64,000 nt of DNA from Planctomycetales bacterium 10988 (GTDB lineage: Bacteria; Planctomycetota; Planctomycetia; Pirellulales; Pb10988). Below are positions 1 through 64,000 of the stretch, in pieces. The translations under genes were made by a program, and so were the position numbers. The notes under the pieces are model-generated. The model did no database searches, had not been told where the DNA came from, and was given only the letters and a program-made list of their open reading frames with translations. The stretch is taken from contig CP043547.1 of NCBI GenBank assembly GCA_009664345.1, positions 5,794,709-5,858,708 on the forward strand. Reading direction: 5' to 3'. How positions within the stretch are numbered: the stretch's first letter is position 1; each line of letters opens with the position of its first letter.

Positions 1-518
1 GCTTGCCGGAAACGAGCTTGCCTCTTTTCCAAGAGAAAATGGTTGAAGGAATGGCCTATTTTAGTGTAAGATAATAATAGTAGGCTCTTAAAATTGAATA
101 GTCTTGAAAGATTAGGTAAATTGTCGGGGATAAGGGCCTTTTGAGAGCCATTTCTTTTGCTTCGCTACAAAAGTAAGAAGCTCTCCTTCGAAGCAAGTCT
201 TGATCCACGTGAATGAAAATTGATCCTGCTACTAGCAAATAAATCAACTTTTTTGGCTTGATTTCAATAAATTTGCTAGAAAGGGATATTTTTATTTCTT
301 TGGAAATCGTATTCTCTTTACTATTTCCATTTTTTCCACAACAATTCACAATTCCTAGAAATATTGCAATCTTAGCGGGGGAAGTGACAAAGCAAACCAT
401 TCATGGTAAGAATTTGGCAAAGGAGTTCTCCCAAGAGGTTTGGTCCCTACCTGAGCAATTGCAGGATGGTGTTGCAAAGCACCGAAAGCCCTATTGAGAC
501 ATGAGGAAGGTCGAACGC
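1..518. other. Left-edge intergenic region, no supported gene
   Basis: This stretch is A+T-richer than the coding regions. It holds two overlapping open frames on opposite strands (minus 56-400, plus 258-497) that show no recognisable domain, signal peptide or convincing ribosome binding site. I see no RNA gene or repeat. It probably carries the promoter of the receiver gene that starts at 519. Confidence 0.4.
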
Positions 519-896
519 ATGGCCGAAAAAGAAGAAAAGAAACGTATCTTATTAGTTGATGATGATAACGAAATCGTTGAGTCAATGCGGGTGGTCTTGG
601 AATCCCAAGGGTATCGCATCCTGATCGCCCGAGATGGAAATCAAGGTCTTGCTTTAGCCGAGCGAGAAGAACCGGATTTAGTCATCCTTGATATGATGAT
701 GCCCAAACGAAGTGGCTTCCTGGTTCTCGAAAAGCTGCGGAAGACACGTGCCGTCCCGATGCGAGTCATCATGATTACTGCCAATGAAGGTAGCCGACAT
801 AAAGCCTATGCTGAAATGCTCGGAGTCGATGACTATATCCGCAAGCCCTTTGCCATGGACAAGTTGGTCGAAAGCGTGCAACGTTTGCTGAAATGA
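519..896 (+). CDS. Single-domain response regulator (CheY-like receiver)
   Basis: A stand-alone phosphoacceptor receiver domain of about 125 residues with no output domain, so it probably signals by protein contact in the cytoplasm. From the ATG at 519 the acidic pair is D14/D15, the phosphorylated aspartate is D58 (VILDMMMP), the switch threonine is T87 (IMITANE) and the conserved lysine is K109 (IRKPF). An in-frame ATG at 501 is possible, but GAGGAAGG at 503-510 sits 8 bases before the ATG at 519 and would lie inside the longer version, so 519 is preferred. No histidine kinase is adjacent; its partner is unknown. The receiver assignment is secure, the pathway is not. Confidence 0.9.
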   Translation: MAEKEEKKRILLVDDDNEIVESMRVVLESQGYRILIARDGNQGLALAEREEPDLVILDMMMPKRSGFLVLEKLRKTRAVPMRVIMITANEGSRHKAYAEMLGVDDYIRKPFAMDKLVESVQRLLK

Positions 897-1654
897 GAAA
901 GGGAAACGCTGCCAAAAAACTTCTCCCTTCTCTGAGGGAAAGCGAGAGAAAGGCGAATGTTCTCCTTCACTCGATCCTCGTAGGCAATCCTTTCGGGCAG
1001 AAAGAACCTCTCCTCCTTTACTTCTGTTCTCTCCAGATTCCCTCGTGATCGTCGCAGCGGATGCTGATAAAACTTCCCGCAAGCTGGGAACTTTCGAGAA
1101 GCCCTTACCAAGATTTTCGAGAGCTGACCAACCGAGTGTTTGAGCGTTCTCTCTTTCTCTGAATGGGTTGCCTGGTGGCAGCATCTATGAATGGAATTCG
1201 TTTAGGTAGGACGCTCTGACAAACTACTCTCCCTCCCAAAGTCAGACTTCTTTGGCTGTTCCTACCGAGGTTCGCTCTCAGGGCGTCATCGAAAGGCATT
1301 TCTCTTCGGAATTGCGAATTCGTTCATGGTCGTCAAAGGGAACTGCCCACCGACTCAAAAAGGTCGAGAGGAAAGGCCCCTTCGGAAAGGCAAGTTCTTC
1401 GCTTCTGCTTCTTCAGGAGTTCTCTTGCCTTCGTTAGGATGAACGATTTCCAATGAAGAAAGTGGTTACTTTTGTATTTATTTGATAAATAGAAGCAGAA
1501 TAACGAGTTAAGCCCGTTTTATGAAAGGCATTTCTTCTAAGATTTGCAATGCCTTCATTGATTTTTCACATAACCTTGTTCCACTTATCGCTACACTAAA
1601 TGTGATGTTGATCGGTGAGAATGGCACGTTCTTCAGGGAAATGCAAAGGAAGAC
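897..1654. other. Long intergenic region before pstS
   Basis: About 760 bases without a supported gene. Several short frames on both strands lack domains and ribosome binding sites. The first 550 bases have coding-like base composition, so this could be decayed coding sequence or an unrecognised RNA, but I cannot name either. The last 200 bases are A+T-rich and include the inverted repeat at 1475-1491. The phosphate-responsive promoter of the pst genes is expected here; no clear PhoB-type direct repeat was found by eye. Confidence 0.4.
1475..1491. repeat. A/T inverted repeat upstream of pstS
   Basis: TATTTAT (1475-1481) and ATAAATA (1485-1491) form perfect 7-base arms around TTG, about 160 bases before pstS. 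It may be an operator or simply A/T-rich promoter DNA; there is no direct evidence of function. Confidence 0.3.
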
Positions 1655-2644
1655 ATGGAAGGTCAGCGACCTGGATGGTTTTCAGTGAGATTTGCAACAT
1701 GGGTGGTTGGCTTTCTCTTGCTGGGAGGGGCATCTGCGTGGGGGCAGACCTCAGAACTCCTTCCCTATCAGGCACTTGTAACTCCTGATGGAATGCTGAA
1801 GAGCGTTGGTTCCGACACGATGAGCCAATTGATGTCTCTTTGGGGAGAAGGATTTGAGCGGTTTCATCCTGCCTTGCGCTTTGAAATTGCCAGCAAAGGG
1901 TCTTCCACCGCTCCGCCTGCCATTACCAGACGATTGGCCAATGTCGGCCCGATGAGCCGACCCATGCGAGAGGCCGAAGTGGAAGCGTTTCGCAATGCCT
2001 ATGGGTACGAACCCTTGGTTTTGCCGGTTGCATTTGATCTCCTGGCAATTTATGTCCATCGTGATAACCCGATTCGAGAACTAACGTTAGAGCAATTAGA
2101 CGCTCTGTTTTCTCATGTGCGTCGGCGAGGATTTCCCACAAATCCGACTACCTGGAGAGATTTGGGGCTTTCTGGACCGTATCAAGAAGCCGCCATTCGA
2201 CTTTACGGGAGAAATTCCTTATCAGGCACCCATAGTTACTTTCGTGAGAACGTTCTGTGGGGAGCCGATTTTCGGACGAACGTGCAAGAACAGCCAGGCA
2301 GTTGTTCGGTTGTTCAATGCGTGGGCTACGATCCATTTGGCATCGGTTATAGTGGCATCGGCTATCGAACGGCGGATGTAAAGGTTCTGCGGCTCGCGAA
2401 GGAACGCCATTCGCCATCTTTCGAGCCTACGGCAGAGACCGGGTTCTCTGGGGATTATCCGTTAAGCCGATTGCTCTATTTGGTGGTCAGGCATTCCGAG
2501 ACGGAACCGATGGAGCCGGTGGTTGCGGAATTCCTGCGTTATGTCTATAGCCGAGAAGGTCAACACACAGTGGCAAAAAGTGGCTATGTCCCTCTTCCGG
2601 CATCAGAGATCAAAGCCCTCTTACTCAAAGCAGGTTTAAACTAG
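1655..2644 (+). CDS. pstS: Phosphate ABC transporter substrate-binding protein PstS
   Basis: Exported phosphate-binding protein that delivers phosphate to the PstCA permease. The 329-residue product has an N-terminal signal sequence (hydrophobic core about residues 13-28, cleavage probably near AWGQ). The PBP-like fold is supported by the phosphate-site blocks GSDTM (about residue 52) and SKGSSTAPPAI (about residues 81-91), and by the downstream NSLSGTHSYF segment. An AAGGAAGA ribosome binding site lies just before the ATG. It heads a pst cluster in the standard order S-C-A-B, with pstC starting about 70 bases downstream. Length is normal for the family. Expression under phosphate limitation is expected from family knowledge, not shown by an identified box. 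Confidence 0.93.
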   Translation: MEGQRPGWFSVRFATWVVGFLLLGGASAWGQTSELLPYQALVTPDGMLKSVGSDTMSQLMSLWGEGFERFHPALRFEIASKGSSTAPPAITRRLANVGPMSRPMREAEVEAFRNAYGYEPLVLPVAFDLLAIYVHRDNPIRELTLEQLDALFSHVRRRGFPTNPTTWRDLGLSGPYQEAAIRLYGRNSLSGTHSYFRENVLWGADFRTNVQEQPGSCSVVQCVGYDPFGIGYSGIGYRTADVKVLRLAKERHSPSFEPTAETGFSGDYPLSRLLYLVVRHSETEPMEPVVAEFLRYVYSREGQHTVAKSGYVPLPASEIKALLLKAGLN

Positions 2645-2715
2645 AGCGTTTTTCCCCGTATTGTTGCTTCCCCCTCTGCTTGCCGATCGAATTTGGCAGA
2701 AACAAAAGAGCCTCT

Positions 2716-5346
2716 ATGTCCGAGACCTCTCCTCCGCCACCTCAGAAATCGTTCATACTTCCAACGGCCTCAGGGCCTCGGCAATGGCGTTGGGTTGATG
2801 GTTTCGCCAGGACGGTGATTACCCTTGGGGGCCTGGGGACCTTAGTTGCGGTTTCGGCGGTCTTTTTGTTTTTGCTCTGGGAATCCATTCCGCTGTTTGA
2901 TCCTCCTCAAGCGGTAACTCAAACCAACTTCAAACAGCCAGAGCCCAACCGCTCGCTTTATTGGCAACTTGATACCCAGCGAAAGCTCTATTGGACCTTA
3001 CTTCCTCAAGGCCAAGTGGAACTAAGACTTCGTGAAAATGGCAAAAGGGTCACAAGTTTCTCACTTCCCGGTATTCCAGCCGAGGAATTTACCACAGCCA
3101 TCGCCTTCGACGAGCAAGGCCAACTTGTCTTGGGAGGAAAGCAAGGCGAGTTGTTCCGATTTGAGATTCAACTTTATCGAGAGGCCGTCAAGGAGCTTCC
3201 GGATGGAGTCGAGGAAGGCACGGTTGAGGACGCGATCTCCTTTTGGAAAGACGGAATCTTTTACCAAGCAGATGGAGTCTATTATCACGAAACGTTGAAG
3301 ATCAAACCGCTTCCGACGCGACAAGCACCGGAGAAGGCCCCGGTTCGCTTGATTGATTTCATCAAGCATCCTCTAGGAGAAACGGTGGTCGTACTCCTGG
3401 AAACAGGGCGACTCTATACGATCTTCCTGCCGCTACCTCAAGGGTTTGATATTTCGAAAAAACCTGCCCGCATCCTCGCCACGCTTGATCTCAATATTAC
3501 TGAAGAACAACCGCTTCCGGCTTTTCTGAAGTTAATGGGACAAGGGGAAAATCTTCTGGTCGCTTGGGAAAATGGACGGATGTTGCGAGCAGACCTGGGA
3601 GATCGTTCCCGCATCCGCCTCGTTGAAGAGCAAGATTTACTCCCCGCTCCCGATACCCGATTGACAGTCATGACCGCTTTTCCTGGGCAGGCGACGTTCC
3701 TCTTTGGCGACTCTCTCGGTCGGGTCCAGACATGGTTTCGGGTACGCCCGGAAGTACCGCAGCAGGTCATTACGGGCGATGGAATGGTCTTCCGCCGGAC
3801 TCGTTCCTTCCATCCCAATCAAACCCCGGTGACGAGCATGATTCCTTTTCCAGGCAGTCGCATTGCCGCCATTGGTTACCAAGATGGCGAAGTCCTCCTC
3901 TGGCAAGCGACCAATAACGAAGAACTCCTACGGTTTTCCCCTGAATCCTCAGAGAAATCGAAACAAACGGCTGTTCATTCCTTGGCGGTTTCCAATCGAG
4001 AGAAGGAACTCCTCGTTCAATGTGAGGAACATTTATCCATTTATGCTTTAGATTTGGGCCACTCGGAAGTTTCCGTGGCGAGCCTCACCAAGCCGGTTTG
4101 GTATGAAGAAGAATTACGCCCAAGCCATGTTTGGCAATCCGGCGATACACAAGGCTTTCAACCGAAACTCGGGCTGGTTCCGCTCATCTTCGGCACGTTC
4201 AAGGCGACCTTCTTTTCGCTCCTCTTTGCGGTTCCGTTGGCGATCCTCGCGGCCCTTTATTCAAGTGAATATCTTGCACCTCGGGCGCGGCTGCCTCTCA
4301 AAAGTACCTTGGAACTGATGGCAAGTATCCCCAGTGTTGTGCTTGGAATGTTCGCGGCACTCGTCTTTGCCCCTTGGCTGCAAGAGTCCTTGGCTTTCTT
4401 GATTGCCACTATCTTTTGGATTCCACCCGTCTTGAGCTTGGCTGCACATCTTGATAGCTGGTTGCCAAGGTGGTATTGGCTGGAAAGACTTCATCTTGCC
4501 CTTACCTTGATGATGCTCCTTCTTGCTTGTGGGGCGGCCTATACTACTTCGGCCTGGTTTGAAGCCGCTTTGTTTCAGGGAGAAGTTTTACATTGGCTGA
4601 ATGGGGAACATGAATCCGCTTGGGGAGGTTGGTTCCTTTTCTTCTATCCCGTGATCGGCGTGATCACTGCTTGGCTGGCGTATGGGCGATTATTTAATTT
4701 ATCCCCTCTGAGAAATGGCCTCTGGTACCTTCGCCTTCTTCGCTTGGGACAGCTGCTTCTGGTCTTTGCCTTGACTTGGGGAGGAGCCGCCAGTTTAGCT
4801 TTCCTCATGGATTCTCTGCAACTCGACCTACGAGAGCCACTCTGGTTTGGACGTGTGAACTGGTCGCCGGTGGGGACGTATTATTCTCAAAACGCGCTCG
4901 TCGTGGGGGGCGTGTTGGGAATTGCCCTGGTTCCGATTATTTATACGTTGGCCGAAGACGCGCTCAATGCAGTCCCGGATAGCCTACGATTTGCCTCGTT
5001 GGCCTCCGGGGCCACTCGTTGGCAAACGGCTTGGAGAGTGATCCTTCCCACTGCGGCGAGCGGGTTGTTCTCCGCGATAATGATTGGGTTCGGCAGAGCA
5101 GCCGGCGAAACGATGATTGTATTGATGGTCGCGGGAAATACTCCGATTGTTGAAATGAATCTCTTCAGCGGAATGCGAACCTTGGCCGCAACGTTGGCGA
5201 TCGAACTCCCCGAGGCTTCCCCAGGAAGTACCCATTATCGTGTTCTCTTCCTCGGGGCGTTGGCACTTTTCTTTTTGACCTTTCTGATTAATTCCGCGGC
5301 GGAAGTCATTCGTTTGCACTATCAACGAAGGATGACGCTGACATGA
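2716..5346 (+). CDS. pstC: Phosphate ABC transporter permease PstC with large extracytoplasmic insertion
   Basis: Inner-membrane permease subunit of the Pst phosphate importer. At about 876 residues it is roughly three times the usual 300. After a first membrane helix (about residues 33-60) comes an extracytoplasmic region of about 430 residues rich in short beta-strand-like repeats with GxxxLVLGGKQGELFRF-type segments, which suggests a propeller-like domain. The permease core begins near residue 490 (PLIFGTFKATF) and carries IPSVVLGMFA and, near the C-terminus, the EAA-type loop ASGATRWQTAWRVILP followed by GRAAGETM. A TTG start at 2680 would add 12 residues; the ATG at 2716 is preferred although its ribosome binding site is weak. 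The stop overlaps the pstA start by 4 bases (ATGA), indicating translational coupling. Confidence 0.9.
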   Translation: MSETSPPPPQKSFILPTASGPRQWRWVDGFARTVITLGGLGTLVAVSAVFLFLLWESIPLFDPPQAVTQTNFKQPEPNRSLYWQLDTQRKLYWTLLPQGQVELRLRENGKRVTSFSLPGIPAEEFTTAIAFDEQGQLVLGGKQGELFRFEIQLYREAVKELPDGVEEGTVEDAISFWKDGIFYQADGVYYHETLKIKPLPTRQAPEKAPVRLIDFIKHPLGETVVVLLETGRLYTIFLPLPQGFDISKKPARILATLDLNITEEQPLPAFLKLMGQGENLLVAWENGRMLRADLGDRSRIRLVEEQDLLPAPDTRLTVMTAFPGQATFLFGDSLGRVQTWFRVRPEVPQQVITGDGMVFRRTRSFHPNQTPVTSMIPFPGSRIAAIGYQDGEVLLWQATNNEELLRFSPESSEKSKQTAVHSLAVSNREKELLVQCEEHLSIYALDLGHSEVSVASLTKPVWYEEELRPSHVWQSGDTQGFQPKLGLVPLIFGTFKATFFSLLFAVPLAILAALYSSEYLAPRARLPLKSTLELMASIPSVVLGMFAALVFAPWLQESLAFLIATIFWIPPVLSLAAHLDSWLPRWYWLERLHLALTLMMLLLACGAAYTTSAWFEAALFQGEVLHWLNGEHESAWGGWFLFFYPVIGVITAWLAYGRLFNLSPLRNGLWYLRLLRLGQLLLVFALTWGGAASLAFLMDSLQLDLREPLWFGRVNWSPVGTYYSQNALVVGGVLGIALVPIIYTLAEDALNAVPDSLRFASLASGATRWQTAWRVILPTAASGLFSAIMIGFGRAAGETMIVLMVAGNTPIVEMNLFSGMRTLAATLAIELPEASPGSTHYRVLFLGALALFFLTFLINSAAEVIRLHYQRRMTLT

Positions 5347-7310
5347 GATTACTCCCCTCTTTGACTCGCTGGAGTCGTCTCTCCTCCAGATTTCCGGCTT
5401 TGGATGCTTCTTCGAATAAGGAATCGTCCTCGGAACAGGGGCGTATTGTGAGCCTCACCGTGGAGCCGATGCGTTGGCTGACTGGAGGGGCCTTGATTGG
5501 GGCTTTGACCCTACTTTTGATTTTTCTCGGACTGTTGCTCTGGGAAGGAGCGATGGCCTTTTGGCCTCGAAAACTTTATCTCATTCAGACAACTGATCAA
5601 CAGGCTTGGCTTGTGGAACTTGTACGCGAGGAAACCTTCACCCCTCTGCGAACGAAACCAGACTCTCACTCCGAAGGTGGTCTTCCTCTACGACAGTTGC
5701 TCTATCTAGGGGCTCCCGGAATGGGAGTGCAACCGCTCCGCTGGGTGCCTACGGCAGCTTATCAAGAAGTGAAGCTCCCGAAGGCCGCCTTGTCGGTAGA
5801 GTTAATTTCCGGGGAACGCTTTCATGGAATTCCACTTGCATTAAGCGAAGAGGAACGGCCGCCTCTGACCCGACCTGCTGACATTATTGCGAGGTGGCAA
5901 CAGCTTCGTACCGAGTTAGACGCTTGGAGGAATTGGAAAGCATCCACCCGGCGCGAACTGAGCCGATTAAGCGAAAGGTTGGAGCAGGCACAGAAGGAGC
6001 ATAGAAAGGCCCTCCGGTTACGACCACAAGACGCCTTTGGCATCAACCGAGAATGGGATTTGCAGCGACAAGCCCTGGAGAAGTCAATCCAATCAGCACA
6101 GCAACAACTCAACGAAATTCTTGCCCAACAGCCGACAGTTCGGCTGACACTTCAAGTCTTTCCAGGACCAAAGCCCGAACAATATACCATCGATGGGATC
6201 GATCTTATTCGCCTTTATCCGGCCAATCAACTCTCGGCGTTGGATCGCATCGGCGTAGTGTTGGATCGTTGGTTCTCTTTCTTGACGGAGCAACCCCGGG
6301 CCGCCAACAGTGCCGGAGGAGTCATGCCCGCGCTGTGGGGAACCATCGTCATGACGCTGCTTATGTCGGTGATTGCGGCACCTTTTGGATTGATCACGGC
6401 TCTTCACTTGCGGGAATATGCCCGACCAGGGGCCTTGTTGCTACTTGTTCGAATTTCCCTACGAAATCTCGCCGGCGTGCCTAGCATTGTGTATGGAGTG
6501 TTTGGGTTAGGATTTTTTTGCTATGTCCTAGGCGGATATCTGGACGGCGGAGCGGACGCGGTGGGGTGGGCTCCTTGGCCAGCGAAAACCTGGTGGCTTG
6601 CCGTGGCCCTGACGGCCTTTTGCGGAACCGGGGCGTTTCTATTGGGGCTCCGCCAATTTGCCGGCATCGATCCTCAAGGTCCGCTGCTTTACCGCTTGCG
6701 TGGCATGTTGAGTCTAACGCTGTGGGCGATTTGCTTGGTCTTCTTTGTTGTGCTGATTGCGACGATCCCAGGATTTCAAGGGCTTTATCGATCGAATCTC
6801 CCCGAGCCGACCTTTGGTACCGGGGGGCTTCTATGGGCATCCATTACGATGGCCCTGTTGACGTTGCCCGTCGTGGTAGTTTCAACGGAAGAAGCATTGG
6901 CTTCCGTCCCGTTCTCGCTGCGAGAAGGTTCCTATGCCTGTGGAGCGAGCCAATGGCAAACGATCCGCCGCGTTGTTCTTCCCAGGGCGTTGCCGGGGAT
7001 GCTGACGGGGTTGGTACTTGCGATGGCAAGGGCTGCCGGCGAAGTGGCCCCTTTAATGTTGGTTGGTACCGTCAAGCTGGCGCCAGAGGTTCCTTGGAAA
7101 GAACGGTTTCCGTTTGTTCGCCTCGAAGATCAATTTATGCACCTAGGCTATCATCTGTTCGATGTCGGTTTTCAAAGCCAAAATGGGGAGCTTTCGCGAA
7201 GTTTGGTCTTCGCAACCGCTCTCTTATTAGTAGCGATTGTCTTTGTTTTAAATCTTTCCGCCGTGTGGCTTCGGGCGTGGTTAAGACATCAATATCCACT
7301 CTCTGCCTGA
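5343..7310 (+). CDS. pstA: Phosphate ABC transporter permease PstA with coiled-coil insertion
   Basis: Second permease subunit of the Pst system, translationally coupled to pstC. It is 655 residues long against about 290 in typical PstA. An N-terminal helix (about residues 46-68) is followed by an extracytoplasmic region of about 250 residues. A long charged coiled coil (about residues 185-260, heptad-rich with many Leu, Gln and Arg) lies inside it. The permease core starts near residue 327 (PALWGTIVMTLLMSV), with LAGVPSIVYGVFG and the C-terminal EAA loop CGASQWQTIRRVVLPRALPG followed by MARAAGEVAPLML. Homology to PstA is clear from these motifs and the position between pstC and pstB. The role of the insertion is unknown; it could touch PstS or anchor the transporter to the envelope. 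Confidence 0.9.
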   Translation: MRLLPSLTRWSRLSSRFPALDASSNKESSSEQGRIVSLTVEPMRWLTGGALIGALTLLLIFLGLLLWEGAMAFWPRKLYLIQTTDQQAWLVELVREETFTPLRTKPDSHSEGGLPLRQLLYLGAPGMGVQPLRWVPTAAYQEVKLPKAALSVELISGERFHGIPLALSEEERPPLTRPADIIARWQQLRTELDAWRNWKASTRRELSRLSERLEQAQKEHRKALRLRPQDAFGINREWDLQRQALEKSIQSAQQQLNEILAQQPTVRLTLQVFPGPKPEQYTIDGIDLIRLYPANQLSALDRIGVVLDRWFSFLTEQPRAANSAGGVMPALWGTIVMTLLMSVIAAPFGLITALHLREYARPGALLLLVRISLRNLAGVPSIVYGVFGLGFFCYVLGGYLDGGADAVGWAPWPAKTWWLAVALTAFCGTGAFLLGLRQFAGIDPQGPLLYRLRGMLSLTLWAICLVFFVVLIATIPGFQGLYRSNLPEPTFGTGGLLWASITMALLTLPVVVVSTEEALASVPFSLREGSYACGASQWQTIRRVVLPRALPGMLTGLVLAMARAAGEVAPLMLVGTVKLAPEVPWKERFPFVRLEDQFMHLGYHLFDVGFQSQNGELSRSLVFATALLLVAIVFVLNLSAVWLRAWLRHQYPLSA

Positions 7311-7369
7311 CAGAAGTAAAAAACGCTTTTTGTATTTTTTCAAAACAGACTCCTCGCTGAATCACATTT

Positions 7370-8317
7370 ATGGCTGTCCCGCATCATCGTACAACACCAT
7401 CGTCCAGGGAAGAAGGAGTTCCTCCGGAAACCACTCCTTTTGTGGAACCTCCACCACCGGAGACCTCGCGGCCGACCGTTCCAGCGGCTCCCAGCCATCG
7501 CTTGTTGCGGATCAGTCAAGGAGATGAAATTCCTGCCGAGATTCATCAATCGGTCGGCGAGGCCACTCCTATTTTAAAGATCGAGAACTTTTCGCTCTGG
7601 TACGGTCGTCAACAGGTCCTCTTCAATATCTCCATGCCGTTTGCAAAAGGGAAAGTGAGCGCCTTGATCGGGCCTTCCGGTTGTGGAAAATCCACGCTGC
7701 TGCGAAGTATGAATCGTCTGAACGATTTAATTCCCTCCGTGCGGGTTTCCGGCACGATGACCTTGGCGGACGAACCGATCTATCGTTCTTCCGTCGATGT
7801 CATTGCCTTACGAAAACGGATGGGGATGGTCTTTCAAAAGCCGAATCCTTTTCCGATGAGTATCTTCGAGAACGTGGTCTATCCGCTGCGAATCGATGGA
7901 GAAAGGAATCGAAGCCGCCTGGAAGAGGCATGTGAACGAAGTCTCCGTGCAGCGGCTCTGTGGGAGGATGTTAAAGATCGTCTGCGAAAAAACGCCCTGC
8001 GACTCTCAGGAGGGGAACAACAACGGCTTTGTCTGGCTCGGGCGATTGCCAGCCAACCGGAAATCCTCCTGCTCGATGAACCTTGTTCGTCCCTTGATCC
8101 GATTGCCACGGGAAAGATCGAAGACTTGTTGCAAGACCTCACGGGTTCTTACACCGTGATTTTGGTGACACATAATATGCAGCAAGCCGCCCGAGCGAGC
8201 CACTTCACCGCCTTGATGTATGCGGGTCGCTTGTTGGAATATGGAAGAACGAGTGATCTCTTCACCAATCCCCACCTCAAAGAAACGAACGATTATGTAA
8301 CAGGTCGCTTTGGCTAA
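7370..8317 (+). CDS. pstB: Phosphate ABC transporter ATP-binding protein PstB
   Basis: Cytoplasmic ATPase that drives phosphate import through PstCA. Walker A is GPSGCGKST (residues 101-109), the ABC signature LSGGEQQR (212-219), Walker B ILLLDEP (232-238) and the H-loop VTHN (266-269). MNRLND just after Walker A is typical of PstB. At 315 residues it is about 50 longer than usual because of a proline- and threonine-rich N-terminal extension (residues 1-65). No strong ribosome binding site precedes the ATG at 7370, so a start further downstream is possible. The gene sits 59 bases after pstA and is followed by a good terminator, so the pst transcript probably ends here rather than running into phoU. 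Confidence 0.95.
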
Positions 8318-8973
8318 TCGCGTCCTCTTCATTCTTTCAAGAATCATCCCGCTGCAACGTTCCGCGGCCCTTTAAATATAGATTCACCTCTACGAAAAAG
8401 TCTAACTTCAAGCAGTTTAGACCTTTAATAAAAAGCCAATTCACACTATAAAAGACTGTTTGCCCGAAGCTTTCTCTTTATGAAGAAAGCTTCATTGTTT
8501 TTTATCTAAAAATTAAAAATACATTCATAAGGCGATTAGTTTTTCGAAATATATATCATGAATGTAAGCAATCGGAATTTGAAGGTAAACTTTTCTCTGT
8601 CTACCTTTTCTACGATGGTTCGTGTGCTTTCAATTGCATTTTGTCAGGGAACGTTTCTTAAAGTTTGTGGTAAAAAGCTACTTGAATGTCACTTATTCCA
8701 AGTGCTTATCAGCTTCCATCAGGTTTTGACCACTGGCTCTTACGTAATCCTTGAGTTGAAGCGATGTGAAAATGCATGAAGGTTTCATGAAGAGAGGTCG
8801 CTACCAGAAGTTTTCACGATACGTCATTAAAAAAAACATCGAAGTATGGTTCAATGAAGTGTCAGAGAGATGGTTTGTTTTCATGGAAAAGGAATTCGAT
8901 TCGATCTGAAGACTGAGAAACGCTAAGGATGAATAGTAATTGTCGCGAATAGACAACTTGTAGGTAGGTAGGA
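8318..8973. other. Long gap between pstB and phoU
   Basis: About 650 A+T-rich bases without a supported gene. It contains a weak hairpin (GTCTAA 8400-8405 with TTAGAC 8417-8422), the terminator at 8466-8504 and a short inverted repeat TTGTC/GACAA (8940-8956) just before the phoU ribosome binding site. A 73-codon plus frame at 8558-8779 has no recognisable domain or ribosome binding site. phoU probably has its own promoter in the second half. Confidence 0.45.
8466..8504 (+). terminator. Rho-independent terminator after pstB
   Basis: GAAGCTTTC (8466-8474) pairs with GAAAGCTTC (8485-8493), giving a stem of 9-10 pairs, and is followed within three bases by a T-rich tail (8496-8503). It lies about 150 bases past the pstB stop and probably ends the pstSCAB transcript. 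Confidence 0.7.
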
Positions 8974-9681
8974 ATGACTCTTTCTTTTCAACGTCAAGCA
9001 CAGCAAATCAAACGCATGATCGTGCAACTCGGGGCCTTGGTCGAGGAATCCGTGGAACGCTCGATTCGTGCTATTGAAACGCGAGACTGCGAACTGGCGG
9101 AAGCGGTCGTTCGTGACGAACCGACCATTGATCGATTTGAAGTGGAAGTGGAAGAACAATGTTTACAAACACTCGCACTTTACCAGCCGGTTGCCGATAA
9201 CCTTCGCTTCCTGATTGTCGTGATCAAAATCAATAAAGACCTGGAACGCATTGCCGACCTAGCGGCAAACATGGCAAAGCAAGCGATGTTTCTGGCGGAT
9301 TTGCCCCCGTTGGAGCGTTTTCCTTTCGATTTGGATTGTCAAACGCAACGTGTTCGCAACATGTTGCAACGCTCACTGGATGCCTTGGTGAATGCTGATT
9401 CGCGACTCGCGGAAGAAGTCCGTGTCATGGATATCGAAGTCGATGAAGTTCACCGAACCACCTACGAACGGGTGCAAGAAGGGATCTTAAAAAGTCCACA
9501 AGATGTTGATCGGTTGATCCATTTATTGAATATCTCCCGACAATTGGAACGCATCGCCGATTTAACCGTCAATATCGCGGAAGATGTGCTTTATTATACT
9601 CAAGGTAAAATTCACCGGCATCAACGAATTTTTCAATCCGATGAGCAACAAAAGAGTGAGAGGCGTCAGAAGTCTTCTTGA
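8974..9681 (+). CDS. phoU: Phosphate transport regulator PhoU
   Basis: Cytoplasmic helical-bundle protein that reports Pst transport state to the phosphate two-component system. The 235-residue product has the usual two PhoU repeats, each with the metal-binding ERIADLxxN motif (about residues 90-98 and 190-198). A repeated AGGTAGGTAGGA just before the ATG at 8974 provides the ribosome binding site. Unlike most pst operons, phoU is separated from pstB by 650 bases and a terminator, which implies separate transcription. The C-terminus is Lys/Arg/Gln/Ser-rich. The next gene is a PhoB-like regulator. Confidence 0.93.
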   Translation: MTLSFQRQAQQIKRMIVQLGALVEESVERSIRAIETRDCELAEAVVRDEPTIDRFEVEVEEQCLQTLALYQPVADNLRFLIVVIKINKDLERIADLAANMAKQAMFLADLPPLERFPFDLDCQTQRVRNMLQRSLDALVNADSRLAEEVRVMDIEVDEVHRTTYERVQEGILKSPQDVDRLIHLLNISRQLERIADLTVNIAEDVLYYTQGKIHRHQRIFQSDEQQKSERRQKSS

Positions 9682-9865
9682 AGTGATGTGTCAAACAATC
9701 TACGAGAATTCATTCATCAAGCAGGTCTCTTTTTCTGACATATTTTTATCATTGGTTCTGTAACATTGCTTCCTTCATTCTTTTTAAATAATGGTTCTTT
9801 GATAAAACGATGATGAATAGCTTTAGTAGTTGAACAATAGCTTTTATTAGAAGGAGTTTTGTCAG

Positions 9866-9904
9866 AACTCTGGAGAGTTTGTAGTCTACAAATTCCGGAG
9901 AGTT
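9866..9904. repeat. Interrupted inverted repeat, 39 bases
   Basis: Outer arms AACTCT (9866-9871) and AGAGTT (9899-9904) and inner arms TTTGTAG (9878-9884) and CTACAAA (9886-9892) pair around a single T. The 6-base segments between the arms do not pair. It lies about 220 bases before the PhoB-like regulator. It could be an operator or an RNA hairpin with an internal loop. Confidence 0.45.
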
Positions 9905-9939
9905 ACACTTTCAAAGTGCTTCTCTTTTTCTGTCAAGTT

Positions 9940-9963
9940 TTGATTATAGGCTTTTATAATCAA
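9940..9963. repeat. Perfect 9-base inverted repeat upstream of PhoB-like regulator
   Basis: TTGATTATA (9940-9948) and TATAATCAA (9955-9963) are perfect arms around a 6-base spacer, 160 bases before the regulator start. The symmetry and A/T content suit a dimeric repressor or activator site; function is inferred only. Confidence 0.4.
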
Positions 9964-10121
9964 GTTTAGAGTAAGCGAAACCTTTCTTCCTGCTTTTTCT
10001 CTCCCAGAAACTCAGGAACGCGCTTTGGCTACCGAAGCCTTCGCCGCTGCAATCCTTTTAAAAGCACTTTTAGGATTGTTTCCGATTCCCCTTAGCCTTC
10101 CCTTAGTCTGTAATAACCATC

Positions 10122-10841
10122 ATGTCGCAACCTAAAATTCTGATCATTGAGGACGAACCTTCTCTTGTCGAAGTCCTCGCCTATAACTTGGAAGCAGTAG
10201 GCTACGAGGTTTTGAGTGCTGGAGATGGCGAGGCTGGATTGGAAGCAGCACGATTGCATCGACCCGATTTGATTGTCTTGGATATTATGTTGCCTTTGAT
10301 GGATGGGCTTGAAGTTTGTCGACAACTGCGTGCGGATGAGCGTACCCGTGGGATTGCGATTTTGATTCTGACCGCGAAAGCGGAAGAGGTCGATGAAGTG
10401 GTCGGTTTTCAAATGGGGGCCGATGACTATGTGATCAAGCCTTTTAAAATCGGTTCCTTAACACAACGCATCCGGGCGTTACTCCGACGGACTCAGCATT
10501 CGGGTACAGATCAGGAAATCTTGGCCGCCCATGGATTGGAACTTGATCGTTGGCGTCACCGTTCGACACTCAATGGAGAAGAACTTCCGTTAACAGTCAC
10601 CGAATTTCGTCTCTTATGGGCATTGGCTCGCCAGCCAGGTCGGGCCTTTACCCGACATGAGCTTTTAGAGGCTGCCCTGGGGGATAGTGCCGTGGCTCAG
10701 GAACGCACGGTCGATGTCCATATTAAAGCGATTCGACAGAAGCTCGGTCGCCATGCCGGCTTGGTTGAAACCGTCCGCGGGGTTGGGTATCGATTTCCGG
10801 AAGGACCGCCTGCTCTGGATCAGGAAGAAACGATTCCTTAA
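10122..10841 (+). CDS. OmpR/PhoB-family response regulator
   Basis: Two-component transcription factor, probably the PhoB-type activator of phosphate genes. The 239-residue protein has an N-terminal receiver domain (acidic pair E10/D11, phosphoacceptor D54 in VLDIMLP, TAK near residue 83, IKPF near 105) and a C-terminal winged helix (about residues 135-228, ending RQKLGRHAGLVETVRGVGYRF). It lies 440 bases after phoU, which supports a phosphate role. No PhoR-type histidine kinase follows; the next gene is rex. The ATG at 10122 lacks a clear Shine-Dalgarno sequence. Family is certain; the name PhoB rests on context. Confidence 0.9.
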   Translation: MSQPKILIIEDEPSLVEVLAYNLEAVGYEVLSAGDGEAGLEAARLHRPDLIVLDIMLPLMDGLEVCRQLRADERTRGIAILILTAKAEEVDEVVGFQMGADDYVIKPFKIGSLTQRIRALLRRTQHSGTDQEILAAHGLELDRWRHRSTLNGEELPLTVTEFRLLWALARQPGRAFTRHELLEAALGDSAVAQERTVDVHIKAIRQKLGRHAGLVETVRGVGYRFPEGPPALDQEETIP

Positions 10842-11348
10842 CGCAGCAGATTTCAGCGATCTGCTTCTGACGGCTCTCTTTCAACGGGTCTTGGAGCCTC
10901 TCTTCGATCTTTCTATACTAAATACTGATTCAAGGATTTCTTTCCTCGAACTTCCCCTACTTCGATTGATGATTGGGATGGGCTGTTTGGAAAGAAGATT
11001 ACAATTGACCCCGTTAAAGAGAGACCTTTCACTCAAGGTCGTTTCTAAACGATGAAAAGATTTCACAGCATACAAGACAGCGTAGCGGTCTTTTCGTGTT
11101 CGTGATCGGTTGACGTGAACTCGTTGTTGAAGCGTTGAATCAGCACTGACAATCTTTCATGGCTAGGTGCCTTCACTTCTGTTGAAGGGTTCATCTTGAA
11201 ATGCTTGGCTTTTTATTGTCATCGCTTGAATACAGACCCCTTCCATCGATTCTGCAATTGACTTTTCCCCTCGAATCGGACCACGCTTCCCTCCGTGGCA
11301 TCGGTTGCATGATTAACGGGTTTCAGACATAGAGGGCATGGCCGCAGG
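10842..11348. other. Intergenic region before rex
   Basis: About 500 bases without a supported gene. It contains an imperfect inverted repeat CCTTCA (11170-11175) with TGAAGG (11183-11188). No TTGTGAA-type Rex operator was recognised by eye, so autoregulation of rex is not supported. Confidence 0.4.
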
Positions 11349-12059
11349 ATGATGGCACCTCACAAAGAAGATGATCCGCAGCCTGTTCCACCCGAGCAAG
11401 TACCCAAAGCGGTTGTCTCTCGCTTAAGTCTTTATTTGCGTGAACTCGAACATCTGGATCGTCTGGGGCATGCGACGACAAGTTCCGGGCGGTTGGGACA
11501 AACGCTTGGTTTTACGGATGCTCAGGTTCGCAAAGACTTGGCCCATTTCGGGCAATTCGGTTATCCCGGCATTGGCTATCGGACCGAAGAACTCTTGCGG
11601 GTCATTCGCACCATTCTGGGCACGAATCAACGATGGGATGTTGCTCTGGTAGGGGCTGGAAACCTTGGCCGCGCCTTGCTAAAATACCGCGGCTTTGAAG
11701 AGCGAGGCTTTCGCATTGCAGCGGTCTTTGATACCGATCTTTCGAAAGTCGGTACGCAGCTCGAGGGTTTTGAAATACTTGACGCATCCCGGTTGTCAGA
11801 AATTATCAAATCCTCTAAAATGAAGCTTGCTGCAATCGCAGTCCCTGCACCAGCGGCCCAAGAGGTTGCCAACCGATTGGCTGCCGCAGGAATTCAAGGC
11901 ATCTTGAACTTTGCTCCCGTTACGATAAACTTACCAAACGGAATTCGCATCATCAGTGTTGATCTTGCGATTGAGTTCGAGCAACTCGCCTTTGCGGTCG
12001 TCAACCGGTTTCGGGTTGACCCTGCGGAAGACCCTTCCAAAGAGTCCCAAACGGACTGA
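11349..12059 (+). CDS. rex: Redox-sensing transcriptional repressor Rex
   Basis: Homodimeric repressor that senses the NADH/NAD+ ratio. An N-terminal winged helix (about residues 20-85) carries SxRLGxxLGFTxAQVRKDLAHFGQFG and GIGY, which is the Rex DNA-binding signature. A Rossmann domain follows with GAGNLG (residues 102-107) and the acidic end of strand 2 (VFDTD). The 236-residue length is near the family norm of about 210, with an extra Pro-rich N-terminus. The ATG at 11349 has only a distant AGAGGG upstream; ATG 11352 is equally possible. A tRNA-Gln begins 9 bases after the stop, so rex and the tRNA are probably one transcript. Confidence 0.94.
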   Translation: MMAPHKEDDPQPVPPEQVPKAVVSRLSLYLRELEHLDRLGHATTSSGRLGQTLGFTDAQVRKDLAHFGQFGYPGIGYRTEELLRVIRTILGTNQRWDVALVGAGNLGRALLKYRGFEERGFRIAAVFDTDLSKVGTQLEGFEILDASRLSEIIKSSKMKLAAIAVPAPAAQEVANRLAAAGIQGILNFAPVTINLPNGIRIISVDLAIEFEQLAFAVVNRFRVDPAEDPSKESQTD

Positions 12060-12068
12060 AAAATAGAA

Positions 12069-12139
12069 TACCCGGTGGTGTAATGGTAACACTAGGGATT
12101 TTGGTTCCCTCATTCAAGGTTCGAGTCCTTGCCGGGTAG
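12069..12139 (+). tRNA. tRNA-Gln (anticodon TTG)
   Basis: A full cloverleaf can be drawn. The acceptor stem is TACCCGG (12069-12075) with CCGGGTA (12132-12138) and discriminator G12139. The D arm uses GTGT/ACAC, the anticodon arm AGGGA/TCCCT with loop TTTTGGT giving anticodon TTG (UUG, Gln), and the T arm is AAGG-TTCGAGT-CCTT. CCA is not encoded. It starts 9 bases after the rex stop and a strong terminator follows 64 bases later. Confidence 0.95.
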
Positions 12140-12673
12140 TTTTCTTTTCCTCCCTCATGACGACTTTCCCCGAGGGATGGATCACAGCAAATGACTCATC
12201 AAAACATTCTCCTCTTGCTTTTGTGCGGGGAGAATGTTTTTTTATAGCTGTTGTTCTTTCTTCCTCAGGATGCGGCGAATCGTTCGTTGATGGGAAGAAC
12301 CTTCCGATGATTCCTTCCTTCCTTCCTGTGGTTAAAAGTTTCTCTGAAAGCATTTCTTTCTGCGCTTTCCCTGGAAATAATGGAGAAGAGAGTTTCTTCG
12401 TGGCTCGGACAAAACCACTTGATTTGCAGCTAAACGCTTAGGTTTGAGTTTTTTAGCCAGACGTCCATCGGTTGTCGAAGTTCCTTAAACTTCAACAAAG
12501 CCAAGCGCCCACCCTTTGAATGGATTGGTGGTTACTTTCCAACTGTTTCTCTGAGAAGGTTCAGTGGTGGAAGTTCCTCGAAATACGTTATAAAAGGTGA
12601 AAAGAAGAACTTTAAAGCCTCAAGGAAGTCAAGGAACGTGGAGAGCGAACCTGGAAGAGAATGGGAGGGACAG
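12140..12673. other. Intergenic region after tRNA-Gln
   Basis: About 530 bases holding the terminator at 12203-12243 and the presumed promoter of the FHA gene. A 94-codon plus frame at 12157-12441 runs across the terminator hairpin and is not credible as a gene. Confidence 0.5.
12203..12243 (+). terminator. Rho-independent terminator for rex/tRNA-Gln
   Basis: AACATTCTCC (12203-12212) pairs perfectly with GGAGAATGTT (12229-12238) and runs into a seven-T tail (12237-12243). This is a strong intrinsic terminator on the plus strand. Confidence 0.85.
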
Positions 12674-13450
12674 ATGACGCAGAATTCGGAGAAGGAAGCT
12701 TTCGATCCCTATCATAAATGGCTGGGAATCCGAAACTGTCCCAAGCCACCTAACCATTATCGATTACTTGGGTTAGAACCATTCGAAGATGACTTGGAGG
12801 TCATCGCGGAAGCCGCCGATCGCCAGATGGGGCATATCCGCACCCACCAATCGGGAAAATATGCGGAACTTTCTCAAAAGCTCCTCAACGAACTTGCCAG
12901 AGCAAAAATTTGTCTCCTCAATCCTAAGCGTCGTTCGGCTTACGATGAAAAGCTGAAGGAAACGCTTGAGGTCGAGAAGCAAGGAACGGATGCCTATCTA
13001 GAAGCCCTTCCTTTAACCGCAACCGATCGGGAATCCGTCGAGGCTCCGAATCGGTCGATGCTTTCAACCTCTCCCCGTTTAACTTCCTCTGAAATGGAGG
13101 AAGATTTCGAAGGCCGAACTCGACGCCCCTCCCCGCTGACTATCCAATTGACCGTGACCCAAGGTCCGGATGAAGGGGCAAGTTATCGTTGTTCGCGTCG
13201 GAAGAGTTTCACCGTCGGGAGATCGGAACAGGCGGATTTTTCGCTTCCTGAGGATTTAACCCTGAGCCGCGTTCAGTTTACGATTCGGGTAAATCCCCCG
13301 GTTTGTATCTTGCGGCACATGAGCGATCGCAAAACGACCCAATTGAATGAGGAGTTGGTGAGTGAAGCGGTTTTGAAAGATGGGGATATTATTCAAGCAG
13401 GTCAACAAACCGTCATTCGAGTCGAGATTTCGCAACTCCTTCCCTCCTAA
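12674..13450 (+). CDS. FHA-domain protein with planctomycete-type N-terminal domain
   Basis: Predicted cytoplasmic phosphothreonine-binding protein of about 258 residues. The N-terminal 85 residues (YHKWLGI...NHYRLLGL...DRQMGHIRTHQSGKYAELSQ, then LLNPKRRSAYDEKL) form a small J-domain-like helical module of the sort found on planctomycete regulators. A variable linker follows. The C-terminal FHA domain (about residues 155-250) has the core GRSEQADFSLPEDLTLSRVQ with the phosphopeptide-binding Gly-Arg and Ser. GGGAGG lies 5 bases before the ATG at 12674 and favours it over a GTG at 12638. Its likely ligands are products of Ser/Thr kinases such as the one at 59120-61732, which is inference. Confidence 0.85.
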   Translation: MTQNSEKEAFDPYHKWLGIRNCPKPPNHYRLLGLEPFEDDLEVIAEAADRQMGHIRTHQSGKYAELSQKLLNELARAKICLLNPKRRSAYDEKLKETLEVEKQGTDAYLEALPLTATDRESVEAPNRSMLSTSPRLTSSEMEEDFEGRTRRPSPLTIQLTVTQGPDEGASYRCSRRKSFTVGRSEQADFSLPEDLTLSRVQFTIRVNPPVCILRHMSDRKTTQLNEELVSEAVLKDGDIIQAGQQTVIRVEISQLLPS

Positions 13451-14020
13451 TCATTTATCAATCTTAGGACTTATCTTTCCTATTTACACCATTTCAACAA
13501 TTACTCTGTTTGATGCAAATTCGGGCGAATCTTTCTAATCGCTCTCTTCCGAGGGCCTGTCCCGTCATTTGGGTGATTTTGTTCTGCCGCTTTGATTAAA
13601 GACTAGCGTGTGACTGATATTGCGTTATCATGATATTAGCGTTAGTAATAAAAAGGTGCGGATTCTGGTCAAAAATTGATCTTTACGTACTTTCCGTAAG
13701 ATTGTAATGAACTATTGATGACTGGGGATGCACAAAGAGGAAGGCGACAAGCAGCCTCGTTCGTGGTACCCATCACGAACTCTGATTTCTTTTGTGAAAA
13801 AGTTCGCAATGAAACGGTTGTCGCTAGAGTTGACTTCCGCGGTTACGACGCGATCACTCGTTCGGATTCAACAACAGATGGCATTTATTTCGAGTACGTG
13901 GACGATTCAAGCGAGGTGGCATTCTCACAAGTTGCTTTGGTAGCTTCGCTTTGTTTCCTCCATGGACTCTTCGCCAGAAAGTTTTCGGCAATGAATATTC
14001 CTCTCAACAAGGTCTTTGCC
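13451..14020. other. Intergenic/leader region before the PQQ protein
   Basis: The reading frame of the next gene stays open back to 13715, but that stretch encodes no recognisable domain and the signal peptide appears only after 14021, so I treat it as leader. The promoter-proximal part contains the direct repeat TGATATT-GCGTTA (13615-13627) and TGATATTAGCGTTA (13631-13644). Confidence 0.45.
13615..13644. repeat. Direct repeat upstream of PQQ protein gene
   Basis: Two near-identical copies, TGATATTGCGTTA and TGATATTAGCGTTA, start 16 bases apart. They lie in the likely promoter region of the large secreted protein and may bind a regulator; no known box matches. Confidence 0.35.
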
Positions 14021-17000
14021 ATGCTACGGCAACTCTCGGTGCATGAGGCTCCGTCTTTTGGAAATCTGAGTCTCTTTCTCTTGGCTTGCGCTTTCCCTTC
14101 TTTGCTTATGGCCCAGGGGGGTCGCGCTCCCGTTCAGGTAGCCCAAGCCGGCAGCGATCTCGATGAAGCTGCGATTTTCGTAACGGATCGTCCCACGATG
14201 CGGTTGATGTCGCGGGCGGAAGAGAACTTAGAAGAGAAGCGTTGGGGCGAAGCGGTCGAACGTTTGGGGCAAGTCCTGGATGGGCCGGAGGATTATTTTT
14301 ATCAACCTGACCGTTTTCTAAATAGCTTTCTAAGTTTGAAAGCTCGGGCCTTGGAACTCATTGGAGAAATGCCGGAAGAGGGCCGCGAGACCTATCAGCG
14401 TCACTACGGGCCGATTGCTCAAAATCTCCTCGAAGAAGCGGTTGCCCTGGGAGATATCAATCAACTTGCCGAAGTCGCTCGCCGCTTTTTTCATACCGAG
14501 GCAGGGTACGAAGCGACGCACCGTTTGGGAATGATTCACCTTGATCATATGCGTCCATTAGCGGCAGCCCTTTGTTTCAAACGCTTGCTGGCGATTCCGC
14601 AGGCCTCGGAGAAGTACGAACCACAACTTTCGATTTTGACCGCCCTCTGCTTTGTCCGCGTCGGTTCCGATGAGGCCTTGGATGAGGCCCGCAAAACACT
14701 GCAAGAAGCCCGCATTCAATACAATTCAAAACCCTTGAGTTTTTTGGGCGAGCGAGCCAGTTGGTTTGCCAGTTATGCGGACCCGCTCGATTGGCTGGCG
14801 GCGAATCTTGGCACGCAACTTCAAGACACCGGCACCAGCCGAGAAGAATGGGTCATGCATCGTGGGAATCCTGCGAGAAACGCGACCACCGAAGGCGGAA
14901 TTCCGCTCCTCAGCTACAATTGGCGAGTTCCGGTTTCCAACGATAAACCGACCGTTGAACAATATGTCGAAGAATTTCAAAGCGATTTGTTGGGCAGAAA
15001 TGTCGGTCTCTTGCCCGGACTCTATCCGCTCGTCGTCAAGCTCGATCTCCAAGAAGCTTCCCTTCTCCGTGAGGATTCCGTTCGTCACTGGGGAAGATTC
15101 GTCGAGAGTCTAAAAGACGAAAACCCCGTTGGCATTTCTACTCCCCAGAAGCGGATCTGGAGTTTTTTAAGCGGTTCTCTCCAAGATCAATTGACGGAAG
15201 TTTCTCAAGATTCGATGCCGCCCGCCGAGGTTCGCCAACGCTTGGTGGAAGAGTTGAACGCGATCATGACTCGAGGGGATTTCTACGAAGCGACTGCTTG
15301 GCAAGGGGTTCCCAGTCGAAAAGAAGCCGAAGACCTGCTCAAGAAGGGAATCGGAAATCTCAGTAAAGATGCGATTTTCCGCATGAATCGGGTTTGGCTG
15401 GAAGCTGCGTTCGACTCGTTAATTTCGATGAGTTATGCCAATGTGGTCCTGGTGCGAAGTTATAACAATCTGCTCGCGATCGATTTTGTCACGGGAAAAC
15501 GCGTTTGGGAAGTGCCGGTTTCCGAAGCCGATGACCCTCTCGAAAGAATTCTTTATGGAGCCAAAAGTGGCCAAGGCGATGAAGTCGTTGCCCAGGCCGC
15601 CAAAGGGGTCGGTCACCGACTTTTCCATGATACAACCTTCGGAACCTTGGCCAGTGACGGGACGCATGTCTTTTCGATTGAAGACCTGCCGTTGCCATTA
15701 CAAGAAGAGCGGGGTCGTTCGTTCCAACCGATGCTGGTGATTGGAAATAAAAGTCAAACGACCACCGGGCCGGTCGATTTCAATCGGCTGGTTGCCTACG
15801 ATATTCGCACCGGAAAACTTCGTTGGGAAGTGGGAGGTCCCAAAGGGGTCGAAGGGGAACTCACCCAAGCTGGAATGTTCTTCCTCGGTCCGCCATTGCC
15901 GCTTTCGGGAAGACTCTATTGCATTGCCGAGGTCAGTCGTGAAGTCCGTTTGATTGTCTTGGATGCCGATACCGGACAGCAAGAATGGTCGCAAACTCTG
16001 GCACTCGTGGAAACTTCCATCCTCGAAGACCCTACTCGGGCCGCTTCCGGGGTCTCTCCATCGTATGCCAATGGAGTTCTGGTTTGTCCAACCGCCTCCG
16101 GGGCCGTCGTCGCGGTGGACCTTTCGAATCGATCCTTGCTCTGGGGTTATCGTTACGAAAGCGATGATCGCCGCTCCGGTCGGAGAATCCCCAGCCAATC
16201 GACCTCGCTTTCCTCTAATGAACTAGAAGACTTTGACCGTTGGAGTGATTCCCTTCCCACCGTCATTCGCGATTCTATTTTGTTGACACCGGTCGAATCC
16301 AACGAATTACATTGCTTAAGTCTGGTTGATGGACAAGTCTTGTGGAAAGCCAGCCGGGATTGGGAATACGAACACCACTCCACAGAATCCTATGACTCGG
16401 GGCTTTATGTAGCCGGAGTCGAAGGGGACAAGATCCTTATTGTCGGAACCCACGGGATGGTTGCTCGTTCGATGAAAGACGGCGATCCGCTTTGGGAAAT
16501 GCAATGGCCGGATGCCGGTTCTGCCCCGAGTGGTCGCGGTTTTCTCAGTGGGACAGACTATTATGTTCCCATGACAGATGGAAAAGTCCTGCAAGTCGAT
16601 GCCATCACCGGAAAAGTGAAAGCGAAGGCAACTTCGCGGGATCAGTTGATTCCCGGCAATTTGGTCTGTTTCGATGGCTCTATTTTGTCACAAGGGGTGG
16701 ATTTCGTCTACTGCTTTAATGAACTGGCGAAGCTTGATGACGACATCACCCAGGCCTTGGCCAATAATCCCAAGGATTCAGAGGCCCTGCGTCGCCGTGG
16801 CGAAATCTTCTTGCAACGCGAGCAGACGAAAGAAGCGGTGGAATATTTCGAAAAGGCCCTCGAACAACGCGAGTCGCCCTACACTCGGGAACTTCTTGTT
16901 GAAGCCTTGTTGGAAGAAATTAAAACCGATTTCGCAACGAACCAAAATCGAGTTCCCGAAATTGAACGTCATTTAGCTGCCTTGCCGGTTACCAGTCAAC

Positions 17001-19159
17001 GGCATCTGCGTCTCAAGTTCCTGCGAGTTTTAGCTTTAGGGCAAGAGGAAATTGGAGAACTTGACGCGGCGTTCAAGACCTGGCTGAGCTTCGTCGATCC
17101 GGAAGCCGAGCTTCAAGAGTTGGAAATGGTGGAACAAGACTGGTCCGTTCGTCCAGATTGCATGTTCCAAGGGAAAGTTGCGGAACTCTATCATCGGGCC
17201 TCCTCCGCCCAACGGTCCGGGATCGAACTGGTTATCCAAGAACGCTTCCAAGAAGCACTCTCCGCCGGTGATAGCTTGGCGGCTTTGGATCAATTTCTTG
17301 ATCGTTTCGGTTCCATCGCTTCTGCGGACTTGGCTCGGCAAAAGTTGGCCGACTTACACGAAACCGAAGGAAACTACCTGCAAGCTGAGCAATTATGGCT
17401 GAGTTTGATGGAATCACCTGATCGAGTTCGCGCGGCGGAGGCGACTGCGAGAATGCTTTCGTTATTGATGAATAGTCGATTCTTCAATGAAAAGCGAATC
17501 TCCGAAGTGATGTACTTCATGGACCTCCTCGAAAATGAATACCGAGAGGTGCCCTGTTGGGAAGGGAAAACCGGGGCGGAATTCGCCAAGCTTCGCAAGC
17601 AAGAAATCGCATCGCTCAACGTCTTGACCAATTACGCATGGCCGAATGGAAATGTTGAATCTGACGTGGAATCTCGCAACGCCCAAGGCTGGCGGTATTA
17701 CCCAGTGCAGCCCTTAGGGAGGGTGAGTCCTTTTTTCCATAACGGCGGCATTGTCCTCGACCAAACCCAACGTCGCTTCATCGGTCGAAATCGTCTCGGC
17801 GAGGCAATGTGGGAAGTTTCCTTACGAAACGAAGATGACCACGGCGGGAACTTCATCGGGCTCAATCCATATGCCAATCGTTTCCGTTCCAACGGTCACT
17901 TGGTCATGTTATGGACGGGACTCAATATTTTTGCCATTGATACCCTCAATCCTGATTCTCAAGGTCGAGCGAATATCATTTGGCAAAAGAATATGAATGA
18001 AGGCCTGCCCGGCTTGGGACGAAATCAAGGGGTACGCATTCATATTGTTGTTCGCAATGGCCAACGCCAAACCCGTGTGACGGATCATCTCAATCAGCCA
18101 CTGCCGCCAGTGGGACCAATCAGCCAAGATTATGTTTGTTTCCATCGTCGTCGTGATTTGGTCGCGGTCGATCCCTATACCGGTGAAGAGCTTTGGATTC
18201 GCCATCAGGTTGATCCCGGTTCGGAAATCTTCGGCGACGCGGAATATATCTTCGTTGCCCCGGAGCAAAATGACCGCGATACGACCGAGGTCACCGCCAC
18301 CGTTTATCGAGCGTTGGACGGACAATTTCTGAAGAATGTCACAATCCCCTCGGTGCATCAACGGTTGGCTGTTTTTGGCCGCTATGTCCTTGGTTGGACA
18401 GAAAAAAATGGGAAAAAGGTTCTTTGGAAGCAAGATGTCTGGGAAGATCGAACGCTCTGGGAAGAAGCCTTCGACACCGATTCGCTGATCGACTCGATTG
18501 AAGAAGATCAGTTAGTGGTTTACGAACCGGACTCTTCAAAAGTTACCATCGTGAATGTTTCCGATGGCGAACTCCTCGCCCAGCAAGAGGTCGATACCTC
18601 CGAAACTCAAGAAGATGTTCAAGAACTTTTCTTGCTTCGTTCGGCGGATCGCTTCCTTGTCCTCGCAGGCGAAGGGCGAATGGCCGATGACACCATCCGT
18701 GCGGTGTATGCGGTCAATGGAGGCATGGACAATCCCAACTTCCATGGCAATATCTACGCCTTTGATCGCAAGAGCGGCGAATTGGCATGGCAAAAGCGGA
18801 TCACGCACCAAGCAATTCCGCTCCGACAACCCGAAGACCTCCCGGTGTTGATTTTTGCTTGCCGACTTCAAGTGATTAAACAGTCAACGCCCCAAGGCCG
18901 TGCCTCCTATTCCAATGAGTACGAAGTTCTCTGCCTGAATAAAGAAGATGGCAGGATCGTTTATTCTCGCCGGTCCAATGAATCGATCAGTGGGTTTGAG
19001 GCGGAAGCCGATTTGCAAGAACGCGAAGTTACTATCAAAATGCTCCGTTCTACGGTCAAGCTGAAATACACAAACGATCCCATTCCGGAACCGAGCGAAC
19101 CAGCAGCTGTAGCCGAAGATGCAAACAAAGAAGAAGAAGAGGTAGAACCCGAAGATTAG
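14021..19159 (+). CDS. Giant secreted PQQ-like beta-propeller/TPR protein
   Basis: Exported protein of about 1,712 residues. From the ATG at 14021 an AAGG lies 8 bases upstream and a signal peptide follows (hydrophobic LSLFLLACAFPSLLMAQ); ATGs at 13991 and 13715 are also in frame. Order of domains: helical TPR-like repeats (about residues 60-230), a first set of PQQ-type propeller blades with VxAxDxxTGKxxWE motifs (about 470-900), two or more TPR units (about 905-1,050, e.g. RRGEIFLQREQTKEAVEYFEKAL), then a second propeller set (about 1,230-1,690) and an acidic tail. No quinoprotein dehydrogenase catalytic residues were recognised, so an interaction scaffold in the envelope is more likely than an enzyme. 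It stands alone with a terminator behind it. Confidence 0.82.
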   Translation: MLRQLSVHEAPSFGNLSLFLLACAFPSLLMAQGGRAPVQVAQAGSDLDEAAIFVTDRPTMRLMSRAEENLEEKRWGEAVERLGQVLDGPEDYFYQPDRFLNSFLSLKARALELIGEMPEEGRETYQRHYGPIAQNLLEEAVALGDINQLAEVARRFFHTEAGYEATHRLGMIHLDHMRPLAAALCFKRLLAIPQASEKYEPQLSILTALCFVRVGSDEALDEARKTLQEARIQYNSKPLSFLGERASWFASYADPLDWLAANLGTQLQDTGTSREEWVMHRGNPARNATTEGGIPLLSYNWRVPVSNDKPTVEQYVEEFQSDLLGRNVGLLPGLYPLVVKLDLQEASLLREDSVRHWGRFVESLKDENPVGISTPQKRIWSFLSGSLQDQLTEVSQDSMPPAEVRQRLVEELNAIMTRGDFYEATAWQGVPSRKEAEDLLKKGIGNLSKDAIFRMNRVWLEAAFDSLISMSYANVVLVRSYNNLLAIDFVTGKRVWEVPVSEADDPLERILYGAKSGQGDEVVAQAAKGVGHRLFHDTTFGTLASDGTHVFSIEDLPLPLQEERGRSFQPMLVIGNKSQTTTGPVDFNRLVAYDIRTGKLRWEVGGPKGVEGELTQAGMFFLGPPLPLSGRLYCIAEVSREVRLIVLDADTGQQEWSQTLALVETSILEDPTRAASGVSPSYANGVLVCPTASGAVVAVDLSNRSLLWGYRYESDDRRSGRRIPSQSTSLSSNELEDFDRWSDSLPTVIRDSILLTPVESNELHCLSLVDGQVLWKASRDWEYEHHSTESYDSGLYVAGVEGDKILIVGTHGMVARSMKDGDPLWEMQWPDAGSAPSGRGFLSGTDYYVPMTDGKVLQVDAITGKVKAKATSRDQLIPGNLVCFDGSILSQGVDFVYCFNELAKLDDDITQALANNPKDSEALRRRGEIFLQREQTKEAVEYFEKALEQRESPYTRELLVEALLEEIKTDFATNQNRVPEIERHLAALPVTSQRHLRLKFLRVLALGQEEIGELDAAFKTWLSFVDPEAELQELEMVEQDWSVRPDCMFQGKVAELYHRASSAQRSGIELVIQERFQEALSAGDSLAALDQFLDRFGSIASADLARQKLADLHETEGNYLQAEQLWLSLMESPDRVRAAEATARMLSLLMNSRFFNEKRISEVMYFMDLLENEYREVPCWEGKTGAEFAKLRKQEIASLNVLTNYAWPNGNVESDVESRNAQGWRYYPVQPLGRVSPFFHNGGIVLDQTQRRFIGRNRLGEAMWEVSLRNEDDHGGNFIGLNPYANRFRSNGHLVMLWTGLNIFAIDTLNPDSQGRANIIWQKNMNEGLPGLGRNQGVRIHIVVRNGQRQTRVTDHLNQPLPPVGPISQDYVCFHRRRDLVAVDPYTGEELWIRHQVDPGSEIFGDAEYIFVAPEQNDRDTTEVTATVYRALDGQFLKNVTIPSVHQRLAVFGRYVLGWTEKNGKKVLWKQDVWEDRTLWEEAFDTDSLIDSIEEDQLVVYEPDSSKVTIVNVSDGELLAQQEVDTSETQEDVQELFLLRSADRFLVLAGEGRMADDTIRAVYAVNGGMDNPNFHGNIYAFDRKSGELAWQKRITHQAIPLRQPEDLPVLIFACRLQVIKQSTPQGRASYSNEYEVLCLNKEDGRIVYSRRSNESISGFEAEADLQEREVTIKMLRSTVKLKYTNDPIPEPSEPAAVAEDANKEEEEVEPED

Positions 19160-19203
19160 TCTTGTTCCTGCCTATCTTTTTCTATTGTATTGAATCAACA
19201 ATC

Positions 19204-19248
19204 CCAGGGCGTTTTCTTCGGAGGATGCCCTGGAGATATGATTTTTTT
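19204..19248 (+). terminator. Terminator of the PQQ protein gene
   Basis: CCAGGGC (19204-19210) pairs with GCCCTGG (19227-19233). The stem continues inward, with G-T pairs, to a TTCG tetraloop at 19217-19220. Seven T residues follow at 19242-19248 after a short spacer. It probably ends the 14021-19159 transcript; the gap before the T-run lowers certainty. Confidence 0.6.
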
Positions 19249-19330
19249 GCTTCCGCAAACAACCTAATACACTAAACAGATCTTATTCGTTTTTTCGAAC
19301 TAAAAAGCACATTTTATTTGAACGATTAGA

Positions 19331-19368
19331 TTTCCTTATTTCACTTATTTTATAAATAGATAAGGAAA
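19331..19368. repeat. A/T-rich inverted repeat, 9-base perfect arms
   Basis: TTTCCTTAT (19331-19339) and ATAAGGAAA (19360-19368) flank a 20-base A/T-rich centre that can itself partly pair. It lies about 230 bases before the start at 19597. It may be an operator or an mRNA hairpin. Confidence 0.4.
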
Positions 19369-19596
19369 TGGATCGTCCGTATCATTTCCTACCTAAGAAG
19401 CTCTGACAAAACTATTTGAATACGTCAATAAACTCTGACGCGAGTGATTACGCTCCAAGTCAGGAGGTTTTGTTCGAGCCACGACTAGACTCTTGGCAAA
19501 GACAGAATGGAAAGAACCGTTTCTGACACTTCTTTCTTGACTGTTTTGTTCAATAAGCGCCTCCGATGGTTCATTCCTTCCTCAAAGGTAATCCAG

Positions 19597-20652
19597 ATGC
19601 GAATCGCTTGGTGTATGCAAAAAATCCTTTTGCTCTCCCTGACCACGACTTTTCTGTTCACTTCTTACACTTTCGCTGAAACTGAGCGGCGGCAGGTTGA
19701 TCCCGAGCTAAAAGCGGCAATTGATCGTGGGCTTGAATGGCTGTCCCATCATCAATCGCGGCTTGGTCATTGGAGTGCCAACAACGCTCAGTATCCCACG
19801 GCAATGACGGCACTTTGCGGGACCGCCATGCTAGCGGAAGGCTCAACAACCACCCAAGGGAAATACTGCGAAGAGATTCGCCGCGCGGTCGATTTTGTAG
19901 TCAGCAAAAGCCGAAGCAACGGGCTAATCGGTGAGCCAACCCGCGATAATCGTTACACGTATGGGCATGGCTTTTCGATGCTTTTCCTGTCGCAAGTTCT
20001 TGGAGAGGAAGAAGACGCGGATCGCCGCGAAGTTTTGGTGGATGTATTGACGCGTGCGGTTGATTTTACCGGGAAAGCCCAAACGACTTCCGGAGGTTGG
20101 GGGTATGTCAGTGCCCGCGACGGAAATGATTTTGATGAAGGTTCGACGACCATCACGCAAGTCCAAGGGCTACGGGGCTGCCGCAATGCCGGGATTCCCG
20201 TGGATAAAGACACCATCGATCAAGCGATCGATTACATTCGAATCTGTATGACTCCCGATGGCGGCGTTCGTTACAGTTCGAAATCCGGCGGAGGGGCTAG
20301 GCCGGCGATCACCGCCGCGGCGATCTCTTGTTTATTTAATGCCGGGGCTTATGACAGCGAGATGGCTCCCAAACTTTTAGAATTTTGTAAACAAAGCAAT
20401 GAATTAAATAAAGTAAATTACGGAGCCAGCGGTCACTGGCATTATGCACACTATTACTATTCGCAAGTCCTTTATCGTGAAGGAGGCGAAGAGTGGGTCA
20501 GCTACCGTGATCGTTTAATGCGAAAAATTTTAAGCGAACAATCTTCCGATGGTTCTTGGCAACAAGGATACGTTGGCCCCGTTTATACAACGGCGATTAA
20601 TTTAACGATTCTGCAATTGGAAAATGCAAATCTTCCTATTTATCAACGTTGA
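19597..20652 (+). CDS. Secreted squalene-cyclase/prenyltransferase-repeat (alpha-toroid) protein
   Basis: Exported protein of about 351 residues with an (alpha/alpha) toroid fold. The ATG at 19597 has AAAGG 8 bases upstream and begins a signal peptide (KILLLSLTTTFLFTSYTFAE); a frame open from 19507 would bury that signal. Repeats of the type AIDRGLEWLSHHQ...GHWS, AVDFTGKAQTTSGGWGYVS, AIDYIRICMTPDGGVRYSS and ILSEQSSDGSWQQGYVG match the squalene-oxidase-repeat family. The DxDD acid motif of cyclases is absent and no prenyltransferase zinc-ligand set is evident, so it is probably non-catalytic. It lies 78 bases before the first MoxR gene in the same direction and may belong to that cassette. Confidence 0.82.
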   Translation: MRIAWCMQKILLLSLTTTFLFTSYTFAETERRQVDPELKAAIDRGLEWLSHHQSRLGHWSANNAQYPTAMTALCGTAMLAEGSTTTQGKYCEEIRRAVDFVVSKSRSNGLIGEPTRDNRYTYGHGFSMLFLSQVLGEEEDADRREVLVDVLTRAVDFTGKAQTTSGGWGYVSARDGNDFDEGSTTITQVQGLRGCRNAGIPVDKDTIDQAIDYIRICMTPDGGVRYSSKSGGGARPAITAAAISCLFNAGAYDSEMAPKLLEFCKQSNELNKVNYGASGHWHYAHYYYSQVLYREGGEEWVSYRDRLMRKILSEQSSDGSWQQGYVGPVYTTAINLTILQLENANLPIYQR

Positions 20653-20730
20653 GATTTCAATATTTATTGAGTAATGCATTGAAGTTTTTAAATACAACTG
20701 TTTGTTAATATTCATTGTCAAGGAAAGCAT

Positions 20731-21780
20731 ATGAGTGAAGCATCCGAGGTCTCCCCGGAATTGACCGAAAAACTTGGCGTCGCCCGAGAAAAACTTTTGT
20801 CGCAATTTGCACAAGTGATTGTGGGACAAGAAGAAGTTCTTGAGCAATTGATGATTTGTCTGTTTAGTCGAGGTCACTGTTTGTTGGAAGGGGTTCCGGG
20901 GCTGGCAAAGACTTTGATGATTAGCACCCTCGCGAGAACCCTCAATTTAAGCTTTAAACGGATTCAGTTTACTCCTGACTTGATGCCGGCGGATATTACC
21001 GGGACGGAAATTCTTCAAGAAGATCGGGCAACAGGCGCTCGTGAATTCCGATTTTTGGAAGGTCCTATTTTTTCCAATGTTGTTCTCGCGGATGAAATCA
21101 ACCGGACTCCTCCGAAAACACAAGCGGCTCTTTTAGAAGCAATGCAAGAACGGCAAGTTTCTGTCGGAAATACGCGGCATCCTTTGGCCGATCCTTTCTT
21201 TGTCTTGGCAACACAGAACCCCATTGAACAAGAAGGAACGTATACCCTTCCGGAAGCACAACAAGATCGTTTTATGTTTAAAGTGTTTGTTAAATATCCA
21301 TCGTTTGAAGAAGAGATGGAGATCGCACGGCGAACCACCGGTAAATTTTCTGACACAATCGAGCCGGTGTTAACAGGCGAAGAAATTATAGAACTTCAAC
21401 AACTTGTTCGACAAGTTCCTGTGGGTGATCATATCCTTCGTTACGCGTTACTTCTTGTTCGACAAACCCGAACCGGTGAGCCAGGTGTTCCCGGTTTCGT
21501 ACGGGAAAATGTTGACTGGGGGGCCGGTCCGCGTGCAGTGCAATATTTAATTCTCGGCGGAAAAGCTCGGGCGTTACTTTATGGGCGTTCGCATGTCACT
21601 ACGGAAGACATTCAAGCTTTGGCTTGCCCGGTTTTGCGACATCGTATTGGTAACAACTTTGCCGCGGAAAGTGAAGGCATCACTTCCGATCATATTGTTG
21701 AACGGTTGGTTAAAGAAACTCCCACGAAGGAAGATGAGTTAACAAACGATGCCCGATTCAAAACCTTATTTGCATCCTGA
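20731..21780 (+). CDS. MoxR-family AAA+ ATPase, copy 1
   Basis: Cytoplasmic AAA+ chaperone-like ATPase of 349 residues that heads the first vWA cassette. Walker A is the MoxR form GVPGLAKT (residues 54-61). Walker B is VVLADE (117-122), followed by [18 protein letters not shown]. Sensor 1 is [12 protein letters not shown] (160-171), and the C-terminal lid follows ([19 protein letters not shown]). AAGGAAA sits 6 bases before the ATG. The family typically remodels or inserts metal into partner vWA proteins, and such partners follow directly here. The gene's last 32 bases overlap the DUF58 gene. Base usage is more A+T-rich than in the large genes further downstream. Confidence 0.93.
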
Positions 21781-22651
21781 GGCAATCAGTCGGATCACAC
21801 GACTAGAAATGCGTGCCCGTCATATAGTGGAAGGTTTTCTTTCGGGAATGCACCGAAGTCCGTACTTTGGGCAATCGATTGAATTCTTGCAACACCGTGA
21901 ATATGTCCAAGGCGATGATCCTCGGCATGTGGACTGGAAAGTCTGGGCTAAGCAGGAGCGTTTTTATATTAAACAGTATGAAGAAGAGACGAATCTTCGT
22001 TGTTTGTTTTTGGTAGACGTTTCTAAAAGTATGCAGTATCAATCTGGTGCCCTTTCTAAATACGACTATGGTTGTACAGCCGCGGTGAGCTTGGCGTATT
22101 TACTTTTAAAACAACAAGACGCTGTTGCGTGTGTGCCGTTTGACGATCGAGTGCGTGCTCAACTTCCTTTTAAAAGTACGCGTCAACATTTAATGGCGGT
22201 GATTGAATCGCTGAAGACTTTAAAACCAACCGATAAAACCGGAATGTTTAAAATTCTGAAGAAAGTCGCGGAGACCTATCCTCGCCGTGGCATGGTGGTC
22301 TTGATCAGTGATTTGTTAACGGATCGCGATTCGTTAATGAAAGGTTTACGGTTATTACGGCAACGCGGTCATGATGTGTTGATTTTACATATCATGGACG
22401 ATGAAGAACTTGACTTTCCTTTCCAAGGCCCAACTCGTTTTGAAGGGTTGGAAAGTGATGATCTTTTAAATTGTAATCCGCGGGCGTTGCGTGAAGGTTA
22501 TTTAAAAGCGTTAGAAAAGTTTTTGGAAGATGTTCGTATCGGTTGTGCAAAAAATGTAGTCGATTATAAATTGATTCGTACCAGTGAACCTTTAGATGCC
22601 GTGCTCGCGACCTTCCTTTCCAATCGTTTGGGAATGCATCATCGGAATTAG
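21749..22651 (+). CDS. DUF58 family protein, copy 1
   Basis: Soluble 300-residue DUF58 protein, the usual partner of MoxR ATPases. It begins inside the end of the MoxR gene (32-base overlap), so the two are translationally coupled. The DUF58 core [28 protein letters not shown] lies at about residues 55-82, and a vWA-like strand with an intact MIDAS triad D90-S92-S94 (LVDVSKSM) follows. There is no membrane segment. Closely similar in length and layout to the copy at 45756-46652. Confidence 0.9.
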
Positions 22652-22717
22652 AATTTTTTATAACCAATATTGTATTGAAATAGAAAACTTTTTGGAGATA
22701 GAAAGCGTGGCCGACTT

Positions 22718-25054
22718 ATGCTGGAGTTTTTAAATCCGGCGCTCTTTCCATTTCTATGGCTAGCAGCGATCCCGATTGCCATCCATCTATTAAATCTGAC
22801 ACGAAGGCGTCGGGTACAGTGGGCGGCTATGGAATTTTTGCTGGAAAGCCAACGTAAGAACCGGGCCTTTGTTTGGCTTCGACAATTACTTTTATTGTTG
22901 TTGCGAATGGCGGCGATTGCGATTCTTGTATTGATTTTTGCCAGGATGGTCTTTCTGAATGATCTGACACTTCTGCAAGGGAATCAAACACATCACATGG
23001 TGATTCTTGACGATTCCTTTTCAATGAGTGCTCAAGATTCTCGTAGCGAAACGCCATTTCTTCGTGCCCAACAGGCGATCGTTCGACTGGGACAGCGGGC
23101 CGCCGATGAAGGGGGTAATCACCGTTTTACTTTGTTGAGGACTTCGCAAACGCAGCCGGATTTTCTGGAAAAGCTCGTTCAGGTGAATTTTGCCCAAGAG
23201 TTGCAACAACGCCTGGAAGAGATTTCGGTTTCTTCTCTTTCAAGCGGCCCCGAATCCGCCCTAGAACAGGCCTTGGAATGGCTGCCCACGCAAAAACAAG
23301 ATCAGAAGATTTTATACTTAGTCAGTGATTTTCGCAGCAAAGATTGGGAAGACACTCAACGGATCACTGCTTTATTGCGAGAGTTCGAGCAAGAAAAAAC
23401 GAAGCTCGTTTTGATTCAGTGTGAAGGTGCCCCGCCGGCGAACTTGTCGTTAAGTTCGTTGCGTTCGGTGAGTCGGACGTTGGTGGCCGATGTGCCGCTT
23501 TTCTTGGAAGTCGCGGTTACGAACTTTTCGCAAGACCCGCAAACCGATGTTGAACTTCTTATTTATGAAGACAATACGTTGCGACCGGGTTCGCGAATCG
23601 ATTTGATTCCGCCTGGCGAAACGCGGACCAAACGCTTCCAAGTCCGTATCCCGACTGCTGGCAATCATACCGTTCGCGTGGAATTGCCGAACGATTCGAT
23701 CTCGCTGGATAATGCCCGTGAGACCGTTTTGCAACTTCCGCTGGCGATCAAGACACTGTTAATCGATAGTTCGCCCGATGGCCGCAATGCCCGCTATGTG
23801 CAATCCGCTCTCGACCCCGGTGGCAATACCAAGACGGGGAATACCACGCAAATCGAACTTCCGGGCTTCTTGAATAGCAATGACCTCTCCGAATTTCAGG
23901 TGATTTATCTGACGAATGTCGGCCAGCTCGATCCACCTGCGATTGAACAGTTGGAAGACTTTGTCAAAGCAGGAGGCGGGTTAGGCATCTTTTTGGATGG
24001 GCAGTCGAAAGCCGAATTCATTAACACCCAGCTTTATCGAAACGGAGAAGGTTTCTTTCCGGCTCCTTTGAGTGAACCGTCCAAGACGTTGATGGATCAG
24101 TTGCAAGAACGCTTTCCTTTTGGCATTACGCCGGTTTTGCAACGGAGATGGGAAGAGTTGATGTTGGCTCAAGATGAAAATCTCCCCGATGTGCAGCGAT
24201 CGGTTCATCCGATTTTCGAGAGTTTTGCCGAGGAACGAAATTCCTTGCTCGATTTGGTTCGCATCGATCATCTTTGGCGACTCGATCCGGAGTGGGAAGC
24301 CGGTGTCAACAATCGAACGACAGTCGCTGCCGAGGGGCGGATTCCGGAAATCACCGTCTTCGATCCGAATGCGGAGAATCCGATTCAGTGGACAAGCCGC
24401 TATGTGCCTTTGGTTCTGGATCGCCCGTTCGGGGATGGTCGGGTCGTGAGCGTCATGTCTTCGGCGAGTACCGTTTGGAATAATTGGGCACGCAACCCAA
24501 GCTATGTGTTGATGCTGTTGGAAATGCAGTCCTATCTGGCCGCTCCGACGGAAGGAACCATCACCCGTCAAGTTGGTCAGCCGCTGGTAGTAGAATGGGA
24601 TGCTGCTGAATTCTTTCCCGAACTCGACATCGAACGCTTCCAAGAAGGGGCTCTTGAAAACAGTGTCGAACTCGCCGGGGAGGCCGCGAATGACGAAGGC
24701 GATCGTTTGGGCGTTCGCTACGATAGCACGTTTGATCCGGGGATTTATTCCGTCGCTTTACGGCCCATCGATGGGAGTGAGCGATCGCTGAAGACCTTTG
24801 CTTACAACGTCAATCCAACCGAAGGGAACTTGCAAACCGTTTCGAGTACGCAGCTCGCCACGATTATGGAAGGGATCACGTACACCTTCACGCGAGCGGG
24901 GGCCTTCCGAGGTTCCGATGCCGATGGCGGCGATATTAAACTGTATGATCTGTTGCTTTATTGGCTGGTGATTTTACTACTGCTTGAACAGACTTTTGCC
25001 TACTTTCAGAGTTATCATCCTCCGGCGACCGCTGGAGTCGAAGGAGTTAGTTAG
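22718..25054 (+). CDS. BatA-like membrane vWA protein, cassette 1
   Basis: Membrane protein of 778 residues. The N-terminus (LNPALFPFLWLAAIPIAIHLL) is the BatA-type membrane domain, and a second hydrophobic helix lies at about residues 56-80. A vWA domain follows with an intact MIDAS sequence D98-D-S100-F-S102. The middle region (about 410-460, LEDFVKAGGGLGIFLDG) looks like a class I amidotransferase-like fold without recognised catalytic residues. A C-terminal helix (LYDLLLYWLVILLLLEQTF) returns to the membrane. The ATG at 22718 has no well-placed ribosome binding site; GGAG at 22694 is better spaced for a mini-frame at 22707. The stop is immediately followed by the next ATG. Confidence 0.85.
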   Translation: MLEFLNPALFPFLWLAAIPIAIHLLNLTRRRRVQWAAMEFLLESQRKNRAFVWLRQLLLLLLRMAAIAILVLIFARMVFLNDLTLLQGNQTHHMVILDDSFSMSAQDSRSETPFLRAQQAIVRLGQRAADEGGNHRFTLLRTSQTQPDFLEKLVQVNFAQELQQRLEEISVSSLSSGPESALEQALEWLPTQKQDQKILYLVSDFRSKDWEDTQRITALLREFEQEKTKLVLIQCEGAPPANLSLSSLRSVSRTLVADVPLFLEVAVTNFSQDPQTDVELLIYEDNTLRPGSRIDLIPPGETRTKRFQVRIPTAGNHTVRVELPNDSISLDNARETVLQLPLAIKTLLIDSSPDGRNARYVQSALDPGGNTKTGNTTQIELPGFLNSNDLSEFQVIYLTNVGQLDPPAIEQLEDFVKAGGGLGIFLDGQSKAEFINTQLYRNGEGFFPAPLSEPSKTLMDQLQERFPFGITPVLQRRWEELMLAQDENLPDVQRSVHPIFESFAEERNSLLDLVRIDHLWRLDPEWEAGVNNRTTVAAEGRIPEITVFDPNAENPIQWTSRYVPLVLDRPFGDGRVVSVMSSASTVWNNWARNPSYVLMLLEMQSYLAAPTEGTITRQVGQPLVVEWDAAEFFPELDIERFQEGALENSVELAGEAANDEGDRLGVRYDSTFDPGIYSVALRPIDGSERSLKTFAYNVNPTEGNLQTVSSTQLATIMEGITYTFTRAGAFRGSDADGGDIKLYDLLLYWLVILLLLEQTFAYFQSYHPPATAGVEGVS

Positions 25055-27556
25055 ATGGGGCCATTCGCCCAATTGTCACCTGATATAGCGACCGATTCGG
25101 CAGGCGAACTTTCCGACTCGTTAAGCTCGACCGCTCAAGAGACATTGCGGGAGACGTTCGAATACGCACGCATCCCCACTTCGCCGCTGGAGTGGTTGTT
25201 GCTTACTTTGGTGGTCATCGGCATCACGCTCTTTGTCATCTTTGCTTATCGCCGCGACTGTGCCGAGTCGCCGGGCTGGTTGGCGGTGATTCTTGTCGGA
25301 TTGCGATTGGCGGCCTTGGTCGGTTTGCTGCTCGTTTGGCTTCAGCCGCAAGCTCGCATCGAACGCCGGATTCAAGAGGATTCCGTCGCCGCGATTATCG
25401 TGGATACAAGTCTGAGTATGGGGATGCAGGATGATCCCGAAAACCCGACGTATGCCCCAACGCGAAGTGAAGAGATTCAAGAAGTTCTCGCCAAAAGCCC
25501 TTTGGTCCAGCAGTTGAGAAATCGCCACGATGTGATTGTTGCGACCTTTGGCCAAGACATTCATGAAGTGGTTCGTTGGAAGCGTGATACCGGGGAGACT
25601 TCGCAACCTGCCTCCTCTACGGAAGCTGAAGAAGGCGATACCCTCCCGCTGGAGCTAACCCCGGAGACGATGGATTGGCAGGCAACCCTTGATCCCAAGG
25701 CTCCGGAAACCCGCATCGGGCAAGCGTTGCGGCAATTGATTTCCGAACATCGGCAAGATCGCCTTGTCGGGGCAATTCTCTTTTCGGACGGACAACACAA
25801 CGCCGGGGTCGGGCTCGCTCCTGCGATTCGACTTGCCAAGGAACATGAAGTCAAAGTGCATACGGTCGGGGTTGGTTCGATGCGGACCCCGATCAACTTA
25901 CGAGTGGCCGATTTGATCGCTCCTTCGCGAGCTTACCCTGAAGATGACTTCGAATCCTCTGTCTTTGTGGTAGGGCAAGGTTTGGGCCAAGAACGTGTGG
26001 CGGTTGAGCTTTATTCGCAGCCAGCCGATAACATCGGGGTGGAGCCGAAGTTAGAAGGGAGTCGCGAGACGGTCTTGCAGCAAGATGGCGAACCGGTGGA
26101 AGTTTCCTTTCAACTCAAAGCGGAAGGTCCAGGCCGACGGACCCTGACCGCGAAAGTTCGCCCGGTGCAGGGAGATTACAATCCCCGCGATGATCAAATG
26201 CAGGCGGATGTGGAAATCGTTGAACGCCGCACTCGGGTGCTCTTGTTCGCCGGCGGGCCAACGCGGGAATACCGCTTTCTCCGCAACCAACTTTTCCGCG
26301 ATAAAGAATTTGAAGTCGATGTCCTTTTGCAAACGGCTCAAGTCGGCATCGCCCAAGAGGCGGACCACATTTTAGATGTATTTCCCAACTCCGCCACGGA
26401 AATGGCCGAGTACGATTGCGTTGTGGCGTTCGATCCAGAATGGGATGGCCCAGGGATCACGCCTGCCCAGATCGATCTTTTAGAACAATGGGTCGCGGAG
26501 CAATCCGGCGGGCTGTTGGTCGTCGCCGGTCCGGTCTATACCGAGGAATGGGTCAACGACACCCGCATGGCCAAAGTTCGTTCGCTCTATCCGATCCAGT
26601 TCAGCCGCCACCATGCCTTGCTCGATGCGAGTCGTTTTGAAAACCGGGAGCCTAGCCCGATCCTTCTCACGCAAGAAGGGATGGAAGCGGATTTCCTGTG
26701 GTTGGAAGATAATGCGGTGGAAAGTCGCGATGCGTGGCATGATTTTGATGGGGTCTTCGGCTTTTATGGAGTCCGTGAGCCGAAGCCTGCCGCGACGGTT
26801 TACGCCCGTTATCAAGAGACGGAGAATCTCCCCGAAGATGAACAGCCTATCTACTTTGCCGGACAATTTTATGGTTCCGGTCGGGTCTTTTATATCGGAA
26901 GTGGTGAGATGTGGCGGCTGCGGAGTTTGGCGGTGGCCTACTTCGAACGCTATTATACCAAGCTTCTCCGGCATCTTTCCGAAGGCCGGTTGTTGCGAGG
27001 TTCTCGCCGTGGAGTGCTGTTGGTGGAACGCGAACGCTACCTGCTTGGGCAAACCGTTGTCGTCAGGGCACAGCTGAATGATTCCCAACTTCGCCCGCTG
27101 GAAGTGCCGAGTGTTCCGCTCGAAGTGGTGCTTCCCGACGGCACGCTCTTTCCCCAAGTGACCTTAGTGCCTGATCAAGGCGACCGACCGGGAATGTATA
27201 CCGGGCAGTTCGTCGTTCGCGAAGAAGGGGAATATCGGTTGAACCTCAATGTGCCGGAAGCGGGCGACGAAGGCCTGCTCAGCCGTCGCTTGCAAGTTCG
27301 TATCAGCGATCAGGAGCGGGAGCGACCCCAACTCGATCGGGTGCGTTTGCAAAGTTTGGCCGAAGAAACCGGCGGTACTTATGTCGAAGGGGCGGCCAAA
27401 GCCCCGGAACTGGTGGAACTGCTCCCTTCGCGGGCTCGTATTCGCTATCAGAAAGATCGCCCCGAACCGTTGTGGGATTCTCCATGGATTATGGGAACGA
27501 TCTGTGGCTTGTTGTGTTTAGAATGGTTATTGAGGCGTTGTTTCAAACTCGCCTAA
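25055..27556 (+). CDS. Membrane vWA/amidotransferase-like protein, cassette 1
   Basis: Membrane protein of 833 residues that starts directly after the previous stop codon. Two N-terminal helices (about residues 47-66 and 76-96) precede a vWA domain with MIDAS D117-T-S119-L-S121 (IIVDTSLSMGM). A beta-rich segment follows, then a class I glutamine-amidotransferase-like fold (about 440-640, LLEQWVAEQSGGLLVVAGP). A C-terminal helix ends the protein (PWIMGTICGLLCLEWLLRR). No catalytic Cys was recognised in the amidotransferase-like part. The same architecture recurs at 48870-51116. Presumed to act with MoxR and DUF58 at the envelope; the substrate is unknown. Confidence 0.83.
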   Translation: MGPFAQLSPDIATDSAGELSDSLSSTAQETLRETFEYARIPTSPLEWLLLTLVVIGITLFVIFAYRRDCAESPGWLAVILVGLRLAALVGLLLVWLQPQARIERRIQEDSVAAIIVDTSLSMGMQDDPENPTYAPTRSEEIQEVLAKSPLVQQLRNRHDVIVATFGQDIHEVVRWKRDTGETSQPASSTEAEEGDTLPLELTPETMDWQATLDPKAPETRIGQALRQLISEHRQDRLVGAILFSDGQHNAGVGLAPAIRLAKEHEVKVHTVGVGSMRTPINLRVADLIAPSRAYPEDDFESSVFVVGQGLGQERVAVELYSQPADNIGVEPKLEGSRETVLQQDGEPVEVSFQLKAEGPGRRTLTAKVRPVQGDYNPRDDQMQADVEIVERRTRVLLFAGGPTREYRFLRNQLFRDKEFEVDVLLQTAQVGIAQEADHILDVFPNSATEMAEYDCVVAFDPEWDGPGITPAQIDLLEQWVAEQSGGLLVVAGPVYTEEWVNDTRMAKVRSLYPIQFSRHHALLDASRFENREPSPILLTQEGMEADFLWLEDNAVESRDAWHDFDGVFGFYGVREPKPAATVYARYQETENLPEDEQPIYFAGQFYGSGRVFYIGSGEMWRLRSLAVAYFERYYTKLLRHLSEGRLLRGSRRGVLLVERERYLLGQTVVVRAQLNDSQLRPLEVPSVPLEVVLPDGTLFPQVTLVPDQGDRPGMYTGQFVVREEGEYRLNLNVPEAGDEGLLSRRLQVRISDQERERPQLDRVRLQSLAEETGGTYVEGAAKAPELVELLPSRARIRYQKDRPEPLWDSPWIMGTICGLLCLEWLLRRCFKLA

Positions 27557-27631
27557 CGCAACCGAGCCAACCGCTGAAAATATCAAAACTACTTTTTGAA
27601 ACTTGTGTTTCGCCATAGAGAAAACGAATTC

Positions 27632-29908
27632 ATGAACGATCGTCCGCAATGGCTTTATCTGAATCGCACTTTGCAACGTCCTCTGCGTCGTTTGGCAAGG
27701 ATGATTCGTATTTATGTTGTCCTGCAAGGCTTGGCGATTCTGGCGGCGTTCCTCGGTCTGGCGTTTTGGATCACGTTTTGGCTGGATTGGTTGTTGGAGC
27801 TTCCATGGTCCGCCCGTTCGACGATGCTGGGCGTCGTGGGCATTGTTTCCTTGCTCATTCTCTGCTTCGGGATTTTGTGGCGGGTTTTTGCGAGACTTTC
27901 CGAGCGGGGTCTGGCGGTAGTCCTCGAACGGCGGTTTCCGACTTTTCATGATGCCTTACTGACCACGGTAGAGTTGCGACCGCAGCAGTCACTTGGCGAC
28001 TACAATCCGCAAATGCTCGAACTGGCCGAACGGGCCGCCATGGCGGAAGCCGAACGGATTCAAGTTTCAAAGGCGTTGAATTTCGGGCCGCTGCTCATTC
28101 CGTTATATTTGTCCTTTGTCCTGGCCGGCACGATTGTCGGGTATGCCTTTTTCCGTCCGCACTATTTTGATGTGTATGTTGCTCGCGATTTGATGTTGCA
28201 AACCGGAGTGCAATGGCCACGGTCGATCTTGCTGCATGTCGTGGAGCCAGAGTCCTTGGCGGAAACCGGTCTGGCGAAAGTGGCCAATGGCGAGGACTTG
28301 AACTTGATCATCCGCGCCGAAAAAAATCCTTTGTTTGAACAAGTCGAATATCCGCGGTACATGACGATCGACTATCAAGCCCAAGAGCAAGAGAGCGAAG
28401 GAAGCGAGGGAATGACGCTCGAAGGGGACCCGGATGCCGAAGGCCAACGCTATGCCTATCAATTCACCAGTCTCCTCAAGGATGAATACAACATTCAAAT
28501 TTATGCCGCCGATGGGAAGCTAGAGGATTTGAAGATTCAAGTCGTCGATAGCCCTTCCACCACCGAGATGCGGCTGTTGTGTCAATATCCTTCTTATACC
28601 GGATTGCCAAGTCCGCATGAGTTGCCCGTGACCGGCTCGACCAGTTTGCCGTATGGCACGAAAGTCACGCTCGTCGCCGGAGTCAACAAGCCGCTCATTC
28701 ATGCTCGCATCGATTTTGAAAATCCCGACAGCGAAACCGAGCAGGGCTTTGCTTTTCTTCGCGATGATGGTTTGGGCTTCACTTCGGAATTTCGCATGGA
28801 TGAATCGAAGCAAGTCCTGTTGACGCTGACCGACCTAGATCGGATTGAAAGTCGCGAACCGGAACGATTTTCGATTACCATGAAGAAAGATCAATCGCCG
28901 GAAGTCGATGTGCAAACAACGGGCATCGGGCGGCTCATTACCAATAAAGCCGTGATTCCGTTTGAAGGAACACTCCGCGATGATTTCGGGATGACGAAAA
29001 CTTGGTTTGGCTATACCATTGATGCAGGAGAAGCTGAGCAAAAGCCAACGTTGAAACAACCGGTTGGCTCGACCGACTTGGAAATCAATGAAGGATTCGA
29101 AGTCAATGAACTGAACCTGGAGCCGGGGCAGACATTGACTCTCAAAGTACAAGCGGAAGACAACTACGAGGAATGGGAAGAACCTTTGCCACAACAAGGG
29201 AGTAGCTCCCCGATTCCTTTTGAAATTGTGACCGAAGATCAACTCCGTTCGCAGCTTGAACTCCGGGAGTTACGCTTGCGGGAGCGTTTCGAAGCAATCG
29301 TGGCCGAAGTCATTCAACAGCGAGAGATCGTCGCGACCTTGGCTGCCGCTGAGCAAGCAACCGAAATCGAAGAAGAGATCGATGCCGAAGGCGATCTGGA
29401 AGAAGCGGAAGAAATCGCGGAAGTTCGCGAAGAAGCCGTTCCTTCCGCCCAAGCGAATCAGCTTTTGGAAGTCCAACGAGCGGAACAAAATGGCTTGAAG
29501 AATTCCAGCGAGATCCTCGGCGTTGCGGATGCCTTTGAAGACATCGTCGATCAATTGCGAAACAATCGCATTCAAACGGAAGAACTAATCGTGCGACTGT
29601 TGGACGACATTGCCAAGCCGCTGACGGAGATCGCCCAAGAAGACTTCGACGAACTCGATCAGCAGTTGAAAGCCCTGGGCCGTCGGGTTTCGCAAGGCAG
29701 TGCGACTGAGGAAGAGATCGCCGCGACCGTGATTCAATACGATACCATCTTGTCCGAAATGCGAACGGTGCTCAATCGAATGCTAGAGTTGGAAGACTTC
29801 AACGAAGCCCTGGCGATGCTCCGCAGCATTATCGAACAACAAGAAGATTTGCGAACCGCCACCCAAGAAGAACGCCGCCAGCAAGTCCGGCGTTTCCTCT
29901 TTGATTAA
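27632..29908 (+). CDS. Membrane protein with coiled-coil C-terminus (DUF4175-like)
   Basis: Membrane-anchored protein of about 758 residues. Two hydrophobic helices lie near residues 27-52 and 58-84, a third near 152-170. A large extracytoplasmic beta-rich region comes next, and the last 200 residues are strongly charged and predicted coiled coil (REIVATLAAAEQATEIEEEIDAEGDLEEAEE). The overall pattern recalls DUF4175-type proteins found beside MoxR/vWA clusters; I infer this from architecture, not from a diagnostic motif. The ATG at 27632 is preferred over a TTG at 27596. The next gene starts 13 bases downstream. Confidence 0.7.
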   Translation: MNDRPQWLYLNRTLQRPLRRLARMIRIYVVLQGLAILAAFLGLAFWITFWLDWLLELPWSARSTMLGVVGIVSLLILCFGILWRVFARLSERGLAVVLERRFPTFHDALLTTVELRPQQSLGDYNPQMLELAERAAMAEAERIQVSKALNFGPLLIPLYLSFVLAGTIVGYAFFRPHYFDVYVARDLMLQTGVQWPRSILLHVVEPESLAETGLAKVANGEDLNLIIRAEKNPLFEQVEYPRYMTIDYQAQEQESEGSEGMTLEGDPDAEGQRYAYQFTSLLKDEYNIQIYAADGKLEDLKIQVVDSPSTTEMRLLCQYPSYTGLPSPHELPVTGSTSLPYGTKVTLVAGVNKPLIHARIDFENPDSETEQGFAFLRDDGLGFTSEFRMDESKQVLLTLTDLDRIESREPERFSITMKKDQSPEVDVQTTGIGRLITNKAVIPFEGTLRDDFGMTKTWFGYTIDAGEAEQKPTLKQPVGSTDLEINEGFEVNELNLEPGQTLTLKVQAEDNYEEWEEPLPQQGSSSPIPFEIVTEDQLRSQLELRELRLRERFEAIVAEVIQQREIVATLAAAEQATEIEEEIDAEGDLEEAEEIAEVREEAVPSAQANQLLEVQRAEQNGLKNSSEILGVADAFEDIVDQLRNNRIQTEELIVRLLDDIAKPLTEIAQEDFDELDQQLKALGRRVSQGSATEEEIAATVIQYDTILSEMRTVLNRMLELEDFNEALAMLRSIIEQQEDLRTATQEERRQQVRRFLFD

Positions 29909-29921
29909 TTGGAGAGTTCTC

Positions 29922-31808
29922 ATGCAGTCAAGCAATCCCCGAGCTAGGCGATTTCGCACTCGCTTGCCCCTTTCGCCCTGGTGGCTATTGTCGCTTGTTT
30001 TAGGAATCTCGCTTTCCGTGCCGGGCCTGCTCGTCGCTCAGGAAGAAGGCGAAGCCGCGGAAGCTGCGGAAAAGGAAGCAAGCGCCGAACTCGCCGCCCA
30101 GCAGCAGCGTTTAGCGGAAACCTATCAACGCTTCGAGTTGATTCTCGAACGCATGGCCGAACTCAAAGCCGCCGATGAACCGGCTCGAGCGGGGCTTTTG
30201 CGGAAAGCCCTCGAACAAAGTAAGGAAGGGCTGATCGGTCAGCGGATGCTAACCTTGATCAAAATGTTGGAAGACGACCGCCTGGCCGAATCGCTCAAAA
30301 ATCAAGAAGCCCTCTCTTCGGACCTCAAAAATATTCTCACGTTGTTGTTGAGTGAGGATGAAGAAAAGCGGAAGCAGGAAGAAAAGAAAAAAATCCAAGA
30401 AACGATCAAAGAGATCTCCCGGCTGATCAAAGATCAAGAAGGATTGCAAAATCAAACCGAGGCGACCAGAGAACTGGCCAAGCTCGCCGAAATGCAAGCG
30501 GAACTCGCCAAGCAAGCCGGTAGAGTCGTCGATGGCATGAACCCTGACGGGAAGCCCGGCGAACAGAGCGATGCGGAATCGAAGGAAGGTTCCGAAGAAG
30601 GGAAGGAAGGCCAAGAAGGAAAAGAGGGCGAATCAAAAGAAGGAAAAGAAGGCGAGTCCTCCGACAGCGAATCGCAATCCTCTTCTGAATCGGAAGGAAA
30701 AGAGGGAAAAGAAGGCGAGTCCAAAGAAGGCGAAGATTCAAAGTCGAAATCGAAAGAAGGCGAATCCAAAGAGTCCGAGAGTAAAGAATCCGAATCGCAA
30801 GAAGGTTCTGAAAGCCAATCCAGCGAAAGTTCCAGCGAGTCGCAAGATTCGCAATCCAGTGAATCTTCTCAATCGCAGCCTTCGGAATCTTCCCAAAGCC
30901 AAGGACAGCCCAGCCAAGGTTCCGAATCGCAACAGAGCGAACAAGAGCAACAGGCCCAAGCACAGCAAGCCCAACAACCGCCTCAACCGGGCGAACAACG
31001 GCTGGCCGAAGCTCAGCAGAGGATGGAAGAGGCCCAGAAGAAACTGGAAGAAGCGAAACGAGATGGAGCGATTGAGGAGCAGGAAGAAGCCCTTCAAGCC
31101 CTCCGCGAAGCCAAGGCCGAACTCGAACGCATCCTCCAACAGATGCGGGAAGAGGAAATGAAACGAACCTTGGCCATGCTTGAACAGCGTTTTAAACAAA
31201 TGCTGGAAATGCAGGTGGAGGTTTACGAAGCGACCGCCGTGCTGAATCAAGTTGAATTGGAACTCCGCGATCGGAACTTCACCATTCAAGCGAGTTTGCT
31301 CGGTCGCGAAGAAAACAACATCGTCTTGGAAGCCGAACGAACTTTGACCTTGCTGCAAGAAGAAGGTTCCGCCGTCGCCTTCCCGGAGGTCCTTTCGCAA
31401 ATCCTCGATGATATGCGGACCGTCACGACGCGGCTGCAAGGTGCCCAAGTCGGGAAAATGACCCAAGGCATCGAAGAGGATATCATTGAAGGGTTGGACG
31501 AAATGTTGCAAGCCCTTAAACAAGCACAAGAGGACATGGAAGAAGATCAGCCACCTTCATCGCCACCGGGTGGAGGTCAGCAAGGCGGCCCGCAAGAACA
31601 GCCGTTGATCGATGTCTTGGCCGAACTTCGCATGATCAAATCGTTGCAAGAACGCGTCAACCGGCGAACCGACCGTTACCGGGAGATACTCGATGATCTT
31701 CAGCAGGCCACCGATCCGGAAATTCAAGCGGAACTCCAAGAACTCGCCATTCGTCAAGGTCGCATTTATCGCGTTACCCGAGATATTGTGGTTGGAAAGA
31801 ACCGATGA
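29922..31808 (+). CDS. Exported Ser/Glu/Lys/Gln-rich low-complexity protein
   Basis: Exported protein of about 628 residues of unknown function. GGAGAG lies 5 bases before the ATG at 29922. A signal peptide or anchor (WWLLSLVLGISLSVPGLLVAQ) is followed by helical Glu/Lys/Ala-rich sequence. A low-complexity tract of about 150 residues (about 205-360) is built from KEG, ESKEG, SES and SSQSQ units. Then comes a long coiled coil (about 360-435) and a Gln/Pro/Gly spacer before a helical C-terminus. The tract looks unstructured and highly charged, as in cell-wall- or polymer-binding proteins. It overlaps the next gene by 4 bases. It has no counterpart in the second cassette. Confidence 0.75.
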   Translation: MQSSNPRARRFRTRLPLSPWWLLSLVLGISLSVPGLLVAQEEGEAAEAAEKEASAELAAQQQRLAETYQRFELILERMAELKAADEPARAGLLRKALEQSKEGLIGQRMLTLIKMLEDDRLAESLKNQEALSSDLKNILTLLLSEDEEKRKQEEKKKIQETIKEISRLIKDQEGLQNQTEATRELAKLAEMQAELAKQAGRVVDGMNPDGKPGEQSDAESKEGSEEGKEGQEGKEGESKEGKEGESSDSESQSSSESEGKEGKEGESKEGEDSKSKSKEGESKESESKESESQEGSESQSSESSSESQDSQSSESSQSQPSESSQSQGQPSQGSESQQSEQEQQAQAQQAQQPPQPGEQRLAEAQQRMEEAQKKLEEAKRDGAIEEQEEALQALREAKAELERILQQMREEEMKRTLAMLEQRFKQMLEMQVEVYEATAVLNQVELELRDRNFTIQASLLGREENNIVLEAERTLTLLQEEGSAVAFPEVLSQILDDMRTVTTRLQGAQVGKMTQGIEEDIIEGLDEMLQALKQAQEDMEEDQPPSSPPGGGQQGGPQEQPLIDVLAELRMIKSLQERVNRRTDRYREILDDLQQATDPEIQAELQELAIRQGRIYRVTRDIVVGKNR

Positions 31809-32920
31809 ACCTCACACAATTATATGATTGCAATTCGCAAAACCGCTGGCGATGTCGCGTTTCCTTGACGTTCGCTTTCGTCGGAACTATGCTGCTTGCC
31901 GCTTCCCCAGCCCTGGCACAGCAAGCCCCGGAGGAGTTGGAGAAGCAGTACACTTTCTATCCCCTACCCACTGAGGAAATCGGCCCTCGCTTGGAAAATT
32001 GGCTCGAGTCGCAACCTCTAGCGGAGCCTGCACGGCAACAAGCCCGGAAAGTATGGGAAGCCTTGGCCGAGGAAAGTGATGCTTCCGCTCGACTCAAGCA
32101 ACTGGTCCTTTCCGTTGCTCAGGTGAATGCCGAAGTCGAGAGCGTCTATCAGCTCTGCATGCAACCTCGGCAGTCGATTATCCTTCCCGATTTGACTTGG
32201 CTGCAAGAGCAGGATGCGAAGGATTTTGTGTGGGGAAACGTCCGGCTCTTTGTCGGTCAGTGGCTCGCCCGGCACCGTTATTATGATCATAGTTCGTTGA
32301 TGCTCGAAGGCATTTCTCATGACCAATTGATCGATCCGGCGAGTTTCTTTTTCTCCGAAGCCGTTTGCTTCCAACAACTGATCAAACAGAAAGAAGCCCT
32401 CGCCGCGATTGATCGTCTTCTGGAAGAAACCGCTGCCTGCCCCGAACGATATCGCCAAGTCGCCATGTTGATGAAAGAGGATATTTCCAAGCTTGAGGAA
32501 GAATCGCTAGATCATATCGCCCGGCAGATGGCCGACAGTCAACGTCGTCTCGAATTGGCCCAAGCGACTCCTGAGATCGATGTGACCCAACAAGTGCAGG
32601 ATAATATTGTCAATTCGCTGGAGCAGATCATCAAGAAACTGGAAGAGCAGCAACAACAGCAAGCTGGCGGGGCCGCACCAGGCTCGGCCAATGGGAATCG
32701 ATCGCTTCAGCCCGCGAATGAAAGTACACCGGCCGGAGGGGGCGGACCAGGGGAAGTCGGACCTCGCGACTTGAAACCGGGTGAGCAATGGGGAGAACTT
32801 CCACCCAAAGAGCGAGAGCGAGCCATTCAACAAGCGGCCAAGAACTTTCCTTCTCACTATCGAGAAGTCATTGAACAGTATTTCCGTAAAATCGCCTCGG
32901 AGCCTGCCCGCGACGAATAA
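31805..32920 (+). CDS. Exported protein of unknown function, last gene of cassette 1
   Basis: A 371-residue exported protein, translationally coupled to the previous gene (ATGA overlap). The signal peptide is VSLTFAFVGTMLLAASPALAQ (ending about residue 39). The body is helical and has TPR-like character (residues 50-250). A poly-Gln/Gly/Ala linker follows (about 278-320), and the conserved-looking end reads PKERERAIQQAAKNFPSHYREVIEQYFRKIA. No catalytic motif is evident. Its position ending a MoxR-vWA operon suggests an extracytoplasmic accessory subunit. Confidence 0.72.
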   Translation: MNLTQLYDCNSQNRWRCRVSLTFAFVGTMLLAASPALAQQAPEELEKQYTFYPLPTEEIGPRLENWLESQPLAEPARQQARKVWEALAEESDASARLKQLVLSVAQVNAEVESVYQLCMQPRQSIILPDLTWLQEQDAKDFVWGNVRLFVGQWLARHRYYDHSSLMLEGISHDQLIDPASFFFSEAVCFQQLIKQKEALAAIDRLLEETAACPERYRQVAMLMKEDISKLEEESLDHIARQMADSQRRLELAQATPEIDVTQQVQDNIVNSLEQIIKKLEEQQQQQAGGAAPGSANGNRSLQPANESTPAGGGGPGEVGPRDLKPGEQWGELPPKERERAIQQAAKNFPSHYREVIEQYFRKIASEPARDE

Positions 32921-33050
32921 GCTCATCAGGAACACCGGTCAGAAGTAGAGTTTTTGGGGAGTCGGAAGAGGTCTCTTTCCGCAGCTTGCCAGATTATTTA
33001 GAATAGATGAAAATAGCATGGCGTTTCATTAGAAGAAAAAGTTATTATAA

Positions 33051-33079
33051 CAGAAGAGATGTCTGAGCGTTCTCTTCTG
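33051..33079. repeat. Perfect 9-base inverted repeat upstream of NPCBM gene
   Basis: CAGAAGAGA (33051-33059) and TCTCTTCTG (33071-33079) are perfect arms around an 11-base loop. The element lies about 100 bases before the NPCBM gene, in its likely promoter or 5' leader, and could be an operator or an mRNA hairpin. Confidence 0.45.
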
Positions 33080-33102
33080 AAAAATACGAGCGTCGACAGA
33101 AT

Positions 33103-33129
33103 CGAGCCTCGCTGCTCGGTTTGTTTTTT
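33103..33129 (+). terminator. Possible terminator between cassette 1 and protease operon
   Basis: CGAGC (33103-33107) pairs with GCTCG (33114-33118), followed by GTTTGTTTTTT. The stem is only 5 pairs, so this is a weak candidate for the end of the MoxR cassette transcript, or an attenuator of the gene starting at 33177. Confidence 0.35.
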
Positions 33130-33176
33130 GGTCTTCGTTCTTCGGTTTTCTTCCATCACGAACCAAAGGAAGCAGT

Positions 33177-34352
33177 GTGATTTCTCCGTGGCTGGCAATG
33201 CTCGTTCTGACTACGACTCCTTCAGTCGATGTGATCACGTTGCAGAACGAGTTCTCTGGGAATGTTCAACAGATTTCCGCGGACGGCATTCAGCTGGAAA
33301 CCGACACGGACACCCAAGAGATCGCCTGGCGAGACTTGCTTCAACTCGATTTTGATCGAACCGCACGACCGCCCTCTGCTGGGGCAGAAGTCCGTTTGAC
33401 CGATGAGACAACGCTCAAATCCAGTTCACTTTCGATCGCGGACTCGGTCCTCTCTTGCCAACTGGCAGATTCTCTCACCGCCAAGGTTCCCGTCAAAGGC
33501 GTTCGTTCGATTCTCTTCGGGGAATTGAATGAGACTCTAACCCCGCAATGGCAATCCATTCTCCAGTCCAAGCCGACCACCGATTTGCTGGTCATTCAAA
33601 AAGGTGAGACCCTCGACTATCTCGAAGGAATCATCGGGAAGATGGACGAAACGACGATTGAATTTACTTTGGAAGGGGATGAGATCCCCGTTCCGAAAGA
33701 TCGCGTCTTCGCCTTGGTCTATTTTCAAAACATTGCCCCCAGTAAGCCCCCGACGATCTTGGGATATCTGCAAGACACCGCAGGCAACCAATTTACGTTG
33801 GCCAAAGTAAGTTGGAAGCCAAGTACTCCCGACTCACTTTTGAGTTTAGAAACCATTGCGGGAATGCGCGTTTCGGTTCCGCTGGAAACGGTCGTTCGTA
33901 TTCGCGGAAGTGTGGAATATCTAAGTGATTTTGAACCGCTCAACGTCAAAGTTGAGCACCCGGTCCCGCTCCCTTATACGCAATGGGAGCCTCAACGGGA
34001 TCGCCATTTCTATGGGGGACCGCTACAAATAGGTGAGACGGTCTATCGCAAAGGGCTTTCGCTGCATAGTCGCACTAAGATCGAATATTATCTCGGTGGG
34101 AAATATCGTAAGCTCTTGGGCTTTGCCGGAATTGACCAGGCGGCCTCCGATAGTCTCGGGAACGTGCGACTGGTGATACGCGGCGACAACCGGATTCTGC
34201 TGGAAGCGGAACTCTTGGTTTCCGATCCCCAACCCGTTGAACTGGACCTGAATCTTGCCAAGGTACAACGCCTGGAAATCTTGGTCGATTACGGCGAAGG
34301 CAACGACACGGGTGATCACGTCTGCTTAGGAAATCTGAGGTTAATCAAATGA
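33177..34352 (+). CDS. Exported NPCBM-domain protein
   Basis: A 391-residue protein starting at GTG 33177 with AAAGGAAG 5-7 bases upstream. A short hydrophobic N-terminus (SPWLAMLVLTTTP) may act as a signal peptide. The N-terminal two thirds are beta-rich with no named domain. The C-terminal 140 residues match the NPCBM/NEW2 carbohydrate-binding type: HFYGGPLQIGETVYRKGLSLHSRTKIEYYLGGKYRKL, then AGIDQ...GNVRLVIRGD and a closing VDYGEGNDTGDHVCLGNLRL. Its stop overlaps the start of the HtrA-like protease by 4 bases, so the two are made together and may act together outside the cytoplasm. Confidence 0.8.
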   Translation: MISPWLAMLVLTTTPSVDVITLQNEFSGNVQQISADGIQLETDTDTQEIAWRDLLQLDFDRTARPPSAGAEVRLTDETTLKSSSLSIADSVLSCQLADSLTAKVPVKGVRSILFGELNETLTPQWQSILQSKPTTDLLVIQKGETLDYLEGIIGKMDETTIEFTLEGDEIPVPKDRVFALVYFQNIAPSKPPTILGYLQDTAGNQFTLAKVSWKPSTPDSLLSLETIAGMRVSVPLETVVRIRGSVEYLSDFEPLNVKVEHPVPLPYTQWEPQRDRHFYGGPLQIGETVYRKGLSLHSRTKIEYYLGGKYRKLLGFAGIDQAASDSLGNVRLVIRGDNRILLEAELLVSDPQPVELDLNLAKVQRLEILVDYGEGNDTGDHVCLGNLRLIK

Positions 34353-36091
34353 AGCGGTTTGCAGGATGGATCGTTGTTCTTACCGTGTGGCTGAGTTGGA
34401 ATCTCTCCACACAGGCGGCCGCTCCCGAAGTCTTGGAAGCGGAAGCAGCCCGAGTTGCCGTCATTCAAAAGGCGATGCCTGCGGTGGTCGCGATCTTCGG
34501 CGGAGCCGGTGATGGTGGCGGTTCCGGCGTCCTGATCTCGCCCGACGGCTATGCTTTAAGCAACTATCACGTCACCAAACCAGCGGGAAATGCCATGAAA
34601 TGTGGGCTTCCCGATGGCAAACTCTATGATGCGGTGATCGTCGGCATTGATCCGACTGGAGATGTCGCCTTGGTCAAACTCTTGGGACGCGATGATTTTC
34701 CCTATGCCGAAATCGCCGATAGTGACCACGTCCGCGTCGGGGACTGGACTTTTGCGATGGGAAATCCATTTCTACTAGCGACCGACTTCACCCCGACGGT
34801 GACGTACGGGATTGTCTCCGGGATTCATCGTTATCAATATCCTGCCGGCACCCTTTTGGAATACGCGGACTGTATTCAAGTCGATGCTTCCATCAACCCA
34901 GGGAATTCCGGCGGCCCGCTCTTCAATGCAGAAGGCCAACTGATCGGAATCAACGGTCGCGGTTCGTTTGAAAAGCGAGGTCGCGTCAATGTCGGCGTCG
35001 GCTACGCAATTACCATCAATCAGATTCAAAACTTTCTCGGCCATCTTAAAAGTGGACGCGTGGTAGACCATGCGACCTTGGGAGCCCGGGTCGGAACTTC
35101 CCCCGATGGACAAGTCATCGTGACCGATATTCTCCAATCGGCGGATGCCTATCGTCGTGGACTTCGTTATGGAGATGAAATCGTTCGCTTCGCCGATCGG
35201 CCGATTCGCACGGTCAATCAAATGAAAAACGCATTGGGTATTTTCCCCAAAGGTTGGCGAATCCCCCTTGTTTACCGTCGAGATGGAAAACGACATCGGA
35301 TCTTTATCCGTCTTGAAGGGGTCCACCGCTCCGGAGAATTGCAAGAACTTTTGGCAGGCCCGCGTCGCCCGATGATGCCCCAGCCGAAGCCCGACGAGGA
35401 AGATGAAGCCCCCGATCCCGAAATGCCGGCAGGTCACGAATCTTCCCCGATGCCAGAAATTGCCAAAGCCCACTATGAATCCAAAGCTGGTTACGCCAAT
35501 TACTATTTCAATCGGCTTCAGCAAGAAACGGTTTGGCAGAATTTCTTGCAATACGGCGACTTCCAAAATCTGCGAGGCAATTGGAATATGACCGGTTCGA
35601 CCGATCAAGGCCAGCCGGTGGTTTTTGATTTGGAAACGGAACAAGCGATCGCCATGCTCCCGACCGGAAATGCGAATATCCCGATCACGGTCGATCTTTC
35701 CGCCGAGTTGCGGCCGTTGGGAAGTGGGGGGCTGTTGCCGGCTCTAGTGATTTGGAAACATTTGTTAACACATGGCATTACCGAATTTGGTCCGCTGTAC
35801 TATTTAGGGACTGCCCCGCTGCCGGAGGATGACGTCCGCTATCATGTATTGATCGGCACCTATTCCCGCGTAGAGGCCCATTTTTACTTCCATCCGGAAA
35901 CAGGCCAGTTGGTGAAATTGGAAACCTTTCCGGAAGATGATACAGACCCTTGTGAGGTCTTCTTTTCGGATTATGCGGAAGTCGAAGGCCGCTCGGTGCC
36001 CCATCGGTGGGAAGTTTATCATGCGGATCAACGCTTTGGGACCTATACCTTTACAGACTTCCATTTAGAGGCCCAAGCGGATTATGAATAA
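34349..36091 (+). CDS. HtrA-like (S1C) serine protease with PDZ domain, catalytically intact
   Basis: Exported trypsin-like protease of 580 residues. After a signal peptide (about residues 1-24) the protease domain keeps the full triad: H74 in SNYHV, D105 in PTGDVALVK and S187 in NPGNSGGPLF. One PDZ domain follows (about 235-310, ILQSADAYRRGLRYGDEIVRFADRP). The last 200 residues form an extra beta-rich domain of unknown type that contains repeated aromatic residues. Translationally coupled to the NPCBM gene and followed by two inactive relatives. Probable role is envelope protein quality control or regulated processing; the extra domain is unusual for DegP/HtrA proteins. Confidence 0.9.
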   Translation: MKRFAGWIVVLTVWLSWNLSTQAAAPEVLEAEAARVAVIQKAMPAVVAIFGGAGDGGGSGVLISPDGYALSNYHVTKPAGNAMKCGLPDGKLYDAVIVGIDPTGDVALVKLLGRDDFPYAEIADSDHVRVGDWTFAMGNPFLLATDFTPTVTYGIVSGIHRYQYPAGTLLEYADCIQVDASINPGNSGGPLFNAEGQLIGINGRGSFEKRGRVNVGVGYAITINQIQNFLGHLKSGRVVDHATLGARVGTSPDGQVIVTDILQSADAYRRGLRYGDEIVRFADRPIRTVNQMKNALGIFPKGWRIPLVYRRDGKRHRIFIRLEGVHRSGELQELLAGPRRPMMPQPKPDEEDEAPDPEMPAGHESSPMPEIAKAHYESKAGYANYYFNRLQQETVWQNFLQYGDFQNLRGNWNMTGSTDQGQPVVFDLETEQAIAMLPTGNANIPITVDLSAELRPLGSGGLLPALVIWKHLLTHGITEFGPLYYLGTAPLPEDDVRYHVLIGTYSRVEAHFYFHPETGQLVKLETFPEDDTDPCEVFFSDYAEVEGRSVPHRWEVYHADQRFGTYTFTDFHLEAQADYE

Positions 36092-36143
36092 TGAAAAGAC
36101 CAACCGGCCAGCCTTCGCCACCTAAAATTGAACACATAAAGAG

Positions 36144-36161
36144 AAACGATCGGAATCGTTT
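36144..36161 (+). other. Hairpin before the pseudo-protease gene
   Basis: AAACGAT (36144-36150) pairs with ATCGTTT (36155-36161) around CGGA, about 30 bases before the GTG start at 36191. The T-run is too short for a good terminator, so it may tune read-through or mRNA stability between the two genes. Confidence 0.35.
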
Positions 36162-36190
36162 TGCTCTTGGCTCTTAGTGGAGATCGATCG

Positions 36191-37291
36191 GTGCAATCTC
36201 TTTGGATATCTCGAACAGGTAAGATTCAACCGGCCAGCTTTCGAGCTGTGCGGCTGGTGTTCTTTCTCCTGATGCTTCTTTCCTGTGGACTCTGGATCGG
36301 AAGTAATCCTCTCTTCGCTCAGGCGAATTTCTACCAAGATGTCTTTGTCCAAAGTCGGAACCGCATGGTCAAAATTTATGGGGCCGGCGGATTTCAAGGG
36401 CTAGAGGCTTACCAAACCGGTTGTTTGATTTCCGGCGAAGGGCATGTCTTGACGGTTTGGAGTTATGTCCTTGATACCAATTACATCACGGTGGTTCTTG
36501 ATGATGGTCGGCGTTATGAAGAGGCCGAACTTGTCGGAGCCGACCCTCGCCGCGAGATCGCGATTCTCAAAATCAAAGGCGAAAACTTTCCACACTTCGA
36601 TCTTTCTCAGTCAGCCCAGGCCAATGTCGGCAGCCGCGTCGTCGCGATGAGTAATCTATATGGAGTCGCTACCGGAAACGAACCGGTCAGCGTGCAACAT
36701 GGGGTGGTCGCCGCGAAGGCCCCGCTCAATGCCCGCCGAGGAGTTTTCGAAACGCCTCTGCAGGGCGATGTTTATGTTCTGGATGCCATGACCAATAACC
36801 CCGGTGCGGCTGGTGGAATCGTTCTCAATCGTGAAGGAAAACTGTTGGGGATGCTCGGGAAGGAATTGCGGAGTACTTTGAACAATACTTGGCTGAACTA
36901 TGCGATTCCCTTTGATTCCGATTTTCAAGAAACCGTCGAGCTGATCAAGCAAGGGCAATATGTGCCGGCCTCGATCGATCCAGAGGCGGAGCTTCCTCCT
37001 TATCCTCTGACTTTAACTTCCCTCGGAATCGAGCTGGTTCCGGATGTCGTCCAACGTACGCCGCCGTTTATCGATTTTGTCTATGAAGGTTCTTCCGCCG
37101 CCGAAGCTGGCCTGGAACCGGGGGACTTGATCATCTTCTTGGATGGACAATTGATTCAATCCTGTAAGATTTTGCAAGAAACGATTCGTCGGATCGATTC
37201 GACGGAGGATGTCTCGCTGACCATCACCCGAGGGAATGAACTGCTGGAATTTGAACTCTCCGGATCTTTGTTAAATACCATTGGACCTTGA
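36191..37291 (+). CDS. HtrA-like pseudo-protease with PDZ domain
   Basis: Exported or anchored protein of about 366 residues with the trypsin-like/PDZ layout, but every catalytic position is changed. Aligned to the upstream protease, His becomes S91 (GHVLTVWSYV against GYALSNYHV), Asp becomes E122 (DPRREIAILK) and Ser becomes A207 (NPGAAGG). The surrounding fold motifs are kept, so it is a conserved inactive homologue rather than a decaying gene. A PDZ domain lies near residues 290-340 (EGSSAAEAGLEPGDLIIFLDGQ). A GTG at 36191 with GTGGAGA 7 bases upstream is preferred over TTG 36161; a hydrophobic helix follows at residues 20-43. Likely a regulatory or scaffolding partner. Confidence 0.82.
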   Translation: MQSLWISRTGKIQPASFRAVRLVFFLLMLLSCGLWIGSNPLFAQANFYQDVFVQSRNRMVKIYGAGGFQGLEAYQTGCLISGEGHVLTVWSYVLDTNYITVVLDDGRRYEEAELVGADPRREIAILKIKGENFPHFDLSQSAQANVGSRVVAMSNLYGVATGNEPVSVQHGVVAAKAPLNARRGVFETPLQGDVYVLDAMTNNPGAAGGIVLNREGKLLGMLGKELRSTLNNTWLNYAIPFDSDFQETVELIKQGQYVPASIDPEAELPPYPLTLTSLGIELVPDVVQRTPPFIDFVYEGSSAAEAGLEPGDLIIFLDGQLIQSCKILQETIRRIDSTEDVSLTITRGNELLEFELSGSLLNTIGP

Positions 37292-37359
37292 GAGGAAGCC
37301 TTTCCCTCCTTGTCAATTGCCGTCTTTGTGTTGTTGCTTGTTAGAAATGATGGTGTGTC

Positions 37360-39336
37360 GTGAACCGATTTTTTTCGATGTTGCTTCTCCTTGTTGCTTT
37401 TCTGAGTGCCACGGCGAGTTCGGCACAAGAGCCGATCGGAGGCCTTGAGGAAGAAGCCTTTCAACAAGCGATGCAGAACGTCGCCCCTTCCGTGGTGAAG
37501 ATCGATACCATTGGGGGCTTAGAAACGACCGGCTCCGGACGCAATCAACTCCGCATCGGCACCGGTCCAACTACCGGACTTCTGTTGAACGCGGATGGCT
37601 ACATCATCACAAGTTCCTTCAATTTCATCCAAAAGCCGTCACAAATCCTTGTCACCCTGGACCTTGGAAAACGCTTCCCTGCCCAAATCATTGCGACGGA
37701 TCACAGCCGCCTGTTGACCTTATTGAAAATTGAGATCGAGCCTGCCCTTCAAAACCAGATCCTCGAACCGGAGCCGGTTCCCGCGGAAGAAGTCGAAGTT
37801 GGGCAGTGGAGTCTAGCGATCGGACGCACCTTTCCGGTCGCTCAACCGAATCTTTCGGTCGGGATTCTAAGTGCCAAGAACCGCATTTGGGGAAAGGCCC
37901 TCCAAACGGATGCGAAGATTTCACCCAACAATTACGGCGGCCCACTGATTGATATTCAAGGCCGGGTTTATGGGGTCCTTGTTCCGCTTTCTCCATCACA
38001 AGATCAAGGGATCGCCGGGGTGCAGTGGTATGACTCTGGGATCGGCTTCGCCGTGCCGATTCAGGATGTCTTGCGAACACTCTCTCTGTTGCAATCTGGC
38101 GAAGACCTCTATCCGGGGCTGATTGGAATCGCATTCGCGGGGAAGAATGAGCTTTTTGATCCCCCGTTGATCTCCGTGGTTCGTCCTCAATCTCCTGCGA
38201 ATGAAGCGGGCTTGCTGCCTGATGATGTGATTCTTGCGGTCGATGGGGTCAAGGTTGAATCCATTCGCGAACTCAAGCAGCAAATCGGTCCTCGATACGC
38301 TGGGGAAACCTTGACATTCACCTATCTGCGAGACGATGCTGAGCAAAAGACCAAACTCACCTTGGCTCAAGAGCTATTGCCTTACGAACATCCCTTCTTG
38401 GGAATTTTGCCTGTTCGCGGAACGACGGAAAATGCTGGCCTGCCCATTCGCTATGTCTACGCGGAAAGTCCTGCCGCGGATGCGGGTTTGGAAGTCGGGG
38501 ATTTAATGCTTTCCATCGCGGAGCAACCTGTCACGACGTTGGAGGAAGCCCGTGAGCAAATCAATCGTCTTAAGGTGGATGTCCCTTGCGAGGTTACCTT
38601 TCAACGATCAGGAAAAACGGAAGTGGCCACGGTAAAGTTGGCTTCGTTGCCAACAGAGATTCCTGAGGAACTCCCTCCGATTCTTCGACAACCTCAGCCT
38701 GCGGACCCCAATGGTCCAGCGACTGGCTTGTTGACCGGACAGAAGATTCCTGAGTTCCCGCACGAATATACTTTCTATGTTCCAGCAACCTATCAAGTCG
38801 AGGAACCGGCTGGCCTCTTGGCTTGGCTGACTCCGCCTGGGGAAGAGGTCGGAGATGACTTGGTCGCCCAGTGGAAAGACTTTTGCGAGGAACGAAACTT
38901 TTTGCTGGCGATCCTTTCACCGGATTCAGCGGAATCTTGGCAACCGACGGAAGTCAATTATCTCAAGAAAGTCTTGGGAGAACTTGAAAACCAATATGCC
39001 CTCGATCCGCATCGCATCGCGGTCGCTGGTTGGCGGTCCGCTGGGGCAATGGCTTTTCTCTGGACCTTTCAAGATCGTGAGCGAATCCAAGGACTGATTG
39101 CTTGCGAGTCCCCGCTTGTCGGATTTCGTCCCGAGGACAATATGCCGGAAATGCGGTTGGCCATCGCCATGGTCCATGACCCCGAAGGTCGCCGCGTCGA
39201 AGCCATCGAAGGAACGATCGAGGCCTTGCAGGTCCGCAAATATCCCCTGACCATTCTCAACCAATCCGAGCCGAGCCTCACGGACCTCAACCAAGAGGCT
39301 CTTGGGCGGTGGCTGGATTCCCTCGATCGACTCTAA
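37360..39336 (+). CDS. Second HtrA-like pseudo-protease, double PDZ, hydrolase-like C-terminus
   Basis: Exported protein of 658 residues from a GTG at 37360 that leads straight into a signal peptide (SMLLLLVAFLSATASSAQ). The trypsin-like domain is inactive by sequence: the His position is F87 (DGYIITSSFN), the Asp position is L118 (DHSRLLTLLK) and the Ser position is Y192 (SPNNYGGPL). Two PDZ domains follow (about residues 260-325 and 340-415). After a Pro-rich linker, residues about 465-658 resemble an alpha/beta-hydrolase or esterase domain, with DPHRIAVAGWRSAGAMAF carrying a Ser (S560) at the elbow. Whether this domain is active is unclear because the elbow departs from GxSxG. The GTG has no strong ribosome binding site. 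Confidence 0.78.
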   Translation: MNRFFSMLLLLVAFLSATASSAQEPIGGLEEEAFQQAMQNVAPSVVKIDTIGGLETTGSGRNQLRIGTGPTTGLLLNADGYIITSSFNFIQKPSQILVTLDLGKRFPAQIIATDHSRLLTLLKIEIEPALQNQILEPEPVPAEEVEVGQWSLAIGRTFPVAQPNLSVGILSAKNRIWGKALQTDAKISPNNYGGPLIDIQGRVYGVLVPLSPSQDQGIAGVQWYDSGIGFAVPIQDVLRTLSLLQSGEDLYPGLIGIAFAGKNELFDPPLISVVRPQSPANEAGLLPDDVILAVDGVKVESIRELKQQIGPRYAGETLTFTYLRDDAEQKTKLTLAQELLPYEHPFLGILPVRGTTENAGLPIRYVYAESPAADAGLEVGDLMLSIAEQPVTTLEEAREQINRLKVDVPCEVTFQRSGKTEVATVKLASLPTEIPEELPPILRQPQPADPNGPATGLLTGQKIPEFPHEYTFYVPATYQVEEPAGLLAWLTPPGEEVGDDLVAQWKDFCEERNFLLAILSPDSAESWQPTEVNYLKKVLGELENQYALDPHRIAVAGWRSAGAMAFLWTFQDRERIQGLIACESPLVGFRPEDNMPEMRLAIAMVHDPEGRRVEAIEGTIEALQVRKYPLTILNQSEPSLTDLNQEALGRWLDSLDRL

Positions 39337-39350
39337 CGCGAAGGCAGGCC

Positions 39351-39707
39351 ATGCATCGACCGACTGTCGGGGTCCTTGCCCTCGTCTTCCTGCTTTCCGC
39401 TGCCGGATTGCTCTTCTATAACCCGTTCGGAGAAGCCATTTTCGCCGCTTGTGTGCGGCTGGGATTTCTCTTGGGGGCTCTTTGGCTGGCGTTGCCCAAT
39501 GTCAAACGTTCCACGAATTGGTGGATCATGGGGATCGTGGTGACAGTCCTTTTGGTCCTCTCCACCCGGGGTTCCATGGTCGTAAAGGTCGGCTGGTTGA
39601 TCGTGGGATTGATCGTTTTTGCCCTGCTTTGGCCCCAAATCAAACGAGCAGAACGCGAGGCAAAACAACAATCAGGCCAATCATCCCAATTGAAAGGGCC
39701 TCGCTAA
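39351..39707 (+). CDS. Small membrane protein
   Basis: A 118-residue protein from the ATG at 39351, which has AAGGCAGG directly upstream; a frame open from 39309 is less likely. Four hydrophobic stretches (GVLALVFLLSAAGLLFY, FAACVRLGFLLGALWLAL, WWIMGIVVTVLLVLS, VGWLIVGLIVFALLW) indicate a small integral membrane protein with a basic, Gln-rich cytoplasmic tail. No family recognised. It is 14 bases behind the pseudo-protease gene and probably in the same operon. Confidence 0.65.
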   Translation: MHRPTVGVLALVFLLSAAGLLFYNPFGEAIFAACVRLGFLLGALWLALPNVKRSTNWWIMGIVVTVLLVLSTRGSMVVKVGWLIVGLIVFALLWPQIKRAEREAKQQSGQSSQLKGPR

Positions 39708-39854
39708 AGGAATTTTTGCTTCCATGGGGGCAGCCTCTCTTGGAAATCAGAAATTGCCTTTTATACTACAAATCAGTCCTTATTCAGATAAAACCCGAAT
39801 CTTTGTCGGAATTGCCTCGTCGCTTCCCTTCGCAGAAAGTCGTCAGTCATCGCT

Positions 39855-40457
39855 ATGGGATTTCTTTATCAATGCCCCTCTTGCCAACAAGAGCTCTCTG
39901 GGGAAGCCTCGTTCGCCGGTCAACAGGTGCAATGTCCTTACTGCCAAGCGGCTCATGTTCACCCGAAAAGCCCGGATGCGGCTGGGAGTCCGCTGGACGA
40001 AGATGGCCTCGGCATGGGGGCTGGCTATGAAGAGGAGGCGGATGAGGACCCGCTCGGCGATCCCGATGCCCCGGTGATGGGGGAGGCCTTCGGGGGTGGA
40101 CTCGGGGGCGGTCTTGGCGACGATTATGACGAAGGCGGAGAAGACGAGTTCGGCATCGGCGGCGAAGGAACAGGGATGGAAGAGTCGGACGGTACTCTCA
40201 GCATTCCTTGTCCAAAATGCGGGCAGGTCTTGCCGACTCCCCCGGAGATGCTCGGCGAAGACGCGGCATGTCCCTATTGCAACGAAGTCATGACCTTGCG
40301 GAAAGAGGATAGCCTCGAATACAAGAAAGAACGCGAAGAATACTACCGGATGAAGGATGAAGAGTTTTCTCGCAAGGCTCTCAATTGGGCCATTACGGCG
40401 AGCATCCTTGTCGGCATCAGCCTCATAGGCATGTTTCTCTTCCTTATCTTTGCCTAA
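39855..40457 (+). CDS. Double zinc-ribbon protein with C-terminal membrane anchor
   Basis: A 200-residue protein with two CPxC...CPYC ribbons, at residues 7-29 (CPSC, CPYC) and about 119-142 (CPKC, CPYC), each able to bind one zinc ion. They are joined by a long acidic and glycine-rich linker (EEEADEDPLGDPD, GGGLGGGLGDDYDEGGEDE). A single C-terminal helix (WAITASILVGISLIGMFLFLIFA) anchors it in the membrane with the ribbons probably in the cytoplasm. No clear ribosome binding site precedes the ATG. It converges on the minus-strand oxidoreductase with only 4 bases between the stop codons. Function unknown. Confidence 0.75.
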   Translation: MGFLYQCPSCQQELSGEASFAGQQVQCPYCQAAHVHPKSPDAAGSPLDEDGLGMGAGYEEEADEDPLGDPDAPVMGEAFGGGLGGGLGDDYDEGGEDEFGIGGEGTGMEESDGTLSIPCPKCGQVLPTPPEMLGEDAACPYCNEVMTLRKEDSLEYKKEREEYYRMKDEEFSRKALNWAITASILVGISLIGMFLFLIFA

Positions 40458-40461
40458 AGTT

Positions 40462-42069
40462 CTATCCCTTTCTCAAGATGGCCCGCGCGGCATTGCGGCC
40501 ACAGGCCCCCATCACTCCACCTCCTGGATGCGTGCAGGCTCCGCAAAGATAAAGCCCCGTGATCGGCGTTTGATAATCCGCCCAACCTGGTAACGGCCGG
40601 GCTAGAAACATCTGATGCGGCCCCATCGCTCCTTGGAAGATATTCCCACCTGTGAGGCGAAAATCGCGTTCCAAATCGAGCGGCGTCAGCATCTGTCGGT
40701 GCAAAACGGAACCCGGCACATTCGGAGCATACTTTCCAATCAAGGCAATGCAGCGATCCGCGAACACCTCCCGCTGCTCATCCCAAGAACCTTCTTTGAG
40801 ATGATAAGGGGCATATTGAATAAAAACATTCATCACATGGCAGCCTTCCGGGCTCACCGTGGGATCAACAATCGAAGGGATCGTGATTTCCAAAACCGGC
40901 TCGCTACTCGATTTTCCTAGCCGGGCTTCTTGATAAGCACGCTCCAAATAATCCATATCGGGGCAAAGATGAATCGTTCCGCGGAGATGGTGCAAACTTT
41001 CTTGACTAGGAGCCGCCAGAAATTGTGGGGCTTCGGACAGAGCCAGATTCAATTTGGCCGACGCACTTTCATAGTCAAACTGTTTCAAGGCTCGTTGAAA
41101 GGATTCCGGCAGAGCCTTCCGATCGGACAAGCGGCTGAAGGTTTGGTGAGGGTCCAAGTTCGAGACAATCGCCTTCCCTTCGATGGAACGACCGTCTTTA
41201 AGCAAAATACCCGTTGCCTTGCCGTTTTCAATTTGAATCGTTTCGATTTCCGCCCGGATGTGCAACTCAACGCCGAGGTCTTGGCACGCCTGTTGCAAAG
41301 CGGAAGCCAGCCCCCCCATTCCACCTTGGACATACCCCCAGACGCCACGCTTGCCACCGGCTTCTCCCATCACATGATGCAGCAAAACATAGGCTGTCCC
41401 TAAAGAAGATGGTGAGGCAAACGTCCCGATCACCGCATCTGTGGCAAGTGTCGCTCGCAAGGGTTCTGACTCGAACCATCGCTCCAAAAGCGGTCGGGCA
41501 GCCCCGGTCATCAACTCCCAAGCGGCGGCCGTTTCTTCTCCCCATTTCAAAAAACGGCGAGCTGCCTGCATGGCTCGGCTACTCTCCGCCAGAGTCCGCA
41601 TCCAAGAGAACGGCCGACCAGGCCCTGGCAGCAAGTTGGGAGCTTGGGCCATGAGCAACGGTTCTAAATGTTCAGCGACCCGATCGAGCAAGGCTTCGTA
41701 GTCAGAGAATTTTTCAGCATCTTGCGGGGAGAACTTGGCGATTTCCGCTTGATTCTCTTTGGCATCGCTTCCCAACAAAAGCGAACGGCCATCAGGCAGC
41801 GGTGTCCAAGATGAAGGATTCCTCGGCAGGACTTTGAGGCCATAGTCTTCGAGATGCAACTCTCTCCGAATCTCCGGCAAGAAGAGGCTAATCACATAGG
41901 AAGCCGTCGAAACGTGAAACCCCGGCCAAAGTTCCTCCGTGCAAGATGCCCCGCCGAAGTGATCCTTCCGTTCGAAGAGAGCGACTTTCTTTCCCGCTTT
42001 TGCCAAATAAGCAGCCGCCACGAGACCATTGTGCCCGCCGCCTACAATCACATAATCATACTTCGCCAT
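40462..42069 (-). CDS. FAD-dependent phytoene-desaturase-like oxidoreductase
   Basis: Flavoprotein of 535 residues of the CrtI/PYROXD2-like amine-oxidase superfamily. The N-terminal dinucleotide-binding motif is VIVGGGHNGLVAAAYLAKAGKKVALFE (residues 7-33), followed by the DHFGG loop. The C-terminal FAD motif is GLYLCGACTHPGGGVMGACGRNAA. These support a flavin-linked desaturase or dehydrogenase acting on a hydrophobic substrate. No other carotenoid gene is nearby, so the PYROXD2-type subgroup is as likely as a true phytoene desaturase; the substrate is unknown. It lies downstream of rpsA, but a terminator separates the two. Confidence 0.83.
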   Translation of the reverse strand: MAKYDYVIVGGGHNGLVAAAYLAKAGKKVALFERKDHFGGASCTEELWPGFHVSTASYVISLFLPEIRRELHLEDYGLKVLPRNPSSWTPLPDGRSLLLGSDAKENQAEIAKFSPQDAEKFSDYEALLDRVAEHLEPLLMAQAPNLLPGPGRPFSWMRTLAESSRAMQAARRFLKWGEETAAAWELMTGAARPLLERWFESEPLRATLATDAVIGTFASPSSLGTAYVLLHHVMGEAGGKRGVWGYVQGGMGGLASALQQACQDLGVELHIRAEIETIQIENGKATGILLKDGRSIEGKAIVSNLDPHQTFSRLSDRKALPESFQRALKQFDYESASAKLNLALSEAPQFLAAPSQESLHHLRGTIHLCPDMDYLERAYQEARLGKSSSEPVLEITIPSIVDPTVSPEGCHVMNVFIQYAPYHLKEGSWDEQREVFADRCIALIGKYAPNVPGSVLHRQMLTPLDLERDFRLTGGNIFQGAMGPHQMFLARPLPGWADYQTPITGLYLCGACTHPGGGVMGACGRNAARAILRKG

Positions 42070-42111
42070 GATGGAAACTTAAAAAGTACATTTTGAAAGA
42101 TTGGGCTTCAC

Positions 42112-42152
42112 AAAAAAAGACTCACCCTCTTTCGACTGAAAAAGAGTGAGCC
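42112..42152 (-). terminator. Rho-independent terminator of rpsA
   Basis: Read on the minus strand, GGCTCACTC pairs with the GGGTGAGTC side of a stem spanning 42152-42119, followed by seven T residues (complement of 42112-42118). This is a strong terminator 44 bases past the rpsA stop. Confidence 0.85.
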
Positions 42153-42195
42153 TTCTTATTTACACCGTTAGATACTTCTATTGAAGTAGATCGGT

Positions 42196-44029
<1,834 letters not shown>

Positions 44030-44037
<8 letters not shown>

Positions 44038-44065
44038 AACTTAAAAAAACCAGCCACCGCCGCAT
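44030..44065 (-). CDS. Possible leader mini-ORF overlapping the rpsA start
   Basis: A minus-strand ATG at 44065 opens an 11-codon frame, MRRWLVFLSYG, that stops at 44032-44030 and so spans the rpsA start codon (44037-44035) in another frame. GGGA precedes it by a few bases. Since rpsA lacks its own ribosome binding site, this could couple or control its translation. It may also be chance. Confidence 0.25.
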
Positions 44066-44504
44066 GGTTCCCAATTCGGAGGTAACGGGCAAAGCTCCTT
44101 CCAGTTTTGAGCTAGTTTAGAATCAAAGGATGCCTCGCCGTTTTCAACGAAAAAGGACCCCCAAACGGATAAGAGTTATTACCTTATTGCGGATTTCTCA
44201 CGCGGAAATCCCCTGAGACAACAAGATAGGTCCCGTATTGTACCACTCCTTCCTCGAAAGAACAATTGCATCCTTTTTAATTATTTTTCGTATTTGACGG
44301 TTTTTTTAGGAAATTTTCATCTAAACTTGAACGTTACAAACTTCCTGGCTTACCGGGTTCCTAGGAAGAAAAATTCTGCACGTTCAACGAGGCCATTTAT
44401 CGCCCTGGTTCGGCTTGTTATGGTGAATCTAGGGATTTCTCTCCTCGAACCGATTGAATCACACTTCCCGCTCTCGAACTTCTATTCGCAAAGAGGCATC
44501 CAAC
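44038..44504. other. Divergent promoter region between rpsA and MoxR copy 2
   Basis: About 470 bases containing the promoters of both divergent genes. A TTGACG hexamer at 44295-44300 is a possible -35 element for the plus strand, but no well-spaced -10 was found. On the minus side, GGAG and CTCC segments (44079-44101) can form a small hairpin in the rpsA leader. No gene beyond the mini-ORF is supported. Confidence 0.4.
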
Positions 44505-45521
44505 GTGTCCACGAAGCCCCGTAGTCTTGGCGATGTTTTGCAAGAGTTCCGGCAACACCGAGAGATGATGTTGCAGGAGTTGCAAAAAGTTATCATCGGT
44601 CAAGAAGAAGTGATCGAACAGATCTTTGCCGCGATTTTCACGAGAGGGCATTGCCTCCTCGAAGGGGTTCCCGGCCTCGCGAAGACCCTGTTAGTCAGCA
44701 CGTTGGCCAAGATTCTCGATATCGAATTCAAGCGGATTCAGTTTACGCCGGACTTGATGCCTTCGGACATTACAGGAACGAATGTCTTGGAAGAAGACGA
44801 ACAAGGCCGGCGGAACTTTCGCTTCGTACAAGGCCCGATCTTCACGAGTGTTCTCTTGGCGGATGAAATCAACCGGACCCCTCCCAAGACACAAGCCGCT
44901 CTCCTTCAGGCAATGCAAGAACGCGAAATCAGCGTCGGGCAAACCACCTATAAGTTGCCGGAACCTTTCTTTACCATTGCAACGCAAAACCCAATCGAGC
45001 AAGAAGGAACCTATCCCCTCCCGGAAGCCCAGCTCGATCGCTTCATGTTCAATATCAAAGTCGATTACCCGACGCTTGAAGAGGAAGAAAAAATCCTTTC
45101 CGCCACGACTCGAGGGGAGAATGTCGAAGTCCGCAAGATTCTTTCCGGCAAGGCGATTTTGAATGTGCAAAAGCTCGTTCGTTCCGTCGCCATCAGCGAA
45201 CATCAAGTGAAATACGTCGCCCGACTTGTCCGCAGTACCCGGCCCAAAGATGACAGTGCCCCGGACTTTGTCAAAGAGATGGTCGATTGGGGAGCAGGTC
45301 CGCGTGCCGGGCAGTTCCTCATTTTCGGTGGCAAAGCGATGGCCGCAATGGATGGCCGCTTCTCGGTCGATGTTGGTGATATCCGCAAGGTCGCCATTCC
45401 GGTCCTTCGTCACCGCATCAGTACCAACTTCCAAGCCCAAGCTGAAGGCCTGACAAATGAAGATGTGATTGAAAAGCTCATTCAAGCCGTCCCTGCTCCT
45501 TCCGTCCCAAAGTATGAGTGA
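44505..45521 (+). CDS. MoxR-family AAA+ ATPase, copy 2
   Basis: AAA+ ATPase of about 338 residues that opens the second vWA cassette. It shares long blocks with copy 1 ([69 protein letters not shown]), so Walker A, Walker B and sensor 1 are intact. A GTG at 44505 with AGAGG 8 bases upstream is preferred over a TTG at 44454. Unlike copy 1 it does not overlap its DUF58 partner: about 230 bases carrying a G/C-rich inverted repeat lie between them. Confidence 0.92.
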
Positions 45522-45546
45522 GCAGGGGGTAGTGACTTGGAGAGGA

Positions 45547-45747
45547 GTTAGAGGCCAGGGGTTAGGCGTTAGGGGTTAGATTTGTATTGAAAACATAAGA
45601 AATAGTTACAATGAATGGCATGGTTAAATAGATAAAAAACAGTGATTAGAAAACTGAAGTTTTGAAATGAGTTAACAAACTGTTCGGTATTTAAATTGAT
45701 ATAGAGTTTAATAAACCCACACTAACCCCTAATCCCTGGCCCCTAAC
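45547..45747. repeat. Telomere-like TTAGGGG inverted repeat pair between MoxR-2 and DUF58-2
   Basis: The left arm (45547-45579) is built of GTTAG, GAGGCCAGGGG, TTAGGCGTTAGGGG and TTAG units. The right arm (45722-45747) reads CTAACCCCTAATCCCTGGCC then CCTAAC. They are inverted and nearly identical apart from a few changes and a short gap. The 142-base centre is A+T-rich and has no coding frame. It resembles an interspersed palindromic element or a small non-autonomous insertion. Its right arm ends 8 bases before the DUF58 ATG. Confidence 0.65.
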
Positions 45748-45755
45748 CCCTACCT

Positions 45756-46652
45756 ATGTCATCTGCAGAAAGCTATCTCAAACCGGAAGTGATTCAGCAA
45801 ATCAAGCGGCTGGACCTTCGTGCGCAGTTTATTGTGAAAGGGTATTTACAAGGGTTGCATGCCAGTCCGTTTCATGGCTTTTCTGTCGAATTTAGTGAAC
45901 ATCGAAAATATAATCATGGGGATGATCCGAAAGATATTGATTGGCTTGTTTATGCTAAAACAGATAAGTATTACATAAAAAAGTTTGAAGCAGAAACCAA
46001 CATCACGGGTTACCTTGTGATGGATTTGTCAAGTTCGATGGCGTATACCTATCGACAACAATTGACAAAATTTGACTATGCCATTTGTTTAGCCGCCGCC
46101 CTTTGTTATTTAATGATTTCGCAACAAGACCCTGTGGGCTTAGTGACGTTTGATAAAAAAATTCGCGATAGTGTGCCGCCTCGTTCACGAAGAAGTCAAC
46201 TCGCGCAAGTGTTAAGTTTGTTGACAAATTTAAAACCGTCCGGCGAAACCAATATCGCCCATAGTCTGACACAACTGGGCGCGATGTTGCGTCATCGAAG
46301 TTTAATTATGATCTTTAGCGATCTGCTCGGGGATCAAGAAACAATTTTAAAGTCAATTCGTCAGTTGCGACATGGCGGGCATGATTTAATTCTGTTTCAT
46401 TTGCTCGATGAAGCCGAAGTTCGTTTTCCTTTTGAAGGGATGGTGGAGTTTGAAGATTCGGAAAGCCATGAGAAAATGACCCTCGATGCTGATGGGTATC
46501 GGGCGGAATATTTAAAAGAGATGGAAGCCTTTTGTGAAGTTTATCGTGCGGAAGCCTTTAAAGCCGGTGCCGATTATCTGCGACTTGATACTAGTATGCC
46601 TTTCGATAAAGCGTTGACTGAATATCTAATGAATCGTCGCATGCGTTGTTAA
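45756..46652 (+). CDS. DUF58 family protein, copy 2
   Basis: Soluble 298-residue DUF58 protein parallel to copy 1. The GDDPKDIDWLVYAKTDKYYIKKFEAETN core lies at residues 55-82, with an intact MIDAS D90-S92-S94 (LVMDLSSSM). Its sequence is markedly more A+T-rich at third positions (TTA, AAA, ATT codons) than the protease genes upstream. The promoter-proximal side is occupied by the inverted repeat element, and no good ribosome binding site precedes the ATG at 45756, whose upstream bases belong to the repeat. Confidence 0.9.
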   Translation: MSSAESYLKPEVIQQIKRLDLRAQFIVKGYLQGLHASPFHGFSVEFSEHRKYNHGDDPKDIDWLVYAKTDKYYIKKFEAETNITGYLVMDLSSSMAYTYRQQLTKFDYAICLAAALCYLMISQQDPVGLVTFDKKIRDSVPPRSRRSQLAQVLSLLTNLKPSGETNIAHSLTQLGAMLRHRSLIMIFSDLLGDQETILKSIRQLRHGGHDLILFHLLDEAEVRFPFEGMVEFEDSESHEKMTLDADGYRAEYLKEMEAFCEVYRAEAFKAGADYLRLDTSMPFDKALTEYLMNRRMRC

Positions 46653-46703
46653 CTTTTTCATAAATAGATACCTTTTTAAACACCGTTTCGACTTACTAAA
46701 CAG

Positions 46704-48857
46704 ATGCAGCAATTACTGAATCCCTATCTTCTGCCAGGACTTCTCTTAGCCGCGATTCCGGTGATTCTACATCTGATCATGCGCCAAAAACCGAAGCGGC
46801 TTGAATTTCCCGCTCTGCGTTTTTTACAACAAAAGAAGCAAGTCAATTCAAGGCGTTTAAAAATTCGGCATTGGCTATTATTGTTGTTAAGAGTGTTAGC
46901 TGTTTGTTTAATGGTCATGGCGCTGACTCGTCCTAGAACGAATGCTTCGTTGGGACCAATCGGTGATCAATATGCTCCAATTGCGGCAGCTTTTGTTTTT
47001 GACACTTCCCCCCGGATGGCTTATCAAAAAGAAAATGAAACGCGACTGGAGGCATCTCAAGAAAAAGCCCGCTGGTTGTTGAAACAGATGCCGAGTGAAA
47101 GTCATATCGCGGTGCTTGATTCAAGCTTAGGCCCGGCACAATTTCAAATTGATTTAGGCTCCGCTCGTCAACGTGTGGATCGCTTGGAAATCACCCCGAA
47201 TGCACAATCGCTTTCTGTGTCAATTGAAACCGCTTTGAATGTATTAAGTGAAGCCGATCCTCAGCTTCGGCAAGAACTTTATGTTTACACCGATCTGACA
47301 GAAATGGCTTGGTCGCCGAGTGTCATTTCTAAAGTAAATCAATTGCTGGAAGAGTCTCCTCAAGTCTCTGTTTATTTTTTAGATCAAGGGGTGGAAGACG
47401 TTCGCAATGTCAGCCTTGATCCGATCACACTTTCGTCGGAAGTGTTAACAGAGAATAGCCCGCTCCGATTGCAAACTCGCCTGGCTAGCACCTCTGGTTC
47501 TTCACAACAAACGGTTGAACTTTTGCTTGATCAAACCGATGGAACGAGCGTGAAGCGGGATACGCGAACGGTGACTGTTTCGCCCAGTTCGCCGCAGGTG
47601 TTGGAATTTGCTTTGGCGGGACTCCCGGAAGGAATCCATCAAGGCCGCATTCAGATCGGCAAGCGTGACAATCTTCCGTTTGACAATGAACGATTCTTTA
47701 CAATTGATATTCGTCCTGCTTGGAAAATTTTGCTGGTGAGCGAATCAGAGGAAGAAGCGGTATTCCTGCAAGAAGCACTTGCCCCAGAAGAATTGCGGCG
47801 TCGCAAGCAGGCTCGTTTTTCGATTGAACGGATTGATTTTTCGGAGTTGGAAAATACGAACTTGGATCGAAGTTGGGCGGCGGTATGTTTACTCGATCCG
47901 CAGGGGCTGAGCGATGCCGCTTGGAATTCGTTACATAACTATGCCCAGCAAGGAGGCGGAGTTGCCTTTTTTATGGGGAAAAGAGCCAGAAATGGACTTG
48001 CTTCGTTTCATTCTGAAGTCGCTCAAACCGTCTTCCCGGCGAAGTTGGCTCGGCTAGGACGAGCGGATCGCTTGGGTACTTCTTTGGCCCCCGATCCTTT
48101 TTCGCATCCGCTGTTGCGGGAGTTTCGCGATTTAGAGGGAAAGGTCCCGTGGGAGTTTCTGCCTGTTTATCGTTATTGGGTGCTGGAAGAGTTGCCGCTC
48201 GATGTGCGGACGGTGATTCCTTTTCAAAATACGTTGCCGGCGTTGATTGAGCGTCAGGTCGGCCAAGGCCGCGTGTTATTGATGACGACGCCGGTTTCGG
48301 AAGTGCCAAGTTCTCAAGGGGCTTGGAATGAATTGGTGCTCGAATGGCCGTTTGTGGTGTTATCCGATCAGATGATGCTTTACTTGGCGGGGACTTTGAA
48401 GGGAAGGCTCAATTATTTAGAAGGGCAATCGGTTCTGTTGTCGTTGCCTGAGAAGCATCCTCCGCTGACGTTTGTGATCTCTTCGCCATCGGGCAATGCC
48501 ACCAGAGTCAGTTCAAAAGCGAATGAAAAAGAGTTATTCTTGATCCCTTCCCAAGCTCCGGTGGCGGCGAATTATCAAGTTCGATCTTCTTCGACAGGAG
48601 AACAAAAGCTACTTTCTCTGGGTTTTAGCGTGAATGTGCCTGACACGATGAGCCAGCTTAGCCGAACGAATCCGGAGGTCTTGCAAGAGACCATGGGGGA
48701 AGATCGGGTGCAAATTGTGCGGGATCAAGAGGAGATCGTGCGGGCGATCGGACGCGGCCGAACCGGGCAAGAGCTGATGGGGCTGTTCGCAATCTTGCTG
48801 GCGTTTGCACTCGGGGCGGAATATATCTTGGCCAATCGTTTTTATCGTACGGATTAA
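46704..48857 (+). CDS. BatA-like membrane protein with degenerate vWA site, cassette 2
   Basis: A 717-residue membrane protein matching the BatA-like protein of cassette 1. It has an N-terminal BatA domain (LNPYLLPGLLLAAIPVILHL), a second helix at about residues 57-75, a vWA domain, and an amidotransferase-like middle (YAQQGGGVAFFMGKRARNG). A C-terminal helix ends it (GLFAILLAFALGAEYIL). The MIDAS motif is degraded: D100-T-S102-P-R104 has Arg where the second Ser should be, unlike D98-D-S100-F-S102 in cassette 1. Metal binding is therefore doubtful. The first 700 bases are A+T-rich and the remainder is closer to the window average. It ends 12 bases before the next gene. Confidence 0.83.
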   Translation: MQQLLNPYLLPGLLLAAIPVILHLIMRQKPKRLEFPALRFLQQKKQVNSRRLKIRHWLLLLLRVLAVCLMVMALTRPRTNASLGPIGDQYAPIAAAFVFDTSPRMAYQKENETRLEASQEKARWLLKQMPSESHIAVLDSSLGPAQFQIDLGSARQRVDRLEITPNAQSLSVSIETALNVLSEADPQLRQELYVYTDLTEMAWSPSVISKVNQLLEESPQVSVYFLDQGVEDVRNVSLDPITLSSEVLTENSPLRLQTRLASTSGSSQQTVELLLDQTDGTSVKRDTRTVTVSPSSPQVLEFALAGLPEGIHQGRIQIGKRDNLPFDNERFFTIDIRPAWKILLVSESEEEAVFLQEALAPEELRRRKQARFSIERIDFSELENTNLDRSWAAVCLLDPQGLSDAAWNSLHNYAQQGGGVAFFMGKRARNGLASFHSEVAQTVFPAKLARLGRADRLGTSLAPDPFSHPLLREFRDLEGKVPWEFLPVYRYWVLEELPLDVRTVIPFQNTLPALIERQVGQGRVLLMTTPVSEVPSSQGAWNELVLEWPFVVLSDQMMLYLAGTLKGRLNYLEGQSVLLSLPEKHPPLTFVISSPSGNATRVSSKANEKELFLIPSQAPVAANYQVRSSSTGEQKLLSLGFSVNVPDTMSQLSRTNPEVLQETMGEDRVQIVRDQEEIVRAIGRGRTGQELMGLFAILLAFALGAEYILANRFYRTD

Positions 48858-48869
48858 AAGTGAAGTTGT

Positions 48870-51116
48870 ATGCCTGAGATTTTGTTGCGTCCTGTTGGGC
48901 ATCCTTACTTGGTCATGGCCCTGATTCTCCTTTTGGCAGCGATGCTGTATTTCGGGCCTTCACGTCAAAAGACCAACAAACTGCAACGCATGGTCCTTTT
49001 TGCCTTGCGTGCCGGAGCGATTGCTCTGCTCTTCTTTGTGCTGATCCGCCCTGGGCTGATTTATACAGATGTGCAAAAGCATTCGGCGACGATTGTTTTC
49101 TTGCTCGATCAATCCCGAAGCATGCAGGTTACCGATGGGGTTGGCGGAACTTCCCGTTATGAAGAGTTGCAAAATCAGCTCAACGCCAGCTTGCCGCAGC
49201 TAGAGACCATGACCGAAGACCTGGAGGTGAAGTTCTATACTTTTGGACAAGAGACCGAAGAAGTCGCCTGGTCGCCCGAGGGGGTGCAGTTGCCGGAGTT
49301 GGCGGAAGCCCCGGAAAGTAGCTACGGCACGGCCTTGCGAACAGCCTTGCAACGCGGGGGGAATAAGCGTCTCGCGGCGATCTTTCTTCTGGGAGATGGG
49401 GCCAACCGGGCTTTGGGCGATCGCGATATTCCCCCCGGGGAGCCAGCTCGAATCTTGCAGAAACTCGGCACGCGAATCTATACCTTTGGCCTCGGCCAGC
49501 CCGGTGGTATGGGAGACACGCGGGATGTCTCTCTGAAAAACTTACGGGTGAATGAAACGGTTTTCGTCAAGAATATCCTCACCGTAGCGGCGGACTTGCG
49601 GGTGACAGGCTATTCCAATAAGCCGATCCGTGTGGAACTTCTCTTCGAAAATCCCAGTGGGGAGGAAGAAGTTGTCGCCAGCCAAACGGTGGAGGTCTCG
49701 CAAACCGGCGAAAGTGTGCCGATTGAGTTGGAAACAAGTCCGCAGACGCCGGGAGAATATCGCGTCACCTTGCGAGCCATTCCGCAATCCGGCGAATTGT
49801 TGCAAACGAATAATCAACTGAGCACCTTCGTGATCGTGCTCCGCGGCGGCATCAATATTCTGTATTTAGAGGGAGTCGCGAGGGCGGAGCAAAAGTATCT
49901 TCGGTGGTCGCTCGGGGGTTGGCAGAACATCAACTTGGATTATTTTGAGATCAATGCCCGATCTTCCGAACCGTTTCCTCCTGAGGCGGAGAGTTGGTTT
50001 GAGCCAGACGCCTACGATATTTACATCATTGGCGATCTCGATACGCAAGCCTATCCGGCACCCATCGCGGAGGCCTTTGCCGAACAGGTCAAGAATGGCA
50101 AAGGGTTGCTTTTTCTCGGGGGTTTTCATGCCTATGGAGCCGGAGGGTATCAGCAAGAGCCTTTCGCGGACCTGATGCCGATTGAGATGGACCGCCTCGA
50201 ACGGCAACGTTTTGGCGAACCGATTCGCGAAGATTTGCATCTCCTTGGCCCACAACGAATGATTCCCACTCCGACAGGCGAACGGCATTTTGTCATGTTG
50301 TTAGGAAGTCCCGCGGAAAACCTTTCTCGCTGGAACGAACTTCCGCCACTGGAAGGGGCCAATCGCTTTTTGGGAGTGAAGCGGCTGAGTCAGGTCTTGG
50401 CCCAAAATGAGAAGGATCAACCGCTGCTTGTTGCCCATGACATTGGCGGCCGGGTGTTGGCCTTCGCAGGGGATTCGACGTGGCGGTGGTGGATGCGAGG
50501 CTTTCAAGAACAGCACCGTCGCTTTTGGCGGCAGGCGATTTTGTGGCTTGCTCGTAAGGAAGATCAACGCGATGAAGGCGTTTGGATCAAGCTGGAAAAG
50601 CGGCAATATGCCCCTGGCGATCGGGTCGTGATTCGGGCCGGTGCTCAGAACAGCCAAGGCGAGATGCTTGAAGATGCTCAGCTTTCTGCGGAAATCGAAC
50701 TCCCCGATGGGCAGCGGCAACCCCTGACTTTGCAAAAGGAGGGGCTTGATTGGACCGCCACTTTCTTTGCTACCGAGCAACCCGGCGATTATCGCGTGAT
50801 CGCTGCTGGGGAACATCCCGAAGTCGAACTTGGCCAGGCGACCGCCCGCTTTCTGATCCAAGAACGAGATTTGGAACTCGACAATCCCGCCGCCGATTTG
50901 AGCTTGTTGAATGAATTGGCCTTGCTCACCGAAGGCGAGGCGTTGGCCCCAGAGCAACTTCCTTCCCTCTTAAAGAAGCTCCAGCAGGAAGGTTTGCATA
51001 GTGAAGTAGAAACGCAAACTCAGATCGATCTCTATGATAACTGGTATGTCTTGCTGCTGTTTGTCGGCTTTTTGGCGACGGAATGGTTCTTGCGAAAGCG
51101 GTGGTCACTCGTCTAA
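48870..51116 (+). CDS. Membrane vWA/amidotransferase-like protein, cassette 2
   Basis: A 748-residue membrane protein with the same plan as 25055-27556. Two N-terminal helices (about residues 12-28 and 42-62) precede a vWA domain with intact MIDAS D80-Q-S82-R-S84 (FLLDQSRSM). A beta-rich middle and an amidotransferase-like segment (about 405-440, VKNGKGLLFLGGFHAYGAGGY) follow. The C-terminus is a membrane helix (WYVLLLFVGFLATEWFLRKRW). No nucleophilic Cys was seen in the amidotransferase-like part. It ends cassette 2, converging on the rhomboid gene with a 13-base gap. Confidence 0.83.
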   Translation: MPEILLRPVGHPYLVMALILLLAAMLYFGPSRQKTNKLQRMVLFALRAGAIALLFFVLIRPGLIYTDVQKHSATIVFLLDQSRSMQVTDGVGGTSRYEELQNQLNASLPQLETMTEDLEVKFYTFGQETEEVAWSPEGVQLPELAEAPESSYGTALRTALQRGGNKRLAAIFLLGDGANRALGDRDIPPGEPARILQKLGTRIYTFGLGQPGGMGDTRDVSLKNLRVNETVFVKNILTVAADLRVTGYSNKPIRVELLFENPSGEEEVVASQTVEVSQTGESVPIELETSPQTPGEYRVTLRAIPQSGELLQTNNQLSTFVIVLRGGINILYLEGVARAEQKYLRWSLGGWQNINLDYFEINARSSEPFPPEAESWFEPDAYDIYIIGDLDTQAYPAPIAEAFAEQVKNGKGLLFLGGFHAYGAGGYQQEPFADLMPIEMDRLERQRFGEPIREDLHLLGPQRMIPTPTGERHFVMLLGSPAENLSRWNELPPLEGANRFLGVKRLSQVLAQNEKDQPLLVAHDIGGRVLAFAGDSTWRWWMRGFQEQHRRFWRQAILWLARKEDQRDEGVWIKLEKRQYAPGDRVVIRAGAQNSQGEMLEDAQLSAEIELPDGQRQPLTLQKEGLDWTATFFATEQPGDYRVIAAGEHPEVELGQATARFLIQERDLELDNPAADLSLLNELALLTEGEALAPEQLPSLLKKLQQEGLHSEVETQTQIDLYDNWYVLLLFVGFLATEWFLRKRWSLV

Positions 51117-51129
51117 GCGTCGCCAGCGT

Positions 51130-52785
51130 TTAAACATTTTCCTTCGCAACTTCTGGGGTTTTCTCTGTTTCGATCCTCTCTTGGACCGCTTGGTGATGTG
51201 GCCTCGGCAAGACGAGAAGTCCCAAGACCAAGCCTGTTAAAAAGCCGCCCATGTGCGCTGCCGAACTCACATTCGGAGTGAAGTAATCGAAGACCATCTG
51301 CGCAAAGATCAATCCGAGTAACAAGAAAAGCTCCTGTTGAGAGAGTCGCGAACGCTGTCTCCACCAGAAGGTCCACAACAGGGCCGTTGTCACGCCAACC
51401 AATCCCATCACACTTCCGCTTGCCCCGACTAGCAGATGTTCCGGTTGATACCAAGCTGAATCCGGCGGAAGTTGATTGAGTCCCAACACCGTCAGCGATG
51501 CCCCCAGCCCGCTAATAATATAGATAATCAAAAATCGCCAGTGGCCAATCACCTGCTCGACATACCGTCCTAGTAACAATAGCCCGCCGAGATTCAACAA
51601 CAAATGCATCCAGCCGGAATGCAAAAATCCCACGGTGAATAATCGCCAGCCATCGGCCTTCCAATCATCAAGGGGAACATGTAAGGCCCCCATTTCGTAA
51701 AGCCCTTGGAGGTATTCCTGGTTGGGGAGTTCGCTCGATGGCTCGAAGAGAAAGACGATGATCTGAGCCGCCGCTAAGAGAAACGTGATGGCCGGAATCC
51801 CCGCAGGCGGATATTGCATTGAGGGATACATTGGCAAATCGACCGGGTCGGAGGAAAGCATTTTTAGGAGATGTTGCTGTTCCTCTCGCATCAATTCCGG
51901 TTGCCAGGGCAGGAAAGAATGATCAAGCCGCCACTGTGCGGAACGCTGCAAGGTTCCATTCGCCGAGTTAGCCAACTTCACAAAAGTTTGGCGAGCCGCT
52001 GCCGCTTGTCCTGCCAGGGATTGGGTGGTTGCTCGCCAAAAGGTTTTCGTCGGTTCTTCGATCAGTTTTAAAGGACCACTCAGTAAGGTATCGACCGCTT
52101 GTTCTTTTCCGCAAAAGCTCAGCACCATCAACCGCATGATTTCCAGGGGTTCCCGACGTCCAAGCGGGGCCAACTGGGCTTCAATCCGTCCATAACAATC
52201 GAGCATCGTTTCTTGCTTGCCCAGCTCGCCGAGGCTGCGGAGAAAGTTCGTCGCCACGGTCGGGTCAAGCAAAATCAGTTCTCGGCGAGGGTGGTCCGAA
52301 ACCCACTTCACCAAATCTTCCCATTGATTTTCATAACGGAAGAGGGTCATTTGAGCCGACCAACCCAAAGGATGATCCCACTCTGCGAGCCGGGCAAGTT
52401 CGGCTTCCGCTTTCTCCTTTTGAGGAGATTGCAAATTGGCCAAGGCCTTGAAAAACTGCGGCGGTTTCGACCAGTTATCAAAAGGATGAAAAAGATAAGA
52501 AATGGTCGCTAAATAATATGCAGCTCGGTAATTCTGCCTGGCGGTGAAGATCGGTTGAAAGCGGGGAAGGATCTTTGGCACTAAGACCAAGACCAGCCAA
52601 AACCCGGCCATCCAATAACCGGCCTGCTCGGGAGAGAAAGAATAGAGGATTCCCAAGCCTAGCAAAATCGACGAGAAAACCCCGAACCAGCCCCAATCTC
52701 GGGGTGTCCCTCCTTGGAGAATCTGCACAAGTCCGACAAAACAGGTAAACCCGATCATCCAGATCAAAAGGTCATTCGCATCCAC
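51130..52785 (-). CDS. Rhomboid-family intramembrane serine protease with long helical N-terminus
   Basis: A 551-residue integral membrane protease. The rhomboid domain (about residues 330-530) keeps HSGWMHLLLNLGG (H394 and N398), the catalytic GASG (S456) and the catalytic His in AHMGG (H511), so it should be active on membrane-spanning substrates. The first 330 residues are unusual: three hydrophobic helices near residues 5-75, then a soluble TPR-like helical region (ALANLQSPQKEKAEAELARLAE, VDTLLSGPLKLIEEP) that could recruit substrates. It converges on cassette 2, whose membrane vWA proteins are possible but unproven substrates. Confidence 0.88.
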   Translation of the reverse strand: MDANDLLIWMIGFTCFVGLVQILQGGTPRDWGWFGVFSSILLGLGILYSFSPEQAGYWMAGFWLVLVLVPKILPRFQPIFTARQNYRAAYYLATISYLFHPFDNWSKPPQFFKALANLQSPQKEKAEAELARLAEWDHPLGWSAQMTLFRYENQWEDLVKWVSDHPRRELILLDPTVATNFLRSLGELGKQETMLDCYGRIEAQLAPLGRREPLEIMRLMVLSFCGKEQAVDTLLSGPLKLIEEPTKTFWRATTQSLAGQAAAARQTFVKLANSANGTLQRSAQWRLDHSFLPWQPELMREEQQHLLKMLSSDPVDLPMYPSMQYPPAGIPAITFLLAAAQIIVFLFEPSSELPNQEYLQGLYEMGALHVPLDDWKADGWRLFTVGFLHSGWMHLLLNLGGLLLLGRYVEQVIGHWRFLIIYIISGLGASLTVLGLNQLPPDSAWYQPEHLLVGASGSVMGLVGVTTALLWTFWWRQRSRLSQQELFLLLGLIFAQMVFDYFTPNVSSAAHMGGFLTGLVLGLLVLPRPHHQAVQERIETEKTPEVAKENV

Positions 52786-53552
52786 AAGCGTTCGTATCCG
52801 AGACTGAATAGGGAGTCGAGAAGCGATCAGAACAAGCCACTCTGCTCCAATCGCCCCCTCGGTCGGGTTCGTATTGCAATCATCTCAAAACGACAGCCAA
52901 CACGGAAGACGAAGCACGGAAAAATCAGCATTTTTCCTATAATCTGAAGTCACTCGTCTGGGAATAGTAAGCAAAACCAAAGTGGTCAGTAATTTCTTGT
53001 TCGAAAAGTTCGCATTTTAGAGAAACTGCGTAACCCTTAACCTACGTACGTCAAGTAACATTAAGCTTTAGTAGCGGCAAATAGAAGGGTTGCCTCATAC
53101 AAATGAACCAAGGGGGGCTGGAAATCGTTACCATCGAAGGGTTACGTCTGGTGGCGAAATTTACCAGACATTTGCCATAAAACTAGATTTCTGCTGCGAA
53201 CTTCGATATGATCTTAAGAGGCGTTCGGAGTTTATAGGGTCATTGATGAGTAAAGTGCAAAGATAACGTAGGGTTGTATGAACAGAAATCCTCTAGAAGT
53301 CCATCAAATTTTTATCTGATGATCATCGTTTCTGGATAAGCCACATGCTATGCTAAAGAAGCTGACCTGGAGCCTGTGGTCACAACTTCGCCGTGATTTT
53401 TCAATTTATTTTGATGAATCGCGAATCATTCGATCAGAATTTGTGCTCAACTGAAACTCGATGAACGTGCTCGGTGGGCAACGAATTTCACTTTCAAGGA
53501 GGTGGGAAAACGCACGGCAGTCGCCACCGCTTTCCCTTGAAGGCAGTCACAT
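52786..53552. other. Long intergenic region between rhomboid and App1-like genes
   Basis: About 770 A+T-rich bases with no supported gene. It holds the promoters of both divergent genes, a hairpin GTCTGGT (53146-53152) with ACCAGAC (53163-53169), a palindromic ACGTACGT near 53045, and the inverted repeat at 53493-53541. Short frames here lack domains. Confidence 0.45.
53493..53541. repeat. Bulged inverted repeat in the leader of the App1-like gene
   Basis: TTCAA (53493-53497) and GGGAAA (53504-53509) pair with TTTCCC (53531-53536) and TTGAA (53537-53541). GGAGGT (53498-53503) is left as a bulge. An alternative pairing GGTGG/CCACC (53501-53505 with 53524-53528) competes. It ends 12 bases before the ATG, so it may affect translation. 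Confidence 0.4.
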
Positions 53553-54695
53553 ATGGCTTTTGCAATTGAACCGTGGACGGGATTCCACAAATCTTCGGCC
53601 TCTTCCCTTGATTCGGAAATCGGCCAAGATCATTCCGTTGTCTTCTTTCCGACCTATGCTTGTCGTCGCGAAGAAGATACGTGGGATGTTTTCATTCATG
53701 GGTGGATTTTTCATCCGGAAATCAATTCCCGTCTCCGTACGTTGACTCTCCGCTGCATCTTGCAACTGCTGCGGATGGAACGCGATCAAATTCGCCAAAT
53801 CCTGTTCAATCGCCGAACGCAAGGCTTTATCGTGGCCAATGCGAAGGGCAAAACGATTACCATTCGGATCGGAGATCGGGTGCATCGCCTCCGACGTTCC
53901 GTGAGCAATGGACATTTCCAAAGTGTTCTCCGCTTGACCGAAGAAGAATTGAAACTTTGGCAAGACGAAGCGGGAGCCACCATCTTTGGTTACAAGCAAT
54001 TTCCTTTCCAAGCCCTGACGCATCCGGAGGACGAACGTTCCTTCATCGGAAACGTGCATCAAATCGACCGCACGGGATACTCGGTGATTTCTGATATTGA
54101 TGACACCATTAAAGTCAGCGATGTTCATGACCGTCGGGCGTTGCTTGCCAATACCTTTTTGCGAGACTTCGAAGCGGTGCCGGGAATGCCTGCCTGTTAT
54201 CGCCGAATAGCCAAATGGGGAGCGGCAATCCATTATGTTTCTTGCTCCCCGTGGCAACTTTATGAGCCACTGTCGGAATTCTTTCATCGTGAAGGTTTCC
54301 CGCCAGGACCGTTCCATCTTCGTTCTTTGCCCGGCAAAACGACGATTTGGAAAAGCCTGTTCACTTCACGAACCGTCGGAAAACGCCGCACCATCGAACG
54401 GATTTTGCGGACTTTCCCGGAACGCAAGTTCCTCCTGATTGGGGATTCCGGCGAAAAAGACCCTTATCTCTACGCTCACTTGGCCCGCCGTTATCCTGAG
54501 CAAATTGCGATGATCAGCATTCGCAAAGTCGCTATTGATGAAAAAAAGGATGAGCTTCTGCCACGGATCTTCCGCAAGATCCCTGGTGATCGTTGGCACT
54601 TTTTCCAAACAGCCCAAGAATTGGAAACCCGCTTGCTTCCCATTCTCGAAGCTGCCCACGCCAACAAGCCCCCTTCGACGGCCATTACTTGTTAA
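53553..54695 (+). CDS. App1-type phosphatidate phosphatase (DUF2183)
   Basis: A 380-residue protein with the HAD-like catalytic domain of yeast App1 phosphatidate phosphatase. The DxDxT motif is D181-I-D183-D-T185 in VISDIDDTIKVSD. It is followed by the family blocks NTFLRDFEAVPGMP, HYVSCSPWQLYEPL, KTTIWKSLF and FLLIGDSGEKDPYLY. The expected reaction is dephosphorylation of phosphatidate to diacylglycerol. The N-terminal 175 residues are beta-rich and match the usual App1 upstream region. No signal peptide is visible. A short AAGG lies about 8 bases before the ATG. It is followed by an exported-type nuclease/phosphatase gene in the same direction. Confidence 0.86.
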   Translation: MAFAIEPWTGFHKSSASSLDSEIGQDHSVVFFPTYACRREEDTWDVFIHGWIFHPEINSRLRTLTLRCILQLLRMERDQIRQILFNRRTQGFIVANAKGKTITIRIGDRVHRLRRSVSNGHFQSVLRLTEEELKLWQDEAGATIFGYKQFPFQALTHPEDERSFIGNVHQIDRTGYSVISDIDDTIKVSDVHDRRALLANTFLRDFEAVPGMPACYRRIAKWGAAIHYVSCSPWQLYEPLSEFFHREGFPPGPFHLRSLPGKTTIWKSLFTSRTVGKRRTIERILRTFPERKFLLIGDSGEKDPYLYAHLARRYPEQIAMISIRKVAIDEKKDELLPRIFRKIPGDRWHFFQTAQELETRLLPILEAAHANKPPSTAITC

Positions 54696-54811
54696 CGGGT
54701 TTCTCCTTGTTTCTTGAAGAAAAAGCGGTGATCCTTCCCGCTTCTGCTATGAATGCGCGTATGCCTATGGTATGTTACTAGGTATATGTTCACTAGCGGA
54801 AGGTGGGAGAG

Positions 54812-56260
54812 ATGGCGAGTTACGCGTTCAAGAAAGACCCCCGTGTTTGGGTGTTGTTGATTGTGATCTTGCTGCTGGTTTTCCTTTATGAAAGCTGGCG
54901 AGATCGTACGCTTGAACGTTTTTTCTGGTCGGCTGACCGTCGAGCAAACCCGCAAGGACTTACCCTGCTTACCTATAATACGCAATTTCTTTGGGATGGC
55001 CGGGAGCCGGAAGAAGGACAAGTTGAGTTCCCTTGGAAGCATTCTCCCATTCTTGCTACGCAGCGAATGCAGCAAATCGCCCAAGTCATTGATGCGGCAA
55101 ATCCGGATATTGCAAGTCTGATTGAAGTTGAAAACTTTCAAACCATCGCCCTGCTCAATCGGCAGTTTTTGCCAAAGAAGCAATATCGCGAGTACCTCGT
55201 TCCCGGCAAAGATGTTTATACCGGTCAAGACCTCGGACTTTTGAGTAAAGTCGATTTCTACACGGTTTATCACGATGAACGCAAAGGCCGATCGGGTCCG
55301 GAGCGAAAATCGGTTTCCAAAAACTATGTGGCGACTTTGGAAATCGACCCGTTTCCCATTACGCTCATCGGGGTTCATTTACTCGCGAACCCGAAGTCAG
55401 AGGAACGGCGGTATTTGCGACAAGCCCAAGCGGACGCGATCAGCCAAATTGCCTGCGAAGCTGCTGCCCGAGGTCACGAAGTGATCGTCTGGGGGGATTT
55501 CAACGATTACGATGGCAATTCGCAAAGCTTGGATCTACGTGGAAACGAGCCGATCACCAGTGTTTTGCAAAAGATACGCCGACAAAATCCGAACGATCCC
55601 AACGACGATCTCTTGAATGTCACCATGTGGGTGGACCCGGCCAAGCGATACACTTCCATCTATGATCGAAATCAGAATGGCAAGGTGGACGGGGCTAGTG
55701 AACTTTCCGCGATCGACCATGTCTTGATTTCCGCGAACTTGGCTCAGCATCTTGCAGAAGTTCGTTTTCTCCATGAGGAAGTCCCCGTCGGGCTTTCGGA
55801 TCATTATCCTATCTATCTCCGGTTTGATTTTTCTCAAACGTACACGCTTCCCGGTACAAACCTCATTCCTAATGCATCCGGCCAGCAGGAATTCGCCGCT
55901 TCTAAAGAATCGCAAAGTGTTCGGATGGTAAAAATTTTGGCAAATCCTTCCGGCGACGAAGAACAAGACGAAGCGATTTTGTTAAAAAATGAAAGCAGCG
56001 AACCGGTTTCGCTAGTGGGCTGGACGGTTCAAGATGCTCGGGGAGATCGTTGGCAATTGGCGGGACTCGGCACCTTGGCACCGGGTGAATCGAAGACCAT
56101 CCGCCGTTCGGGGCAGCCGATGTCGCTCAATAATCGTGAAGAAGTGGTGGAATTGATTCATCCCAGTGGGGTTGTCATGCAAACGTTTGACTATATTAAC
56201 GCTGTGGAAGATGAATGGACAACGGTTTATGATCAAAGCTCTTTACGAACAATCCCATAA
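54812..56260 (+). CDS. Membrane-anchored endonuclease/exonuclease/phosphatase with lamin-tail domain
   Basis: A 482-residue protein anchored by an N-terminal helix (VWVLLIVILLLVFLY). The endonuclease/exonuclease/phosphatase domain (about residues 45-345) keeps the metal and catalytic positions: LLTYNTQ, SLIEVEN, IGVHLL, WGDFNDYDG, AIDHVLIS and GLSDHYPIYLRF. The C-terminal 110 residues form a lamin-tail domain (LKNESSEPVSLVGWTVQDARGDRWQL...LAPGESKTIRR). Together these suggest an extracytoplasmic DNase or phosphodiesterase. GAAGG 8 bases before the ATG at 54812 favours that start over the GTG at 54803. Carbonic anhydrase follows 29 bases downstream. Confidence 0.84.
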   Translation: MASYAFKKDPRVWVLLIVILLLVFLYESWRDRTLERFFWSADRRANPQGLTLLTYNTQFLWDGREPEEGQVEFPWKHSPILATQRMQQIAQVIDAANPDIASLIEVENFQTIALLNRQFLPKKQYREYLVPGKDVYTGQDLGLLSKVDFYTVYHDERKGRSGPERKSVSKNYVATLEIDPFPITLIGVHLLANPKSEERRYLRQAQADAISQIACEAAARGHEVIVWGDFNDYDGNSQSLDLRGNEPITSVLQKIRRQNPNDPNDDLLNVTMWVDPAKRYTSIYDRNQNGKVDGASELSAIDHVLISANLAQHLAEVRFLHEEVPVGLSDHYPIYLRFDFSQTYTLPGTNLIPNASGQQEFAASKESQSVRMVKILANPSGDEEQDEAILLKNESSEPVSLVGWTVQDARGDRWQLAGLGTLAPGESKTIRRSGQPMSLNNREEVVELIHPSGVVMQTFDYINAVEDEWTTVYDQSSLRTIP

Positions 56261-56289
56261 ACAACACAGCCGTAAGCTTGGAGAAACCT

Positions 56290-56895
56290 ATGCACTCTGC
56301 GGGAGAGGTCCTGGATTGGCTCAAAGTGGGCAACGCCCGATATTGTAGTGATCAGAACTCCGCTCGGCCGAATCATGATTTGCGGCAGGAATTGACCGGA
56401 GGGCAATCTCCACATGCCATTATTTTAGGATGTGCGGACTCCCGTGTTCCGCCGGAAATGATCTTCGATTGTACCTTGGGGGAGCTATTCGTGATTCGCA
56501 TTGCCGGCAATGGTCCTACGACGGAAGCCATTGCCAGCATTGAATATGCGGTCGAAGTTCTCAACACGCCGCTGGTCGTCGTCATGGGCCATACCCAATG
56601 CGGGGCCTTAACGGCGGCCGTGAACTATCATCTTTCTGGCCAAGAACTGCCGGGACATCTAACGGAATTGGTCGAACCGATGAAGCTGGCCGTTGACTTT
56701 GCTCAGCAGCAGAATTCCGGCGACTTGGTCGATCAAGCCATTCGCGGACACGTTGCCATGACCGCGAAGAAACTCCGCGAGACCGAACCTTTGCTTGCCC
56801 CCGCTGTGCGGAAAAAACGTGTGCAAATTGTCGGTGGTATTTATCATCTCGACTCTGGCCAAGTTGAGTTTTTTGACGCTCCTACAGTTGTCTAA
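56290..56895 (+). CDS. Beta-class carbonic anhydrase
   Basis: Cytoplasmic zinc enzyme interconverting CO2 and bicarbonate. The 201-residue protein has the zinc and catalytic motif CADSRVPPE and the second zinc cluster GHTQCGAL, which supply the Cys-His-Cys ligands and the Asp-Arg dyad. Length is normal. The ATG at 56290 has GGAGA 5 bases upstream, better than a TTG at 56278. Possibly co-transcribed with the preceding nuclease gene, and converging on argS with 19 bases between the stops. Confidence 0.93.
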   Translation: MHSAGEVLDWLKVGNARYCSDQNSARPNHDLRQELTGGQSPHAIILGCADSRVPPEMIFDCTLGELFVIRIAGNGPTTEAIASIEYAVEVLNTPLVVVMGHTQCGALTAAVNYHLSGQELPGHLTELVEPMKLAVDFAQQQNSGDLVDQAIRGHVAMTAKKLRETEPLLAPAVRKKRVQIVGGIYHLDSGQVEFFDAPTVV

Positions 56896-56914
56896 GTTCT
56901 TCTTGGATCGAATG

Positions 56915-58903
56915 TTACATTCGTTTGACGACCGATATACCCAACAATCCTAGCCCCGTCTTGAGGACCCGAGCGACAAGATCGCAGAGCAACAATCGCC
57001 GTTTTCGTTCTGCTTCGGTATCTGCCTTCAAGACGGGACAGGCTTCGTAAAAAGCGGAAACTAACTTCGCCAATTCGAAGAGATAAGCGGTCAACAGGTT
57101 GGGGCGATCATCGACGAGAACCAAGTTTAAAACTTCCGGAAACTGCAAGAGTTTAATAGCGAGCTGCCGTTCATTCGGGTCTTGGCAAGTCATCTCGGAC
57201 GGTTCGATCTGCCAGTCGATGGTCTCGCCACTTTTTCGCAGAATACTGCTGCATCGGGCGTAGGAATATTGCATATAGGTTGCGGTATTCCCTTTGGTAG
57301 CAACCATCTTGTCATAGCTGAAGACATAATCGCTGGAGCGACTTTGCGAAAGGTCCGCGTATTTCACCGCCGCGATGCCCACCGTCTCGGCGATTTCTTG
57401 AAGCTCCGACTCGGGGAAAACCTCTTCACCTTCCTCTTTTTTCTTCACCATCAACTCATCGACGACCCCACGCGCTCGCCGCACGGCTTCGTCAAGCAAA
57501 CCTTCCAGTCCAACGGCATCTCCAGCTCGGGTTTTAAAAGGCCTCCCGTCATCCCCGAGCACCGTGCCAAAGCTCACATGCCGAAAATCGGTCTCATCAT
57601 AGCCCCATTTTTTTGCCGTGGCGAAGAGCAATTCAAAGTGCTGGCTCTGTCGATGATCGACAACGTAAAGGACTTGGTCCGGTTGCCACTGCTCCTGCCG
57701 ATACTGAATCGTGGCTAAATCCGTAGTGGCGTACAGAAAGGCCCCATCCTTCTTTTGAATCAGGAAAGGAATGTCCTGCTCAGGCAGAAAGACCCCGATG
57801 GCCCCTTCGGTTGGTTTGGCGATCCCCTTGGTTTTCAGGTCCTCAACCACTTGCGGCAGTCGATCATGATAAAAGCTTTCGCCCAACGTATGATCGAACG
57901 TGACATCCAACCGCTCATAAACTTCCTCAATTGCGGCAATGCAAGGAGGTAAAAATTCCTCCCAGAATCGCTTGTTTTCCGCATCGCCAGCGTGAAGTTT
58001 GGCCGTCTCTTCCAGGGTCTTTTGAGCAATATTCGGATGAGCCTCGGCAGCTTGGATGAGGTTCGCACTCTCTTTCAATTTCGAATATTTCGCGGAAGCT
58101 TCTTTCGTAGCAACGCCGAAGTTGGTGACTCCTTGCTCCGCAGCTTTTCGTTCTTGCTTCCATTTCTTGGCGGCTTTCTTCTCGGTCGGCTTGTCACTTT
58201 CCGGGTGTTCTTCCTGCCATTTTTGCCAAGCTACTTGGGCCTGTTCGGTTTTGGCTTGCAGGTCGGGCAGCTCTTTTTCGAGGGCCTGATAATCCATGAT
58301 CTTTCGCACCCATTGATAAAGCCGACCTAGCTCCTCGACGGGGGATTTGGCGAAGGCCTCTTGATCCACAAAGTGGCGATAACCATAGATAATCATTCCG
58401 AATTGCGTGCCCCAATCGCCGATGTGATTGTCGCTGATCACGTTGTGACCGAGGAATTTCCGAATTCGGTACAGGGAATCTCCAATGACCGTCGAGCGAA
58501 TGTGCCCGACGTGCATCGGCTTGGCCACATTGGGAGAAGAGTAATCGATGATGACGGTTTGCGGAGTTTCGGTGGTCGGCACGCCGACTCGTTCGTCTTG
58601 GCCTGCTGCCACAAGTTGCTCGGCGAGCCAACTTTCTTTGAGTCGCAAGTTGATGAATCCCGGCCCAGCGATCTCCGGTGGTTCGCAGATATCTTCGATC
58701 TCCAGTCGCTTGACGATCTCTGCGGCAATCTCCCGAGGCGGTTGGCCAAGTTGCTGTTTCATCGGCATCGCACAATTGGCCTGATAGTCGCAAAATTTCG
58801 GATTCTGACCGGGGCGAACCAATTCGACCAATGGCTCATAGTCCTCGATCCATCCTTCGAAAGCCTGTCGAAATCGATCCTGAAGCGTCGCTAAAATATT
58901 CAT
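56915..58903 (-). CDS. argS: Arginine-tRNA ligase with a lysine-rich insertion
   Basis: Class I aminoacyl-tRNA synthetase that charges tRNA-Arg. The 662-residue protein has the Add1 N-terminal domain (about residues 1-100), the HIGH-type motif HVGH (131-134, in SPNVAKPMHVGHIRSTVIGDSLYR), DNHIGDWGTQFGM, and the segment VSFGTVLGDDGRPFKTRAGDAV that replaces KMSKS. The DALR anticodon-binding domain is at the C-terminus. It is about 90 residues longer than usual. The extra length is a Lys/Glu/Ala/Gln-rich helical insertion at about residues 205-300, inside the catalytic core between the Rossmann halves. It is a housekeeping gene, alone on the minus strand. Confidence 0.95.
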   Translation of the reverse strand: MNILATLQDRFRQAFEGWIEDYEPLVELVRPGQNPKFCDYQANCAMPMKQQLGQPPREIAAEIVKRLEIEDICEPPEIAGPGFINLRLKESWLAEQLVAAGQDERVGVPTTETPQTVIIDYSSPNVAKPMHVGHIRSTVIGDSLYRIRKFLGHNVISDNHIGDWGTQFGMIIYGYRHFVDQEAFAKSPVEELGRLYQWVRKIMDYQALEKELPDLQAKTEQAQVAWQKWQEEHPESDKPTEKKAAKKWKQERKAAEQGVTNFGVATKEASAKYSKLKESANLIQAAEAHPNIAQKTLEETAKLHAGDAENKRFWEEFLPPCIAAIEEVYERLDVTFDHTLGESFYHDRLPQVVEDLKTKGIAKPTEGAIGVFLPEQDIPFLIQKKDGAFLYATTDLATIQYRQEQWQPDQVLYVVDHRQSQHFELLFATAKKWGYDETDFRHVSFGTVLGDDGRPFKTRAGDAVGLEGLLDEAVRRARGVVDELMVKKKEEGEEVFPESELQEIAETVGIAAVKYADLSQSRSSDYVFSYDKMVATKGNTATYMQYSYARCSSILRKSGETIDWQIEPSEMTCQDPNERQLAIKLLQFPEVLNLVLVDDRPNLLTAYLFELAKLVSAFYEACPVLKADTEAERKRRLLLCDLVARVLKTGLGLLGISVVKRM

Positions 58904-59044
58904 GAATCCAAAACTTTTATCGTTTTCATAGTGGAATGGTGTAGATGGTAGGCATTGTTTGCCCTCGAAGTCCTACTATACCAATTGCTGAAGATAGTGA
59001 CGAGGACATGACTAGGAAGGTTCGCAATGACGTGGCTTTGGTTA

Positions 59045-59090
59045 GAAAAAAAGAAAACCTTGCCGGCCAAAGAAGCGAGCAAGGTTTCTT
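59045..59090 (-). terminator. Rho-independent terminator of the Ser/Thr kinase gene
   Basis: Read on the minus strand, AACCTTGC (59086-59079) pairs with GCAAGGTT (59063-59056), and a T-rich tail follows (complement of 59045-59055). It lies about 30 bases past the kinase stop. Confidence 0.75.
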
Positions 59091-59119
59091 GATGAATTCA
59101 ATTTGGTTTGCTGAGAATC

Positions 59120-61732
59120 TTATTCTATGGCTGTAGATTGCAGCGGAGTCAAAAGGATGCCGAATTTGACATCGGTTTCCAAAGCCTGGTTCGGACGTGG
59201 CAGGTTTGTATAGAAGAAGTTAAATGGCCGATTGTCTTCACCCCGGTAGAGTTTGACCAACATTTCGTTTTGGCCTTCGTGTAGGTTGACCTCGACCTCA
59301 TGTTGATATTCGCCAGGGGCCATCGAGGTCTGTCGGGTGAGGATCACTTCGCCATTCAACCAAATCTTGAGCTTCTCCGAACCGCCGAAGTAGAGCGTGG
59401 TTCTTCCCGACTTGGAAGCAGGAAAACTTTGATAGAGATAGCCAACCGCATCGTTTCGATTGAAGGCAACAAAATTGACATTCTTACGTTCACCCATTGG
59501 TACTTGATTGGTACGCCAGGGTGACTTTCGAGTCACTCCGGGTTGGGGGTGAACCTCAAATCGTTCCGCTAAATCGACGCTATTGATTTCCGGCGGAAAG
59601 ACCATATCGATCGGATCGTCAGCAGTCTCGATCGCTTCATCCGGGAGAAAAGGACCAATATGATGCCATTCATCACTAAATTGATACCAAGAAGTATCTT
59701 GAACTTTCTGTTCTTGAGTGGCTTTCAAGCTGAGGACATGGGAACCTTCGGAGAGTTCGAAAGCCCCTAAATCCAAAGAAGTTTTCGCTTTTGCCGCCAA
59801 TCCCAGGGGAATTTCTTCCAGCAAGACATTGTCATCTAGGCTGACTTCGCCGATGTCCTCTTTGTTCGCCTTTGAAACTTCCAACGAAACCTGATACTTG
59901 CCAGGGTGATCAATCGAGAATTTCAAGGGGAAGGACTGATTCCAGATGTCGGGCATCCCTTGGAAGGGGATGTATTTCGGCTGAAGATTTTGCGAGGTGA
60001 GCTGCGAAGGATCCCCATTCGACGTACCCCCGAGGCGGCTCATCAAAATCCATCCAAAAAAGAGCAAGGATACCACCGCGAGCAAGCAGGTGCCGACACC
60101 TCCCCAGAGGAGAAGTTTCGCATTCTTTTCTTCTTTGGTAAGTCGACGAGTCGATGGATTCGATTTCTGGCTGATCCGGCTGGAGACGATCCCGGAACCG
60201 CTGCTCAAGCCCACCGCGGAGTTGGTCAATTCATAGTTGACTTCACTATTACTGTAACGAGCGCTGCCAGGGCGTAAGTCACTGAGATTCCCGCTGCCGG
60301 CTCCGGAAAGACCTGAGAGAGCGAATTGACTCAATGAGGAATTCGGGGAAACATCCTCGTCTTGATCTTGATCGAGAAAGTTACTCAACCCAAAGTCGTT
60401 GTCTGAGCCGTTGTCGTAGCCATCAATCTGTGAATCTTGTTTTGCCAGGTCGTTGGACGATCCCTCTCCGGTGTAAGTATCCGAGTCGGAAGGATGATGA
60501 GTGGCAACCCCGACTTTTGAGGTATTTTCGAGTACGGTCGGGGACTGAATGGTCGAACCATCAGGGACTTCACTCGCTCGCTGTTCCACTTCGGATCGAG
60601 AGACCGAAAGGGTCGAATCCGCCCCAAAGGTTTTCGAGCTGGAAGAGAACGAACTCGCTCGGCTGCGAATTTTTGACTTGGTGAGATATCCTTTGTCGAT
60701 GAGCCATTTCTTCAGAACTTCTTCGACTTCAACCGCGGTTTGATAGCGATGGGCAGGCTTTTTGGACATCATTTTCTTGCAGATGGCCAACAATTCTGCC
60801 GGGCAATCCGGGCGATCGATGGTGATGCAAGCAGGTTCGGAAACCTGATGTTTCATCAAACGCTGGGCCAAAGTCCCTTTGGGGAACGGCGGATGGCCTG
60901 TCAGGAGAAAATAGAAGGTGCAACCAAGGCTGTAGATGTCCGCCCGTAAGTCGATGTCGTGGCTATCAATTGCTTGTTCCGGCGAGAGATAGTCGGTGGT
61001 TCCTAACACCTTTTCGCCATGTTTTTTGGTGAGGGATTTTTCGTCCTGTCCAGTAAGACGGGCCAATCCCATATCAAGAATCTTAATGGTATCTTGACCG
61101 TCAAGCAGGAGATTGCTGGGTTTGATGTCGCGATGGATCATCCCTCGACCATGCGCGTGTTCAAGCCCACAAGCCGCTTGGCGGATGTAATCTACGGCCA
61201 ATTCGTAATCTAAAGGACCATCGAGAAGGACCATTTTTTCCAGGTCTCTTCCTTCGATATATTCCATGACCAAATAGTGCAAGTCGTTGTCATTATCGAC
61301 GTTATATGCTTGCACGATATTGGGATGGTCCAGCGAAGCGATGGCTCTGGCTTCAAGCAAAAAGCGTTCAAGATAAGAAGTGTCGTTCACTCTCGCCACG
61401 GGCAATACCTTGATGGCGACTTGCCGCTTCATCAAAGTATGTTCGCCGAGATAGACGCTACTCATGCCCCCTTTGCTGAGATGAGACAAGAGGCGATATT
61501 TTCCGAGAATAAACCCGCGATGGCGACCGCGAAGGAGTTTTTTATTCTGCCAAGCCGTCAAAAGGCCCCGCTCGGTCAGAATGTCTCCTAATTGTTCGTT
61601 GACAGGTGGGTCACCGTTTAAAGTTTTGGCCAAGTCGCGCAGCGCTGCTTTCAATTGGTCATTAGAAACCAATTTGCTTTTTTGAATGGTTGAGACATAG
61701 GCCTTAAAAGACAATTGGGTCTTGGTTGCCAT
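59120..61732 (-). CDS. Transmembrane Ser/Thr protein kinase with extracytoplasmic C-terminal domain
   Basis: A receptor-like Hanks-type kinase of 870 residues. Residues 1-78 form the N-terminal module typical of planctomycete kinases (QLGDILTERGLLTAWQNKKLL). The kinase domain (79-345) has a glycine loop with the first Gly replaced (LSKGGMSSVY, S86), catalytic K108, HRD (200-202) with N207, and DMG (220-222) instead of DFG. A Ser/Asp/Gly-rich linker (355-535) offers many phosphorylation sites. One membrane helix (539-563) leads to an extracytoplasmic region (565-870) with two beta-rich parts; the last resembles a PA14/galactose-binding-like domain (LYFGGSEKLKIWLNGEVI). Catalytic residues are otherwise complete, so activity is expected. 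Confidence 0.9.
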   Translation of the reverse strand: MATKTQLSFKAYVSTIQKSKLVSNDQLKAALRDLAKTLNGDPPVNEQLGDILTERGLLTAWQNKKLLRGRHRGFILGKYRLLSHLSKGGMSSVYLGEHTLMKRQVAIKVLPVARVNDTSYLERFLLEARAIASLDHPNIVQAYNVDNDNDLHYLVMEYIEGRDLEKMVLLDGPLDYELAVDYIRQAACGLEHAHGRGMIHRDIKPSNLLLDGQDTIKILDMGLARLTGQDEKSLTKKHGEKVLGTTDYLSPEQAIDSHDIDLRADIYSLGCTFYFLLTGHPPFPKGTLAQRLMKHQVSEPACITIDRPDCPAELLAICKKMMSKKPAHRYQTAVEVEEVLKKWLIDKGYLTKSKIRSRASSFSSSSKTFGADSTLSVSRSEVEQRASEVPDGSTIQSPTVLENTSKVGVATHHPSDSDTYTGEGSSNDLAKQDSQIDGYDNGSDNDFGLSNFLDQDQDEDVSPNSSLSQFALSGLSGAGSGNLSDLRPGSARYSNSEVNYELTNSAVGLSSGSGIVSSRISQKSNPSTRRLTKEEKNAKLLLWGGVGTCLLAVVSLLFFGWILMSRLGGTSNGDPSQLTSQNLQPKYIPFQGMPDIWNQSFPLKFSIDHPGKYQVSLEVSKANKEDIGEVSLDDNVLLEEIPLGLAAKAKTSLDLGAFELSEGSHVLSLKATQEQKVQDTSWYQFSDEWHHIGPFLPDEAIETADDPIDMVFPPEINSVDLAERFEVHPQPGVTRKSPWRTNQVPMGERKNVNFVAFNRNDAVGYLYQSFPASKSGRTTLYFGGSEKLKIWLNGEVILTRQTSMAPGEYQHEVEVNLHEGQNEMLVKLYRGEDNRPFNFFYTNLPRPNQALETDVKFGILLTPLQSTAIE

Positions 61733-62088
61733 AGTTTGATCGTATTCAATGCCCGAGCGAATGCTCTAATAGAGAAGGGCTTTGGTATTGAGATAACACC
61801 AAATACCAGAAAAGCACAATCCTCACCTTAACAGAGTGAAAGCTGAATTTCCAGTAATTATCGTCTTTTTGTTGAGAAAAAGTCTCAAGACGCTTCCACT
61901 TGAAAAAGTTCTAAGGTTTAGGAGGCAATCCCATGAGAAGGAAGGGAATTCTCCCCTTATCTTCGCTTAAGAATTTGGATTGGCTTCCTTACCTCCGTCC
62001 TTTTCTTACTTTTTTAGATTCTTAGATAAGATAGCTGTTCTTAGCAGGGAATGCTAACAAAAAAAGACCTTTTTGTAAAATTTATTCA
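61733..62088. other. Intergenic region between the two minus-strand signalling genes
   Basis: About 355 A+T-rich bases with the promoter of the kinase gene. A small hairpin TTAGCA/TGCTAA lies near 62041-62057. A/T-rich pairing of the A-run and T-run at 62058-62075 just beyond the histidine kinase stop may act as a weak terminator. No gene is supported. Confidence 0.4.
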
Positions 62089-63699
62089 TCAAGTATCTAT
62101 CTCGGCCTTACTTTCTTGCCGTAATTGGTCAAGGGTCGCGGATTGAAGCGGGATTTCGAAGGCCAAGACGGTGCCGTTGTCCGGTTCCGATTCGATCATG
62201 CAACTCCCGCCCAAAAATTCAGTGCGTTCCTGAATTCCTTGGACCCCGAACCCTCCTTGTTGTAATTGAGCGGGTTGAAAGCCGATGCCCTCATCGCGAA
62301 TTTCCATTTCGAGATGATCCTGATGTTGAATCAGCTTCACGGAGACATGCTCGGATTGACTATGCCTTACGACGTTGTTGATCGCTTCTTGGATAATGCG
62401 GAAGATGGTCAGCTCAAAAAATGGGAAAAAGCGTTCTTCTTTCAATTGATGTTCAAAATCGACATCCAACTCAAACTGGGTGCGAACAACTTCAAACAGG
62501 GAACTTAAAGCCCCGACTAATCCGGCTTCCTTGAGCAGGGGCGGACGAACTCCCAAGATAATCCGGCGGGCTTCTTCGATCGCTTCCTTGAGAAAACGGT
62601 TTACTTTGACTAGGTCTTCGTCCGTGGAGTTTTCCTCAAAGATAGGCGAAGACTGGAGGATCATCAGCGCCGCGGTGACCTGCTGAACGAGACCATCATG
62701 AATCTCGTAGCCGATGAGCTTTCGATCACGTTCGTAGAGATAGAGAAGTTTGCGAAGAAGTTTCTGATCGTTGAGCAAAGCCTCTTCGGTAGTCCGGCGA
62801 CGGTGTATTTCTTCTTCTAAGCGTTGGTTCGCGATTTCGAGATGAAAGGTTTGGACTCGGATTTCTCCCTGCATTTGCAAGACGTCCCGGCGAGCTTTCC
62901 GTTCATATTGCCGCTTGTCCGTGACATCTATCAGCGTAACTACGATCCCTTCAAAGAAATCCTCCAATTTGAATAGCGGGGTGATCGAGCAGATCGTCCA
63001 AATAAGCGAGTCATTATTTCTTCGCCAACCGATGACATGTTGAGAAGGGGTCGGAAGGCCTTGCAAGGCAAGTTGCAAAGGGAACTCATTTACCAAATAA
63101 GGGTCCTCAGACTCCCGAATCGCCATGTGATGTAAATCGGAAAGGGAGCGATTCAGAAAATAACCTGCTGAGAAACGGAAGAGTGAACATGCCGCTGGAT
63201 TGACATAACGAATCTTCCCTGAAATATCGATTTTGATGATGCCCGCGACACAATGTTCGGTGACACACCGGTGAAACATCTCATTCTGAACAAGATTTGC
63301 TTCTGCTTTGCGGAGGGCTTTTTCATGCAGCAACTGCTGATCGAGCTGTTGAATAACGGTGGGAAGAAGAGAAAGAAAATTCCCCTGTTTCACTAAATAG
63401 TCGCGTGCTCCGAGCTTCATCATGCGAACGGCATCCAGCTCTGAACCTTGTCCGGTGAGAACAAGGAACGGCGGAGTCGTCCCGCGCTCATTGAGCATTT
63501 CAACCAATTCTCCCCCTGAACCGTCGGGAAGAGATAAATCCAGAATCATGAGATCTGGTTGATGTGAATCGAGCCAGCGATGGGCAGCCTGAAAGCTTTC
63601 CGCCAGGGAAACTTCGTAACCTTCTTCCTGTAGCATGGCGTCGAGTGCCGCTAACAGTGCCGGGTTATCTTCGACAACTAGAATGCGATGTATTTCCAT
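62089..63699 (-). CDS. Hybrid REC-PAS-histidine kinase (HisKA_3 type)
   Basis: A soluble 536-residue sensor kinase with no membrane helix. Order: N-terminal receiver (about 1-122; phosphoacceptor D54 in MILDLSLP, T82, K104), a PAS domain (about 138-262), a coiled coil (265-320), a HisKA_3 dimerisation domain with phospho-acceptor H334 (IGYEIHDGLVQQ), and a HATPase domain (about 425-525; N box EAINNVVRH, G boxes DEGIGF and GFGVQGIQER). A receiver ahead of the sensor implies that an upstream kinase gates it. HisKA_3 kinases usually pair with NarL-type regulators; none is in this window. It may sit at the end of an operon that starts outside. Confidence 0.9.
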   Translation of the reverse strand: MEIHRILVVEDNPALLAALDAMLQEEGYEVSLAESFQAAHRWLDSHQPDLMILDLSLPDGSGGELVEMLNERGTTPPFLVLTGQGSELDAVRMMKLGARDYLVKQGNFLSLLPTVIQQLDQQLLHEKALRKAEANLVQNEMFHRCVTEHCVAGIIKIDISGKIRYVNPAACSLFRFSAGYFLNRSLSDLHHMAIRESEDPYLVNEFPLQLALQGLPTPSQHVIGWRRNNDSLIWTICSITPLFKLEDFFEGIVVTLIDVTDKRQYERKARRDVLQMQGEIRVQTFHLEIANQRLEEEIHRRRTTEEALLNDQKLLRKLLYLYERDRKLIGYEIHDGLVQQVTAALMILQSSPIFEENSTDEDLVKVNRFLKEAIEEARRIILGVRPPLLKEAGLVGALSSLFEVVRTQFELDVDFEHQLKEERFFPFFELTIFRIIQEAINNVVRHSQSEHVSVKLIQHQDHLEMEIRDEGIGFQPAQLQQGGFGVQGIQERTEFLGGSCMIESEPDNGTVLAFEIPLQSATLDQLRQESKAEIDT

Positions 63700-64000
63700 G
63701 CAAGTACGCCACCTAAGAAGCAGTCCGCACTATGCTTCGTTATCAATCGTCGAGAGTAAAATGAACTTCCAACTAGAGTTCAATGAATCCTTCAAAGCGA
63801 GGAGGTAGCAAAAACCAAGAACTTCTCTCATTCCCTGAGAAGCACACTTGATGAGTAGCGAGCGTTTTTTCTCTTCCTCGTGAAAGATGCATTAAGGAAG
63901 GGTCCCCAAAGCAGAAGGCCCTTCGATTCCAACTTCATTCCTAAAGACAAGTTCCATCGGGTTAAGGAGCGGTCTCAATCCCCCAAGTCATCGTAACAAT
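63700..64000. other. Right-edge region upstream of the hybrid kinase
   Basis: About 300 bases with no supported gene, presumably containing the minus-strand promoter of the hybrid kinase. AGGTGG on the minus strand about 10 bases before its ATG is the likely ribosome binding site. Nothing else recognised. Confidence 0.4.

Follow-up and report, generated by a model that had tools for sequence, protein, structure and literature searches.

Two ancient pseudoproteases kept beside an active HtrA-like protease in Planctomycetota

Why should a bacterium keep, directly behind a working protease gene, two further genes for the same fold in which every catalytic residue has been replaced? The question is raised by three neighbouring genes, here called A, B and C, in a stretch of 64,000 nucleotides (the window; contig CP043547.1, positions 5,794,709 to 5,858,708) of Planctomycetales bacterium 10988, whose genome comprises 6.65 Mb on one contig. 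The reading that we prefer, with a probability of roughly 0.5, sees A, B and C as one ancient group of exported proteins, a working HtrA protease with two pseudoproteases, whose genes close a MoxR/Bat-type run; B would be a non-catalytic partner and C an adaptor.

The ORF list held A, B and C as three tandem neighbours on the forward strand (Table 1). A consisted of a signal peptide, a trypsin-like domain, one PDZ domain and a C-terminal domain of about 250 residues of unknown family (35336-36088), which was conserved within the taxonomic order and had no Pfam match. B, with an ambiguous start at TTG 36161 or GTG 36191, comprised a signal peptide, a dead trypsin-like domain and one PDZ domain. 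C carried a signal peptide, a dead trypsin-like domain, two PDZ domains and a dead alpha/beta-hydrolase-like domain. The Sec-like hydrophobic signal sequences at the three N-termini were read by eye from the sequence, and all three proteins are presumably exported. The last 4 bp of the NPCBM gene overlapped the beginning of A. A site scan revealed no terminator-like site in the A-B and B-C gaps; shuffled sequence contained promoter- and terminator-like sites at least as often.

Table 1. Features of the A-B-C locus and its upstream neighbours, in window positions
Feature	Position	Strand	Evidence
Conserved upstream run: MoxR-type ATPase, DUF58, BatA, VWA protein and three more genes	20731..32920	+	Gene order kept across the taxonomic order
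NPCBM-domain protein upstream of A	33177..34352	+	PF08305 2.3e-23; conserved neighbour
Gene A, active HtrA-like protease	34349..36091	+	ORF; Trypsin_2 1.6e-31; PDZ_2 4.1e-5
A catalytic His74	34568..34570	+	Alignment of triads
A catalytic Asp105	34661..34663	+	Alignment of triads
A catalytic Ser187 (GNSGG)	34907..34909	+	Alignment of triads
Gene B, pseudoprotease	36191..37291	+	ORF; Trypsin_2 1.2e-18; AlphaFold pLDDT 86.9
B Ser91 replacing catalytic His	36461..36463	+	His missing in 58/58 (order), 33/33 (class), 21/21 further sequences
B Glu122 replacing catalytic Asp	36554..36556	+	Glu 48/58 (order); Asp 29/33 (other families of class)
B Ala207 replacing catalytic Ser (NNPGAAGG)	36809..36811	+	Ala 47/58 (order)
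B PDZ domain, residues 276-356	37016..37258	+	PF00595 9.3e-8
Gene C, double pseudoenzyme	37360..39336	+	ORF; Trypsin_2 2.6e-14; AlphaFold pLDDT 91.5; Foldseek DegP/DegQ
C Phe87 replacing catalytic His	37618..37620	+	Phe 90/110
C Leu118 replacing catalytic Asp	37711..37713	+	Elsewhere Met, Lys, Gly and others; Asp never
C Tyr192 replacing catalytic Ser	37933..37935	+	Tyr 109/110
C two PDZ domains	38116..38640	+	PDZ_2 in two stretches, 5.1e-27; extent of the second is approximate
C esterase-like (alpha/beta-hydrolase) domain lacking the nucleophile	38716..39333	+	Profile match to esterase 3wyd

The HtrA/Deg family (S1C) is recognised by a trypsin-like fold followed by PDZ and by a His-Asp-Ser triad. 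Fold and domain order were found in all three proteins with Pfam, and for B and C also with AlphaFold models searched by Foldseek/VIA; the triad was present in A and missing throughout from B and C. Scores against TIGR02037 were 217.8 bits for A (E-value 2.4e-64), 115.8 for B and 174.3 for C, all below the curated NCBIfam cut-off of 416 bits. The models of B and C resembled DegP, DegQ and DegS, and the best PDB matches of the B model were DegQ and DegP. The shared fold that a preliminary description had read from the three adjoining trypsin-like/PDZ genes was thus borne out by Trypsin_2 and PDZ matches in each of them and by the models of B and C.

Aligned triads separated a live A from a dead B and C. 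No full triad was found in 112 copies of B or 110 copies of C, and A was intact in every complete copy. Within the taxonomic order, all readable copies of A held His and Asp (56/56) and Ser (58/58), B had Ser in place of His in 55/58 and the Glu and Ala of the window as listed in Table 1, and Tyr replaced the catalytic Ser of C in 56/57. In 33 genomes of the class drawn from four other families, A was intact in all 33 and C always held Tyr, while B lacked His throughout, had exchanged Ser for Ala or Gly in 30/33 and usually retained Asp, so that the change from Asp to Glu in B is specific to the order of the window. Among 20 genomes fetched from outside the class, Tyr was present in all copies of C and the Ser site of B never held Ser. 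One A copy (G284) read without His; its match was broken into two parts, which suggests a frameshift or an error of sequencing at that place. Across all 112 B sequences, Ser occurred at this site in three, each without His. The substitutions given in the preliminary description (His to Ser/Phe, Asp to Glu/Leu, Ser to Ala/Tyr) were exact, and a dead pattern recurring in about 110 loci is not due to chance.

The age of the dead sites was read from a tree of 75 sequences, built by a quick method without bootstrap, in which A, B and C each fell on one side of a branch with SH-aLRT values of 100, 99 and 100. Since each forms one clade, the dead sites are ancestral; as the classes were intermixed inside each clade, the dead states would most simply predate the split of several Planctomycetota classes. 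Median dN/dS in 43 within-genus pairs (dS < 2.5, pairs non-independent) was 0.050 for A, 0.053 for B and 0.095 for C. That B and C of the window have lost all three catalytic residues would also be expected of decaying copies of A, a reading left with next to no probability and rejected here: dN/dS was about 0.05-0.1, the ORFs were full-length, the substituted residues were conserved and widely retained, and the dead state was ancestral to single clades. Maintenance as pseudoproteases, proposed earlier, was therefore upheld: in the planctomycete alignment no orthologue of B or C with an intact triad was found, the sites stayed dead, the genes stayed together and no decay was seen. Sites dead since before the class split, combined with strong selection, suggest that the dead proteins help or control the live A.

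Gene order was preserved through the taxonomic order and widespread in the class. The order sample comprised 57 genomes, that of the window and 56 others of Pirellulales; A and B were each present in 56, and a loose cut-off detected C in all 57. The run DUF58-BatA-VWA-27596-29901-31805-NPCBM-A-B-C was kept wherever the contigs or fetched stretches of this order reached. Among 80 named loci, A lay immediately 5' of B in 71/71 and C immediately 3' of B in 71/72 with room for it. In the class, 198 genomes held A 147 times, B 149 times and C 148 times. Apart from a few incomplete genomes, those missing A, B and C coincided (family f21, f25, G016 and G232). A phylum sample of 199 genomes contained B in 32, of which 21 were outside the class, and A-B-C stood in order in 20/20 of the fetched out-of-class genomes having B. 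The set is old and wide and, with B undetected in most of the phylum sample, far from universal. Hidden divergent B orthologues were sought in ten genomes without the set and rejected: the best B-profile matches were almost all ordinary active HtrAs, and nearly all of the best 30 examined showed a GNSGG/GSSGG Ser motif, with one (L342) giving no motif readable by the pattern used.

Joint retention was also seen where the genes were unlinked. Two single-contig genomes (G175 and G074) held A, B and C far apart, and in two others (G119 and G223) A and B adjoined while C lay elsewhere. This is the stronger point, because adjoining genes can be removed by one deletion. That A and B act side by side and in equal numbers was best supported by in-frame A-B fusions in three genomes, G275, G268 and the second, paralogous set of G046 (L144); in all three the fused B had lost its own signal sequence and its site was dead. 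No fusion involving C was seen in the loci examined. Rate covariation indicated the pairs A-B and NPCBM-C. The A-B correlation had a partial r of 0.52, dropping to 0.24-0.27 in some subsets, and that of A and C was weak and unstable; as the signals of both indicated pairs weakened when divergent families were omitted, rate covariation is a hint only.

C differed in its C-terminal part. Its last 206 residues (453-658) fitted esterase profiles (3wyd 1.4e-11, 8daj 1.2e-9), and the position of the esterase Ser was occupied by Arg559 (codon 39034-39036). The GxSxG nucleophile Ser was present in 0/36 sequences of the order and 1/33 of the class. With this nucleophile lost as well as the protease site, C is a double pseudoenzyme. 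Relatives carried Gln, Glu, Lys or Gly at the nucleophile position, and the esterase-like domain was missing from C in several genomes.

The role of B would most likely be that of an obligate partner without catalysis of its own, which, as a subunit of mixed A-B oligomers for instance, would assemble, activate or position A. For C, the plugged protease site, the two PDZ domains and the dead esterase-like domain would best fit a ligand-binding adaptor or scaffold of A's pathway; its Tyr site and extra domains may also serve a role separate from A. The fold, the dead sites and their age, purifying selection, gene order, co-occurrence and the A-B fusions are what the data show; export, physical contact among the three proteins and the direction of regulation we infer. 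The suggestion of the preliminary description that the dead proteins are subunits of a hetero-oligomer or decoys thus stays plausible, for B with the backing of the fusions, unlinked retention and joint absence, and for C with a weaker link to A, seen in the lack of fusions, in a C detached in several genomes and in a weak, unstable rate correlation.

How tightly the three proteins would be joined can be read in two further ways. At one end, A, B and C might be obligate subunits of a single hetero-oligomeric HtrA machine, linked to the adjoining MoxR/Bat-type genes, with only one cutting subunit type of three. We regard this as doubtful. At the other end, B and C may act on their own as exported PDZ binding proteins or chaperones that use the fold only as a scaffold and share the pathway of A with no control of its catalysis. 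The separation of C from A-B in several genomes, the lack of a stable A-C rate correlation, and the two PDZ domains and second dead domain of C argue for this possibility, which fits B poorly given the three A-B fusions and a presence and absence shared with A even where unlinked; overall we consider it rather unlikely.

Other readings give the altered sites a new chemical use. A role in metal binding is known for MamO, itself a dead HtrA domain (PMC4794232); the MamO protease domain fitted the B model (Z 23.2, rmsd of 2.5 across 187 residues), and a Tyr fixed in 109/110 copies of C suggests a positive role. On these grounds B, C or both could have taken on the binding of a particular small ligand or metal, in the way that MamO binds transition metals, yet ordinary active HtrAs fitted the B model as well as MamO did, and this appears improbable. 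The same near-invariant Tyr192 is what would favour B or C as an enzyme that works by another catalytic mechanism. The His and Asp partners in C are now non-catalytic residues, however, and its esterase-like nucleophile is lost too, leaving very little room for such an enzyme.

HtrA proteases are commonly regarded as homo-oligomers, and DegP, DegQ and DegS are active homo-oligomers. B and C resemble these S1C proteases (MEROPS), which were among the top structural hits of either model, in their trypsin-like and PDZ domains, and differ from them in the missing catalytic residues. Rings that mix an active enzyme with a catalytically dead paralogue are known from ClpP/ClpR. AdoMetDC is likewise paired with its dead paralogue prozyme (PMC5201418); the folds in both cases are unrelated to A-B-C and provide an analogy only. 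For human HTRA1, activity is seen in mixed trimers that include an inactive S328A subunit; this subunit, without catalytic Ser, can restore the activity of the others (PMC11252331). Those are engineered variants of one gene, unlike the natural separate genes A, B and C.

The closest described case is MamE/MamO of magnetotactic bacteria, where the same gene region encodes a pseudoprotease as well as an active HtrA-type protease, and dead duplicates are retained. MamO is required for MamE-dependent proteolysis and activates MamE non-catalytically, although physical interaction of the two was not detected (PMC4794232). One dead protein accompanies MamE, in contrast to two dead clades, B and C, beside one active A. 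B and C also differ from MamO in having PDZ domains and no TauE domain, a C-terminal TauE-like domain giving no Pfam match in either. Against the NCBIfam MamO model NF040961, B scored 46.4 and C 29.3 bits, short of the cut-off of 800, and the match to the MamE model was far under its cut-off. As to essentiality, the main text of a transposon study of Planctopirus limnophila (PMC10632474) names no gene of the set. In the literature searched, with most subscription papers outside its scope, no description was found of two dead clades kept with one active protease across much of a phylum. HtrA pseudoproteases as such are already known from MamO. A-B-C arose before several planctomycete classes separated and keeps two dead relatives with one live enzyme under comparable selection; it would be a natural test of dead subunits controlling a protease, and it gives a handle on the poorly understood MoxR/Bat-type run of Planctomycetota. 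If true, a hetero-oligomeric A-B-C machine would be a counterpart, across much of the phylum, of rings mixing active and dead subunits.

Several observations concern the wider neighbourhood. A second, paralogous set was present in three genomes, G007:C12 (L105), G025:C778 (L123) and G046:C3 (L144); those in L105 and L144 had their own VWA, 27596-like, 29901-like and NPCBM genes. A contig labelled Candidatus Nealsonbacteria (L158; JABMRB010000139.1, 1-5359) held NPCBM-A-B-C, 31-55% identical to the window, and is probably a wrongly binned planctomycete contig. The MoxR/DUF58/BatA/VWA run (20731-32920) was conserved; several VWA paralogues occurred per genome, and tested genomes without A-B-C matched the VWA protein only at paralogue level. 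The protein encoded at 29901-31808 contained a long low-complexity stretch rich in Glu, Ser and Lys, and its rate was correlated with those of the adjoining VWA genes.
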